From Melieria omissa (taxonomy: Eukaryota; Arthropoda; Insecta; Diptera; Ulidiidae): a DNA stretch of 64,000 bases. This document shows, one piece after another, positions 1-64,000 of the stretch; the first letter of the stretch is position 1; every line of letters begins with the position of its first letter. The notes below the pieces were generated by a model. That model saw nothing but the letters and a program-made list of their open reading frames with translations, was not told where the DNA came from and ran no database searches. Location of the stretch: assembly GCA_963971225.1 (NCBI GenBank), contig OZ020267.1, positions 2,480,001-2,544,000 of the forward strand, read 5' to 3'. A program made the position numbers and the translations under genes.

Positions 1-3000
1 TGTTTGGTTTTTCTTCATGCGGCGCTGGCCAGAAGCGTTCGATAAACATAAATACCCTCGACTACACACACATACACACACACGCTCACATATTTTCAGT
101 CGAACTAATATTCGTAAGGCCAGAAGGCACAGACGAGTATGGCTGTGTTCGTGTGGGTGTGTGTGTGTTTGCATTTTAAGGATAACTGTAAATATAAACA
201 GTGCGGACAGCTTATGATCTGATCCTATATCAATTATTGTTATTTAATAACTACTCACGCACACAGCCACATACCCACACACTCATGTGGCTGCCTCCTT
301 TCCACCGCTTCACAGACAACCACAGAATACCAAAGAAAATCGCGGACCGAGTAAACAAAGAAAAAGTGGTGTAGGGAAACGTGCGGCGACCGAAGTGTAG
401 CGGGCGGGTGGCACCATTGTAATCAGAGCCCACGCACACCAACTCATGTGCACGTCTACGTGCTTGTGTGAGTTTGAGTGCAAAGCGAAAACAAAGCAAA
501 CACAATAAAGGAAAACAAGCGAAACGCAAAGTGGAGCAAAAGCGGAAAAGCGCCAAAACACTCGAAAATAAATCGCAATATGTATGCATAACCACATGTA
601 CAAACACAAATACAATAACAACAATAAAAACAACTACAAATACACACACAAGCCTTATGCGCGAAAATTTATTTTCTATAGAAACGGCGAATTAAATGCG
701 TCTGGAATTATATTTCCGCCTACGTTTTGGTCTGTGTGAATTTAAGCGAGCGAATGTGGGTGTGTGAGTGTCTGTGTGAGTGTGAGTGTGAATTCCTGTA
801 ATGTTAGCTTGAATTTCAATGTTTTGTGTTAAAACAAAAATCGCAAATGGCGCAAGTAAAGTGTATAAAATTTTTTATTTCTACGTAAAGTTGATGGGAG
901 TTTAAATGTCAGGCGGCAGCTGCGTTTGTCGACAATGGAAAAATTTAAATACGAGTGAATGGATTTCTGCTTTAAAGTAAACAATGAGATTTTTTGTTCA
1001 AATTAGGTGCGAGAAATTAAATCTTAAACCAAGGCTCCAGCAGTCCTTTGACTTAAGTCTTTAGACTCTTTCAAAATCAACGCAATGATTCAATGAACTC
1101 AACGAATTTGCATTTATGGGCAGTGAAGCTTGAAGCTAGGAACCTTTACTCTTTGAACAACATCTTTTCAACTTAAACAACATCCAACGCATCTTTTAGT
1201 TTTAATCTCAAGCCACTTAAGCCCACCTAAAGAATTTTCTCTTTACTCATGCCTAGTTGTTTCAAGTTCAAAGCTTAAAATTCAAACCCAGAATACGCAA
1301 CCTTGTAGTAATTTTGTTATTAAAAAGGCAACAATTGTTTCAGCTCCTCACTCTTCAACTTTCTCTAAAACAATTCCAATTTTACGATTCGCTTTTACGC
1401 TTTCAACTCAGAACTAACGCCAACTTCCACACCAAAACCAACTGCCACTATTTCCTTTTAATGCCACTTGAAAGCATACTTTTGGGCTGACTTCCGACTT
1501 TGGCAACAATTTGTTATGTGTTGTTGTAGGAGAACTTTAAGTTGTAGTATGTTGTCGTAAGTTTTTTACTACCCATTCGAATGAATACGATTTGAGCTAT
1601 TTTGCATACGCATCAAACTCTTGTCATCTATTGGCCGTAGAGTATAAGCTGCAAGCATTAAAATGTAAAATCCTGTTCAAGTAATATTCCACTAAAAACA
1701 CAAAATCGCCAATCTCCACAAGACGAGAGATTGTCTGCCCGGCAACCGGGCGTTGCTCGGCATCCCAGCGATTATGCAGTTTTATAAACAATTTAACAAA
1801 TTGCCATTAAATTCGACTACACGTGTCCCCAACGCAACAAGCAAAAGTAGCAGAGCGGGCGAGAGGGGCGAGGGGAGAGGGCAAACGACTATCATTCGTC
1901 TCCGTCTGCACACGCAGCCACTCGATCGCTCTGCGCGCATGTCGCACTGTTTATGGAAAATCTATAAAATATTTACGCCATAAAGTGCAAACCGAGCATA
2001 ATAACATTGCACACACACACATACACACACAAACACAAACACATAGACAGCACTACGCTGGCACAATTACTCGTGCGGCCAGCGGTTGCCGGGCAATAAG
2101 TAAAATTACGTATACGCCATGGCAGCCAGCGAGGTTGCACCGAAAGCTGCACGAACTATGAGGGGCAAACTGAGCAGAGCAGAGCAGCCAGCGTAATGGC
2201 AGCGTATAAATATTAGTAATAAAGTAGGGTGGCCCGCTTGGCGGTGGATAGTCTGGCGAAAAAATGTGCTTCAGCAAAAGTTAGCAGTGGAAGTTTGGTA
2301 ATGGCCAGAGACGAAGTTGTCGCATTTGTTATAAAGGACTTGACAAGGGACCCAAACACTGGTGGATAGTCGAGTAGCGACGAGCTTCAAGTGGCAGTGC
2401 GCAGTGAAAGAATTTTTCAATATATCACAATTTCGCGTTTGCCTGCATCCTTGTTCTCCCTCCGCCATGCCGCAAGGCACTTGTCTGTGTGTATGTATGT
2501 TTGTTTGTGTATGTCTGCGTGTTGTGTGAGGCAAAGATATTGCACATTGTCATAATATTGGATGCATGAAATATTGAATTTTGCTGTCAATAAACGCTGC
2601 CGCCATGTGCGACGCGGCACAACTGCGCCAGCTGCTGCAGCGAAAGTGCAATTTCGTACTCCGCACGCTGCGCGCGCATCATTTAGCAGCTTTTCATACT
2701 TTTCAGCTTGTTGATAAAATGTAGCAACTCTGTGGCGCGCAGCGAGTGAAGTTTTGCGAAAGCGACCGTAAAGAGCGGAGTGGTGCGGTAAAACTTTACC
2801 GCTCCATGACAAATTTCTCTGATGGCATTTAGATTTGTGTGCATGTGTGTGTGTGTGTCTGTGTGTTTTATTTTTGTTCAAGTGCATTTTGCAAGACATG
2901 TGTTTCTATGAGTGCACACATTCTCGCTTGTGCGTGCATGAGTGAACGCTCGAAAGTGTGCAAATGTGTGTGTGTGTGTGTGTTAGTATGTATGACAGTT

Positions 3001-3366
3001 CATAATGCAGATTGCGTACAAGTGATTTATTGAAAACTTTGCCAGTACAACACGAAGTCGCTTGTCGTGGCAGCAGGCAGCAATTTTTCGGGTAGTTTTG
3101 CATACTTTGAGGCGCAGGCATGTGTCTTACTGCTCGTTGCGCCTTTGACTGCAGTGACTGCAGTGTATTTTTCTTTAAGGAATTTTAATATCAATTTTAT
3201 GCTTTTTTGCGTCTTCTTCTTAGTTTTCCTACTACAGTTTTTCACAGCCACAAATGCTTTTCAATGGTTATTTGGGCCATAAAAACGGCAACAATAAGGC
3301 ACTTTTATTGTGTTTCAATGCATTCTAAACAAAAGTGAATAAAAAAAAATTTGGTTTACAACAACG
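1..3366. other. Upstream non-coding DNA, no gene recognised
   Basis: No open frame here resembles a known protein. Those that exist run through CA/TG-rich or low-complexity DNA, for example around 2830-3000 and 250-650. Short (TG)n and (CA)n tracts recur. By position this is either 5' flank or a 5' intron of the beat-like gene downstream; the sequence does not decide which. Confidence 0.5.
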
Positions 3367-3838
3367 TGTCATAACTTTCAGGAGAGTCGTTACTGAGCGT
3401 GGAGCTGCAAATGTTCAACTTATAAGTCCGATCAGTTCGAAATATTTGCACATCTGGGTTAGTGGATCTCATAGAATTGAAAGTATAATGTCAGAAATAG
3501 TTGTAAACAAGACCGATTTAAAACTGAAATGAGTTAAATTTTTTTTAGCCACTTGGGCCACTTTGAAAATTGTACAGCAATGTCGATATGGCAGAGATGG
3601 TTCGCGGCGACAATAGGTTGTGCCAGAACGATCGAGATAAAAACTGGAATATGCAAGAAACTTCGGCGCGATAAGAAAACTAGTATAAAGGCAGCAGTGT
3701 GCAGCGCAAGAGTCGAGTCTTAGTTGAATAAGCAAAGTGGTAACAAGCGAAGTGTAATTCTGTAAATAAAGTGATTGTTAGTTTCTGACTGCGTTTTGCG
3801 CTGAATAATTGAAGTTGTTTTATTTTCAAACACAATCA
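3367..3838 (+). mobile_element. Possible solo LTR
   Basis: The segment starts TGTCATAAC and ends CACAATCA. It contains a TATA box (TATAAAG, 3684-3690) followed about 80 bp later by AATAAA (3765-3770), the compact promoter plus poly(A) layout of an insect retrotransposon LTR. The flanking pentamers are CAACG (3362-3366) and AAACG (3839-3843), a 4/5 match expected of an aged target duplication. No gag or pol reading frame lies next to it, so it would be a solo LTR. Boundaries and family are inferred; a Bel-Pao or gypsy origin is possible but unproven. The alternative is a host promoter with an unusually close poly(A)-like motif. Confidence 0.35.
3684..3690 (+). promoter_or_regulatory. TATA box of the putative LTR
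   Basis: TATAAAG lies about 30-38 bp upstream of an initiator-like stretch (AGTCTTAGT, 3716-3724) and is followed by AATAAA at 3765. The spacing fits a Pol II core promoter. Whether it serves an LTR or a host transcript cannot be told from sequence. Confidence 0.35.
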
Positions 3839-6800
3839 AAACGAACTTGGAATTTTCGTAACAATACTAAAACCTTCAAACAACGAAAATGAAATGTTGT
3901 TCTTGTTGTTGTTGTTGTTCTTACTTCATTTGGAGTATGAGAGCCTTGAATGTTCCAGACTTTAACTCACTAAACTTCCTTTTTCAAAAGTCCAATGTCG
4001 AGCGTAGTATTTGTCTTTCAAACTATAGTAACAACAACACTGTCGCTGACTATCAAAGCACCTATCTGCCAAGAACTATGCGTTCGCTATTTTGAAGCCA
4101 CAATTCTCACAACTCAAATCTGTGCTGCGTCTCCTGAAATCACTTTTTGCTTTTTGTCACAATGCTAAAAACTGCAAATGACACAGCGAGCGCCGAGAAT
4201 GCAATATTTCGTTCTTTCACGAATCGTCTTTGACGTGACAGCGCGCTTCGATGCGTTGAGACTAATTTACTTTTCCGTTCGCGCTGTCATTTCGGCAAAC
4301 GAAATGACACAACAAATTGCGCACAACCCATTCAATTTTGCTGCGCTTTCAAAGTGCAAACGGAGCGTAGCTGTCGACTCCAAGTCGAAGAGAGGAAATT
4401 GCATATTTCAGCTAAGCAGAATGTCATAAATGCAGCTATAGCAACAATGCACGCAATCCAAACTCCTCAGATTTTATTTCTACCTCAATCTCTCGCACAC
4501 ACCTACACTTACAAATACACTCACGCCCACTCGCTCCCATGGTGTGAGGTTCTGTGTGAAGGCGCAGTTCATATCAATGAAATTTCAGCCGGCAATTTAC
4601 TTCGTATTGATTTTTGCACTTGTTTGCGATTCATCAGCAATGCGTGATAAAAATAAAAATACCAAAAATAAAAGTAAAAAAAGTAAAAAAAAATTTCGAA
4701 TAGGGAGTCGGAATGAAAGCACCAGCAGCAAAAACAACAGCGGCACTCAAAGTGCACGAACATCCACTCGCCGCACGGCACACAATCGAACAATCAATGC
4801 CACGACGCTGTCATATCAGAAATCAATGTACGTCACCGCCGTTGTCGTCGTCGTCGCTGTCCTGTCGCGCCATCATGCGTCCGGCGACAGGCGTCATCGA
4901 CTGAAGTCGAACGTAAAACTTGAAAGACTTAAGTGGCGTAGAAGCGGCGACAATTGCGACAGGCCAACACACAGATACACACACACCCACGCGCGTACTG
5001 TCACACACGCACACAGCCAAACATGGCGTCGCACAAAAACCGAATATTACAGAACGCACAACGCACATCGCACAACACACTCCAAGTGCTGCTCGTGATG
5101 GCTGTGCTGGCGCGCGCTTATTGTTGCTTTTGTTGTTATCGCTGTTTTTGTTTCACTGAGCCTTTGACGTTGACGTTGGCACTAAAAAGCGGCTGTTGCC
5201 TGTCGCCTGCTGCAGCTGAGGTTGACGCTGCTATCAAGATTGTCGGTAGACAAAGTAAAACAAAGCAACAAAACAAGAACAAACCACCAACAATTGTACA
5301 GTACAACAACAACAACAGTTGGCATAAACGTTACCAAAGCGAAGTCATTTTGCTCGCAAGGCTTAAAAACTGCTGTAAAATATAAATGAGAAATCACTTT
5401 TTGATGTACTCGGCCCACATGCAACACACGGCTACAACAACAACAACAATAACAGACGACAAAGATACCAACAAAAACGAAATGGTAAAAATTAAAGTGA
5501 AGGAAAATGAAGTCGAAATACTAAAAGTTGATTGCATCTCTGTCTGTGTGTGCATGTGTGTGTGTGTACTTGCGGTTTGATATGCAATCGTAGAAGTGTG
5601 TATGTGCATGTGTGTTTGTGTGTTCTGCCTCTGGCTGCAGGAAACATGTGTGAGCAACGCAACAACCGCATTTCATATTCAGTTAGCATGAAACAAAATT
5701 TTGTTGCATACGCTCGGGGGCAGGTAAACTATTCCATTGCCCCATATTTCGAGATGCTTTTGAAAAAGATCAAAGTTCCAGAGGACATTTCAAAGTGCCC
5801 AAACAGAAACTAAAAAGAATTAAAAAAAAATGCTAAAAACTTTTTCAAAAATTTAAAGCTTTAAAGTCGCTCAGAACTTGTAAAAGTTTCCATTGTCGAA
5901 TTTCTGACGAACTTTCGTTTTTCCAACTTTAGGTTGCCGCCCTTCTATAACAAACCCTATTCTCCCCCATTTTTTGGTAACTCATTCAACGAAGCAACTT
6001 TCCAAACTCTGATTTCCATGCGCTGCGCCCACCTCCACCTCCACATTCATCGCCCATTCCATTTCGTGCCACTGCAAAAAGTCCAAAAGCATAGGAGAGC
6101 AGAAGGAAAACTCACGTTTGACATGTCATTTGTCATTTAGTGCGCAGCAGCGGCCGGCCAGCAAAAACCATCGACTTCAATTTTGCCCAAAAAGCGATAA
6201 CACTTTGGTGACACTGCTACTTTTTCACGCGACGCTGCGACACGCCGTTCGCCGGAAAGAGAAAAATAGTGTTGCACCGGTGAAACGAGAAAATATTATA
6301 AAAAAGATTTCCAATTTTTGCACACTATTTTTTTTGCCACTTTCCCCAAAACGACACGCATCGCTGCCCGACGCCATACGCCGCAACGGCAGCGAACAGC
6401 AGCGCCCCAATGCCGCACACTAACCGAACCAAATGACAAAAGGCCCACAATCGAGCGACTTTGGGCCCGAAGCTAGCCCCGAGGCGTAGCGGTGCGGTGC
6501 GGTGCGGTAGCAGGGGAGCTTTAGTTTTAATTGATTTATGTGCAACGTTTTAAGTCGGCTTCGTTCGCTGTGCCTATGCGACATGACTCGCCAACAATAA
6601 CAATATTGTTTTTGTTGTTGTTGCTGTTATCGGCACAATGGCCAGAGCTGGCACGTTTGATGCCTGATCGATTGTAATGGGCTGAGAGGGCAACAAAAAA
6701 AAATATCTATATAAAATTTGATGTATGTATTTGTTGGCGGGGTGCAGGTTGTCATCGTTGTTGTTGTTATTGTCGTTGACTAGAAATTTAATGGCATAAA

Positions 6801-7195
6801 TGTGAAAAGTTACCACTTAAATTTAGCTGTGGGCAGAGGAGCAAAATAGCTCTCGAGGCTTGTGAGATGAAAATGTTTGGTTCTTTGCCTCGAAGTTTTA
6901 ATTTGTTTTTAATTTAATTTAATTTTTTATTTTGCTATTAAAATTAAATTTAAAAATTATTAGTATAAAAAAGAATAATAATATTATAATAAATAAATTA
7001 AATTTACTTTAAAGTTGGTGTCACAATTACGGCCACTTTTCAATTTAATTTGAATCAAATTTAAATTATAAGCAAATAAATTAATTGATTGTACAGGAAA
7101 AAATTAACATATAAAGGCACAACGCCTAAAAGCATGCAAAGTAAATGCATTAATTTCAGTAAAAATAAATTTTTTCTGTATTTGTTTATTTTCAG
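3839..7195. other. Non-coding DNA upstream of the first recognised exon
   Basis: The stretch ends with an excellent polypyrimidine tract and acceptor (TTTGTTTATTTTCAG, 7181-7195), so at least its 3' part is intron. The interval 4540-5260 is less AT-rich and holds two signal-peptide-like frames (ATG at 4577 and at 5023), discussed in the findings. A pentamer run (GTGCG)n sits near 6493-6508. The interval 6890-7100 is very AT-rich. Nothing else was recognised. Confidence 0.5.
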
Positions 7196-7410
7196 ATTTG
7201 ACAAACGCTGCGCTGACAAATGTGAACCTGTTCATTGAACCGCCCGCCGTACGCCGCGGCCAGCCGGTTGCGCTGCGCTGCCACTACTCGCTGGAGGGTG
7301 CGCCCCTCTACTCGGTCAAGTTCTATCGCGGCAGCTTGGAGTTCTTTCGGTACACGCCCGGCGAATATCCCAACACGAAAGTCTTTCAGTATCCAGCAAT
7401 CAATGTTGAT
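7196..7410 (+). CDS. beat: beat-like exon A: start of mature protein and first half of Ig1
   Basis: The acceptor TTATTTTCAG ends at 7195 and the donor GTAAGT starts at 7411. The first two bases (AT) complete a split codon, then 71 codons follow. They begin LTNAALTNVNLFIEPPAVRR and carry the first Ig1 cysteine (ALRCHYS), the beat-type SVKFYRG segment and the RYTPGEYPNTKVF block. Phe replaces the usual Ig-core Trp in KWYRG. The exon ends on a codon boundary (INVD). Confidence 0.95.
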
Positions 7411-10400
7411 GTAAGTTAAAGCGAAAGCGATACTAAAGCTGATTCATACAAATCGAAAGTTGATTCATGCAAATTGAAAGTTGATCAAGCTGAAAGTTGA
7501 TTCATGCAGCTGAAAAGTTGAATTGTTCAAGTTAGACATCAATTTATACGAGCTGGAAATTGATTCACCCAAACTGAAAGCAGACTCATGCACATTTAAA
7601 GTTGATTCATATCAGTTAAAAAATTGATTCATACAAACTGAAAAGCAATTCGTTCAAATGTAAGGTTGATCCATTCAAATTTACATTTTCTACACCCAAA
7701 TCCAGAGGTGATTCATGCAAATTGAAAGTTAGAAGTTGATTCATTCAAGTCAAAAGTTGATTCATGCAAGGTAAATGTTGATTCATACAAGTTGTAAATT
7801 GAATATTGCAAATTGAAAAACAATGTATACAAATTTAAAGTTGATTCATGGAAGTTTATATTTTATACATCCACATCAAAAGTTGATTCATGCAAATTGA
7901 AAGTTGGTTTATATAAAGTGAAAGTCAATTCATTTTAATTAAATTAATATAAATTTGATTCATATAAATTAAAAGTCGATTCATAGAAGTTGAAAGTTAA
8001 TGTACACCAGTTAGAAGTTGATTCATGCAAATTGAAAGTTTATTCATAGAAATGGAAAGTCAATTCATACAAGTTAAAAGTTGATTCATGCCATTTCGAA
8101 GTTAATTAAAAGTTAATTCTCTGAAATTCAAAGTTGATTCATACAAACTTAAAGTAGATTCATGCAAATTCTACATTCTACTGATTTCTTTGAATTAGTG
8201 CACAGCTTGCATGCAACAATTGCAACCCTGTCGTATTTTCATACTCACCTCTTCAATCAACAATCTACTAGTATCCGATTTGTTGACTCTACACTGCATT
8301 TGCGCTTTAAAGTATGCTACAAAATTACTGTTTTCCCCTTCTAGGTTCTTTATCGCACATTTACGCTGTTGGCCAATTTCGCATTATAACTATTTCGTCT
8401 CCCTCTCTTTCAGGAAAACATTTCGAATGCCACACAAGTCGTGCTGCGCAACGTGAGCTTTCTTTCATCCGGCAATTTCTCCTGCGAGGTAACGGCCGAT
8501 GCGCCGCTCTACTCCACAGCCACCGCCTATGCGCACATGCAAGTTGTGGGTAAGTTGCTCGGCCGCATAGAAAACAAAATAAAAGACGGACCAAAGACGA
8601 ATAAAGAACGAACCGAAGACACTGCAAATGTGCTGCACAACTTTTGTTAATTATGCGCATTCATAATTGCGAAATAGTATTTGACCTGACGGACGGAGTT
8701 GAGAAGCTTTTGTGGCTTGAGTTAGTTGAAAAAAAAAATAGATATATCGCTGATTATTATACCACAAGTGCTGAAATATGAAATATTTATGGCGCAGAAA
8801 AGTTTTCAATTTATTTATTTCGAGAAACTATAAACACAAAAACTTGCAAAGCGGCGCAAAAAATTCAAGGTTTGCAGGAAATTTAATATTTAAAAATATT
8901 GAAAATATATGTCGCTGCTAAGGGAGAGAAAGTGCTTGCGCGTGTGGCCAGTGCTGCCGGATATCTGAAATTGTGTGCACGTGTCGGCGCGGCGCTGAAA
9001 GTGCCGCCATTAGCACTTCATTTGCCACATTTTATCGCAGATGGAAATTAGCACGAGACAGCTGCAACGTGTCTGCAGCGGCCACGCCGCGCCGAAGACA
9101 AATCTCCGAGACTGGAATTTGCATTGCTTGTCGGACGACGACGGCGGCACGTGTGGCAGGTGGCAAGAAGCGGCCGCAAGACAGCAGCCGGAACGAGCGG
9201 CGGCCGAGACATGCAGCAGCTGCTGCTCTGTCATGTGCAGCAGGCAGCAGGCACGACTGGCGAATAAAAGGAAATTTTCAAGCGATAACAACTAAAACAG
9301 CTCACAATGGAACGAGCGGAAAAAATTCAAGCCTCTTGCATGAAGTACAAGTTCAACGCGTCTGCAAAACAAAAACAACAAAGAGGAAGAAAGAAAATTA
9401 TCGCAGATTTTAATTTACATTATTAATGCGGCCATTGTCGCCGTAACACGACACGGCACGCCACGACACACACACAAACGTTCCAGCACCCGTGCCGAGA
9501 AATCGCTGGCACAATGCTAATGACACTGACAACGACAACAATGCGGCAGACGTGCGCGCCAACACGGAGCCGCTCATGTCGATGATGGCGACGGCAACGG
9601 CGAAGGCGCTGCCAATGGCAACAGCGGACAACAAGTTGCATCATTAGGACAACAAATTAAACATTGTGTTGTGTTGTGCTGCCGCGCTTTGTTGACGCTT
9701 TGCTACAAGTGGCGAGATAGCACACAAGAATCCTTGCGACCAGGTGAACGCTGAAGACTTCCGCATTTGACGCGCAAGGCTCACGCGACTAATTCCGCCT
9801 GACGCAGCCCTTCGACCGCACTAAACGCTGCGCTGTGCCAACAAGTCGAGCAAAGCAAGAAAAGTGCACAAAAACGCCGCTCCAAGCTATTTGCCTGCCA
9901 CTACTAAAGAAATGCACAGGATGTGAGCGCAAAAAGGAAAGATTTAGCAAAAAAACAAACATAGTTTTCAAAGTCGGTGGTGCTGGCCGAAAGGACAAGA
10001 ACAAAAAGCGCGCATATAAAACAGGCCTGGCGTCCTAAGACGCTTAGCTTGAAAGGGCAGTGATGAGCATTAGCGAAGCCAGCTGCTGGCTGCTTTGAAT
10101 GCGAGCGAAGCCAGCTGGCCGGGCGGCGACTAGTTGGTTGGCTGCGAAGTGCCCTGATTGCCTGGCGGCGCTGCTTTGTGCGGCTGTCAAGTGCGCAAGC
10201 AAATATTCAATCATGTCGCTGCTAATGCGCGCAGCAGCTGCAATCGAGGTGAACAATTATTCACCTGACGGTGTGCAGTCTAAAGCCATCAGTCGGAATT
10301 TATTAAAGGGCACAGATGGTCAAAGCAAAATGAAGAATTTTTTAAAGATAAAACGACAATAAAGATAAAAGATTCAACGGAAAATAATTAAATTTTATGG

Positions 10401-13400
10401 AAAAATTAAATAAATTTAACAAAAATTTAATGAAAAATTAAATAAATTTTTTTGAAAAATTAAATAGATTCAACAAAACTTTTATGAAAATAATGAAGTA
10501 AAATTAAATAAATTCAACAAAAATTTAATGAAACTAATGAAGTAAAATTAAAAATGTTAAAATGTATATATGTTTCCAAACAGTAACAGTTGACTACTTC
10601 GAATGTCACTCATACGCCCCGTGTGGCTCATTCGTTCCGCAATGAGCTAAGGCAACGAAATTGCTGGCATAAATTAAGTTCATGCGATTTTAATTTTGTA
10701 ATAAAGTGCTCTCTCTCTCTCTCTGATGACTTGCTTTACCGACACACACACACAAACACACACAACAAAGCGCCCGCGTACGCACACTAACCGCTTTAAT
10801 AATAATTGCATTGAAATATTCGACAATAAATAACAGCAACAACAACAATAACAATAACAATAAAAACTAAAACACCGAAACAAAACCAAAACAATTATGA
10901 CACTTGAACTGCGTTGCTGCTGCTACAAACATTTTGCAGAGCCAACAACAGCAGCGCTTTGCCGTTGCCGTTGTCGTTGTCGTTGCGCTCAAGTAGCGCC
11001 CTCGACGACGTTAACGTGCCGTGGCGCGCACATTCATTGGCGTATTTTGCATTTTCATATTCATTGCGTGCGAGTGCCGACGCTAACGCGAATGTTGGCG
11101 GCAACAATGGCGACGCTGGCGGAGCAGTTGGACTGTAGTGAAGTGAAGTGGATGAGTGACATTTGCATTCTGAATTAGTACGTCATGTCAGCGACGCGCT
11201 CATGCATGGCAACAGGACGCGCCGCGCGCTGTTGAACGCTGCAACACAACGCTGCGCCTGCGTCTCTGCCACTCAGCCACGCGCCACCAATACACAAAAT
11301 ATTATTATTTGCTTGCTTTATTGTGTTGTTGTTGCTGTTATGCTCTTCCTTTGCCGCGCTTTTGCTTTTATGTGCATTTGTTTTTATTGTTTGGTGGGGG
11401 TTTTTTTTTGTATTGTTTTGCGTCAAAATTGCTTCATTTTTCATTTTCACTCCAACACTTGTCGACATCTTCGCGTGCTTTGCACTTAATTTCAGGCGCA
11501 CTCATTCATGTACACCAACACACACACAGCCACACACAGACACCGATACCAACTGGTATTTAGTTGGCAAATATTTTCGTTTAATTTTCACTTGTTTGAC
11601 ATGACAGGCACAAACCACTCGAAGCTGTGTGTGTTCGTGCGACTTGGCTGCGTTCTTCAGTTCAATGCACCTACACACACTAACAAACAGGCAACAACAA
11701 TCATGAATAAAACAAAATAGTCAAATGTAAATGTCAATGACAGCTATTTTTGGTATTTTAATGCTAAATAACTGACTTGTTTTGCAGCGCAATGTGCTTG
11801 ACGGATCGCACTTGTACATAAATAAATAGGAAATTGTTTGAATAGTGGTTGAATATTTTGACACATTTGCTGTCTGTGCAAACGCAAAGCCACAAAGCAT
11901 TACTCGAAAGACAGCATAATTATTAAGTAATTAATGATTGATTCAAAACAGTAAAACTATTTTATTATAAATAGAACAAAATATTAATTAAACTATTTGC
12001 TGTCAAAATTTCTTCTCTTCTTGAATTATTTTAAATTCTCTAAATGTATTGAATTGTGTTTTCATTGCAGAACTGCCCGAGAAGCGGCCACAGCTCTTCA
12101 CCGATCACACACGCTACGAGCCGGGCGAAACGTTGCGCGCCAACTGCAGCACGCCGCCTTCACGGCCGCGCGCCGACCTGCGCTTCACCATCAACAACAT
12201 ACCGGTAAGTGTTGCCAACGCGTCTCACATTCGAAACTTTAATGCCAAAATGACTAATTAGATGCGCGCAAACCCGTTCAAGGCGACGTGATGTGACGCA
12301 CTATTGGCTAATTTATGGCTAACAAATTGTAGCCAACTTGAGCGCAATTTAAGCAACAATCATAACAACAACAACAACAATACGATATACGAAACGCAAG
12401 AGAGGGCAATAAATTGTCGAAATTCAAATGGTTATTAATTGCTAATTAACGCTGAATATGATTAATAGCGGCGGCCAAAGGGGCACATCGCGTGACACCT
12501 GATGCTGCACTTTGGCGCACACACTGACACACACTAACAACACACACATGTGTGTTGTTTGAGTGTGAGAAATTCCAGCACGTAACGTCAATTTGTCAAC
12601 ACTGCAAAAGCGCCAAAATGACAGCGGCCGTTGAAGGGGAGTGGCGTGGCAGCCAAAGGACATGCTTGGGGAAGGAAATAACACACTCGCACGGAACACG
12701 TGACCACGCCAAGACAGCGACACACACCTACACTCATACACACACCTACACTCATACACACATACACATAGGCAACGCGCATTCAGTGCTACACATGGCA
12801 AGTGTTCGTTATGACAATCTGACACTTCCGCCGGTGGCTGTACCAGTGCCAACGCCACTGCTGTCGCTCGTTGCGGTTGGCGCTTAGAACACCACTAAGC
12901 AATTCTCGTTAGCCATTCGTCATGCCGGCTGATGGTCGGGGCGACACCGCCGCATCAGCAGCAGCAGTCAAGTTTTGGCGGCTTCGCCGTGGTGCGTGAG
13001 GTCAACCGTAATGGCAGACAATTTCCGTCGACTTGGCCCGCTTTCCGCGACACACACACACACACTCACATAACGGCACACAACTCTTTGCAAAATATTG
13101 TCGTGAAATCAGAAATGTTAAATCTCAATGTGCCCGCACAGCGTGTCGTATGCGCAATCTTCAATATGAAAACGACCACAAATTGTTCCAAACTTTGCAT
13201 TCAATTACTCAATTCGGATTGTTGTGCTCTAAGCCTACAATACGAATAATTAATTTGTCGCTTTGTGCGCGCATTTAAAAATCCCGAATGGGCCAGCAGC
13301 CACTTGAAGGCGCCGCGACCACATCCAAAAATCAAATTAAAGTCATTTCTCAAAACAACCCCAGCCACACACGCGCATCACATCAATGTCAGCAGCAACA

Positions 13401-16400
13401 ACAACAAACACTAATTAATACGCTTTTGCTTGTCTTTAATCATCACAGCATGAATCCCTCCTAATTACCCTTTCGGCCCTGCACCGGCGCATGCCACAAA
13501 ATTGGCAAATGCCAAAGGCAGACAAAAATACGGCTTAGCTACACAACGACTGGCGAAGAGGCGAGACGCCAAAACGGGCCACATTTGTTGTGGCAAATTT
13601 GCAGGAATGGCGCCGTCACATTGACTTTGTCCTAAGCAGCCAAGCAAAACATGTAAATTCCATATGTCTGCAAATGTGTGTGTGTGTGTGTGTGTGTGCT
13701 TGAGTAATTCGCCATTCAGCGAACGCTCGAACACTCGTACGCATTTTGGAAGTGTGCTTTGTTGTTTCGTGCTTATTTAGAATTTATGCTCGCGTTGAAA
13801 ATCGCTTGAATTATTCTCAAATAAAGTTAAGCAAGCGCACGCAGCTTTTTGCAGCCAAACAAAGGCAACGGCAACGGCAATTTTAATGATGCTGGCTGCA
13901 GCTGCTCCGACACAGTAGGCGCCCGGCCACTCAGCCCGCTTTGGCACTTCAAAAGCTGACGGAATTTTCCGTAATGAAGATCACAGCACGCCGGCAAAGT
14001 CAATTAGCCACAGCAGCCAGGATTTATCCATATGCCATTATTATTTACATACCGAACAGCTGTCGCAGCGCGGAGACAGGACACGCGTTAAAAGTGCAAC
14101 GAGGCAAAAACGGAATACTTAATTTTCCATAAGCCAAAGCAAGTTAAAAATAACCGGAAGCAGCGTGTCTATTTATCTATTTACTATAAATAAATGTCTG
14201 CAAATGTGATCGGCTGGCAGGACGCAGTTGCTAGAAACTTCTTTTCCTATCAATAATGTAATTTAATGTAGCATGAACTCCAGGAAATCAAGCAGGAAAT
14301 ACTTTATTCTATTTATAAATATTTGATTTTGCTACAAAGTGCTTGCTTAGATGTTTGTTTGAAATCTCAAATAGTAAAACTGGACACATAACTGTCTCTC
14401 AAGAGTCCACATTACAAGTGAACTAGTTGAATTTAGCTACAATTTTACCATATAAATTTAATGGATTTAATGACATTGGTTCATCCTTTGCTCTGTTTTT
14501 GAATCACTCCTTGTTTGATGGACCTTTTCACTTTCGTTCGTTTCTACATTCATCTCATCTTAATTCCTTCACTGCTATTTCGCTACCCTTTCCTATTTCT
14601 ATCCTTTGTTTCGTCTTTACTTTCATACTCTCGTTTAGTCTTTCAACCTCCACTGTTTCTTCTGCTTTCTTACTACTTTTGATGGTATCATCTTACATTC
14701 TCTTTGTTCCACCCATTCTTTCATCTATTTTTCCATTCATCAATCCATCCTTTGTTTCATCCTACTTTCCATCCTTCATTCTATTCTCCGTTCTCTTCTT
14801 CCTTCCATCTTTCCTTGAATCCTTCCTTCCTTTAGATCATCCTTCGATCCATTTATGCTTTTATCCTTCCTTCCATCTTTCATTCCATCCCTCCTTCCAT
14901 CCTTTCTTTTATTCATCCTTTCTTTCATCCTTCCTTTCATTCTTTCTTGAACTCTTCCTTCCTTCTTTTCGTTCAATCTTTTAGATCATCCTTTCTTCCA
15001 TACTTGCTTCAATCCTTCCTTCCATTTTTCATTGCATCTCTCTTTCCATTCTTCCTTTCATCCTATCATCTTACATTCTCTTTGTTCCACCCATTCTTCC
15101 ATCCATTTTTTCATTCATCTATCCATCCTTTCTTTCATCCTACCTTCCATCCTTCATTCTATTCTCTCTTCTATTCTTCCTTCTATCCTTCTTTGAATCC
15201 TTCCTTCCTTTAGATCATCCTTCGTTCCATTTTTGCTTCCATCCTTCCTTCCATCTTTCATTCGATCCCTCCTTCCATCCTTTCTTTTATTCATCCTTTC
15301 TTTCATCCTTCCTTTCATTCTTTCTTGAACTCTTCCTTCCTCCTTTTCGTTCATTCTTTTAGATCATCCTTTTTTTCATTCTTGCTTCCATCGTTCCTTC
15401 CATCTTTCATTGCATCTCTCTTCCCATTCTTCCTTTCATCCTATCATCTTACATTCTCTTTGTTCCACCCATTCTTCCATCCATTTTTCCATTCATCTAT
15501 CCATCCTTCCTTTCATCCTACCTTCCATCCTTCATTCTATTCTCCCTTCTATTCTTCCTTCTATCCTTCCTTGATTAATTCCTTCCATTAGATCATCCTT
15601 CGTTCCATTCTTGCTTCCATCCTTCATCCATCTTTCATTCCATCCCTCCTTCCATCCTTTCTTTCGTCCTTCCTTTCATTCTTTCTTAAACTCTTGCTTC
15701 ATTCTTTTCGTTCATTCTTTTAGATAATCCTTTCTTCCATTCTTGCTTTCATCCTTCCTTCCATTTTTCATTGCATCTCTCTTTCCATTCTTTCTTTCAT
15801 CCTTTCTTTCCTTCCTTCCTTTCGTTCATTCTTTCTTCCATCCTTCCTTGAATCCTTTCTTCCTTTCATCCATCCCACCTTCTATTCCATTCCATTCCAT
15901 TTCATTCCATTCCATTCCATTCCATTCTCCCTTCCATCCATCCTCTCATCCTTCATTACATCCCTCCTTCCCTCTTGAGTCCTTCCTTCCTTCCGTTCAG
16001 ACTTTCCTGAGTCATTCCTTCCTTTCGTTCAACCGTACTTTCTTCTTTCCCTCCATAAATCCTTTCTTCCATCCTTCCTTCCATACTTCCCTCCATAGTT
16101 GCCACCATTCTTTTGCGTTCTTTCTTTTATCCTTCTTTATTTGTAACCCTTCATCCTAACCTTTTACTTAGTTTCCTTCTTTTTTCCACTTTTCTGTGTT
16201 TCATTTATATATTCAGTTCTTTTTAATCCAACTTCTAAACTTTTCCCTTTTTTCTTTCTTCCCTCCTTCCCTATCCATCGCTCCTTCCCCTCCATCCTTG
16301 TTCATTCTTCTTTTTGTCCATCCTTCCTTTATTTCTTCCTACCTGTTTTTGTGCTTTTCCTTTCACCTTCCTTCTATCTGTACTTTTATCCTTATCACTT

Positions 16401-19400
16401 TAAATTCTCGCTTTCTTAATATCCTTTAACAATTTCTTTTTTAACAATATTTCATTCACGTCAGTCTTCGATCCTTGTTGCTTTCTTTGGGTTCGTATTT
16501 TTTCACCATTTATGTTCATTTGAATTTTCACTTAACTTTTTTTACATTTCAGTCCATCTATAAGTTTCTCTATTGCACCTTTATATCTTTCATTTCCTTT
16601 ACTTTCCTCTCCTTTTTCCTTCACAACTTTATTCTTTACGTCAGTCGCTTTCAACTTTAACTGTCTGCAATTTTTCCTCTCATGTCTTCGTTCGTTCCTT
16701 GTTTGTGTCCCATTTTGTTTTCGTTCCATACTTCCATTAGTTCCCCTTTCATATTAATATTTTTTAGTTATACTGTCCTTTCGCCTTTAACTTCTTTTTC
16801 TTGAACAACATTCCTTACTTCCACTTCTCTCAAGAAACAAACAACTAAGCAACTTCTTCATCTTTATTAAAATTAATTTTTTAACACCAATTCTTCAACA
16901 TTTCTTACTCACTCTCGTTGGTTTTTATTGAGTTTTTATCAGTTTCTTCGCTTTAATTTATTTATTTAATTTCTTGCCCCTTTATTCTCCCACTTTCTCG
17001 ATTACGATTGTTTTTTGATCTTTGATTAAATTTTACTTTCATCCTTTTCAACTTTATTTCTTCACTCATTTCTTCGTTCCCCCCCACATTCCACTCGCCC
17101 AACTTTTATTTAGTCCTTTGCAGATTATTCGATTTTTTTTCTCCCTCCTCCTTGCTGACATTCTCGTATGTATACGTCGTCGGCGACTGTTTCTTCAAGG
17201 CCGCTCACCCGCCGACGTGCTTCTGCTATTTTCATGTTGCTACTTTAATTTTTACTCATTTTTCCATCAACTCTCGATTAGCAAAAACAACTCATTTCTC
17301 ATTTGTCTGCCGCGCACAGCCAACCAACCAGCCAACCATTCCGCAGGGACGGGGAACACCAACAACCAACCAATGCTCGAATATTACATGAAGAAAAGTG
17401 TTAAAAGAAAAGAAGCGAGCGACGAAAAATTACATGTGAGGTCAGCTGGTTAAGAATGTGCAAATGAAATGTCATTTGTCAACTGTCAAGCGACGGGGCG
17501 GGGAGCGGCGGCGGCGGCACCAGCTTAAGACACAAGCGGAATAATAATTTTTGGCAGCATTGCAGTGAGCAACGAGCGCGCACGGCTAAAGCAAAACTTG
17601 TAGTTGAAGAATCGGGGGGAAGTGGGCGAGTGGCAAAATTTCATTGTTCCAATGCGACTGCTCGCTTTTAATTTTCCCAGCGACGTCAAAAATTATTCCG
17701 CCACTCACACTAGCGGCAATAAATCACCGCCGAATGAGCAGCGCGGCGCGAAGGATGCGAGAGGAGCGCAAAACATATGAAACCCAAGCAGAAACACATA
17801 AGCCGTGCGGGCGCGCTGGCTGTCGGCTGCTTTATGATGCTCATCATAGCTTTTGATGTTGTTAAATCACAAAAAGATTGTCCCGTCGCGCTAAGATGGG
17901 CGCAAATGTGTGGGGCGTACGCGGCGGGCGGGCCGGCGGCCGCACAAAGACCGTCAAAGGACTCGTTCTGACGTGGCAAATGGGGCGTCGAATGAAGGCC
18001 AACGGCCAACATTGTTTGCATTCATTTCATGCCGCTTCAGGTTAAAGTTTTTGTTGCTGTATTGTTGTTGGTTATCGCACACCGTTACGCCCAGCGACAG
18101 GACATTGCCGACGCTTTAAATAATTTTGCTGCTGTTTTTTTTCGTACGGCACTGTCTTTGCGGCATTTTTTGGCAATGACATTTTTCCTTTGCCTTTGTG
18201 TACAATAACAACAACAAACACGCAGCACCGCCCCGAAATTGCCCCAAATGTGTGGCATATGACATGGTAACTTTGTTGTTCGCTGCAAATTGCCGAAGGG
18301 TAAAGGCTCGGCCCCCGAATAATGTAGGTTAGTGTGGCTGCAAGAAAGTGGGGTGCGGGGTGGAAACTAAAACTGAGACGAGCAAAAAAATTTGCATAAT
18401 TTATTTCGACAGTATGGGGACACATTACATTTGATTCCTTCATATCAGCTCTACGCATTCTTCTTCTCATTCTTCTTCTTGTCTCTGTTGCTGCTGCTGC
18501 TGGGTCCACTTTGCAGCGATTATTACGGCCGAAAGTTGTCGCAGACGGCCGCTTGCTGCGTCTACTTTATCATTGGCGGCATTTTGTGTTCGCTGCGTTC
18601 TCTTCGTTATGTTTTCATGTGGACTTTTTATTCTGTTGCGCATCTTTCAGGCCCGGCCGTGCATGTAGACATGAAAGTTTTGTGTTTGATGCGACGCAAT
18701 AATACAAAACCACATGCAAATTTGTCAACAGGCAACAGGGCTGAGATTAGAAAAGATTGCGGTGGGCAGCTGCGGCTGGAGGGAGGTAGGCAGTGCACTG
18801 ATATACGTCAACTTTTTTGGGGTAACTGTTGTTGTCAATCGGGCACAACGCACTCTTTTAATAAGATTGAATTGAGAAGGGAAGGACAACAACGAAATTT
18901 GTGGTTGTGTGATATCAAAAATTAAATCGTTGGCAGCCTGAAGAACTTCAATATTTATTGATAAAAATTTCAACTGTTAGTGTAGACAGGACATGAATAT
19001 AGTTTCTTTCATACTGACAGTTGCTTTTGTATAAAAATTATTACGTAACTATTAATAAAAAATTTAAAAATTTCACCAGCTCTGGTCTCTAGATCAACTA
19101 GATTTGTAAGGCCTTTGGCTTTTTTGGATAAATAGAAAACTTGCATTCATTATTTTGAAAATCGTCCAAAGCTTTTATTCTGCTTTTTCCTACAACAAAG
19201 TTCAGATCTTTAGCATTCTGCCCATAAAAATGTCCCCGTTTACTTGAATTGCACTTTTGAAAATATCAAGTAAATAAATTTCTTGCAATTTTCTTACGGC
19301 CGCATCAAAGTCACCTTCAAGCCAGTGTTGCAGCGTCAAGTTGACCTCTAATAAAAACGTCAACATAAAAGCAACGAACCCGACAGATAACAGTCGTGGC

Positions 19401-22400
19401 ATAGTTTTCCGGCTAAGCGTTGTTGTTGTTACGTCAGTTGCCAGAGCGCAATGCTGTCACTGTCTCTCCCGGGAATTATGCGAAATTGCGAAAATCCAAC
19501 AACACACAAAATGATGCCCGTCCCACGCGACCACCGAGTGGGGGGAAACATGAAACTCGCTCAAAATCGGCCCGAGCCGTATTTATTTGCGCACTTTTGT
19601 GCACAACCCACGCACATTCCAACAACAACAACAATAACCACAGCAACAGTAACATCTTTGTTGCACAGTAACAAAATGTCGTTTGGCAACAGCGCCCGGC
19701 CGGAGACAGAAAAAAGCTGCCAAATTATTGCATGTACACCCTATAAAAATTTATGAGGCGTTTAATAAGGTTTTCGCGCCACATACCATCGCCAACAACA
19801 ACAACAACAACAGCAGCAATAATATTATAAAAGCAGAGCAGAGACCGAGTCGAGGTGGGCAACATTGAAAGTGTTGCCATAAATTCATTTAAAAGCGATG
19901 GGGACAAACGTTTGTTTTATGTGCGCTTTGTGCAGCGCCAAATTGTGTCCCCGATACGGCGAGCAGAGCCACCCACCACACCCGGGCGCAGGGCCAAGGC
20001 GCAGCCCAGTGGGCCGCGTGCACAAATGAATGGGATACGTAATCGGTGGTCGATTGGCTGACGGACGCTGGTGGAATGCTTAAAGTTTAATGCTTTAAGT
20101 TTTTCCAGCACCGAAACACCGAAAACCAAAGCACTTCAAGGTTAACTAAGCCAACTTTCTAGGCGTCGACAATGACGCAAGCCGTCGCAGCGAGCTAAGC
20201 CAACCTCGACGCTGCTTAAATATGCATTTAATTGACACTCCAATTAGCAGCCAACAACAGCCGCCACCGGACTGCCGCGTCCACCCACGCGCGCCGAGCC
20301 TCCGACAAAAGTGGACAAAGTGCCAATGACTGCTTGAGCCAATTTGAATTTCATTAAGCTCGGCTCCCTGGTGTGCAATTATGCAAAAGTTTCCTACTCC
20401 ACAGTCCCCACTCGGCGCTCGTCTGTGACAATTTTTGTGCAATAGTTGGACGTTCGCAGCTCACTGTCGACGGTCAGAGCGGCCCAACGCGGTGGTCAGG
20501 TGAAGATTTCATTCAATTTTGCACATTCGCTCGGCGTTAGTTTGCCGAAAACGAGAAGGAAGGCAAACTAGAGGACTGTGAGAAAGTTGGGTTTTTGTTT
20601 TTCACCGAATGGAAACAATTTAATAAAATATAGAGTAGCGGTGTTTACTACAAACTAGGTTACCTGAATTAAAAATAATTAAATTAAATTCAAGTTTCAT
20701 TACAAATCTAACAAAATTTCACACTCAATTAGGATTAGGATTACAAATAATTTTTAAAATAGTGAAGTGTGTATTATTTCGCTTTAGAAATGAAAAATTT
20801 TATATCTTTAAAACTTTGTTTATGTTTGAGGTGCCCTGTGATTTTTGGAAGATTCTTTAATTTTGTATTTTTAGTATCATAAAATCTTGTTCAAAGTGAA
20901 ATAAATCATTCAAATTGGTTAAGCAATTCACGGAACAGCTTCACTACAAATTTGTGTGCCATGTTAAAAATAAACATTGGGAATACAGAACAAATGTGGT
21001 TCGGTTTTTTTCAGTGCACTTTTTAAAGATTTGTGCAAATCAATTGTTCGATTCCGTTGTTCATTAACTTCACTACAACATTTACAAATAGGCTATAAAT
21101 TTTGTAGAAAACCATCAGTTTTGTATGGCAACTGCCCTAAGGGTTGAAGATGGGTTGGGTATGTTCGAATGAAATATTCAGAAGGACAAACAAATGCAAG
21201 TTCTTACATACATTTCCGGTACATGACGTGAGGAGGTTTAGTGTGTTAAAGTCTCACACTGACGGGGTAAGGCTTTCGATGCTTCCTTCTCGTTAAATAT
21301 AAAAAAAACATACGTTTGACTCATTTGAAGCCAATTTCAATGCCCTTTTTTCATGGGAGCCCCATAAGGGGGTTGGAAATGGGGGATGACTGTGTTCGAT
21401 AGAAAAAGAAGAGAAAATTAGTCATTTCAGTCACATATTTTAACCCTCTAAGAGCAACTTTTGTACAACTTTAAAGCAATTTGTTGATTTTTCTTAAACT
21501 TTTTCAACCCCTTATTTACTCTCCAATTTTTGGACTCATTTTCATCACACTTTATAGTCCAAAGCATTTAAAATTATTGTCTGGAGCTCCTAATCCATTC
21601 TTTTTAGCTCCTAAAATCTATTACTAAGAATCTTCTTAAAGCATCAAATCCTGTCTACTACAAATCTAAAGTTCATCAAAGCGCCATTGATTGTATGATG
21701 TTGATTTCCAGCTACGAGTAAACCCAAACAACAGTTTAAACTGTATTTATACAAATATTTCTAGAAAAGACTTTCTAGAGTTTTGACTTTATGGGTCTCA
21801 GTAAACAATAGAAAACAATTTTCTTTAGACAAATTTGGCAAACAAAAATATGTGAGTTAAAAAGCAAATTCAAAGCTCATAGCAAAAGTCAAAGACGCGC
21901 TAAGCAAACAATTTTAAATCCTTTAAAAATTAAATTGATTTATACATTTTTAAAGTAAAGTTTAAAGAAGTTAGTATCAGTTTCTATTCTCAACTAAATC
22001 TATAATAAAAGCCTAAAGATTATTTTCTATTGGTTTAAAAAATTATTCATAAAGTCACAAGCCATCGCTTCTTTAGTCCCAATGACCAACGAATATGATC
22101 ATCGCAAAAACAAAATTCATACTTTTGAATGAAAATTTTTAAAACAAACACCAAACAATGTTGAGAATCCTTATCATAAATATTTGCAATAACTATTTAT
22201 GAAACATTTGTAGTTAACTTGGATTAAATTGTCAACACATGAAATCCCTTTCAGCTTAACTTCAAAACCACGAATGGTTCCACTCAGTTTGTTACTCTTT
22301 GCTGCAGCAATTTGCAGTACGCATTCATTGCCTAATTAAACAGCCCGAGTTTCGCTTTAGTTGTTGTTAAATAATGTCTATACTGTCATTTTGCGTGCCA

Positions 22401-25400
22401 TTTTCTATCCAATTATGTCAAAGTTCTGAGAAAATATGCCACAACCTACTTGCAAGGACCTCATTTTCCTGCTGCCACTCGTTTCTCTAATTTCGCAGTC
22501 AGCCAACTTTGAGACGTATTGTTTACAAGATAATTCGCCATTATAAATAGCTGAAACCGTAAATGACAACATTGCAAAACTTTGCTTAACCCTCCCTCCA
22601 CCGCCGCGTGCCCAATCTACCAGTAATTGGCCACGCTGGGGATGGCTGGCAACGACCGTAACTGGGGGCAATTGAATTTTGTGCGCCGACATTTTCGTTG
22701 CGAAATTCCAGTGAACTGACATTGATTAGTTTATTTAAAAAGTTAACCACATTAACACGTAACTAATGCAGAGCCGCTTTGCCGCCGCAAACCGCCGCCC
22801 GTGTTGGGTCCTGCCGTATGCAGCAACAACATCGAATGGCGCAGAATGTAATCAATAAGGCCAACCGCACACTGTGTCAACTGCGCCAATGAATAACTAA
22901 TTTCACATTTAATGCGCCCGACCCGCTTCACCGTCACCGTCACCCGCTCGCTCGCATCTCTTCCATTCAGTTTGCTATTAGTGTTCGTGCTAAAAGCCAA
23001 TGCAAACCGAATTATGTGCACAGTTCGGTAACAGCCAGCAACAGTAGCAATAACAATGGCAATAACAATAACAACAACAACAACAACAAAGTCAATGGCA
23101 TATAGTGGCGAAAAGCAAGTTTCATGCCACTTTCATCTTCAGGCCATTAAAATGTGACACTTTCCTATAATGCCGCACACACACACAGAGGCAGGCAAAC
23201 TTGCGCACACATACACATGCACACGCACGCATTAAACTGCCATAAAATATTTTCAACTTTCGACGACAATGGAATGCAGTCGTCGACAGTTGCGAGCAAC
23301 TCTGAGCGAAGGCGCAGACGGAGCAGGAGTTGAAAGACGTCCAAGGACGTAACAAGCACAACTGACGCACAGATAGTGAAGTAAGCAGTAAAAGCAAAAA
23401 AGCATCACCACTACAACCACAGCAACAACTATGCCTGACAAAGTCTAAGAAATTAATGAGTTCTTAATAAAGCCCCAACTATGAACGAGTCATTTAAGGA
23501 CAAAACACAACCGAACAGATACATACAAACGCAGAGACACATACACACATACTCGTACAATGCATTACACTGAAAGCAAACAGTGAGACTGCAGATGGGC
23601 ACAAACGTGTGCAATACTGTGTCGTCAATGCTTTAACAACAAAAACAACAACGAACGCACGCAGTAACAACTCTAATAGTGACTGTCTAACGAAATGACT
23701 TCAATTACATCCAATGAGAGAAACAACAACTGCGCTTTTACGAGCAGTGTTGCTCGTTGTTCGACACGGCTGACCTTTGTCCTTCACCGCTTTGGCTCAA
23801 CGCTTTCAAGTTGCACAAAGACGAGATTTTTCACAGCTGAATTGAGAAATGTTTAGCATAAAATATTTGTTTTATTCAAATATAAAATTTTGCATTTCTC
23901 TATAAGAAACGTAACGCAAAAACGTTCATAAGCACGAAATGATGTAAGAAGTAATAGGAACTATGAGTACTCAGCACAAATGGTTTATTTCTATACACAA
24001 CACAGGGTTGCCAGGTTGCATTTCCTCATTAATGGAGCTTGCAGAGATGTGCTATGAAAACCAAAAACCAATCACATGAATCTATAATCGAAATTCAAAT
24101 CTACGCCACAAAGCAGGAGATGAAAAATCGATTTTTCTATTTTCATTTCCCACGTAATGGAATCGTGCAAGCAACCAACGTTTGAAGACAAAAGTTGGTG
24201 GTAGAAATATATTTAGCAAAAAACTCAAAATTGTTCAGCAGAAAAATATAAAAATCGAAAATTTATGTTAAATGGCAAATTTAAAATCAAAGAGGAAGTC
24301 GAAAATCGATCCCGTAAAAGGAAACAATTTGTTCGGTGACAAACGTGGTTGGCAAATATCAACTTTAATTTAACCCTTTCAGTCACAATGTCCAATATAT
24401 TGGACTACAGCCCATACAATTCATACAGAACGGGTTTATTTTCATGTCGGAAAGGGTTACAAAATTTTAAAGAGCTCAAAATTGATTATAAGAACTTTAA
24501 ACATTTTAAAAAAATTCATTGAAATTGGAAATTGCCGCCGAAATAAAAGAAAACAATCATTCGGTAACAAACGTGGTTGGCAAATATCAACTTTTAATTG
24601 ATCTTAAGAGTTGAAAATCGATTATAAAAACTTTAAATATTTTAGAAAGATTCATTAAAATCGAAAATTGCCGCCATTTATTATTTAATATAGATTTGAA
24701 TCGGTTTAATTATTTCCAATTTATAGTCAAAGTGAAAATCCATTAAAAAATCCTTATGAAGGATGTAATGGAATCAATTGAATGTTAAAACTCGTTGGCT
24801 ACAACGAATTTTTGTGTCATCTAAAGACAAATCTATTATAAAATCTATTATAAAATCTATTATAAAAAAATTGAAATCCATAAAAATGTATCAAGTCTTA
24901 GTAGAATTGCAACACGCCTACAAATAATGTTCAGATCTTGCAAGCCACTCCTTTCACTAATCTAACATAAGCAACTAAAAAAAAGCAACAAAAATCCATG
25001 CGAGCTACATTAAGCACAGCCATTAAGATCAATCGAGCACAACAATGCGCACGCAAATAAAATTATATAAAGAAACCATACGACAGCTACAACAACAAGC
25101 AGCAAGAAGTATTTAGGGGAGAACAACAGCCGCGAATGCAAAGATGTGAGTGCGTCGAAAAGAAGTTAACGACTAACATAATTTGTTAAAAGTTTTTCTG
25201 CCATATTAGAGGCTGAAGTAGCTCGCTGGCGCAGACTGGATCTCAGAAAAAAAGTGCATTCGCACAAAAACTGAAACAAAAGCAGAACAGCAGCAAGAAA
25301 AAAGAGTTTAACGCCGCGGCAGGCAAACTTAAAGTCGTAGCAGCAGCCGTGTGTCGAGGGGAGGGAAACGTGTCGTAGGAGTGGCGGGCAGCATGTGAAG

Positions 25401-28400
25401 GTTTTGAGGCGCAAATGCTCTAAGCATGTCAAGTCGCAAGCGCTGCGTACAAGAAGTTGCGTGCCAAGCAAATCTGTGTTAGTGCGTGCGTGCGTGTGTA
25501 TGTGTGTGTGTGGCAGGCCTAGAGATTACGCGCATTGCTCTCCATGTATTGTTGCTGATGAAAAATCGATTGTTGTTAATGTTTGTTTAAATATTGCACA
25601 AGAATGTTGGCAAAGTTCACGAAGCCGAACCGGGCGCCCAATCAAGCAGGCGACTGTCAAGCAGAGGCATGTTCTCGCTTGAAGGTTGTCGCGTCCTCTG
25701 GTGGGGATACAAACTTGTTATATGCGTTTTTTTAATATATTTTCCCTTGAAATTTATGGCATGTTGCAATTATTTTCATTCCTCGTTGATATTTTTTTTC
25801 TCATTTTGTAGCCAAAAGCAAAGTGGCATTCTTGCTTTTAAGTCATTGTTGTTGTTGCTATGAGTTTTATTTTATTTGTGCGTGTCAGTTCAATGTGTCA
25901 AGTTTTGAATTTTTCGGGAGCACAGGAATTTTTGCATATTGAAATTTTTCATTGGAAAACATAGACAAAAAAGTTGCTCGCAACGATGCTTCGGCTGTGA
26001 GTTTAAACGTTAATGCACGTTGAATGTAAACAATTTGCAATTCGCTAAAATCAGACGGGATAAGGATTAAGGGAAAGGACATTAAAGGATTTTGTTTTCT
26101 TTTTGGGGAATGTTAAAAACTTTTGTAACATAATTCTTATTCCATTATTTCTCAAGCGGAATGACATTAGGGGCTGTTTTGTAAGAAATGTATGATTTAT
26201 TTATATTTTGTTGTCATTATTCCTTCTTCTTAAGCGAAATGATGTTAAACGAGTTTTGTATGAGGAATGTGAATTTTTAATGTCATAATTAATAATCAAT
26301 CTAACCAATCTAACCAATTAATTCTGAAGCGGATGGACCTAAAAGTTGTTTATAGAATGTGTACTTTTTTGTGTTTCTTGTTATAATTATACTTAATTAT
26401 TACTTAATCAATAAATTCTTAGTCCAATTAATCACAATTAATTCCTTATCAATTAAATCATAAACAAAATGTTGATAAAGCTTTTTTGGGTGAGCTACTG
26501 TTAGTTTTATTGAAATATTTGGCAGAATTTTTTGTTGAATGTATATTTTTTTGTATTTTCTGTTATAATAATTAATACTTAATCCATAAATTCCTAGTCC
26601 GTCCCATCACAATTAATTTCTTATCAAGTAATTATTAAACAAAATGTTGATAAATATTTTTTTTTGGATGAGTACTGTAAGGTTTATTATAATATTTCAT
26701 TATCATGAGTTTTAATCGATTAATTTTTGGTGAATTAATTTTGAATTATTTAATTAATTTAATAACTAGCAATTATTCAACTTAATTAATTAAATCCATT
26801 AATCTATTAATTCTCAATGGAAAAATATAAAATATTTTTATTCTATTGTTTTATTTAAATTATTGTTAGGATAATAAATATTTAATCAATTAATTCTTAA
26901 TCAAATAATTCTTGAACTGAAATAACAATAATGAATTATTTTATGAAGAACAATGACATTTTGTTCAAGTCTTTGTTATTGTAATTAATTCTAAGTCAAT
27001 TATTTTTAATCAATTAATTAATTAAATAAATAAAAATTAATCAATTACATCAACTAATTCTTAATCTATTCATTTTAAATTAAACTGTTGTATTTGTCAT
27101 GCCTTTTGACGTTATATTTAGGTTTATGTAATCGAAATTTATTCTAAATCAATTAATTCTTATTCAGTTAGATCTTAGTCAAATAATTCTTAAACTTAAA
27201 CCACAATAATGAATTATTTTATGAAGAATGATGGCATTTTGTTCAAGTCTTTGTTATCATAATTAATTCTTAGTCAATTATTTTTAATCAAATAATTAGT
27301 TAAATAATTAATTAAATAATTAATAAGTAATCAATTTCATCAACTAATTTTAATGTATTAATTTATAAATGAAATTATTTTATTTTTGAAGCCTTTTGAC
27401 GTTATATTTAGGTTATCGTAATCGAAATTGATTCTTAATCAATTAATTTTTATTAATTGTAGTTCTTAATCAAATAATTCTTAAACTTAAACCACAATAA
27501 TGAATTATTTTATGAAGAATGTTCACAATTTGTTATCATAATTAATTCTTAGTCAATTATTTTTAATCAATTAATTAATTAACTAATAAATAATTCATCA
27601 ATTTCATGAATTAATTCCAAATCTATTCATTTTATTGTAAAATTAAATTATTTTGTTTGTGAAGCCTTTTGACGTTATATTTAGGTTTTCGTAATCGAAA
27701 TTGATTCTTAACCAATTAATGTTTATTCAGTCAGTTCTTAATCAAATAATTCTTAAACTTTAACCACAATAATGAATTATTTTATGAAGAATGATGATTT
27801 TTTATTTAAAATTTTGTTATCACAATCAATTCTTAATCAAATAATTTAAATCAAATAGTTCATTTAATAATAAATAAATAATCAATTTAATCAATTCACT
27901 CAAAACTATTCATTTTGTAAAGAAATTATGTGAAATGATTTTGTTGTGAAGATTTTTGATGTTGTAATTAGAGTTTTGGAATCGTAATTGATTTTTAATC
28001 AAATAATTCTTCACCAAATAAATCCAATAAAATGCATTTTTTATTTATTCATTTATTTATTTATTCATTTATTTATTTAGTTAGTAATTAAGAAATTGAA
28101 TACAATTCGTACAGATTTCAACGAAATTTAAACAAATTCATTATTGTCATAAATTATTTTATGAAGAATGATGATTTTTATATAAATGTTTGTTCTCATA
28201 ATCACTTCTTAATCAAATATTTGTAATCAAATGTTGAATTTTGTAATTAATAGATTTTATCAGTTAATTTTTAGTCGAATCATTCTAAAATAAAATTATA
28301 TGAAATGAGATTATTTGTGAAGATTTCTGACGATTTATTTAGGTTTTCTTATTTTTTTAATTTTAATTCTTTCACTACCACTCCACTGTCCTGAATGCAT

Positions 28401-31400
28401 TTTTCTCCCCTTGTGCGCTTAGAACTTCAACAAAGCTTTTTCACCTGGCTGAATTTTACATTGATTCCATTCAAGATTCCTTTCAAGCGTCATTCATGTG
28501 GTGCTGGATCGTAATTTTCTTCGCCTGTTCCCTAACATGTAGTGTGCATACTTATGCCCTTCGTTAGTAAATAAGTGAGTTATAAAAGAGTTATTTATAA
28601 AAGAATTCAAGCATCCACTGAAATTGACAACTTTTTTTTTTTTGTAAATTCTTCAAACTTAGAGCGAACGCGCTTAATTTATGCGAACGCAACCTAACAG
28701 TGATGGCTAAATTGTCACAACGAAATTGCCAACAAAAGCCTGAAATGCCAAATAAAGTTGTTGTCATTGTCTATGTTGGCGATGTTGTTGTTTTAGTTGT
28801 TTTGGCTGGTTGCGGAGTTGATGTAGTGACAATTTATTAGCAGCATTTGTTTACAATGTTAGGAGCCGCGCGAAGAGCACAGTTTTTGTACAACAGGCTC
28901 ACACTCACACACACACACACAAACACATAGAGTGGTAATATAGTCGAAAATACTGCGGCTTGTAGGTCTACCAGTTTATTTGTGTTTATGTGCGTGTGTG
29001 TGTGTGTTGGTGTGTGCCAATAAAATGCTGCCGCAAGACGCCCATATTCTAAGAAGGGTCCAAGAACGCTGGCAGCCTCAGCGGTGCAGCCAGCAGATAC
29101 ACAATCTTTCGTAGTTGTTTTTGTTTTTCATTTTTTTGTCTTGTTTGTTTTCGTTACTATAGCAATGAGGCGAGAGTGAGGAGACGCAGCAATGTTAATT
29201 TTCCAAAGGATTATGCAAATTAAGTAAAAGCATTCACGCTCCCTCTCATCTTTCATGTATCTTTCTCTTTATCTCTCTCGCTCAGCCACTCGATGTCACA
29301 CACACATAGCGAGCAATGCCAAAGCAGCCATTCCGCACTTGAAACTGGCAGCAACAACAACAATTAGGCTGTTGTGGGGACATGTGTGTGCGGTGGAGGC
29401 GGGGTAGGAAGAGGGAGCAGCGCTTTTATTTAACACTTACAACATTTTTAGGCCGCTGCCTGCGCCCACTTCTAGTTTTTTTGTGTTTTGTTATTGCGCA
29501 GCTTTCAGCATAAAACTCTCAAACACCCACACACACACACACATGCATAAATACGCACATGTGTATCTGTGTGTGTGTGGGTGTATTATGTAAAGTGCGC
29601 GCCATCACTGTGTTGCGTGTGTGTTTGTGTGTTTGTTTGTCAATTCACTTGTCTTCATGTTTTTGCATAAAACATGAGTTTATTGTTTTTTGCTCTGCTC
29701 TGCGTTGTTGTTGTTGTTGCTATATATTGTTGACAATGTTGACGCTGTTTTTTTATGCAACATTTCACGCTACATACGCGTCGCTGCGGTTTTGTTGCTG
29801 CCACTGCCAACGCAGTTGTTTTTTTGTAATTATTGTTGTTGTTTTTTCTTAAATGAAATGTTTTTATTGTTATTGTTGTTGCTGTTGCTGTTTACTAACA
29901 TATTATTAAATACAGCTGATTTATTTATCACATTAAATGGCGTTAAATTTTCAATGTTGTCATTGTTGACGCGGTCACTGTCGCAGCATTATTGACATTT
30001 GTTACAAGTTGTTGTTGTTGCTGTTGCATTGTGTTGTATTTGCAGCACTTGTTACATGTCATGCTATTGTTTGCGGGCATTATGCCATAGACATGAGCAC
30101 ATACATATATAGTTAATGCACATATTTACGTATATAAGGTCGATGTTGTTGGCATCATTGGCAAATGGCATTGGTGGGTGTTGCACGGAATTAATAATGA
30201 TGCGAAATTTACAATAGTTCTACAAGACCTCATCATACAGCCAACACAGGCGAATTATGCGCGGCGTGACGTACACGCAACCTTAAATCATTCGAGGCTT
30301 ATGTCGGCGCCACTGGACGTATGAGTGATTTTTATGTGAAATTTGTTTGACTGACTGCACATAAAATAGCTTTAAAAAAGGAACAATACTAAAAGTAGTC
30401 CTGAGGTGTACAAGGATTACTTATTATAATTAATACTATTAATACTTAAGTGGGCTATTACTAAAGAAATCACTATCTGCGTCTCAAGTTTTAGCTAAAT
30501 TGTGTACCATTAGTCACCGAAATCTTCTTCATAGTTTTTTAAACTTCATAGCAAGAAAGTATTTTGGGAGGATATCGTTACTTACTACACACCCAATGAG
30601 GACTAAACATAAAGTAACGAAACACAAAGGGACCCAATGGGTGATTTCCTTCAGCTAGTTCCCCAGCCATGTACCCAAAGGACATGAAGATTCGGTGGTT
30701 TATGCTATAAGAACATAACAGAAGAAAGAAAATAGATCAAGTAGATAATTCACTTAAAAGAACGAAAAAGTTCCCAAAAACTTATTCGCTTCAATCAGCT
30801 CTACAAGGAACAAAAAAGATCTGCTTCAGTCAATCTTAACCCTTTCAGACCTGACGCTAAACTACTGGGAATTTTTTCGTAATTTTTGGAATATATGGTC
30901 TCTATATCGTATGAAAATATAATCAATGTCTAGCTTTTACCTTTTTTATATCCTTCAAGGATTTTTAGGACACGCACAAATGATGCATCTCGGTCTAATT
31001 TCATTTTAAAATAACCAAAGTCCCATATGATATCTTTTTTCAAACTACATATTTGTATTTTTCAGTATGATACAGCCTGAAACAATTGTTTTTTTGCTGA
31101 AACATAAAAATACATCGCATTTGGTGCATCGTGTGCGTGTACGCGACTTACAGTTTTTACGACGGCATATACGGACTGCTTTCAAATCGAGTTCTTCTGG
31201 CCAGTGATTGAAGCCATCTAACCGTTTTTCGGGACATGGCTGGTCCGCTGGGTGATATCGGTTTGATTGTTGAACAGTTTCAACCTCGTTCGTTTCGGAT
31301 TCAGAGCTCCACTCCAAGTTGTTAGTTTTTGAGTGGCCTTCAATGCTTCAGCTAACGCAAGTCGAAAAATGAGCAAATCGTGCGATCTTTTGATAGTTTT

Positions 31401-34400
31401 CCGATTTCCCGACAAGCCTTTCGATACTCCATCCAAGAATTTATGAAATGTATGATTACTTTCAATGGCCATTTTTGGGTTTTGGAAAAGGTCCGATATG
31501 CTTCCATTTGTTGGTCGCAAATGTCCACACCACCTATTGGCTCATTGCTCACTGCTGGACTATATTTGGACGTGCGACTTCGATAAGTGTTTCGTTTTTG
31601 CACCAACGACGAACATAATTACCGGGACTGCATCCAAATGTAGATGACGCCAATAAAAACGACTTTGAGTCTTTCCATTGCACAATGGCAACTGTATCCT
31701 CAGGAGAACAGCATTTCTCCATATCTTCTCTTTTCATCTTTTTTCATCAGTCAATTTAACGCCTTTTATATGACTTTTCATTATCATTCCCGCCCCAAAA
31801 AGTCCTTCTTGTAGAAGCTTATCCAATAGGGGCAATGAGGTAAAGTACCTGTCAAAAAATACTTTGGATCCCTTAGGTAATGTTTGTACAAGACGCAGAA
31901 CGAATGCAAGGCAAAGTCCAATATTTTCCTTCGGAAGAGGCGTGGTCTTGCCTTGATAAATTTCGAAATCGAGAACTAGTCCTTCTAATGTGGTCAATAC
32001 CTCATTTTTTAAACCAACATTTCTTGGTTTGTTGTGAATGGTATCATGTGCTCGTCAATGGAATATCGTCCATTCTCTTGTCTCAGAATTTGTAAGCAAG
32101 CGTTTCTAACTGAATCAATAATTGGCTTAAAAATTAATTAGCACTTAAAAATTGAAAAAAACACTCTTTTAGAGACATAAGACCCGATACGCACAAGTGA
32201 TGCACTCGTTAAAATGTTTAGCTAAAAGGCATTTTTATTTTATCAAATTACTTTAATTGGCGTGAAGCAGTAAAATTTATCATTTTTTTTTACGAAAATA
32301 TGCCCACTTCACTTATTTGTTAACGATTAGTTAGTACTTTTGTAATTGAAATCACAACTTACTTCTGCGGCTCATTTTGGCAAAACTGAAATGTGGCGCA
32401 GTAATTGAAGTAATGGTAAAGAGACCAGCTGTGACAATGTGAGAAACAAGCATAAAGAAAAAGCAGAGAAATCGATGCATGCCGATCTATTTGACACTGG
32501 ATCACGGTCTGAAAGGGTTAAAACAACATACCAATTGAACGAAAAGCGACTCAATAGTTGAATCACTTAATATTCAAATTGTTTCCGACCACTAATGGCC
32601 TCGTTACATCACGAACGATAACAAATTACACGCAACCAATCTGCTTGAAAAGTCCCCGAGTGAAGCATGATTTATGCATTTCTTTACAGATCAGTTTGGT
32701 TCCTTGATCGTTATGTCAGAAATACTTCAACTTTTTCAAACAAATAGTTCAGAATGCCTACAGAATTCCTTACTAACTTCTGTTCATAGTTAATTGAAGT
32801 GAAATTGATTTTCCAATTGTTCCAGTTCATGTCAACTATGAACATTAGTCTTAATTCAGGCGTAGTCACATGTGAGAAACTTAAATTTTCTCATTTATTT
32901 AAAATCTTCAAACACGGCCCACACTGCGTATACGTAATCGAAATTCATTGAGCTATTCGTCGCGAAAACTGCAAAAGCCATATTTGCGAAATTGGCAACA
33001 ATTCAAAAGAGCGCAACATAGATCACTCGCAATTTCCAATGATAAACATCAGACAGTGCCCGGAATAGTTCAACACGTGCGCCGTGTTTGCCAAATTAGA
33101 AAAACGCCAGCGTACAAAAGTCATTATCCTTGCGCAGTAAATTCAAATCGTTGTGAGTGCACAAAAAGGCTTACAGCAGCAACAATGATAGCCTGAAGAA
33201 CATCAGTGGGAGCGATTAAAGCGACAACACAACACAACACAACACAAATGCCGCCAGCCATAAGCGAAAACTGCCAACGCGCACAACGAAAAGGCCGAAA
33301 ATCACAAAACAAAACAGAAAATTCGAGAACGTTTATCTAATTGCCAAATCTCCGGCAGTAAACGGCGCCACTAATGCATCGGCGCAGGCACAGTGGGCCA
33401 GTTGGCAAATACATAAATACGAAACGAGACGAGACGAGCGAGATTTTCAATATGGGCCACCTTAATTAAAGTGATTTCCGGTTTTCCGTTAACGGTGCGC
33501 CCGTTGTCGTAAATTGTTTTGTTTGAGCGCAACAACAACAACAACAACAACAACATCAAGCAATTGAAAATCTAGACAAAAGTCCTTTAGGGTTGGCCAT
33601 AGTCGACGCCGGTAGCCCAAAAGGGATAAACGTAAACCTGTTCCTCGCAATCCTTGCTTAGTTGCGTCATGGCGTTAACACCACCGTTGTTGTTGTTGTT
33701 GCTGTCCTTGTTGTTTATGTTTATGTTGTTGTGATTGTGCACACTTTTCGCTATAAAATAGCGCGCTGAACCAACGTAAAATCAACACTAAACGACACGA
33801 AGAACGCGACTGAAAAGACGGCAAGTCGCCGTCAAGGGAATCCTTGCTGTGCGTAAAAGGGTTTGAAGCGCCCATTAACATGAAATTTTTAAGCGCCAAC
33901 ACTCGTAGGCGAGCACGGATTACGGTGATGTGCCCAATGTTATTTTTGTTGTTGTTGTTGTTGTGCGTACAAACCCCTTTTGTGGCCACGCATCGACGAC
34001 GCCGACTGAAAGCAGCTTTCTCGCAATTTTCTGCTTTTGTTTTCACTGAACTTTTCTGTCGCTCACTGCTGTTGTTGCTGTTGTTGCTATCATATTGCCG
34101 CTTCGAAATTGTGCTCGCCAGGCAAAATGCTCACTTGGCCCTGTGGCTGGCCACCGACTGCACAGAGACGTTAACGCCGACGCCGACAGACGCAGGTCGC
34201 GCATATTTAACGCATTTTTATGCGAACTTAACGCCGGTGAATTGAGTTCGTAAACTGTGCGTTTTATTATATGAAAGGCGGAACAGCCACGACGAAGCCG
34301 TTAAAACTGGCGGCCAGTAGCAGAGCGTAAAGCGGGATCAGCACGAAAGAAAGGTGCAGATAAAAGAAGCGAACGAGTGCAGGCTGAGCTGCTTTTCGCT

Positions 34401-37400
34401 GCGTTCGAAGTCAACGAACTTGTGTGCAGCTGGTTCGGTGTTCACTTGCGTGTTAAGTTTGCGCTTAAGTGAAGTGAAATTTATTGGTTAATTTTTCACA
34501 TTCAATTTGCAACAATCGATGTGCGGCCACCCGCTCATTCGTGCTGCTTGTTGTTGCTGTAATTGCGCACTGCACCGCGCACTTCCACAGAAAGTAAGAA
34601 AGGAAGCACAATGTTGACGCTACTCAGGGAGATTTTTTATGAAAGTGTGCGCCATTATTTTTGGATTCTGTTTTCAGTTTTTTATTTCATTAAATTTTTG
34701 GGTCACAATAGATCAGTAATGGCCTTAGTGCAATAAACCCCAAATAAATCTATCTTCTTTAAATTTGTTTGGCATTAATTTTACTTGGTTGCATTGTGAA
34801 TAAGTTTAGTTCTTATTTATTTTAAATTTATTATAGCATAACAATAGAAACTTTTTTAATTTCTAAATTTTTAATTTAATATAATTTTAATTTCTATTTT
34901 TTTTATTTAAATTTTTTATAAATTAAATTAATTAATTTCCTATTGCGTCTGTCGTGTTGGACCACTTTCGCAAAATATTCATTTTCTTCTATTCTTTTAT
35001 TGTCACTCATACGCCCAGTGCGCCTCCAAATCACAGCATTTGGGTGTTTCAAAACACAAATAAATAACTCGAAACTGTTCTTTTACATAAAATTCACCCC
35101 TTTGATATATCTCATTGAACAGTTTAATTGGTTGCAAACATCGTTTGGCTCCAATTAAGACGATTGCCAAAAATTGTCAAAATCCTTTCACCTTTTTATT
35201 GCCCAATTATAAACTTTACACGTGTTCACTGTGCCCACACAAATTTGTGTATGTGAATGTAAATTTGTGTGTGTGTGTAACATTTTTCAAAACACAATCT
35301 AAAAGTTATTTGCGCCGCCGGCAAACGCCGCAAATTATGCAAAACAAAAACTGCCATACACCATTTCGTTGGTTCTATTTCGCATTTAGATTTCTTCTCG
35401 CTCGGGATCAATGTGGTTTTTATTGCTATTTGTATGTTTGTGCGTGTGTAGAAATTCTTGTTTATTATTTTGCAACAGCAGTTTTTGGAAAAGTTTTGTT
35501 GTTATTCAATTTACAACTTTATTCAATTCCTATGAAATTGGCAATTTCCGGCATTTTATGCACAACGCGCACACATCTACGAAAACAAAAACAACAACAG
35601 CAATAAAAGCGAAGTAAGCAACTCGAACTCGAACTCCAACTACACCGAATGCGATGCCAACTCGAGTTGCGCAACTGTCGAGTACCATGAAGAAATAAAC
35701 ACTAATGCAACAACAACAACAACAATAGTCAGAATGGCGACAGTGAAATTCGACATTTCTTTGCAACAAAGGCGACACAAGGATTATGACGCAACGAGCA
35801 GCAAACAAATTGTTGGAAAGGATCAAAGGGAGCCAGAGTAGTAAAATTTCGACTATTGCTGACAATCAAAAATGCGAAAGGCACAAATAGATTGACTGTC
35901 TGTCAGTTGAAAGGACACACATCGACAACAACAGCATCGGAAATCGCAACAATTTAGCGCCTCGCTGCAATTACAACCGAAATAACAAAAACAACAAATT
36001 ATAAGCAGAAAATAACAAACTACTTTGACAGTTGGCGCATTCGCTTTTTACGCATTTCAGTTTTAATTGAATGACGCTGCGTCTCAATGGCAACAAAACA
36101 AACAAAAACAACATATTTTTGTAGAAAAACTGAAACGCTGAAGAGCGCAGGAAGCAAACAAATCAACGCATGGCCAATGCAATTTTGCTGAAAGTCTACA
36201 ATAGCAACAACAATGGCAAACAAGAAAACCACGAAAACATTGACAGAGCCACAGTCACAGCAACAACAACAACAGACAATAGCGAAGCGCAACGAATGTC
36301 GGCGCGCAACTGAAGGACTCAATAAAAACAGCAGAAACAAACTGAAATACAAATAAATGGAAGTTGAAAAGATTTTTGGCAAATAAAAATCGCAATAATG
36401 TACTTGAAATGAAACGAAATGAGAGATTAAAAAATTAACAAAAATAAGCAACAACAAGAAATAACAACAAATAAATAAATAAACCGTTTCAGTTGGAAAA
36501 AGGGGAATGAAGTGGTGAAATTTTGTTTAGTTTTTGTGTTTGTTTGTGTGCGTTTGTAAAGTAAGTAAAACATTCAATGTTGCTAAGTGCATCGATGCCG
36601 AGTCATTGGCAAAAATAATTGAGTAAAGCAAACTGATACTGAAACACGAAAATAATGAGAGAGAGATAGAGTGAAATGTGCGCCACAGCTCAACATTAAA
36701 AAATGGCAATTGAGAAGTGTAACAAGGCACACAAACCACTAATGAACTCATACCAAAAGTATGCTAGAAACTATTGTTTGGGTATACACTCGTGTTGTTG
36801 CAACATTGACAATTCGCTGCATAGTTTTAGGCGACAAATGTAAAGCAGTGAAATCTGCAGTGGATTATTCGACTTTCTTATAAACGAACTTTTCTATAAC
36901 ACGAGACAAGTAAGTCACTTTGTTATATGGAAAATACGTTGACTGACTACTGAACACATGCAACTTTAAAAATTTTTAATAATGGTCTATTTTTTTTTAC
37001 CCGTCATTCCATGTTTCTTTATAATGACTTCAAAGCGCACTAAAAGTAAACTTAAAAAGTTGAGTTCCTGAAATCAATTTGTAACATCGAGTTTTTTGGT
37101 ATAGAAGTTCATTAGGCAGAAGTTTACAATTTATTTCAAATTTTTTCTGTAAAATTAAGCCGAATTTTCTCAATAAATTTGTATTTAATTTTTTGTTATT
37201 TTTTTTTAATGACTTCAAGTAATTAGAACCACAACAATTTAAACCAATGTTTTCCTTCGCCTCATGTCCGCCTTGTCATGTCAGCTGAATGTCAGCGCAT
37301 TGAATTCAAACAAATTGCGCACAAGCTGTTGCTTGTTACGCGCCCGCGTTTCTGGACGCTCCCTACACTTTAATAATAATAATAAGTAGCTGGTTCCTTC

Positions 37401-40400
37401 TTAAAGAACAACTCGGCGCTGACATTAAAGAAATTGCACGCTCAGCGGTAAAACCCACTTTCGTTGGCAATTGGCTGCAGTGCGAGTAGCAATGCTGAAA
37501 TTAACAGTAAGACACAACACAAACAACAACAGCAATGATCACAAGAGCGTCATTAAAGTGGTAATTGTAAAAAAAAATATGAGCTCAACCAAACCGCACA
37601 ACATACAAAAAATTAAGCATAGCAACAGGGGCGCCGAGTATGACCACTTGCAGCAAGTGGCTGACGGTTTGCGTAAAATTGAGGTCAAGGAAAATGACTC
37701 AGCATGAGGTGGTCTGCATGCACACACACACATACATGTACATCAACTACACACATATGTACAGTTGTGAAAATAATATAAAAATATATAAATACACAAT
37801 TTTGCAGCGTCAGCAAACGACGCGCGCTGGTTTTGTATGTGGCGACTTGAAATGCTTACAAATGCTTTTGTTTTACTATTTGCTGTTTTAAGCAGTTGTC
37901 TCACTTCGACTGTGAACCCCTAACGGCACATCAAGTCTACAGTTGCATTTAGTTTTATTTATTTCAATTTGATACTTTTTTTTTATCAAATCTGAGGCGG
38001 CGCGAAAATGGAGCAACTTGTCGCGTAACTTGAATGCAAATGCACTCAGGCGACTGCTTCACATAAGAAAATTCATTAAGCAGCAGGCTTGAGGCTCATT
38101 CACACACACAGGCTCGCATACACACCCACACACTGCACATGGAGCATGTCAGTTAATTACCGCAAGCAGACAGTGAGAGAACGGCAACTGTAACCGAGCG
38201 AAATTTAGAGCAGACGCGCCAGTCGAAAAAGTGTGTCGGCCGCTTGTGTGTTCACGTGCGTGACACACAGCACACTTGTCAAGGACAAAGCCGCACTTCC
38301 TGCTCGCGCCGCCAAGTGGCTGCTGTGCGACTGTAATGAAATTTCATTTCATCTCAGCTCCACTTAAATGGTCGCCCATAAAGTTAAATGACCCAAATTT
38401 CCGTGCAGTGAACGAACAAACAAATCGAAATTGCTAAAAACAGCAGTGATAAAAATTTACATTTCCCGCTTCGGGGCCCAGCAAAGTGTCTCTTTTGATT
38501 TTTGCGCATTTTTCGCTTCTTTGTTTGATTTCGCTTCTTTTTGTTTGTGTTCTTCGCTGACCAGACGACCGCAAACGGCCCCCGTCACTGCGTCAGCAGC
38601 TGCCCTGACAGTAATCCACGCGTATAGCTTAAATTGGTTCATTGAATACGTGCCAAATGTTGGCGAGTTTCCGTTGTCAGTTTTTTCTTGCCTTTTTTTG
38701 CTGTCGCTGATCCGCTCAAATTGTTCATTGATTTTGCTTGTTTTCGGTGCTTCCACTTTTTCTGACACGCACTCGCTACTTGCAAGGCTAAGAAATTCAA
38801 TTTGTTATTGTTGTTATTTACTGTTATGGTGAATATTAATTATTTTTGTTGCGAATACAACATTTACATCAACCACTGACAACTTCCGCTCTCATTTGTT
38901 TGCGCTAACGGAAAGCATTGTGCCCAGCGCCAACAAAGATTGCATACTTCAAGGCGCCGCTTCAAAACAAGAGAATTGCTTGCGTGAAGTGAATTGTCTG
39001 TGATGGCTTTTAAAGCCTCTTAAAGAATGACCTTTCAATAAAACCGATATTTGTATCTATAAAACTTGGCCTATTGAGAGCAGCAAGCAATTCAATTTGT
39101 TGAAAATTGTTGTTTTTATGAATTATTTTGTTTATGAAATAAAATTTATATTAATTTAATTCTTTAAAAAATGTAACATGCACAATTTAATACATTTTTT
39201 AATAGTTAGGAAATTATTAAAACTAAATTTTAAGAATTTTTTTTTAAACAACATTTTTTAAAAATAATTTAAAACCAAAAATTGCATTTTTAAAAAATTT
39301 TAAATTTAAAAAATTCTCAAAATTAATATAAACGAGTTAATGTAATTAAAAAAACATTAAAAAATAGAAAATATTTAAAAAGGAATTTCAGAAAATAAAA
39401 AATAAAAATTTCATATTTTAGTGTGAAATTTTTAAACTTATTTTAAAAACTAAGAAATTTTTAAAAAAGTTGTCAAATTTAAATTAATCAAAATTAAAAA
39501 CAAGTTAAAAAAAATAGCAAATGTTCAAGAAATTTCAATTCAATTCATTTCAATTTCAAATCTTAAAGTTGTATTTTTTAATAAGCAATTTTTTGTAAAA
39601 CTATAATAATTAAAAAAAGTATACGTTACAAAATATTTACAAATGGTTGTCAAAATTTAATTTAACGTTTTAATAAAATGTAGAAAAAATTTAAAAATGA
39701 ATAATATTAAAAATACAATTTGTCAGCCTATAGAATTTTAAAACAATTTGTCAACGTATACAATAAAAAATTTTTTTTTTATTTTTTAAAACAAATTGAA
39801 ATGTTGAAATTTTGTTTGTCAATTATTTAATAAATAAATATAAATTCGAAAATGGGTTTACAAATTTAATGAAAATATTTGGCGAAAAATATGGTTCAAA
39901 TTATTATTAAATTATAATTAAATCAAGTTAATTAAAAAATGATTTTAACTCTTAAAAATAATTTTTTTAACTCATATTTTGTTAATATGTAATTTAAATA
40001 TCCATAAAAGATCTACGTAAAAGAATTTAAACGCTGAAAATTTGAGAATATATTTAACTAATTTGAATAAAATAAAAAAAAAATTTTACTTTTTTAGTTA
40101 TACTCCAAAAATTTAATTAAATTATTTAATTCTTAATTTTGACGAATTGTAATTGTTTACTTAAAATGAGATAAACTTAAATATTGGATTTGTCCTAAAA
40201 GCTGAAAATGTTTACTCCCCATCAAGTCTTTTCATACAATCGGAAGTTTCACTCCTTTAGTTTCACTCCTTTTGGTATTCTAAATTCATTCTTCTTTGAC
40301 CTCAACTATTGCCGTTTTGTTATGGTCTTGCGTTGTCTTCTTCTTCTTAAATTATTTAGCATTAGCAGACTTTCCAATTTTTCTCTACATTTGTTGCTCA

Positions 40401-43400
40401 CATTTGCAACTTCTTTCTTTGACTCGGGTATTTACATTTGACGCCCTCTGGTCTTTGCATTTCCACTTGCCCACCCATCTCCAACCCGGCACGAACTCCC
40501 CACCCATCCTTTGCCGCCACAACTTCTTGTTAGGTTATGGTTTTTTGCCATTTTTTGGCACTTTCCAAACGCTGTCAGCTCTCATTTTGTATAACTGCCA
40601 CCTTACAAATGGCCGCCGCTTCCACGCTTCGTTTCTATTGCTTTTGGTTACTTCGGTGCACATTAAGTGAAAGGATTTTACACTGAAGTGGCATTTGCCA
40701 TTTGTAGTTTTCACTCGATATTTTTTGGTGTTGCTGGTGAGTTGCCGTTGGTGGCACTTAGCCTAATGAGCTGCCGCCGCTGCTTGCGAGCACTGCGACG
40801 CGACGCGATTGAATGGGACGCGGCTACACTGTTAATTACATTAAAAACTGCTGCCAGAATATTTACGTCTTTGCGCCAGCGGCACACGACATGGGTGTGG
40901 CTTCGCGCCGAAGTGCTAAAGATGCAAAACACGCGCTTTGAGTGGCGGCTCGCGCGGGGAAAAGCAGCGGCAGAGCAGTGCGAGCACGCAAAAGGCTAAT
41001 TGGCTTTTTGTGAAATTGAAAATTTGCCACCAACAACTTAAGAACGTTTTGGCAGTTTTGGCGCAACAGGAATGCGTTGCGTTTTTGCTTTTTGTTAGAG
41101 AATTGCAAAAACAAACGAAATAAATGAAAAACTGAAGCGGCACAAAAAGGTGTCTGGAATAAGAATGATGTTAAGTTGTGGAAGGACTCATGGCCACTTG
41201 ACAGCCAAGTAGCTATTAAGGTCCTTGAATCTCACATCAGAGCGCAGTCTTTTGACCAAAGTGGGTTAACATTTGCCTTGTATGGAAAAAGCAGAACAGA
41301 CGCACTGACGAGACAAAGCACTACCAAGTAACTCACTTCAGAATTTGATGACTTTGTTGTTGCATTAAAGATTTTTAATGCTTAATTTCGCCAAGAAGAC
41401 AGCGTAACAAATCGTTTCGAAGACGAACTAAAGCTGCGCCAAAAGTCAAATGGATCTCGTCTAATGGATCTGAAAAGCAAGTTCAGAGCAGTTGATGGCT
41501 TCATTCGTGGATATTGCTTTCTTGGTGTCCAAATTAAGATTAGAATTGGCCTAAGGTTAGACTTCAGGTCATTTGGAGAACAATTAACATGTGAGACGAA
41601 GAAGAAATTTGTCCCAGGATCACCTATCCTGCTGGCGTCTACTCTGAACTTGATAATTTGATTCGGTAAGTTGTAGAGAAGAAACTAGATATCGTCAAAT
41701 CATGGCCAACTTTTTTGGCAGTCAGTCTTTTTCTGAAAATATTTCTTCAACTGACTTGCTTGAGATTTGATTCTCATCTTCAATCTGAGATAATGTTGCT
41801 GAAGACGAGTACTTCAGTACCTCCGAAGATTTTCAGTTGCTGTAAACTTTGAGTGCCGCCTTTTTTTAATTTTCAATGCATTAATTATTAATTTAGATTT
41901 ATTTAAATAATTTTTTTTATATACTTAACTGCATTGCAAAAAGCATGAAAATTGTATAAACCAAGACTGTTCTTCTTGTTCAGTCATAACATGAAATGCG
42001 GAGAGACAGAAAATCACATTTCCTCATTTCCCACTGGCAAACGAATTTAACTCACTGTGAGTTTTACAACTCGCACACACTCCCCACACAGACACAATGA
42101 ATAGCAACATGTCGCATACACACTGCACATGGCACATTACATTTCTCACTTTATTTATGATAGATAAAAATTTTTTATTTCCGCCGCGCGCAGACGGGAG
42201 CGGCCACCAAAAATGCTGGTGACTGCTGATTGCATGCGCGTCCCCACATTTGCCGAGCGCAAACATCGAATGTGAGTTTCTTGTTAACACACACAGACAC
42301 ACATACACAAACAGGACAAGGAGTGAAAACTACAAAACCACAAAAAAAAGCATCAAAACGCTGAATGAAGTGGATATGAATGGCAATTTGTCTGATGGTT
42401 ATTGCACTCGCCGCAACTGTATGCGCTGTGTTGCAGCAACTCTTGTGGCAATTGTTGTTGCTGTTATGGTCGTTTTGGGAAGCTTATTTCGTGCCTTGAA
42501 GCCAACCAACAAACCCAAGACTCAACCTCCAGCCAACCAAATGCCAACAGTGCAACCAACTGCAACTCCAGCGTTCACCGTTCAAAATAGCTGAACGGAT
42601 GCACTTCGTCATGCTGCGTAAAACGAAAAAAAGAAACAAAAATTCAAACCCAACAAATACCCCACAAAAAAATAGCAACAATAAAAGGGGTTTAACTTGG
42701 TCGCAACAACAATGTGGCAAGTTTGCGCGTTTTTATGTATTGGTCATTTCACGTCTGTGTATGTGAGTGAGTGAGTGAATGAGTGAGTCTGTGTGTATGT
42801 GTGTGTGTGTTTGTCCAGTCGTGGTCTCGCCTGTGACCCTAAGCGTACACGCCTTTATGTGCTTCGAGCAGCGAGTGCATCATGTTGCTTGTTCTTGCAG
42901 TTGTTGTTGTTGTATTTGGTGTATGGGCAAATGTTGTTACTACTTGCATTTTTGTTGTTGTTTTTGTTGTCATCATATGTCGAAAATTTCATTTCCGCCA
43001 AAAGTGTGTGTGTGTTTGTGTGTGTTGCTACTGGCGCGTTGTTGTCCTTAAAGTCCTTAAAATAGTCGAAATGGGCAGCAAAGTGTGGGGACAGTAAAGG
43101 GCAGTGAGCGCTGAAAGGCATTGCCGCAATAAATATGACTTCCGCTTGTCGTTGGCAACTGCGTTGGTCAACACTAAGTGATTTTTTTTGGGGGGGATTT
43201 GTTGAGCTTTTATTGCTCAGCGAAACTTTATGTCATTCTCTCAGTTCAATGTTTAAATTCTTAAAATTTTCAGGTTCAGAAAGTGTTAAATGCGCTTTTT
43301 AAAGGTTTATTTTATTGAATTGATAAATGTATAAAAATACAAAAATGCATTTTCTCATGCGTGCGGCATTTCCAACGCCTACGCACAACATTGAGCGACA

Positions 43401-46400
43401 AATCGGATCGGCTATGAAAAGATGCGAACAAAACCGTCAAAGAAAACAAATTTCCTTTTGTTGTGGTAAAAATGAAATTTTTATAACAATAAACTTGCGC
43501 TGCCTGAGCGCACTTTTCATTGTGCAGTTGTTGACGCGAACAAAGCACTTGAGGACAGGCGCGTAATTTCTTTTCTTTTTTCTGCAAAAGAAAATATAAA
43601 AGAAATTGTCAACAAGCAGAGATTTCATATTCACCAATCGACACATTGGGTTTACGTTCATGTATGGTTTGTGTGGGGTAGAACTTGCAGCTCGCACTCA
43701 TTGCATCTAAAGCGAGCACTCGGCCCTGCAGAAAATTCAATATGAAGCGAAAAGTCCTCAGCAATCGACTTAAAATTGCAATGCGCATTTCCTTGTGGCC
43801 TTTGATTTGATGTCGTTTGTGGATGCGAAATGAAATGAGTTGCTCCTGTGGCGCTGTGTGCTTGGCATTGCAGTGCGCACAACGTGTGGTATACGTAACA
43901 TTGAAAAGTATGCAACCAAAGCATAATTTGCTCAGTGGATTTGCTTAAAATTAAATAGTTAAAACATTCAATTCGAGCTCTTCCCACCAGGGAGACAATT
44001 ACTGACTACCGAACGCCAACTCACCACTGCTCTCTTGTTCTTTCCACTTGCAGGTATCGACGAGCGAAACACAATACATCAGAACGGTTGACAATTTAAT
44101 AGCGTCGCGCCTGAGCCTGAAGCTGCAGCTGCAAGGCGCGCACTTTGCTGCCGGCGCTAATGCGCCGCACCAGATGAACGCGCTGGGCTCAGGCGGCTCA
44201 GGCAGCGCCGGCGCCATCGGTGTACCCTACAGTACGCATGGCACCAACGGCGTTGGCGGCTTGGTGCTGCGCTGCACAGCGCAGATTGGTGATTTCTATC
44301 AGGAGTACAAGGAAATCGAATTGGGGACGCCGCAAAAGGATCCGGTGCCAGCCAGAGGTAAGTTCAATTACAGCCAAACACACACTGCTGCATGTGTATG
44401 TGTGTGTGTGAGTGTGTGTTAGTTTGCATAGTACAGCAGCTGTTGACAGACAGCGCCAACAGGCCGACAAGCCAACATTGCACCAACAGCAAAACGCAAT
44501 CAACTCACGCACACAAACACACACACACACACAGCCAATGCATAATTTACGTACACTGTGCGCCGTTTAGGACCACTTTTCAATGTGTCCGTCTGTCTAT
44601 GGGTGTGTCTGTTCTCACGCTACATTTTCCACCATCAAGTTGCCTTTGTGCGCTTTGTGTGCGTTTGTGTGGGTGTGTTTGCGATGCAATTAAGTGTGCC
44701 ATTACTAATTAAAGCGTCTTTGTGGCTGCCAGTGCCGTAGGCCATAAAGTTTGTCCATAACTTTGAAAAATCATACATCACAATTTTTTCACAAATGTAA
44801 TCACTATGCAACGAATTCTAAAGCCGTCTGTTTGCCTGTTAATCGCCTCCTTCACCCATCTTCAAGACTTTAGTTTATTGCCTGATGACGCAACATTGGC
44901 GCTGGCTCAGTGTCCTTCATTGCACTCACTGTTATCCTTTTGCATTGTTGTTGCAATTGGCAAATGCATTTTTAATCCTTTGAGTAATTTCTGACATGAA
45001 AACAATCAACAAACGCATAAACACAAACACACAGTCACACGCACAAACGCAGTCAGCACTAATACACGCACAACTGGAGAAACACTTTGCTGATCCTCTC
45101 TCATGTTTATTATTTTAATTAAAGACATTATTTACACTTACAAACACACACACACACACGCACACTGAATCGAATGTGCGTTTTTAGGTAAATATTGCTC
45201 GACTGCTCGTTTTGCTTACTTTTCATTCAACGCGTCCTTCTCTCTATCTCTGCCGCTCCTTTCCTCTCTCGTTGTCTCCAAAATGCTGTTGCGTATTTTA
45301 AGCTTTTAAATTATTGCAAACCCACACAGCACTTGTCATTTCGACAGCATTTAGACAAGCAGACATGTTGCGCTGATGCACCGAAGGCTTTTAAGATTTG
45401 CTGCCGTTCAGCTGTCATGTGCGCTGTGTAGCTGTGGCAGCGTTTCAAGAGCTTTCAATTGTTTTGCATATTTACAGACAATTGAAAGATGATATTTTAA
45501 AACAACCAACAAATAGCAATGAATCAATGACTAATGGGACATATTTATATAAATATAAACTATTGAAACAGTGAAAATGTGAAAATGTGACCAAGAGAGT
45601 AAAAATTTTATATACAACACATATTTTCTATTGGTTTTGTAAGGGTTAAATGAACTGATAACTTCAAAAGGACGATCGAAATTGGAATTTGAAACATAAT
45701 GGACTCTTTTCACTGCAAGCTGAAATAACTTTCAACCGTCTTGTTTAGATCGCTAAACACTGCCGGCCACGCAGCTCTCAGAAATAAGGCTTGATTACAC
45801 GTAACGAGTCGAGTGACGAGACATCAAAATGGTACTAGGCCGAAACGATTGGGATAGCGAGCAAAAGCGACGAGTTGTTCAAACGTATTTCGACACGCGG
45901 CGAGTCAGTTCGGTTTTACAATGCACAAAATGAACTAAGCAACTCGCGCAATTAAACTCAACCGAGCGAAAAGTGGTGTGTGACGCATACCGCATGTCAC
46001 GAGCGATTCCGCATGTGACGAGCGATTGCGCGAATCGCTGCGAAAAGAGAAAAATATAACGTTAAAGTAGTGGTCGCTCGGCCTAGCAAACAAAATGTGA
46101 TTCTAGTGGCTCTCTCGCCACTTTCATCGGTCACTGACTCAAATCTATTTCCCCTTTCAAATCTATCTATCTATCTAAACCAGCGCCCATAAAGGAATCT
46201 TACTCAATGGTTGGTACATTGGATCAGCAGTTCGAGTTTAGGTTCGAATCATTACTATACCAGCTCCCATATAGACAACCTAACTCAATGGTTGATACAT
46301 TGGATTAGCAGTCACGGTTTGGGTCCGAATTATACCAGCAATTACGGACAACATATTCTTTTGATTACTACTGTCTTTATGGGCATCAACAAACCTCTCA

Positions 46401-49400
46401 GAATAATAAATAAAGAATAATAAATAAATCCTTTTGAAAAACAATCAAGAAGGACCCAAGCATTCAACTGGGTACCTCATATCTGACCTTCTTAACGCTA
46501 CACAATCCTGGGTTGCCCCATAGTTCGATCTTTATTTTTAAACTAATTTGTTTAACAAGCTTCTCCTCAGACCCTCTCAGCACCTACAGTCCTTCTCCAC
46601 ACCTTCATTCAATTTTACCCCCCTCCCCACCAAAATATTCCATAATAACAAAATTCCTATTTTTCTTATTTAAATTTGCCAGCCATACTCAGACATGAGA
46701 CAGGCACAGTGACGCTGCCTGCAGCGTGTGGGTGTAAGATATTTGCTAAACATTGCGCCTACTAAATTGTGTAAGCACAGCTTTCCAAAACAACAACAAA
46801 ACAACAAAAGCCCCAAAACAAACAACAATTCGCTGACTGTGGTCGTAGGCGCACTCTGACCAAAAACAGTCAGCATCAAAAAGACCAAAAATGACAGAAG
46901 TAAAAAAATATAAAAAATTATTTGAAAAAGGAACAAATGTAGACTGCAAAAAAGCATTAATTTAGAAAAAAAAAGTTGCAACATTTGCCAAGCAGCATTA
47001 GGAATTGCGTCAACAATGGGACTTGGATGGAGAGAGAGAGCAGCAAATAAGCCAACGGAAATGTTACTGCGAACCAAATAATTTGCCTTGTGGTGAATTC
47101 ACTAACACACAGAGGTTTTTTCTGGGGTGGTTGTTGTTGTTGTTGTTGCTAGGCAGGCTTAAAGCCGCCAAATGGCAAACAGCGTCGACTGCGACTTGTG
47201 CCACCGAATTCAATTCAACTGAATGGAGCTGAGTGAAAGCAACAGCAACAACAACAACAACCGAAAAGTACAAAACAAAAAAATTTACAATGCTGCACGT
47301 CCAGCAGCCAAAACTGACAGCTGTGGCAAATAACCACAAAGACACCAAAGACTAAAAAAGCACAACAACACAACAAAAACAAACAACAACGACAACTACT
47401 CGAGGCGATAGAACAGAGACGACAACGACGCAAAACTGTGCGGACCGCCCGCTGCGGCTGGAATAGACGCAACCAACAACAAAAGCATGTTGCGCAGCGT
47501 GTTATCCGGTTGTGGTGCTGGGTGGTTCTTGTTGTTGTTGTTGTTGTTGCTAGCTTGTTTTTGAATAACCGAAAATAAACAAGCGACAAATGACAAAACA
47601 ATGCAGCCAAATGTGGCAAATAAAGGTAACCACAGCAGCAGCGACAGCGCCGTGGCGTCTCAGCAGCTGAGCGCTGCGGGACGCGACCGCGGTGGGTGCT
47701 GTGGAAAAAAATGCCAACAAAATCAGCAAATAATTTAGAAAAATGTGCAACAACAAAGCAGCTAAGCTTGCAAAAAAACAACGCACCACACAAAGTACTC
47801 TGGCAAAAACAACAACAACAACAACAAAGGCGCCCGCGTCAAGCCGGGTTAGCGCGCACTTCATTCGCACGCCCGCAGTTCCCAGCGTCTCTTTTTGTTA
47901 TTCTTCCCACCTTCCTAACCTCACTGACTCTGAATGTATGACTGTGTATGTGTGTGTGTGTGTGTGGCTTGGCGTGTTTTTTGGTATTCTTTGTGTTTGT
48001 GCCTTCTGCACTGGCCGCGTTTCCCGTGGCTCCCATTTCATGGCAAATCAACAAACGCCGCAGGAGATTAGCAAAAAAAATCGAAAATCCAAATGCAGAA
48101 AAAATTAAAACAAAACAACGAAACGCATAAAAAATGGCGGCACCCACCACCGACAACAACAGCACACAGGCAAAATCTAAGAACGCCATTTCCGCTCATC
48201 GGTGCCGAGCCGCCCGACACGTTCACAATACGTCGCCCACTCTGGACGCGTTCGCACTTTTGGTTCGTTTTCCCATTTGCCGACCGCCACATCAAAGCGA
48301 AACCCTTTGACTTGTCGTTCACTTTGCTTTTCACATTCAGTTTTTTGCGCTTTCGCTTTTTATATATTTTGATATTTTTGCGTTACACTGCGAACGCAAC
48401 AACAAATGCTGTCACAAATTTCGACGCAACAAGCATTTGGTTGACAGCCACGCCCCTGATGGATGCTGAACGCGTCAGTCGCCGAAGGCACAGCGGTCGC
48501 CTACCTTTTTCGAGTGCCTTCGTCAGACTACAAACGCACTCACATACAAACATATGTACTCGTATCTATGTATGCAGTTATGTGCCTATTTTTGTGGCCT
48601 CTTTTCCGCCCTGAATTGGCCTTTGATTACTTTATGTTGGCGCACTTTGAAGCTACTTTGGTTCTATGTATTTTTTCACTTTTCTATTTTTTTGTATCTT
48701 TCAAGTCTTTGAATTAAACATTTTCTGGTTGATAGTTGTTGTTCTTCTTTCTCTCAAAGCATTTGACATAATTGCAACTGACATATATGCAACTGTTCAT
48801 AAATGTGTATGTGTATATAATTATGTATATATGTATGTATGTGTATATATTTCAAGCACACAATTATATAAAAAAAGAGAAAAGCCAACAATTCAAAGGA
48901 AAAACAATGGAAAAAATATAAACATTTCAGTAGACCAACGATGGCCAACAGGCCGACTTTGGTTGACAAAAAAGGCCAACAATTCTGAAAAATAAGAAAC
49001 ATTTTACAAATTTTAGAAATAAAATTAAACCATAACTGACTGGACATGGAAATATTTTTACAATTTGCCTTCCTGTCTGACAATCGACTAAGGAACGTTG
49101 AGGAACCAGGATCGTCAAACTTCAATGAACAACAAACCACACCGCTACAGCAACAAATATGAAATTTGAACTGTATGCACATTTGAAAAAATAACCCCCG
49201 CCAAGACGGGATTTTTTTAAATTGGTATCCCCAATTTCAGGGGCAAATATGGATTGAGGTGTTGTATAAGGAGCTGTGTTTTAGTGGGCCTATTGTTTTC
49301 AAACTTAGTGAAAATACTTCAGATACAAAATTTTTACAAAAATTTGACGGGGTGAATCTAGGGTTACGGTTAGTATATGTAAAGGCTACGAAAAACCCTG

Positions 49401-52400
49401 ATTCGATTAGCCTATTGACTTGAAACTTGGTGAAAACACTTTAAATCTAAAATAATTTGACACGTAATCTTATTTTTTTGGAAAATCAATACTTTCAGGG
49501 GTGAACCCCTGGTCAAGGTTTAGAACTTTGTATGAAGGAACGTGATTTTTTACGCCTTTTGACTTGAAACTTGGTGAAAGTACTTCAAAGGTAAAATAAT
49601 TCGATACATGGCACAGTGATTCGTTCCATAGACAAAATTCAAAAATGTATGGTCTCAAAATGTAACTATTTTGATGTCATTTGAAAGGAAAAACTCCATC
49701 TAAGAAAACCCCAAAAAATCTCAAAGTTGAAACTTTTTTCACAAAAAAATTAAAACTCATATTTTCTGTTTTTTAGTCTACTGAGTAAAAAAAATTTGGA
49801 AAATACATGGTTACCAAGAAGTTACTTAAACTTTCAATATAGAATAATAAATGATGTGGCCATTTTCGCTTTCAATGTTTTCTCAAAATTTGCAATTTAA
49901 CATCACTTTTAATTCAAAATATTTTTCTAAATTAAAAATCTGAAAATTGGCAAAACTTAGTGGAAAATATCTAAAAAAGTATGTTAAATTACGTTCCTGC
50001 AATATAGCAATATTCGAATACTATTCGTACAAACAACTACTATTCGAATAATCGATTAATCGATTTTCAAACTATTCGACTACTTTTAAGAGCCCTAGTA
50101 ATTATATCCTCCGATATCTTCCAATCTCAGAAAATAATTCAATTTGAAAAGTGGTCTAAACACGTATTTTTCGACACAAATTTATTTTATTTATGCCTAA
50201 AAGTATGCAATCAGCACGAAAAATGGTCAAATCTGCAAAAATACAAAACATACATCTATTATTATCGTTTTTATTGCAAAACCAGAGGGTCCTCAAACAA
50301 TTTCTGTTACTCTTTGGAATAATCAATGTTGACGTTACCGATTAAATGTAAAATCTGAAAAATCAATCAACTCTGTGCTATAGCTCTCCAAAAATGACGA
50401 AATTTGCAAAATTAAGTCTCAGGCATTGCCAAACTACATATAACAGTTTAAGAGAAACGAATTGGAGATTTCAGTTCAGCAGACCACGTTTAACTAGTAT
50501 ACCAAATTTTATGAAGAACGGACCACTCCTTCTAATTTTGTCCCGCGGTTGTATGGAGTCGAATCACTGTGCATGGTTTTAATTTTTTGAAAAATCAAAT
50601 CTGACGAGTCAACGATGGGGAAAAGTTTGTATGGAGAAACATGATTTTTTAAGCCTTTTGACTTCACACTTGGTGAAAGTAAATTCGATATGTGATTTTC
50701 ACATTTTTAAATCGAACTCTGACAGCGTCAACGATGGGTTAAGAGTTTGTTTGAGAAATAATTTGACACGTGTTTCTTATTGTTTTCGAAAATAAAAATT
50801 TTACGGGGTCAATGGCGGGTTAATAATTTATATGAGGAAACATGACATCACATGAATGACTTCAAATGTGGTGAAATCACTTCAAATGAGAAATTTTTAG
50901 ATAAGTATTTTTTCATAAAAATCTGACGGGATCAACAAAGTATTAAGAAAAAAATTGATTTATTGGCCCCAATGACTTTAAACTTGCGTACAAAGCTGCT
51001 GAACCCTACTAGTAATGGATATATGGGTTGATCTCTATCCATTTCTTGCTTCATATCTACTAAAAAAAAAGCTTGGGCATCAACGTCTTCGTTTGACCAA
51101 ACAACGCCAGAACCTCCAAGACGTTCTCAGTGACTCTGCATTAATTTCGCCATTTTCTTTTCATAATACCCGCACAGTGGTAGACTTTCCTGGTGGGGAA
51201 TCTACAGTAAACATGGGTATATAGCAGAATGAATTTGACGCTTGATTTGCATATAAAGAATATAGTGAGCAGGTGGGACATAAAAAGCTTTACTAAAGCT
51301 GATTTGTTACCACCAGCAACTCAGCAAAAATATGGCAAACTTTTCTTCCAATCAATTTTTATTTAAAACTTAAAAAACAAACACACCAATTATTTCGGTC
51401 TTTTGACTTACAAGAATAGATTTTAGCTACTTCAGAAATAAATAAAAATCGCCTCATCTGCCAACACAATCCTCCATACTACAACATTTCGCCCTAAGCA
51501 CACCGACCGCTCATCCAATTTCCTCACTCAACAGCTGTGCGTTTCGGAATCAATTTCACCATCGAGCCATCAATAAAAAACTTTGCCCAGCACAAAGTGT
51601 ACCTACGGTCCCAGTGGTCCTGCTTAGCTGCTCACCTGCTGCTCCTTCACACCTCGTCCTCGCTGCCGTCCAACGCCAATCAGCGCACATTTATTCTCAT
51701 TTGATTTTATTGCAGTGGCAAGCAACGTGCCGCATGCAACCAGCCAGCCAGCCACCGCAAGTGCAGGTAGCCAAAAGTGTTAATAGAAGTTGAAATCGAA
51801 AATACGTTTTAACTTTGCCTTTCTTGTCGCAATCGCGCTCGCCGCTGTCCCGTTGCGCGGCCGGCGAACGCTGCGCTCGACCCCAAACACGCAGCGAAAG
51901 TTTTAAGCTGCAGTTCATGTAAAAGTTTGCGCTCTCGTGCAACACGACCGGCATCCGCACGCGGGAATACAGCACAATACAAATACATGCATAAATGTGT
52001 GAATGTGTGTGTGTGTGTGTGTGTGTGTGTGAGTTACATTAGTTTAAATTGCAGACAAACATGGAGCGATATAAATTAAATCGCTGTGGGAGCCAAAAAT
52101 TCAACTCCAACTGCACTTTACACCTTCGGGCTGCTGTGCGGCAGCTGGCAGCGCCAACGCCAACGTTAACGCCAACTCTGCCGTCCGTCCATGCGTCCTG
52201 CGTGCACAGTTGCAATTTATTTGCAGATTTTGCGAATTGCCCGAATTGGTGCTGCGTATTTTTAGTGTTCAGTTGGTTGTTGTTTGCGTTTGTTGCGCAC
52301 TTTGGTGCCACTGTGCAGTCGTATGAATGTTTGAGTGTTTGTTGTGCGGCGACATTACACTGTCAACATTTTTGTTGTATGGAAAACTTTGCTGTTCGCT

Positions 52401-53052
52401 AAGCGGACGTGGCTGCTGCACGCTTAACGGCATTCGGTGTGCACTCTTGGGGTCTAATCGTAGCTAGCAACAACAACAATGCAATTTTAGTGTTTAAACT
52501 TTTTGCAGCAAATGCTGTGAAATACAGTTTAAAACATTTTTAATAATTATGTAGAAATAACCTCAAAACAATTATTTCTATAGAAAATTATTCAACGTCA
52601 GAAAACTGTAACAAGTTGGCACAAAAATATATTAAAATATGCTAATGGCAGTTTTAGAAGGCTGCCGGAAAGCAATCAAAAACCTTAGTATACACTTAGG
52701 CTGCTCATTCGAAAGCTGTCCATAGCTGAACACAAACAATAACAAAAACCTTTTGGCAGACATTTTTACATCTTTCTCTCCACCTTCTAATGATCTCTGC
52801 TTTTCTTCTCTTCACCTTCTTCTTTACTTTCATCCACTCACGCAACATTTGTGCTGTTCTTCTCTTGCAGTGACACTCTCGTCCGGCTCCAGTTGGCGCA
52901 ACTTCATCGAGACGTACTTCTCCTCGGCCGGCAACTCGCGCCACAGCACTCCGCCGTCGCTGTGGCAGCGGCAGGCGCTCAGCCTGAGCGCGGCGCTGCT
53001 GGCCATCGGCGCATTCCACTGGCTGCAGCTGAGCGGCGCCTGCGGCAGATAG
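7196..53052 (+). CDS. beat: beaten path (beat) family two-Ig-domain protein, 5'-partial, five coding exons
   Basis: Joined coding parts: 7196-7410, 8414-8549, 12071-12204, 44054-44357, 52871-53052 (971 nt; 322 complete codons plus stop after one split codon). Beat proteins are insect immunoglobulin-superfamily proteins, secreted or membrane-tethered, that bind Side-family receptors and steer motor axons. Seen here: an Ig1 with a Cys pair (ALRC in exon A, FSCEV in exon B) and the family block VKFYRG...RYTPGE; an Ig2 with Cys in RANCST (exon C) and LRCTAQ (exon D); then a polar linker and a hydrophobic C-terminus. All four introns have GTAAGT donors and good AG acceptors, with phases 0, 1, 0, 1, and the reading frame continues perfectly across each join. 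The first acceptor needs one upstream base plus AT, so the signal-peptide exon is missing from this model. Subgroup beat-II/III (best guess beat-IIIc) comes from memory of the PPAVRRGQ and ELGTPQ blocks and is not proven. Confidence 0.93.
7434..8172. repeat. Degenerate ~21-bp tandem repeat filling most of intron 1
   Basis: Units approximate GTTGATTCATGCAAATTGAA with much drift. Roughly 30-35 copies occupy about 740 of the 1003 bp between exons A and B. Variants change the centre (CATACAAA, CATGCAAG, CATTCAAG) while GTTGATTCAT is best kept. The array ends about 240 bp before exon B and leaves both splice sites free. Confidence 0.85.
8414..8549 (+). CDS. beat: beat-like exon B: second half of Ig1
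   Basis: Acceptor CTCTCTTTCAG ends at 8413; donor GTAAGT begins at 8550, so one base of a codon is carried over (phase 1). The 45 codons hold ENISNATQVVLRNVSF, the second Ig1 cysteine in NFSCEVTADAP, and end MQVV. Four N-glycosylation sequons (NIS, NAT, NVS, NFS) fall within about 25 residues. Reading on into the intron would add about 30 residues before a stop; the strong donor and the exact join to exon C argue against that. Confidence 0.95.
8550..12070. other. Intron 2 of the beat-like gene (3.5 kb)
   Basis: The interval is bounded by GTAAGT and TTTTCATTGCAG. GC-richer stretches at 8940-9650 and 9700-10260 contain open frames in several registers, but none shows domains or sensible homology. 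CAA/TTG runs and short CA runs (for example 10743-10764) are present. An AT-rich tandem repeat (10377-10556) is listed separately. Confidence 0.7.
10377..10556. repeat. AT-rich tandem repeat
   Basis: The motif family AAAATTAAATAAATTYAACAAAAATTTAATGA recurs about four times with period near 50-60 bp and small indels. It consists almost wholly of A and T, lies in intron 2 and has no coding potential. Confidence 0.7.
12071..12204 (+). CDS. beat: beat-like exon C: first half of Ig2
   Basis: Acceptor TTTTCATTGCAG ends at 12070; donor GTAAGT begins at 12205. The bases AA complete a Glu codon with the last base of exon B, giving VVELPEKRPQLFTDHTRYEP across the junction. The exon carries the first Ig2 cysteine (RANCSTPPSRPRADL) and ends INNIP on a codon boundary. 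RANCST also forms an N-C-S sequon, a rare glycosylation type. Confidence 0.95.
13675..13698. repeat. (TG)12 microsatellite
   Basis: An uninterrupted TG dinucleotide run of 24 bp in intron 3. Several shorter CA/TG runs occur across the window, for example 13051-13065, 47949-47966 and 62075-62094. Confidence 0.9.
14685..16135. repeat. Pyrimidine-rich satellite with 378-bp higher-order period
   Basis: The + strand is made almost only of T and C with spaced A and G, built of short TTCCATCC/TTCTTTCC-type words. On top lies a longer period: the segment starting at 14947 (GAACTCTTCCTTCCT) recurs at 15325, and the block ATCATCTTACATTCTCTTTG recurs near 14687, 15065 and 15443, all 378 bp apart. A decayed partial copy continues to about 15750. 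Both strands carry apparent open frames (Phe/Ser/His-rich on +, Lys/Glu/Arg-rich on -), which are artefacts of the composition. Confidence 0.9.
15884..15927. repeat. (CCATT)n pentamer run
   Basis: About eight copies of the pentamer ATTCC/CCATT with one variant (CATTT) lie inside the pyrimidine-rich satellite and look like a local slippage expansion of its short word. Confidence 0.8.
24332..24676. repeat. Tandem duplication of ~140 bp, one copy interrupted
   Basis: Two copies share ACAAACGTGGTTGGCAAATA near the start, ATTATAA(G/A)AACTTTAAA in the middle and AATTGCCGCC at the end. Copy 1 runs about 24332-24539 and copy 2 about 24560-24676. Copy 1 is longer because it contains the 83-bp MITE listed next. 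Confidence 0.75.
24374..24456. mobile_element. 83-bp piggyBac-type MITE
   Basis: The element begins CCCTTTCAGTCAC directly after TTAA (24370-24373) and ends CGGAAAGGG directly before TTAC, a one-base-drifted TTAA. The termini CCCTTTC/GAAAGGG match the inverted ends of the larger piggyBac element at 30840-32517 over 7-8 bp. It contains the perfect 16-bp palindrome GTCCAATATATTGGAC (24390-24405). No coding capacity. The uninterrupted neighbouring duplicate approximates the empty site. Confidence 0.7.
24829..24867. repeat. 14-bp tandem repeat AATCTATTATAAA
   Basis: Three near-identical head-to-tail copies in AT-rich intron DNA; a simple local duplication. Confidence 0.75.
26460..28350. repeat. 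AT-rich tandem array, ~280-bp period
   Basis: Diverged copies are recognised by GCCTTTTGACGTTATATTTA near 27101, 27391 and 27664, with weaker copies near 27950 and 28320. Linked blocks ATGAATTATTTTATGAAGAA and AATCAAATAATTCTTAAAC recur at the same spacing. A related shorter motif (AAAATGTTGATAAA, 26467 and 26642) precedes it. A TTTA/CATT simple run lies at about 28029-28081. No coding potential. Confidence 0.8.
30840..32517 (-). mobile_element. piggyBac-superfamily transposon, internally decayed but with intact ends
   Basis: The element is flanked on both sides by TTAA (30836-30839 and 32518-32521), the exact piggyBac target site. Its ends are a perfect 12-bp inverted repeat, CCCTTTCAGACC at 30840-30851 and its complement at 32506-32517. 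Between them lies a relic of a piggyBac transposase on the minus strand. At 1678 bp it is shorter than an autonomous element, and the N-terminal part of the transposase is missing. Such a copy could have been moved only by a transposase supplied elsewhere. Confidence 0.93.
31045..32095 (-). pseudogene. piggyBac transposase relic (DDE_Tnp_1_7 type), frameshifted and N-truncated
   Basis: Read on the minus strand in several frames, the segments occur in family order. First SIDEHMIPF near 32030-32062 (first catalytic Asp), then after a frame break TTLEGLVLDFEIYQGK and FFDRYFTSLPLL (31734-31997; second Asp). Next comes DTVAIVQWKDSKSF (31549-31737), then in a third frame GGVDICDQQMEAYRTF (about 31500-31580; third Asp). 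The C-terminal Cys-rich end with NCKSRTRTRCTKCDVFLC (31045-31317) corresponds to the family's zinc-binding tail. At least three frame breaks make it non-functional. A start-like ATG (MSRRS) followed at once by a donor-like GTAAGT lies at about 32361-32375, but the large N-terminal domain is absent. Confidence 0.92.
39090..40160. other. Very AT-rich tract (~1.1 kb)
   Basis: The stretch consists overwhelmingly of A and T with homopolymer runs and words such as AATTTAAAAAATT. No tandem period is clear by eye and no gene is visible. Confidence 0.75.
41140..41664 (+). pseudogene. Unidentified protein-coding relic, one frame with two stops
   Basis: In the frame of position 41152 about 170 codons contain only two internal stops (TAA at 41329-41331 and 41383-41385), far fewer than this AT-rich sequence should give by chance. 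The text is protein-like and non-repetitive, for example VWNKNDVKLWKDSWPLD, SHIRAQSFDQSGLTFAL and QEDSVTNRFEDELKLRQKS. The last part (MDLKSKFRAVDGFIRGY onward, 41464-41661) is open. I do not recognise the family; a retroelement gag-like segment is possible from the charged, helical character. It is in the same orientation as the host gene, lacks splice-consistent edges and is probably a transposon fragment. Confidence 0.5.
42376..42594 (+). CDS. Candidate small single-pass membrane protein (72 aa)
   Basis: The ATG at 42376 has a purine at -3 (GATATG). The frame encodes MNGNLSDGYCTRRNCMRC, then a clean hydrophobic segment at residues 19-39, a short basic patch (RALKP) and a Pro/Thr/Gln-rich tail (TQPPANQMPTVQPTATPAF). 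A poly(A) signal AATAAA follows at 42680-42685, 86 bp after the stop. The arrangement of short Cys-containing N-terminus, one helix and Pro-rich tail looks like a real microprotein. Open frames of this length also arise by chance, and no homologue is recognised. It would be nested in the host intron on the same strand. Confidence 0.22.
   Translation: MNGNLSDGYCTRRNCMRCVAATLVAIVVAVMVVLGSLFRALKPTNKPKTQPPANQMPTVQPTATPAFTVQNS
44054..44357 (+). CDS. beat: beat-like exon D: second half of Ig2 with loop insertion
   Basis: Acceptor CCACTTGCAG ends at 44053; donor GTAAGT begins at 44358 (phase 1). The 101 codons start VSTSETQYIRTVDNLIASRL, continue through KLQLQGAHF, and carry the second Ig2 cysteine in LVLRCTAQIGDFYQEY and the ELGTPQKDPVPAR block. 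Between the two conserved halves lies about 38 residues rich in Gly, Ser and Ala (roughly AAGANAPHQ to NGVGG), a flexible loop insertion between Ig2 strands. Reading into the intron gives CA-repeat-encoded nonsense, which supports the donor. Confidence 0.95.
45835..46086. mobile_element. Possible GC-rich MITE with CTAGGCCGA ends
   Basis: CTAGGCCGA at 45835-45843 is matched by its exact complement TCGGCCTAG at 46078-46086. The 252-bp interval is less AT-rich than its surroundings and contains a short direct repeat, GCATGTSACGAGCGATT, at about 45990-46027. No convincing target duplication is visible. Confidence 0.35.
46178..46340 (+). repeat. Tandem pair of tRNA-like units (~80 bp)
   Basis: Two head-to-tail copies share CCAGCKCCCATA, CTCAATGGTTGRTACATTGG and AGCAGT, then a B-box-like GGTTCGAATCA (46241-46251; decayed to GGGTCCGAATT in copy 2). 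The order resembles Pol III A and B boxes of a tRNA or tRNA-derived SINE. A CTAT tetranucleotide run precedes copy 1. No intact cloverleaf could be drawn, so these are tRNA-derived repeats, not tRNA genes. Confidence 0.5.
49200..50950 (+). repeat. Degenerate satellite, ~110-145-bp unit, interrupted by an insertion
   Basis: Units carry CTTTTGACTTGAAACTTGG followed by TGAAAGTACTTCAAA, then AATTTGACACG, a T-rich run, GAAAATC, TTTGACGGGGTCAA, GGGTTAA and TATGAGGAAACATGA. The TTGGTGAAA marker lies near 49299, 49423, 49567, 50669 and 50868. The long gap between the third and fourth is the 960-bp element at 49612-50571. The same family appears in reverse orientation at 63170-64000. Confidence 0.82.
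49612..50571. mobile_element. 960-bp non-autonomous Transib-like element with RSS-like ends
   Basis: It is inserted in a satellite unit with an exact 5-bp duplication CATGG (49607-49611 and 50572-50576); removing one copy and the insert restores a normal satellite unit. The ends are perfect 12-bp inverted repeats, CACAGTGATTCG. The left end is heptamer CACAGTG (49612-49618), 13-bp spacer, ACAAAATTC (49632-49640). The right end, read inward, is CACAGTG (50571-50565), 23-bp spacer, ACAAAATTA (50541-50533). Transib transposons have 5-bp target duplications and CAC-starting RSS-like termini; the V(D)J heptamer is CACAGTG and its nonamer ACAAAAACC. No transposase remnant was found inside. A different superfamily with chance resemblance remains possible. 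Confidence 0.68.
52004..52031. repeat. (TG)14 microsatellite
   Basis: An uninterrupted TG run of 28 bp in intron 4, the longest dinucleotide run noticed in the window. Confidence 0.9.
52871..53052 (+). CDS. beat: beat-like exon E: juxtamembrane linker and hydrophobic C-terminus
   Basis: The acceptor CTCTTGCAG ends at 52870. The bases TG complete a Val codon with the last base of exon D (PVPAR|V|TLSSGSSW). The exon encodes NFIETYFSSAGNSRHS and then a hydrophobic stretch (ALSLSAALLAIGAFHWLQL) ending SGACGR and TAG at 53050-53052. Beat proteins are either secreted or membrane-held; a C-terminal hydrophobic tail preceded by small residues (SSAGNS) suggests GPI attachment, with a short transmembrane anchor as the alternative. 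Confidence 0.93.
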
Positions 53053-53330
53053 TTCACTCGCCGGTCGGCGCAAGTGCGACGTGAGGCGGCGCGCAGTCCT
53101 ACAGCGTGGCACAGTGCAGTACACGTAAATGAGATTAGCAATTAAACTAGAATTTTTAAGCATACTTTTAGGCACAACAAAAACAATTTCAATGAAATAG
53201 TTGCTTACCAAAACAAAACACGAAAATATGTATGGAGAATGTTTTAGCGCTTATGGCCAAGCAAAGTGTATAAAAAACAACAAAATAAAAAATAAAAAAA
53301 ATTAAATAAAGCAAAGATTAAGTTAATTTA
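53053..53330 (+). other. Probable 3' UTR with clustered poly(A) signals
   Basis: AATAAA occurs at 53284-53289, 53291-53296 and 53305-53310, about 230-255 bp after the stop. The exact cleavage site cannot be read. Further AATAAA words downstream leave room for a longer UTR. Confidence 0.5.
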
Positions 53331-54980
53331 GTTGAGAATGAATTGTTGATAAACCGAAAAGAGAAAAATTCAAATATAGTTAATGTTGTTTTAAGTCAAA
53401 GTGCACATTTCAGTGAACAATGTGTACAACGGAGAATTGCTTTTTAATTAAACAACAACAACAAGAACAGTGTGAGAACCACACGCACATAAGCATTGGT
53501 TTTACTCTGATTATTAGGTTAATTATTATTATTATTTTTTTAATTCTAAGCATGGCAAATCATTATTTTCTAACTTACAAAATAAAAAAAACGAAGTAAC
53601 TAAAAATTATTAACTGGAAAAAAAAAATAACTAACAAAAAATGTGGAATATACAAAAGTAGTTTGTAAATAATATTTGCATATTTAAAACAACATGAACA
53701 CACAAGCAAGCACACTGACACAATTTAGCCTCAACTCACACACTCACATGAACTCTCACACTTGTACACAACGAACGCTTACACAAAGAAACAATTGAAC
53801 AAGCAAACATTTACTCACATTTAACTGCTCGTTAATTGTTTAATAAATGAAGCGTAAATGCGGCTTTTAAGTAAAACATTGAACAACAACAAATAATAAT
53901 GAAGTATGGCAATTGCTGCTGCTGGCACCCTACGCGCAGTTGAATAAATATTCAAACTAAAATTTTTGTATTGGTTCTTTTGTTTTTTATTTGTTAATTT
54001 TATTAATTTATTATTTAATTTTGAACCCATTTTCTTGCTATCCAAATTAAGGTTTTTCATTTGTTTTATATTGAGTTTAACCCATTGCTGCCTAATGTGT
54101 AAAAATTTATCCATGAAAATTTACTTTTTAAAAAAATCACAGAAAAGTTCGTAGTAGAAATATCTCAAAATCATTGATAGGGATGGTTGGGGTAAAGATG
54201 GAACTGCCTTAGTCTAGTAGAGGTCACCCTAAAATTCCACCATCTAGCTAGAGTTACCAGACTCCAAAAATTGGGAATGTGGCGAAACGTATTGGCCTAA
54301 GAACTTCACAAACGCTGCCTCCTAACTCACCTGTAAACAATATATCTTTTGTTCACATGTTTAGCTGATCACTTTAAAAAGTATGGAAGGAAGCTACCAT
54401 TGCTGCGTAACGGGTACAAAATACTCAATGAACATCTCAGCAACGTGCACAGATAGAAAGCTGAAATTTGTTTCTGACCATTTTGTGTCAATTCCAGGTC
54501 GTGTATGAAATTTTATCAAAATCATATGGGCGGAACTGGTACCCGGCTTTAATGGGTTAAGATAACTCCGGGGCCCGTAGTTTTAGTTTACTGGACACTA
54601 AAGAGCAACGTAGTTTCTTGTTCCTGACTGAATTTTCTGCAAACATTCGAGGCAGAAATTTCCATTCTTTTTCAACAGATACCCGAGTGAACAATCAGGT
54701 ATGCTGCGAGAGTAAAGAGAGGAGTTGTTTAGTTACTCCTCTATCTGAGACTAGTAATTGCTTGACCGAGGAACTTAGATGAATCCATTTTCTTAGACAT
54801 TTCTCTATTTATGTGTCCTCATTTGATGCATAACGCCTCTTTTGACTTTGTTCCCTGGGATGCAGTGTAAGTTTATAGCTTTCAAAATCATTGAGCAACT
54901 CAGTGACTCTTTCCAAATAGTCTTTTATACCGCTTGAGTGACAAATAGTGTAACGTATTTCCTATGGATATTACACAGTT
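53331..54980. other. Non-coding DNA after the beat-like gene
   Basis: AT-rich sequence with a short CA-containing stretch (53695-53790). No gene was recognised. The interval 54180-54960 is less AT-rich and could be an old transposon fragment, but no frame or terminal repeat was identified. Confidence 0.5.
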
Positions 54981-55128
54981 CAGTGGCGCACACAAGGGGG
55001 CGTTTAGGAGTTGAAAACCCTCCCAAATATCAGTTTGTTACAAACATTTTGGGTGCTAAATTCCTTTAAAATGGTATTTGCCTTAAAAGTTGTACCCCTC
55101 CCCAAATAAAATTCTGTGTGCGTCCCGG
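54981..55128. mobile_element. hAT-like MITE, copy 1 (decayed)
   Basis: It begins CAGTGGCGCACACA and ends TGTGTGCGTCCCGG, approximate inverted repeats. Its internal words GTATTTGCCTTAAAAG and AAATAAAATTCTGTGTGCGT reappear in a second copy at 59620-59758 whose end is the cleaner TGTGTGCGTCACTG. CAGTG termini fit hAT-type elements; the 8-bp target duplication could not be recognised. Confidence 0.45.
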
Positions 55129-55278
55129 ACCCAGATAAGTAGTACTGAGTGTATCTGCCTTAAATTCCCAAAATCAAATCCTAGTAACAGCCGCAAATGT
55201 TGTTCACTAGTTAACTCTTCCCTTCCTAGAAGTTAAAATTGGTAACCCCTGGATGGCTTAACTTCTCAATTAAACAAT

Positions 55279-55462
55279 CTTCTTCTTCTTCTTGACTGGG
55301 ACGACAGCCCGATTACGAGACTAAGAACCAGCTACCCGCAACAAACCGTGTTGTGCGTGCGAATGTTTTTACAGTTTTAGGCCGATTCCGAACGGCGAGC
55401 TGAGAGCTTTTTCATAGGCAATTTTACTCTCAGCGGTTTGTCATTTCCAGCCGCCGAAAGAA
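55279..55462 (-). mobile_element. SINE-like repeat, minus orientation, with (AAG)n tail
   Basis: Read on the minus strand it contains GCGGCTGGAAATGACAAAC and CTGAGAGTAAAATTGCCTAT, then CTCTCAGCTCGCCGTTCGG, and ends in a GAAGAAGAAGAAG tail (complement of 55279-55296). The first block is shared with the SINE at 62781-62950. I recall this block as frequent in tephritid genomes, but that is memory, not a search. Confidence 0.55.
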
Positions 55463-55469
55463 AGAAAGA

Positions 55470-57688
55470 AATAAAACAATCCCTTTGGTCTATTTTATAG
55501 ACAACATGATGGACATCTCAATGAAGTTTCTGAAGCTAATCACAGTCTCATACCAATTTTTACCAAAGGAATCCTTGAAGGAACCAATTCATTGAATGAA
55601 TAACTAATAGTGTAAATTTTTTATCACATGACTGAAAGCACTGATGTCTTAAGCTACTCCTTAGAAAATTAACTCTTACTTCAAATAAGAAAATAGTTTT
55701 GCAATCGAAAGCCATATTTTCCTCCATCTTCCAGCTTAGGTCCAACCGTATACCAGATTTCAGACTATGGATCAAAGCTGCTTCCAGGTTCTTTTCTTAA
55801 TAGTTTGCCTGAGATGTTTACTTTATATATTCTGAAGAGATCCATCTTAAGTTAAATATTATCAGAGACATGATAGACTGAAGTGATAATCTCACACTTC
55901 GGCTCCTCAGAAGGCAGAAAGGACTAAACACCAAACTAGTTATTTTTTAGTTAAATTTCGCTCAATTTTCAAGTGTGTTTCTCTAGTTTACTACATCTAC
56001 TCTTGAAATCGTGTATTTTTGCTGTTCATATAAAAAAGAAATGTACCACAAATCCCAAGATGTTTTGCCACTTTTTAGTATTTTTTTATTCTCTTTTGAA
56101 TAAAGAGAATTTGCATGGTCTAAGGTTCAAATTCATGGAGTGTTTGGTTTATAATGAGACAGTATTGCATTTTGTATATTTCTTACTGAATAAAGTGATT
56201 GCACATTTGGATATAGCGCCATGTTTTCTACAAAAGCAACCACCATACCGAAAGCTCAGTTCGATAGCTAAAAAAACCTCATTGAATGCTCGACACAAGC
56301 TTAAAAATTCCAATCAACGCGCTGTAGGGTGTGCACAACGATCACAACATGTTGTAATAATTAAACAACATTTATGAAATTTAGTTTTTTCCTTATTAAT
56401 TTCAATTCGTATTACTATATGTTTGCCCAACTCTCAACCTAACCAAATTAATGCAAAAACAACAAAAACACACAACCCAAGCAAACAAAGTTCATATAGA
56501 AAAAAATTAATGGTTAATGAAAAATATAAAAAATACAAAATAAGAGCAATAACGATAAAATAACAATAATAATACAAATTAAAGCAACAACAAATAAACA
56601 CATTAACACAACACAACACAACAAACAGGAAAGCAAAAGTTGCAAAATCGAAATGGCTACAAAAATTTGCAAGCGTCACTTTGAGCGCAGCAAACTGATA
56701 AACTGATGAATTGTATACTTGAAACGCTGATATTGTATACCATATGCCCCGCCCCCGCCCTGCCCCGACCTCGTTCACAACACCCCCACTTCCGTTACGA
56801 TTGCCCACTTGTACCATACGACCGCATTTCGTACATGCAGTCACAATGTCTATGTACATAAAAGTGCATTAAATACTAACTATATACATACATACACACA
56901 TACACATAGTATGAAGGTACATACTGGCCGAGGCGCGTTTGCGCGCGCAACATACACACATACATATGTACACATGTGTAACTGTAATGTAATAAATATA
57001 GCAACGCAAATAACGCAAAGTAATTAAATTGCAATATAATAACAAAAACAACAACACAAGCACACAAACACACACACACGCACACTCATGCAGAAAAATT
57101 AACGCAAAAAAAACATTTGAAAATACAAATAAAACAACAACAAACAGAAACAATAATGTGATTTTTCTTAAATGCGCAAAATTTTTAATTAAATGCGCCA
57201 TTGCAGCAATTTTCAGCACCTCGAGCGCCAACCGACAAACTGGTAAGTGGAACGAGTTGGACGCGGCGTAATTGATTGATTGATGAATGGCTTCAATGGC
57301 AAATTTGTCGCCCAAGTAAGAATTTTAGTGAATAATTGATTAAAGCGTTTGTATTGAAATAAAGAGGTTTTTATTTTAAATGTTTTAATTTCATTTATGG
57401 CTTCATTGCAATTTTTCTAATTTAAATCTGCTTTAAAACTGAAAGCAAAAACAATTACATTCACATATGGCAATACTTTCATTGTATCTTTTGTCACAAA
57501 GGCTTAAATGTGCTTTGAACATTTCATAGTAATTTAATTAAAATTTAAATATTTTAAATATGCTATGAGAAGTAAAATAATTGAATAATTGAGCTGAATT
57601 GTTAAGTAATTAGCAATAATTTCTATTAGAAAAATGAAATTTTAAGCGTCGAGTAAAAGTAAATTAAATTCTGGTTCATGAACTCTTA
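55470..57688. other. Non-coding DNA; nothing established
   Basis: The interval holds CA/TA-rich patches (56875-56980), CAA runs and AT-rich DNA. A 134-codon open frame at 55973-56377 has no recognisable domain. A short segment with excellent splice signals at 57207-57242 is described in the findings. Confidence 0.5.
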
Positions 57689-58345
57689 GGGCCAATTTTT
57701 CAGTGCGAGTTTAAACGCAGTTTAAACGTAGTTCGTTTGAACTTGGTTTAAATATAAACTCAGTTTCAACGAGAAAGCAGTTTTTCAGTGCTGGTTTAAC
57801 TGGAGCAAATATTTGTCATTTGAGTGTGGCAATACTGGCAATATTTTTATCTAGATAGTAATTTTCCTTTGTTTTGATTGTTATTCGTAAATGAACTTGC
57901 CGTCAAATAATGTATTTCATCAAAAAATGCAAAATAAGCAAACGGAGCGCAAATTTTTCGTCTCTGGAAATCGAATGTCTTCTTGCACTTGTGAAAAAAA
58001 AACAAGTGCTCGAGTGCAAGAAGACGAACCGCGTGAGTGCCGAGGAAAACAAACCAAATGGAAAAAAATTGAGGACGATTTCGATTCAAAATTTGTTGAT
58101 AAGTTCCGGTGCGCGAAAACATTGCGCTCGAAGTATAAGAACCTAAAAAAAGTGCAAAAAAGCTTACCAAAACAAAAAATAAATGATCTGTCAAAAGCTG
58201 TTGACAGTTTAAACTTCAACCCGTGCAGGGTTGGGCGTTTAAACTAAGTTTAAACTTCAGTCAAGTTTGACTGAAAAATTGGAATTTGCGTTTAAACTGA
58301 GTTTAAACTAGAAACGGAGTTAAACTCGCACTGAAAAATTGACCC
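57689..58345. mobile_element. Harbinger-like non-autonomous transposon with GTTTAAAC subterminal repeats
   Basis: The terminal inverted repeats are GGGCCAATTTTTCAGTGCGA (57689 on) and the complement of GGGTCAATTTTTCAGTGCGA (ending 58345), differing at one base. The flanks are TTA (left) and TTC (right); a 3-bp TTA/TAA-type duplication would fit PIF/Harbinger with one mutation. Seven perfect copies of the palindrome GTTTAAAC lie in the subterminal zones: 57709, 57720, 58207, 58237, 58248, 58290 and 58301. Inside is a broken Myb/SANT-like DNA-binding domain, as found in the second protein of Harbinger elements. At 657 bp it lacks a transposase. Confidence 0.72.
57940..58154 (+). pseudogene. Myb/SANT-like DNA-binding domain relic, frameshifted
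   Basis: The first half reads KRSANFSSLEIECLLALVKK through KKTNRVSAEENK in the frame of 57910 (57940-58053). The second half, KWKKIEDDFDSKF through TLRSKYKNLKK, reads in the frame of 57891 (58056-58154). Together they follow the Myb_DNA-bind_5 layout: an opening N-F-S/T helix, an E-x-K-K-T-[ND] turn, W..I...F, then a closing L+.KYKNLKK helix. A single frame break near 58050 separates them. Unlikely to make a protein now. Confidence 0.75.
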
Positions 58346-58450
58346 TTCGCAAAAATCGGCTAGAGATGATACTTTAAACAGCTAATGAAAGCGGATTGAA
58401 TAGTTGCTGCCGATCTTTGCAGAGAAAGAAACCAACTAGCTGGCGCCTTT

Positions 58451-58520
58451 GGTCCCATGGCAGAGTAGCAGGATGTCGTTTTAGCCGGTAGGAGTCGAGT
58501 CCAGCCGACTAACTCGAGGT
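58451..58520 (+). repeat. tRNA-like sequence with A- and B-box-like words
   Basis: TGGCAGAGTAGCAGG (58458-58472) resembles a Pol III A box, and GGAGTCGAGTCC (58491-58502) resembles a B box, at a spacing usual for tRNAs. Acceptor-stem pairing is not convincing, so it is called a tRNA-derived repeat or decayed pseudogene. Confidence 0.35.
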
Positions 58521-58815
58521 AAACGGTATCTACCGACGCGAAAAAATTGGTTTTTTTTTTCTTTTAAGTATAGCAAAAATTTACAAAAATTCAAGAATTT
58601 ACCAGACTACAGCTAGTAACAAATAAGCGAGTAGTTTGCTGCGAGCAACTTAAATTCCTAAACGCTCACTAGTTGCTTTAATAATTCGCAACATATTTTA
58701 TAAATAACTCAAAATGTCCTTCGAGTATGAGGTTTTCTCGAAACCCTCTCAACATGCACAGCAATAAGCAACTAACAAACTTTGATGAAATTGAATTTTA
58801 TCCAACAACGACAGC

Positions 58816-58984
58816 GATCACTAAAACTTATCACCTAAAAGTATGCAACAAAAATTCATATATATTTCTATAGAGATCGTCATAGTAGTGACGAACAATG
58901 ATACCATGCAAAACAATCAGAAAAATGTAACATAGAGGTCATAAAAAAGTATTGCATACTTTCAGGCAGTACATTTTAGTGATC
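58816..58984. mobile_element. 169-bp MITE with 33-bp inverted ends
   Basis: The 33-bp segment at 58816-58848 (GATCACTAAAA...AAAGTATGCAA) matches the reverse complement of 58952-58984 at 27 of 33 positions, with both outer 11-mers perfect. No coding capacity. Superfamily and target duplication are not clear; if the true end is CACTAAAA the flanks would be GAT/ATC. Confidence 0.65.
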
Positions 58985-59489
58985 AACATGGCAATACAAT
59001 TTGCCCTCTAGCCAAGATTACAACCAAACACCAACAAAACTTCGACTCGATGTTGATGAACGAAACAGCACAGGGTAACGCAAAATATGGATTTATTTTA
59101 TACAATTTCTTGCGCATATTTTGCGTTCGAAGTTTGAACGCGCACACGGAAATATTTTCTTGACAAATCTTTTACAATTTTTGCTAAATTTTTTAATTTT
59201 TGTAAATTTCTGTCATGTTGAGGAATTTTTTTTTAACGAGATTTCAAGCTATAACAATTAAATTATTTAAGGTTAGATTTTTTAGATTGGATTAAGTTAT
59301 TACATTAGGTTATTCATTGCATTCAGTATCCGTGTTACAATGACAGTTTTCTCCGAAAATTGTTATAGATACAAATAAAGTCTAAATATAGTTTGAAATG
59401 TCTTGCGGTTTAAGCATTTGTTTGAGATAAATATTCATTACGTAAGGTGTAGAAAAAATAAGTACATCATTTAGCTTCATTTAGCATTG

Positions 59490-60620
59490 TTATAACGATC
59501 CGATTGAGGACACATTTGCGCCGTTTTGTTTGATAAGTTGTTGCCATTTTTAGAGTAATTTTATTATTCTTCTCTCATATGAGAATCTCGTCCCTATTGG
59601 CAAAAAAAAGTGGGACAGTCGATTTTCACAAGCTTCTCTTGAGGCTTCTCTGGAGGAGCAGAGGTAACCATTTGGTGCCAAAAAATATGTTTCAAACAGT
59701 ATTTGCCTCAAAAGTGGTGTATGAAAATTTTCAAAATTAAATCATGTGTGCGTCACTGAAAAGATAGGTCCATCCAAAACCGCGGGCCCAAGTTTTCGGA
59801 GCTTCTAGCGAGTCAATATCGATGTGTGCGGTCTGACGTTGTTTTGGTGGAACGAAATTCCTTTCCCATTGACGAAAGCTGGTCGTTTCTCGGCAAAGGC
59901 TTCTTTAACCCGGTTCAATTGTTGACAGTTCAAGTATGAATTTAGAGTCGAAATTTCTGTTTAGTTTAGAGTACAGTTTTGCCACAATGAAGTAGCTCAT
60001 GGTAGATGATTCACTGCCAATCCACCAAAAACTCAGCAAATCCTTCTAGACCAGAGGTGCCCATGCCCTATGCTCTCGTTGCTCATTTGTTTTTGTAAAT
60101 GCTCTTCAGCATAGACTGAAAATTCTAGTTCATTTGTTTTTGTAAATGAACTTCGGCACAGTATGCTTTGTTGGTGCAAATTGGCGACAGTTATCTTCCA
60201 CGTAGGCTTTGTTGTTGTCTAGCGTATGAATTCATTTTTATGTATTGGTGTTTGCTCTTCCATAAGAAGGTTTTGGGCACCCTTGTTCTTGACTATCAAT
60301 ATTGACTTGATCCCCGCTTGTGCCGGTTCACCGTGATTCGATCACAACCGTTTTCGCTGGACGTTGTACTTCACTTTTTATCAGAAACGTATCAATTTTG
60401 TTGCGATTCGTAGAGGCAAATTCGGTCGAACTTCTTTTGGTCACCATCCTTATTCAAGTAGTTGTAAATGGTTTTTAAGCCAATTTTTAGCTCTTGGGAA
60501 ATCGAAATAGTGCTTACGCAACGATCGGACTCGAAGATTTCCAAAATGTTGTCTATATTTTTGACAATTGGCCTTCAAAAGCGTTCAAGAGCATCTTTAA
60601 CATCAAAATTTCCGAGAATT
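59490..60620 (-). pseudogene. mariner transposase relic
   Basis: On the minus strand the N-terminal helix-turn-helix part reads ILEIFESDRCVSTISISQEL and then KTIYNYLNKDG (about 60430-60570). The centre reads QLNRVKEAFAEKRPAFVNGK followed by FHQNNVRPHTSILTR (about 59800-59960), and the C-terminus reads KWQQLIKQNGANV (about 59510-59550). These match mariner family blocks in order. The catalytic FHQDN motif has become FHQNN, an in-frame stop follows ILTR, and other stops and insertions break the gene, so it is inactive. A hAT-like MITE copy (59620-59758) splits the C-terminal part, and about 250 bp near 60020-60290 look foreign. Confidence 0.88.
59620..59758. mobile_element. hAT-like MITE, copy 2, nested in the mariner relic
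   Basis: It ends TGTGTGCGTCACTG (59745-59758). Its interior shares GTATTTGCCT(C/T)AAAAG and AAATcATGTGTGCGT with the copy at 54981-55128. The left end is blurred. It lies between conserved mariner transposase blocks, so it probably inserted after the mariner copy. Confidence 0.4.
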
Positions 60621-60649
60621 TTTACGTGATTGACTGTTACAGTATTAGG

Positions 60650-62780
60650 ATCATAAACATTATTCACATTTACAGCTGCCTTTCATTAGTTTTTACTTAT
60701 GTTGAAGAAGAAATACTGTAAAGTATTTCGTATTCTTTCTTTGCTGCTGCCCATCTTTAAGATAGACTGAAACAAAACTGAGCCGATCAATGAATCACTA
60801 AACTGTCTGAGACGTGTTTTTAGTTCAAAATCGTATCTTTTCAAGATACAGATTCCTAAAGCCACATTACACCCACTTCAAGTATTTTTACATACATATA
60901 CATATGTATGTGTGATTTATTCTTGTTTTCCAATACTACTTCCACATTACTTTGCACTAAACAAATTTTTTTTTTTACAATTGATTAAAAATCTATAAAT
61001 AACATATTTTTAGCTCCAAGTGAAATTGTGTCACAGATATTTGTTTAACTGATTCTGATATTTCCGCAAAAGCGAGTCAACATTAGAATTTAATAAAACA
61101 ACATTTGCGCTGCTCGTCGCGGCAAAATTTCAGTGGGCCAGGAAAACAATTTTTTTGGGTCACGTAGAGGTTGGCTACGCTCTCTGCACTTGGCACTGTT
61201 TTTATTGGCATTGACATAAAATCCATCGAAATTCCCAGCAACAACTGTTCAAACAACACTAATTGCCGGATTCTATTAAATTTTATGTGCAGTCACAACT
61301 CATTGCTTTGTTGCTCGCAACACTGCTTGACTGTTTTTTTTTTTGTAATTCAATTCAATTTAATTCAATTCAATTTTCAAATATTTAAAATGTCTCATTT
61401 TCAGGTATGTGAACTGCTAGAAAAAAAATGTTATACAAATACCAAACACATACAACCACCAAGAGCCGCAATAATGACGCAATTTGAGCGAACGGGGCTG
61501 TTCTCGGCGGCAGTCGCTGCAATTATTGCCCACTAATGGCCTTAACGGGAATTACAAATTGCCGCACAAAAGCCAAAACGAGCGTCGGCGCTTCTAATCG
61601 CCGCGCCAAGCGCCACACCCGCCGCGAGCGCAGCGAAGAGTGCAAAATTGCGGCGACTGTCGCAACCCTTCCGGCCATGGCGACTGTTGCAAATGTTATT
61701 AAAAAGATATAATCACAAAATCAATTAGCTCCAAACTTGTGCAACACGAATGCGGCACGAAGAGCAACGAAAATTCGAACTAGAGCGAACTTTTAGGCGT
61801 CTTGCAAACCCGTTGAAAAGTGCACATTTTTAAAGGCGACGAGGCGCTCGTGGCGAATGAGTAACGTGAATCTTGTAATAAATTTCGTTTTTACAGCCAG
61901 TTTCATTACATTTGGATTTGTTCTCATTGTGTCGCACAGGCGACTCAGTCGCAGCTTTGGATTTCCTATTTCCGTTGACGTTTCCGTTGTTCTGATTTTT
62001 GGCCACTTTTTATTTCGTTTTGTTTCTGTTTGGCTTTTTGGTCATAAAATGTTGCGCTGCTGTAAATGTATGACCACACACACACACACACACAGACATG
62101 AGAAGCGCAAAAACTTGTATAAGGCGCAATGGCCGGCAGCCAGTGAAAGGATGTCTTCTAAGTTCGGGGCTGGCACTGGCCCAGCGCCAGCGCCAGCGCC
62201 GGCAACGGACAACACGGCGGCCAGGCTGCTGGCTTTCCGTTCGCCTGGACATTGGCATCGTTGCATTTCCATTACAGTCGAGCAGTCTCGACGGCATTCG
62301 GTGGGAAAAATTGAAAAAATGCAACAACAACAACAATGCATTGCGACACGAAACGAGCCGCCGGCAAATGATTTATGCAGATACATTAACGTACAAATTT
62401 GTACATTTAAAGGAAACTGAGCAGAATTTATGGCATTTTGATGTGCGACACACACTCGTCGCAAGCACAAAAGGACTTTCAGGACTACATACATGTACAT
62501 ACATATATGTGCGTACATATTTAAAGTGCAAAAGTCTGAATTGTAAACATTCTTCAGACAATTTTCAATAACTTATCCAACACAAATGAAGATCTGTGGG
62601 CGAAAAATTTCCAGATCTGTTGTATTGAAGTCAAATCAAGGATTCATTGGGCTTTAACTGTTAATTTAATGGTTTGAGAAGTTCAAACTATGAAACATTT
62701 CGATGTAAAATGAAGCAATGCCATTTTTTATAGACATTTCTAACCTTCCGCCGAGATTTTTAGGCGTTTTAGATGCCCAC
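60650..62780. other. Non-coding DNA; long open frames but no recognised gene
   Basis: The interval holds an AATTC-rich run (61345-61376), a less AT-rich block (61540-62340) and a (CA)10 run (62075-62094). A 187-codon open frame at 61857-62420 has two hydrophobic N-terminal segments but passes through the CA run and a poly-Gln stretch, and shows no recognisable domain; it is not called as a gene. Confidence 0.5.
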
Positions 62781-62950
62781 AGCCGCCGTGGCTCAGTTGG
62801 TTAGTGCGTTGCACAACGAGTCAAAGGCAGCAACCGCAGGTTCAAATACTGCCTGTAATAAGACCTAAAAAAAATAACGGGAAACTCGTTTTCTTTTTCG
62901 GTGGCTGTCCTCTCAGCTGGAAATGGCAAACATCTGAGAGTAAAAATTGA
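62781..62950 (+). mobile_element. tRNA-derived SINE
   Basis: The head is tRNA-like: A box TGGCTCAGTTGG (62789-62800) and B box GGTTCAAATAC (62839-62849). It is followed by a body with CTCAGCTGGAAATGGCAAAC and CTGAGAGTAAAAATTG (62912-62949), the block shared with the minus-strand repeat at 55279-55462. The end merges into A/T-rich sequence; target duplications are not clear. Confidence 0.75.
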
Positions 62951-63169
62951 ATTTTTTAAATTCAAATTTTAATTTTCTGCAGTTTGAAGTTTATTAAAAT
63001 TATTTAAAAAAATTAAAAAAAATATATCATGTTACTACAAAATATTTTGCTAAAAAATGTAAAATGTCCTCTAAGGTTTCTCATTTAATATTCAGAAGAT
63101 CTGAAACAACATTTTTTTAACTATGTTCATTACATATACATTTATACTTTAACATAAACATGTATACTA

Positions 63170-64000
63170 GCAGGGCCCCGTGGCTTTGCATGCAAATTTT
63201 AAGTCAATGGGCCCAACAAATCAAATTTCTCTTAGATCTTTATAAAAAAAATACTTGCCGAATTATTTCTGATTGAATTGCTTTCGCCAAATTAAAAGCC
63301 AATAAAACCGATAAAATCATATTTCTCCATACACAATCTTCACCCATTCTTTATCGCGTTAAAATTTTGAATTTCGAAAAGAATTAAAACCCCTTGTCGG
63401 TTTATTTATCACTTGAAGCACTTTCGCCAAGGTTGAAGTGAAAAAGCCCATAAAATCCGGTTTCCAGAATTATTTCACATTTGAAGCACTTTCACCACTT
63501 TGAAGTCAAAAAACTCTTTAAATCTTGATTCCCTTATACAAAGTTTTAACACATCGTTGACCCGTCAGATTTTGATTTTCGAAAAAATGTAAACAAGTGT
63601 CGAATTATATCACATTCGAAGTACTTTCACCAAGTTTCAAGTCAAAAGGCACATCAAATCTGGTTTCTCTATGCTAACTTTTAACCCATTGTTGACTCGG
63701 TCAAATTTTGATTTTTGAAAAAATGAAAAACACGTAGAATTATTTCACATTTGAGGTACTTTCACCTGGTTTCAAGTTAAAAGACGCAAAAAGTCATGTT
63801 TCTTTATACAAACCTTTAACCCATTGTTGACCCCACCCCGCATTGTTGAATCATTTCACATTTGAAATGCTTTCACCAAGGCCAAAAAAATCATGTTTCC
63901 GCATAAACTTTTAACCCTTGGTTCACCTCGTTACATTTCGATTTTCAAAAAAAATGAAAAACACATGTCTAATTATTTTTAAAATCAAGTGTTTTCACCA
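63170..64000 (-). repeat. Same degenerate satellite in reverse orientation, running off the window
   Basis: Units contain ACTTTCACCAAGTTTCAAG, TCAAAAGGC and AACCCATTGTTGACCC, the complements of the words at 49200-50950. Marker positions near 63281, 63421, 63489, 63628, 63760, 63871 and 63992 give spacings of mostly 110-140 bp. The array continues past the window edge. Confidence 0.85.

What the first reader, a model, noticed from the sequence alone, without database searches (positions are those of the whole stretch)
49612..50571. Transposon whose ends look like V(D)J recombination signals (13/23 spacing)
The sequence shows an exact 5-bp target duplication (CATGG), perfect terminal CACAGTG heptamers, and ACAAAATT(C/A) at 13 bp from the left heptamer and 23 bp from the right. 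Shifting the left nonamer by one base (GACAAAATT) gives a 12-bp spacer. Established: RAG recognises CACAGTG-12/23-ACAAAAACC, and Transib, the proposed RAG1 ancestor, makes 5-bp duplications and has RSS-like ends. Inference: this is a non-autonomous Transib-type element with asymmetric 12/23-like ends in a fly. The host satellite provides a clean empty-site comparison, which makes the boundaries unusually secure.
Basis: partly seen in the sequence, partly recalled or inferred. Interest (0 to 1): 0.87.

Follow-up and report, generated by a model that had tools for sequence, protein, structure and literature searches.

The report
RAG-signal-like ends on a fly transposon
An insect (probably fly) genome carries many copies of a small jumping element without a gene of its own, whose two ends resemble, in sequence and in their unequal spacing, the signals at which vertebrates cut their antibody genes; it is likely moved by a relative of the antibody-gene cutter RAG1, and it adds a new case to a rare kind that was already known.

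Summary
A 960-bp element (49612-50571) has perfect 12-bp inverted repeats starting CACAGTG, an exact 5-bp duplication (CATGG) and an identical block GACAAAATT 12 bp from the left and 22 bp from the right heptamer (13/23 if read as ACAAAATT[C/A]; one register never gives exactly 12/23). Host repeats give a clean empty site. I fetched 38 further copies from the same 490-Mb genome. Of 39 rows, 29 have both ends; 26 of these 29 have exact 5-bp duplications (consensus CANTG). The block is in register in 29 of 30 left and 35 of 37 right ends. The element encodes no transposase. The genome does hold Transib transposases (52 of 68 RAG1-family matches over cut-off; one matches HzTransib at E 2.4e-98). 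The three autonomous families whose two ends I read have heptamer ends and 5-bp duplications, but with their shared block at equal distances on both ends. None of 28 transposase loci examined (of 68) carries this element's ends, so the enzyme that moves it is not identified. Unequal 12/23-like Transib ends are in print (Transib5 of Drosophila; Transib2, N1, N2, N3 of Anopheles). Verdict: a new family of a known kind, with symmetric and asymmetric elements side by side in one genome.

The parts
49612..50571 (.). the non-autonomous transposon, 960 bp
   Evidence: boundaries also from copies and empty site
49607..49611 (.). left target-site duplication CATGG
50572..50576 (.). right target-site duplication CATGG
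49612..49623 (+). left terminal inverted repeat CACAGTGATTCG (heptamer 49612-49618)
50560..50571 (-). right terminal inverted repeat CACAGTGATTCG (heptamer 50565-50571)
49631..49639 (+). left nonamer-like block GACAAAATT, spacer 12 (ACAAAATTC at 49632-49640, spacer 13)
   Evidence: in register in 29 of 30 left ends
50534..50542 (-). right nonamer-like block GACAAAATT, spacer 22 (ACAAAATTA at 50533-50541, spacer 23)
   Evidence: in register in 35 of 37 right ends
50000..50097 (.). stretch of the window copy without a match in the other scored copies (replaced or inserted DNA)
49522..49606 (.). left flank, host tandem-type repeat (stretch used for the empty site)
50577..50666 (.). right flank, host tandem-type repeat (stretch used for the empty site)

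Best explanation
This is one copy of a repeated cut-and-paste DNA transposon that encodes no transposase and has RSS-like ends of unequal length (heptamer CACAGTG, block GACAAAATT at 12 and 22 bp), likely moved in trans by a Transib transposase, the family from which RAG1 is thought to descend. Shown: boundaries, 5-bp duplications, empty site, copies across the genome with the same ends, no transposase frame, and Transib transposases in the same genome. Inferred: that a Transib enzyme binds heptamer and block, cuts at CAC with hairpins on the flanks, and inserts with a 5-bp stagger at CANTG-like targets. Untested: that the enzyme prefers to pair one short-spacer with one long-spacer end.
For: Exact 5-bp duplications in 26 of 29 copies with both ends (25 of 29; L053 corrected), consensus C-A-N-T-G. 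Heptamer CACAGTG in 28 of 30 left and 34 of 37 right ends; block in register in 29 of 30 and 35 of 37. 77 matched stretches in the own genome, only 40 of 2630 first-look candidates scored. Empty site. Transib transposases in the genome: 68 RAG1-family matches, 52 over the cut-off, 0 of 14 control genomes; one frame matches HzTransib (PDB 6pqn) at E 2.4e-98. Five autonomous loci read on both sides have heptamer ends CACAGTG or CACTATG and exact 5-bp duplications, two of these five duplications (CGTTG, GAATG) also being used by the 960-bp family.
Against: No autonomous element with these ends was found: 0 of 28 transposase loci examined have CACAGTGATTCG within one mismatch in the stretches read. 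The three autonomous families with both ends read are symmetric, so they do not explain the asymmetry. Their duplications are mostly C(G)NCG-like, those of this family CANTG. The nonamer match is imperfect (7 and 6 of 9), and by nonamer score alone the left end also has A-rich stretches at spacers 20-22 (scores 6, 5, 5).
Confidence: 0.8

Rival explanations
1. It is a non-autonomous Transib, but the unequal spacing has no functional meaning: the left end lost about 10 bp of spacer by chance, or the enzyme reads mainly the heptamer side and a loose A-rich tract near 20-23 bp on both ends.
For: The left end has A-rich stretches at spacers 20-22. TCCATA precedes the gap in both ends, so the right end looks like the left with 9-10 extra bases. 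Most Transib families have symmetric ends (PMC8289069, passage), and invertebrate RAG-like transposons are proposed to be rather insensitive to asymmetry (PMC7204232, passage). Nonamer scoring is unreliable here: for the symmetric family D it would pick spacers 24/22 and 10.
Against: The nine-base block is identical at both ends and conserved in place in nearly all copies fetched, and its geometry is rare by chance (0.03%). All copies descend from one element, so conservation does not by itself show function.
Confidence: 0.55
2. The element belongs to another cut-and-paste superfamily, moved by a non-Transib transposase whose ends happen to start CACAGTG.
For: No transposase with these ends was found, and none of the 28 Transib loci examined matches.
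Against: 5-bp duplications and CAC-type heptamers are features of Transib and RAG (PMC4411706, PMC7204232, passages) and were measured for the genome's own Transibs. hAT would give 8-bp duplications (recalled).
Confidence: 0.12
3. The resemblance is chance in AT-rich DNA.
For: The element is 70% A+T, so A-rich blocks are common; the nonamer match is 7 and 6 of 9.
Against: Ends, duplications and blocks recur in the copies; perfect heptamers inside 12-bp inverted repeats.
Confidence: 0.03

Closest known systems
Transibs with 12/23-type unequal ends: Transib5 (Drosophila melanogaster), Transib2, N1, N2, N3 (Anopheles gambiae)
   Same: As described in PMC8355894 (Fig. 2 legend and passages): heptamer and nonamer-like blocks with 12 or 23 +-1 bp spacers on opposite ends, in Diptera, some non-autonomous by name (N; recalled).
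Autonomous Transib families A, B and D of the same genome
   Same: Heptamer CACAGTG or CACTATG, exact 5-bp duplications in 5 of 5 loci read on both sides.
   Different: Shared block at equal distances on both ends; other sequence beyond the heptamer; they encode or flank a RAG1-like transposase.
Hztransib of Helicoverpa zea
   Same: 5-bp duplication and inverted repeats (PMC1852546, passages); its solved transposase matches a transposase of this genome at E 2.4e-98.
   Different: 3518 bp and autonomous; symmetric ends with little nonamer similarity (PMC8289069, passage).
Vertebrate RSS pairs (RAG1/RAG2)
   Same: Heptamer CACAGTG identical; nonamer 7 of 9 and 6 of 9; spacers within 1 bp of 12 and 23.
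   Different: Ends of a mobile element, not of gene segments; spacer difference 10 bp instead of 11.

Membership tests
Transib superfamily | 5-bp target-site duplication | tested here: met
   window copy and 26 of 29 copies with both ends exact, 28 of 29 within one mismatch
Transib superfamily | ends beginning CAC with an RSS-like heptamer | tested here: met
   CACAGTG in 28 of 30 left and 34 of 37 right ends
Transib superfamily | moved by a RAG1-like Transib transposase (own, or of an autonomous partner with the same ends) | tested here: inconclusive
   no frame over 104 aa in the element; Transib transposases in the genome but 0 of 28 loci examined have these ends; pattern search of all ends unanswered
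12/23-type unequal Transib ends | nonamer-like blocks at 12 +-1 and 23 +-1 bp | tested here: met
   12/22 or 13/23, conserved in register in 29 of 30 and 35 of 37 ends
12/23-type unequal Transib ends | the enzyme prefers unequal pairs | not testable with these tools
   needs an assay
RAG-like (RAGL) transposons | RAG1-like and RAG2-like genes between the ends | tested here: not met
   no frame over 104 aa; 5 of 24 listed frames scanned, no Pfam match
hAT superfamily | 8-bp target-site duplication (recalled) | tested here: not met
   duplications are 5 bp

The most novel reading that the evidence does not exclude
One insect genome hosts symmetric Transibs beside an amplified family with 12/22-23 ends whose unknown Transib enzyme enforces unequal pairing of ends without RAG2: a natural 12/23 rule outside vertebrates, with matched controls in the same nucleus.
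Probability: 0.15. Interest if true: 0.75.

Novelty: new member of a known kind. Interest (0 to 1): 0.42.

Why it matters
Whether the 12/23 rule was inherited from a transposon or arose with RAG2 is an open question. A repeated family with conserved unequal ends, in a genome that also carries open transposase frames of families with symmetric ends, offers natural substrates to test whether a Transib enzyme tells 12/22 from 12/12 and 22/22 pairs. The kind itself is already described, so the gain is a new, well-bounded example and a side-by-side comparison, not a new principle.

Tried and rejected
Exact 12/23 reading: rejected, since one register gives 12/22 or 13/23. Transposase hidden in the element: no frame over 104 aa, no Pfam match for 5 of 24 listed frames, consensus against 121 Transib proteins best E 0.065. 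Transib coding in the window or in the flanks of the fetched copies: no hit at 1e-4 with the same 121 proteins (flanks of the copies about 300 bp each side or a little more). Partner at L053: a second, diverged right-type end lies beside this copy, but no Transib coding was found in the 13.9 kb read there. A CACAATG-22-ACAAAATTA look-alike in L077 was followed up: the real end of that locus is a family B end further out, so the look-alike is inside the element and dropped. Other collections: no match of the end pattern in viral contigs; 12 bacterial contigs match the short pattern and were not followed. Papers: the 2005 Transib/RAG1 paper is not held, so its families are cited through PMC8355894 (passages). 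Print searches bearing on this family: 11 papers; 11; 4; 50, of which 25 listed; 1, not about Transib; 0. They do not show that the family is unpublished; Repbase was not available.

Full report
The observation. The window holds, at 49612-50571, a 960-bp element with perfect 12-bp terminal inverted repeats CACAGTGATTCG, flanked by CATGG on both sides. The ends read CACAGTG-ATTCGTTCCATA-GACAAAATT (left) and CACAGTG-ATTCGACTCCATACAACCGCGG-GACAAAATT (right, reversed): the same nine bases at spacers 12 and 22, or ACAAAATTC / ACAAAATTA at 13 and 23. In 200,000 pairs of ends drawn from a dinucleotide model a shared 9-mer arose in 0.9%, and in this geometry in 0.03%; both tests were framed after the fact. 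The flanks joined over one CATGG align without a break to host repeat units about 13 kb away (81% identity over 176 columns for the best), so the boundaries are secure.

Copies. The window lies in a 490-Mb genome held as G000. The element matched 77 stretches there, with only 40 of 2630 first-look candidates scored, so the number is a lower bound. Of the 39 other places that the scored candidates stand for, I fetched 38 (the one at C2:63870800 was left out by oversight). Of 39 rows including the window, 29 had both ends by my criterion; 8 lacked a recognisable left and 2 a recognisable right end. Identical 5-bp duplications were found in 25 of 29. One of the four failures, L053, was an error of the script, which took a second end lying beside the copy; its true left end gives CAGTA/CAGTA. 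That makes 26 of 29 exact and 28 of 29 within one mismatch; L047 differs at two places. The target consensus from the 25 is C (22), A (21), any, T (19), G (22). The heptamer is CACAGTG in 28 of 30 left and 34 of 37 right ends, and GACAAAATT is in register in 29 of 30 and 35 of 37 (left ends without L053). The 27 copies used for a consensus differ from it by 2.5-5.4%, the window copy by 6.7%. The ends vary less than the middle (0.8-2.1% against up to 8.4% per 40-bp bin), but I chose copies by their ends, so this is not evidence of selection.

Coding. No frame in the element exceeds 104 aa; five of 24 listed frames were scanned and have no Pfam match; the consensus shows no significant similarity to 121 Transib proteins (best E 0.065). 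It is non-autonomous.

Transibs in the same genome. The RAG1 family (PF12940) matches 68 places, 52 of them over the curated cut-off, in frames up to 689 aa; 0 of 14 control genomes ring. One frame (L068; 638 aa of 689 read) matches the solved HzTransib transposase at E 2.4e-98 and RAG1 chains at E 3.3e-7 or weaker. Named relatives include proteins of the gall fly Eurosta solidaginis (58% identity over 64% of the query). With exons that I recognise from memory as fly-like, this suggests a fly; the species is not known to me.

I looked at the 3' side of 28 of the 68 loci. Of 15 loci, 11 show a family A end; in 4 none was found at the mismatch limit. Of 13 loci, 12 show an end, and the thirteenth (L077) shows a family B end further out. 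I read the 5' side of seven loci with the ends sought; six show an end (L089-L092, L094, L096) and L098 none; an eighth 5' stretch, L100, gave no clear end. Three families have both ends. A: CACAGTGGCTGATTCTGCCGGCGTAGGTTGCAAAAGTC and CACAGTGGCTCAATTTGTCATTTCAGGTTGCAAAATTA, duplications CGGCG and CGTTG. B: CACTATGGCCCAACGGTCGGTAAAACGTTGCAAAAATC and CACTATGGCCCGGTTTGCCATTTTTCGTTGCAAAAATC, duplication CGTCG at two loci. D: CACAGTGAGATAAAATCTCGAAAAACTGGCCACAAAC and CACAGTGGGATAAAATCTCAAAAAACTGGCCAAAACT, duplication GAATG. The five loci read on both sides have exact 5-bp duplications. CGTTG and GAATG also occur as duplications of the 960-bp family. In A, B and D the longest block shared by both ends sits at equal distances (spacers 17/17, 18/18, 13/13), whereas in the 960-bp family it sits at 12 and 22. 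Scoring against ACAAAAACC alone is less clear: it would place family D at 24 or 22 and 10, and gives the left end of the 960-bp family further A-rich candidates at spacers 20-22. None of the 28 loci has CACAGTGATTCG within one mismatch in the stretches read.

How it likely works. By inference from Transib and RAG biochemistry (HzTransib makes hairpins on the flank and blunt cuts on the element side; PMC6941560, passage), a Transib transposase made elsewhere would bind heptamer and GACAAAATT on both ends, pair them, cut at CAC and insert with a 5-bp stagger. Which enzyme does this here is unknown, and whether the 10-bp difference matters is untested. RAG-like transposons of invertebrates are proposed to be rather insensitive to asymmetry (PMC7204232, passage), so the layout could be historical.

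Place in what is known. Unequal, 12/23-like ends are described for Transib5 of D. melanogaster and Transib2, N1, N2 and N3 of A. gambiae (PMC8355894, Fig. 2 legend and passages). A 2022 study reports asymmetric ends throughout Transib subgroup I and both kinds in subgroup II (PMC9435367, passages). The finding is therefore a new family of a known kind. What is added is a secure, repeated example and, in the same genome, symmetric autonomous Transibs for direct comparison. The transposase that moves it remains to be found.

Noticed in passing
window 50000-50097: About 98 bp with ATTCGAATA / AATCGATT motifs in the window copy match none of the other scored copies; the family consensus has a different, shorter stretch there. 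It may be a piece of another mobile element ending in AGAGCCCTA (hAT-like by recollection).
   Followed up: partly
L053, 1192-1288 (genome C2 about 95835295-95835391): A second, diverged right-type end (spacer 22, GACAAAATTA) with other sequence further in: a related family into which this copy jumped. A genome search with it did not complete.
   Followed up: partly
L061-L075, L089-L097: Transib transposase loci with frames up to 689 aa, ends and exact 5-bp duplications; families A and B in many near-identical places suggest recent activity (inference).
   Followed up: partly
L086, 3' end: A fourth type of Transib-like 3' end (CACAGTGGCATTTTTATACAATCTAGTCGCTCGAAATTA) beside a short RAG1-like match; its 5' end was not read.
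   Followed up: no
window 49262-50939 and 63183-64000: Diverged units of a host tandem-type repeat (period about 135 bp at 63466-63833) in two places on opposite strands; the element sits in the first.
   Followed up: partly
window 14686-15994: Tandem array with a 378-bp unit made of TCCTTCCATCC-like repeats, about 3 copies.
   Followed up: no
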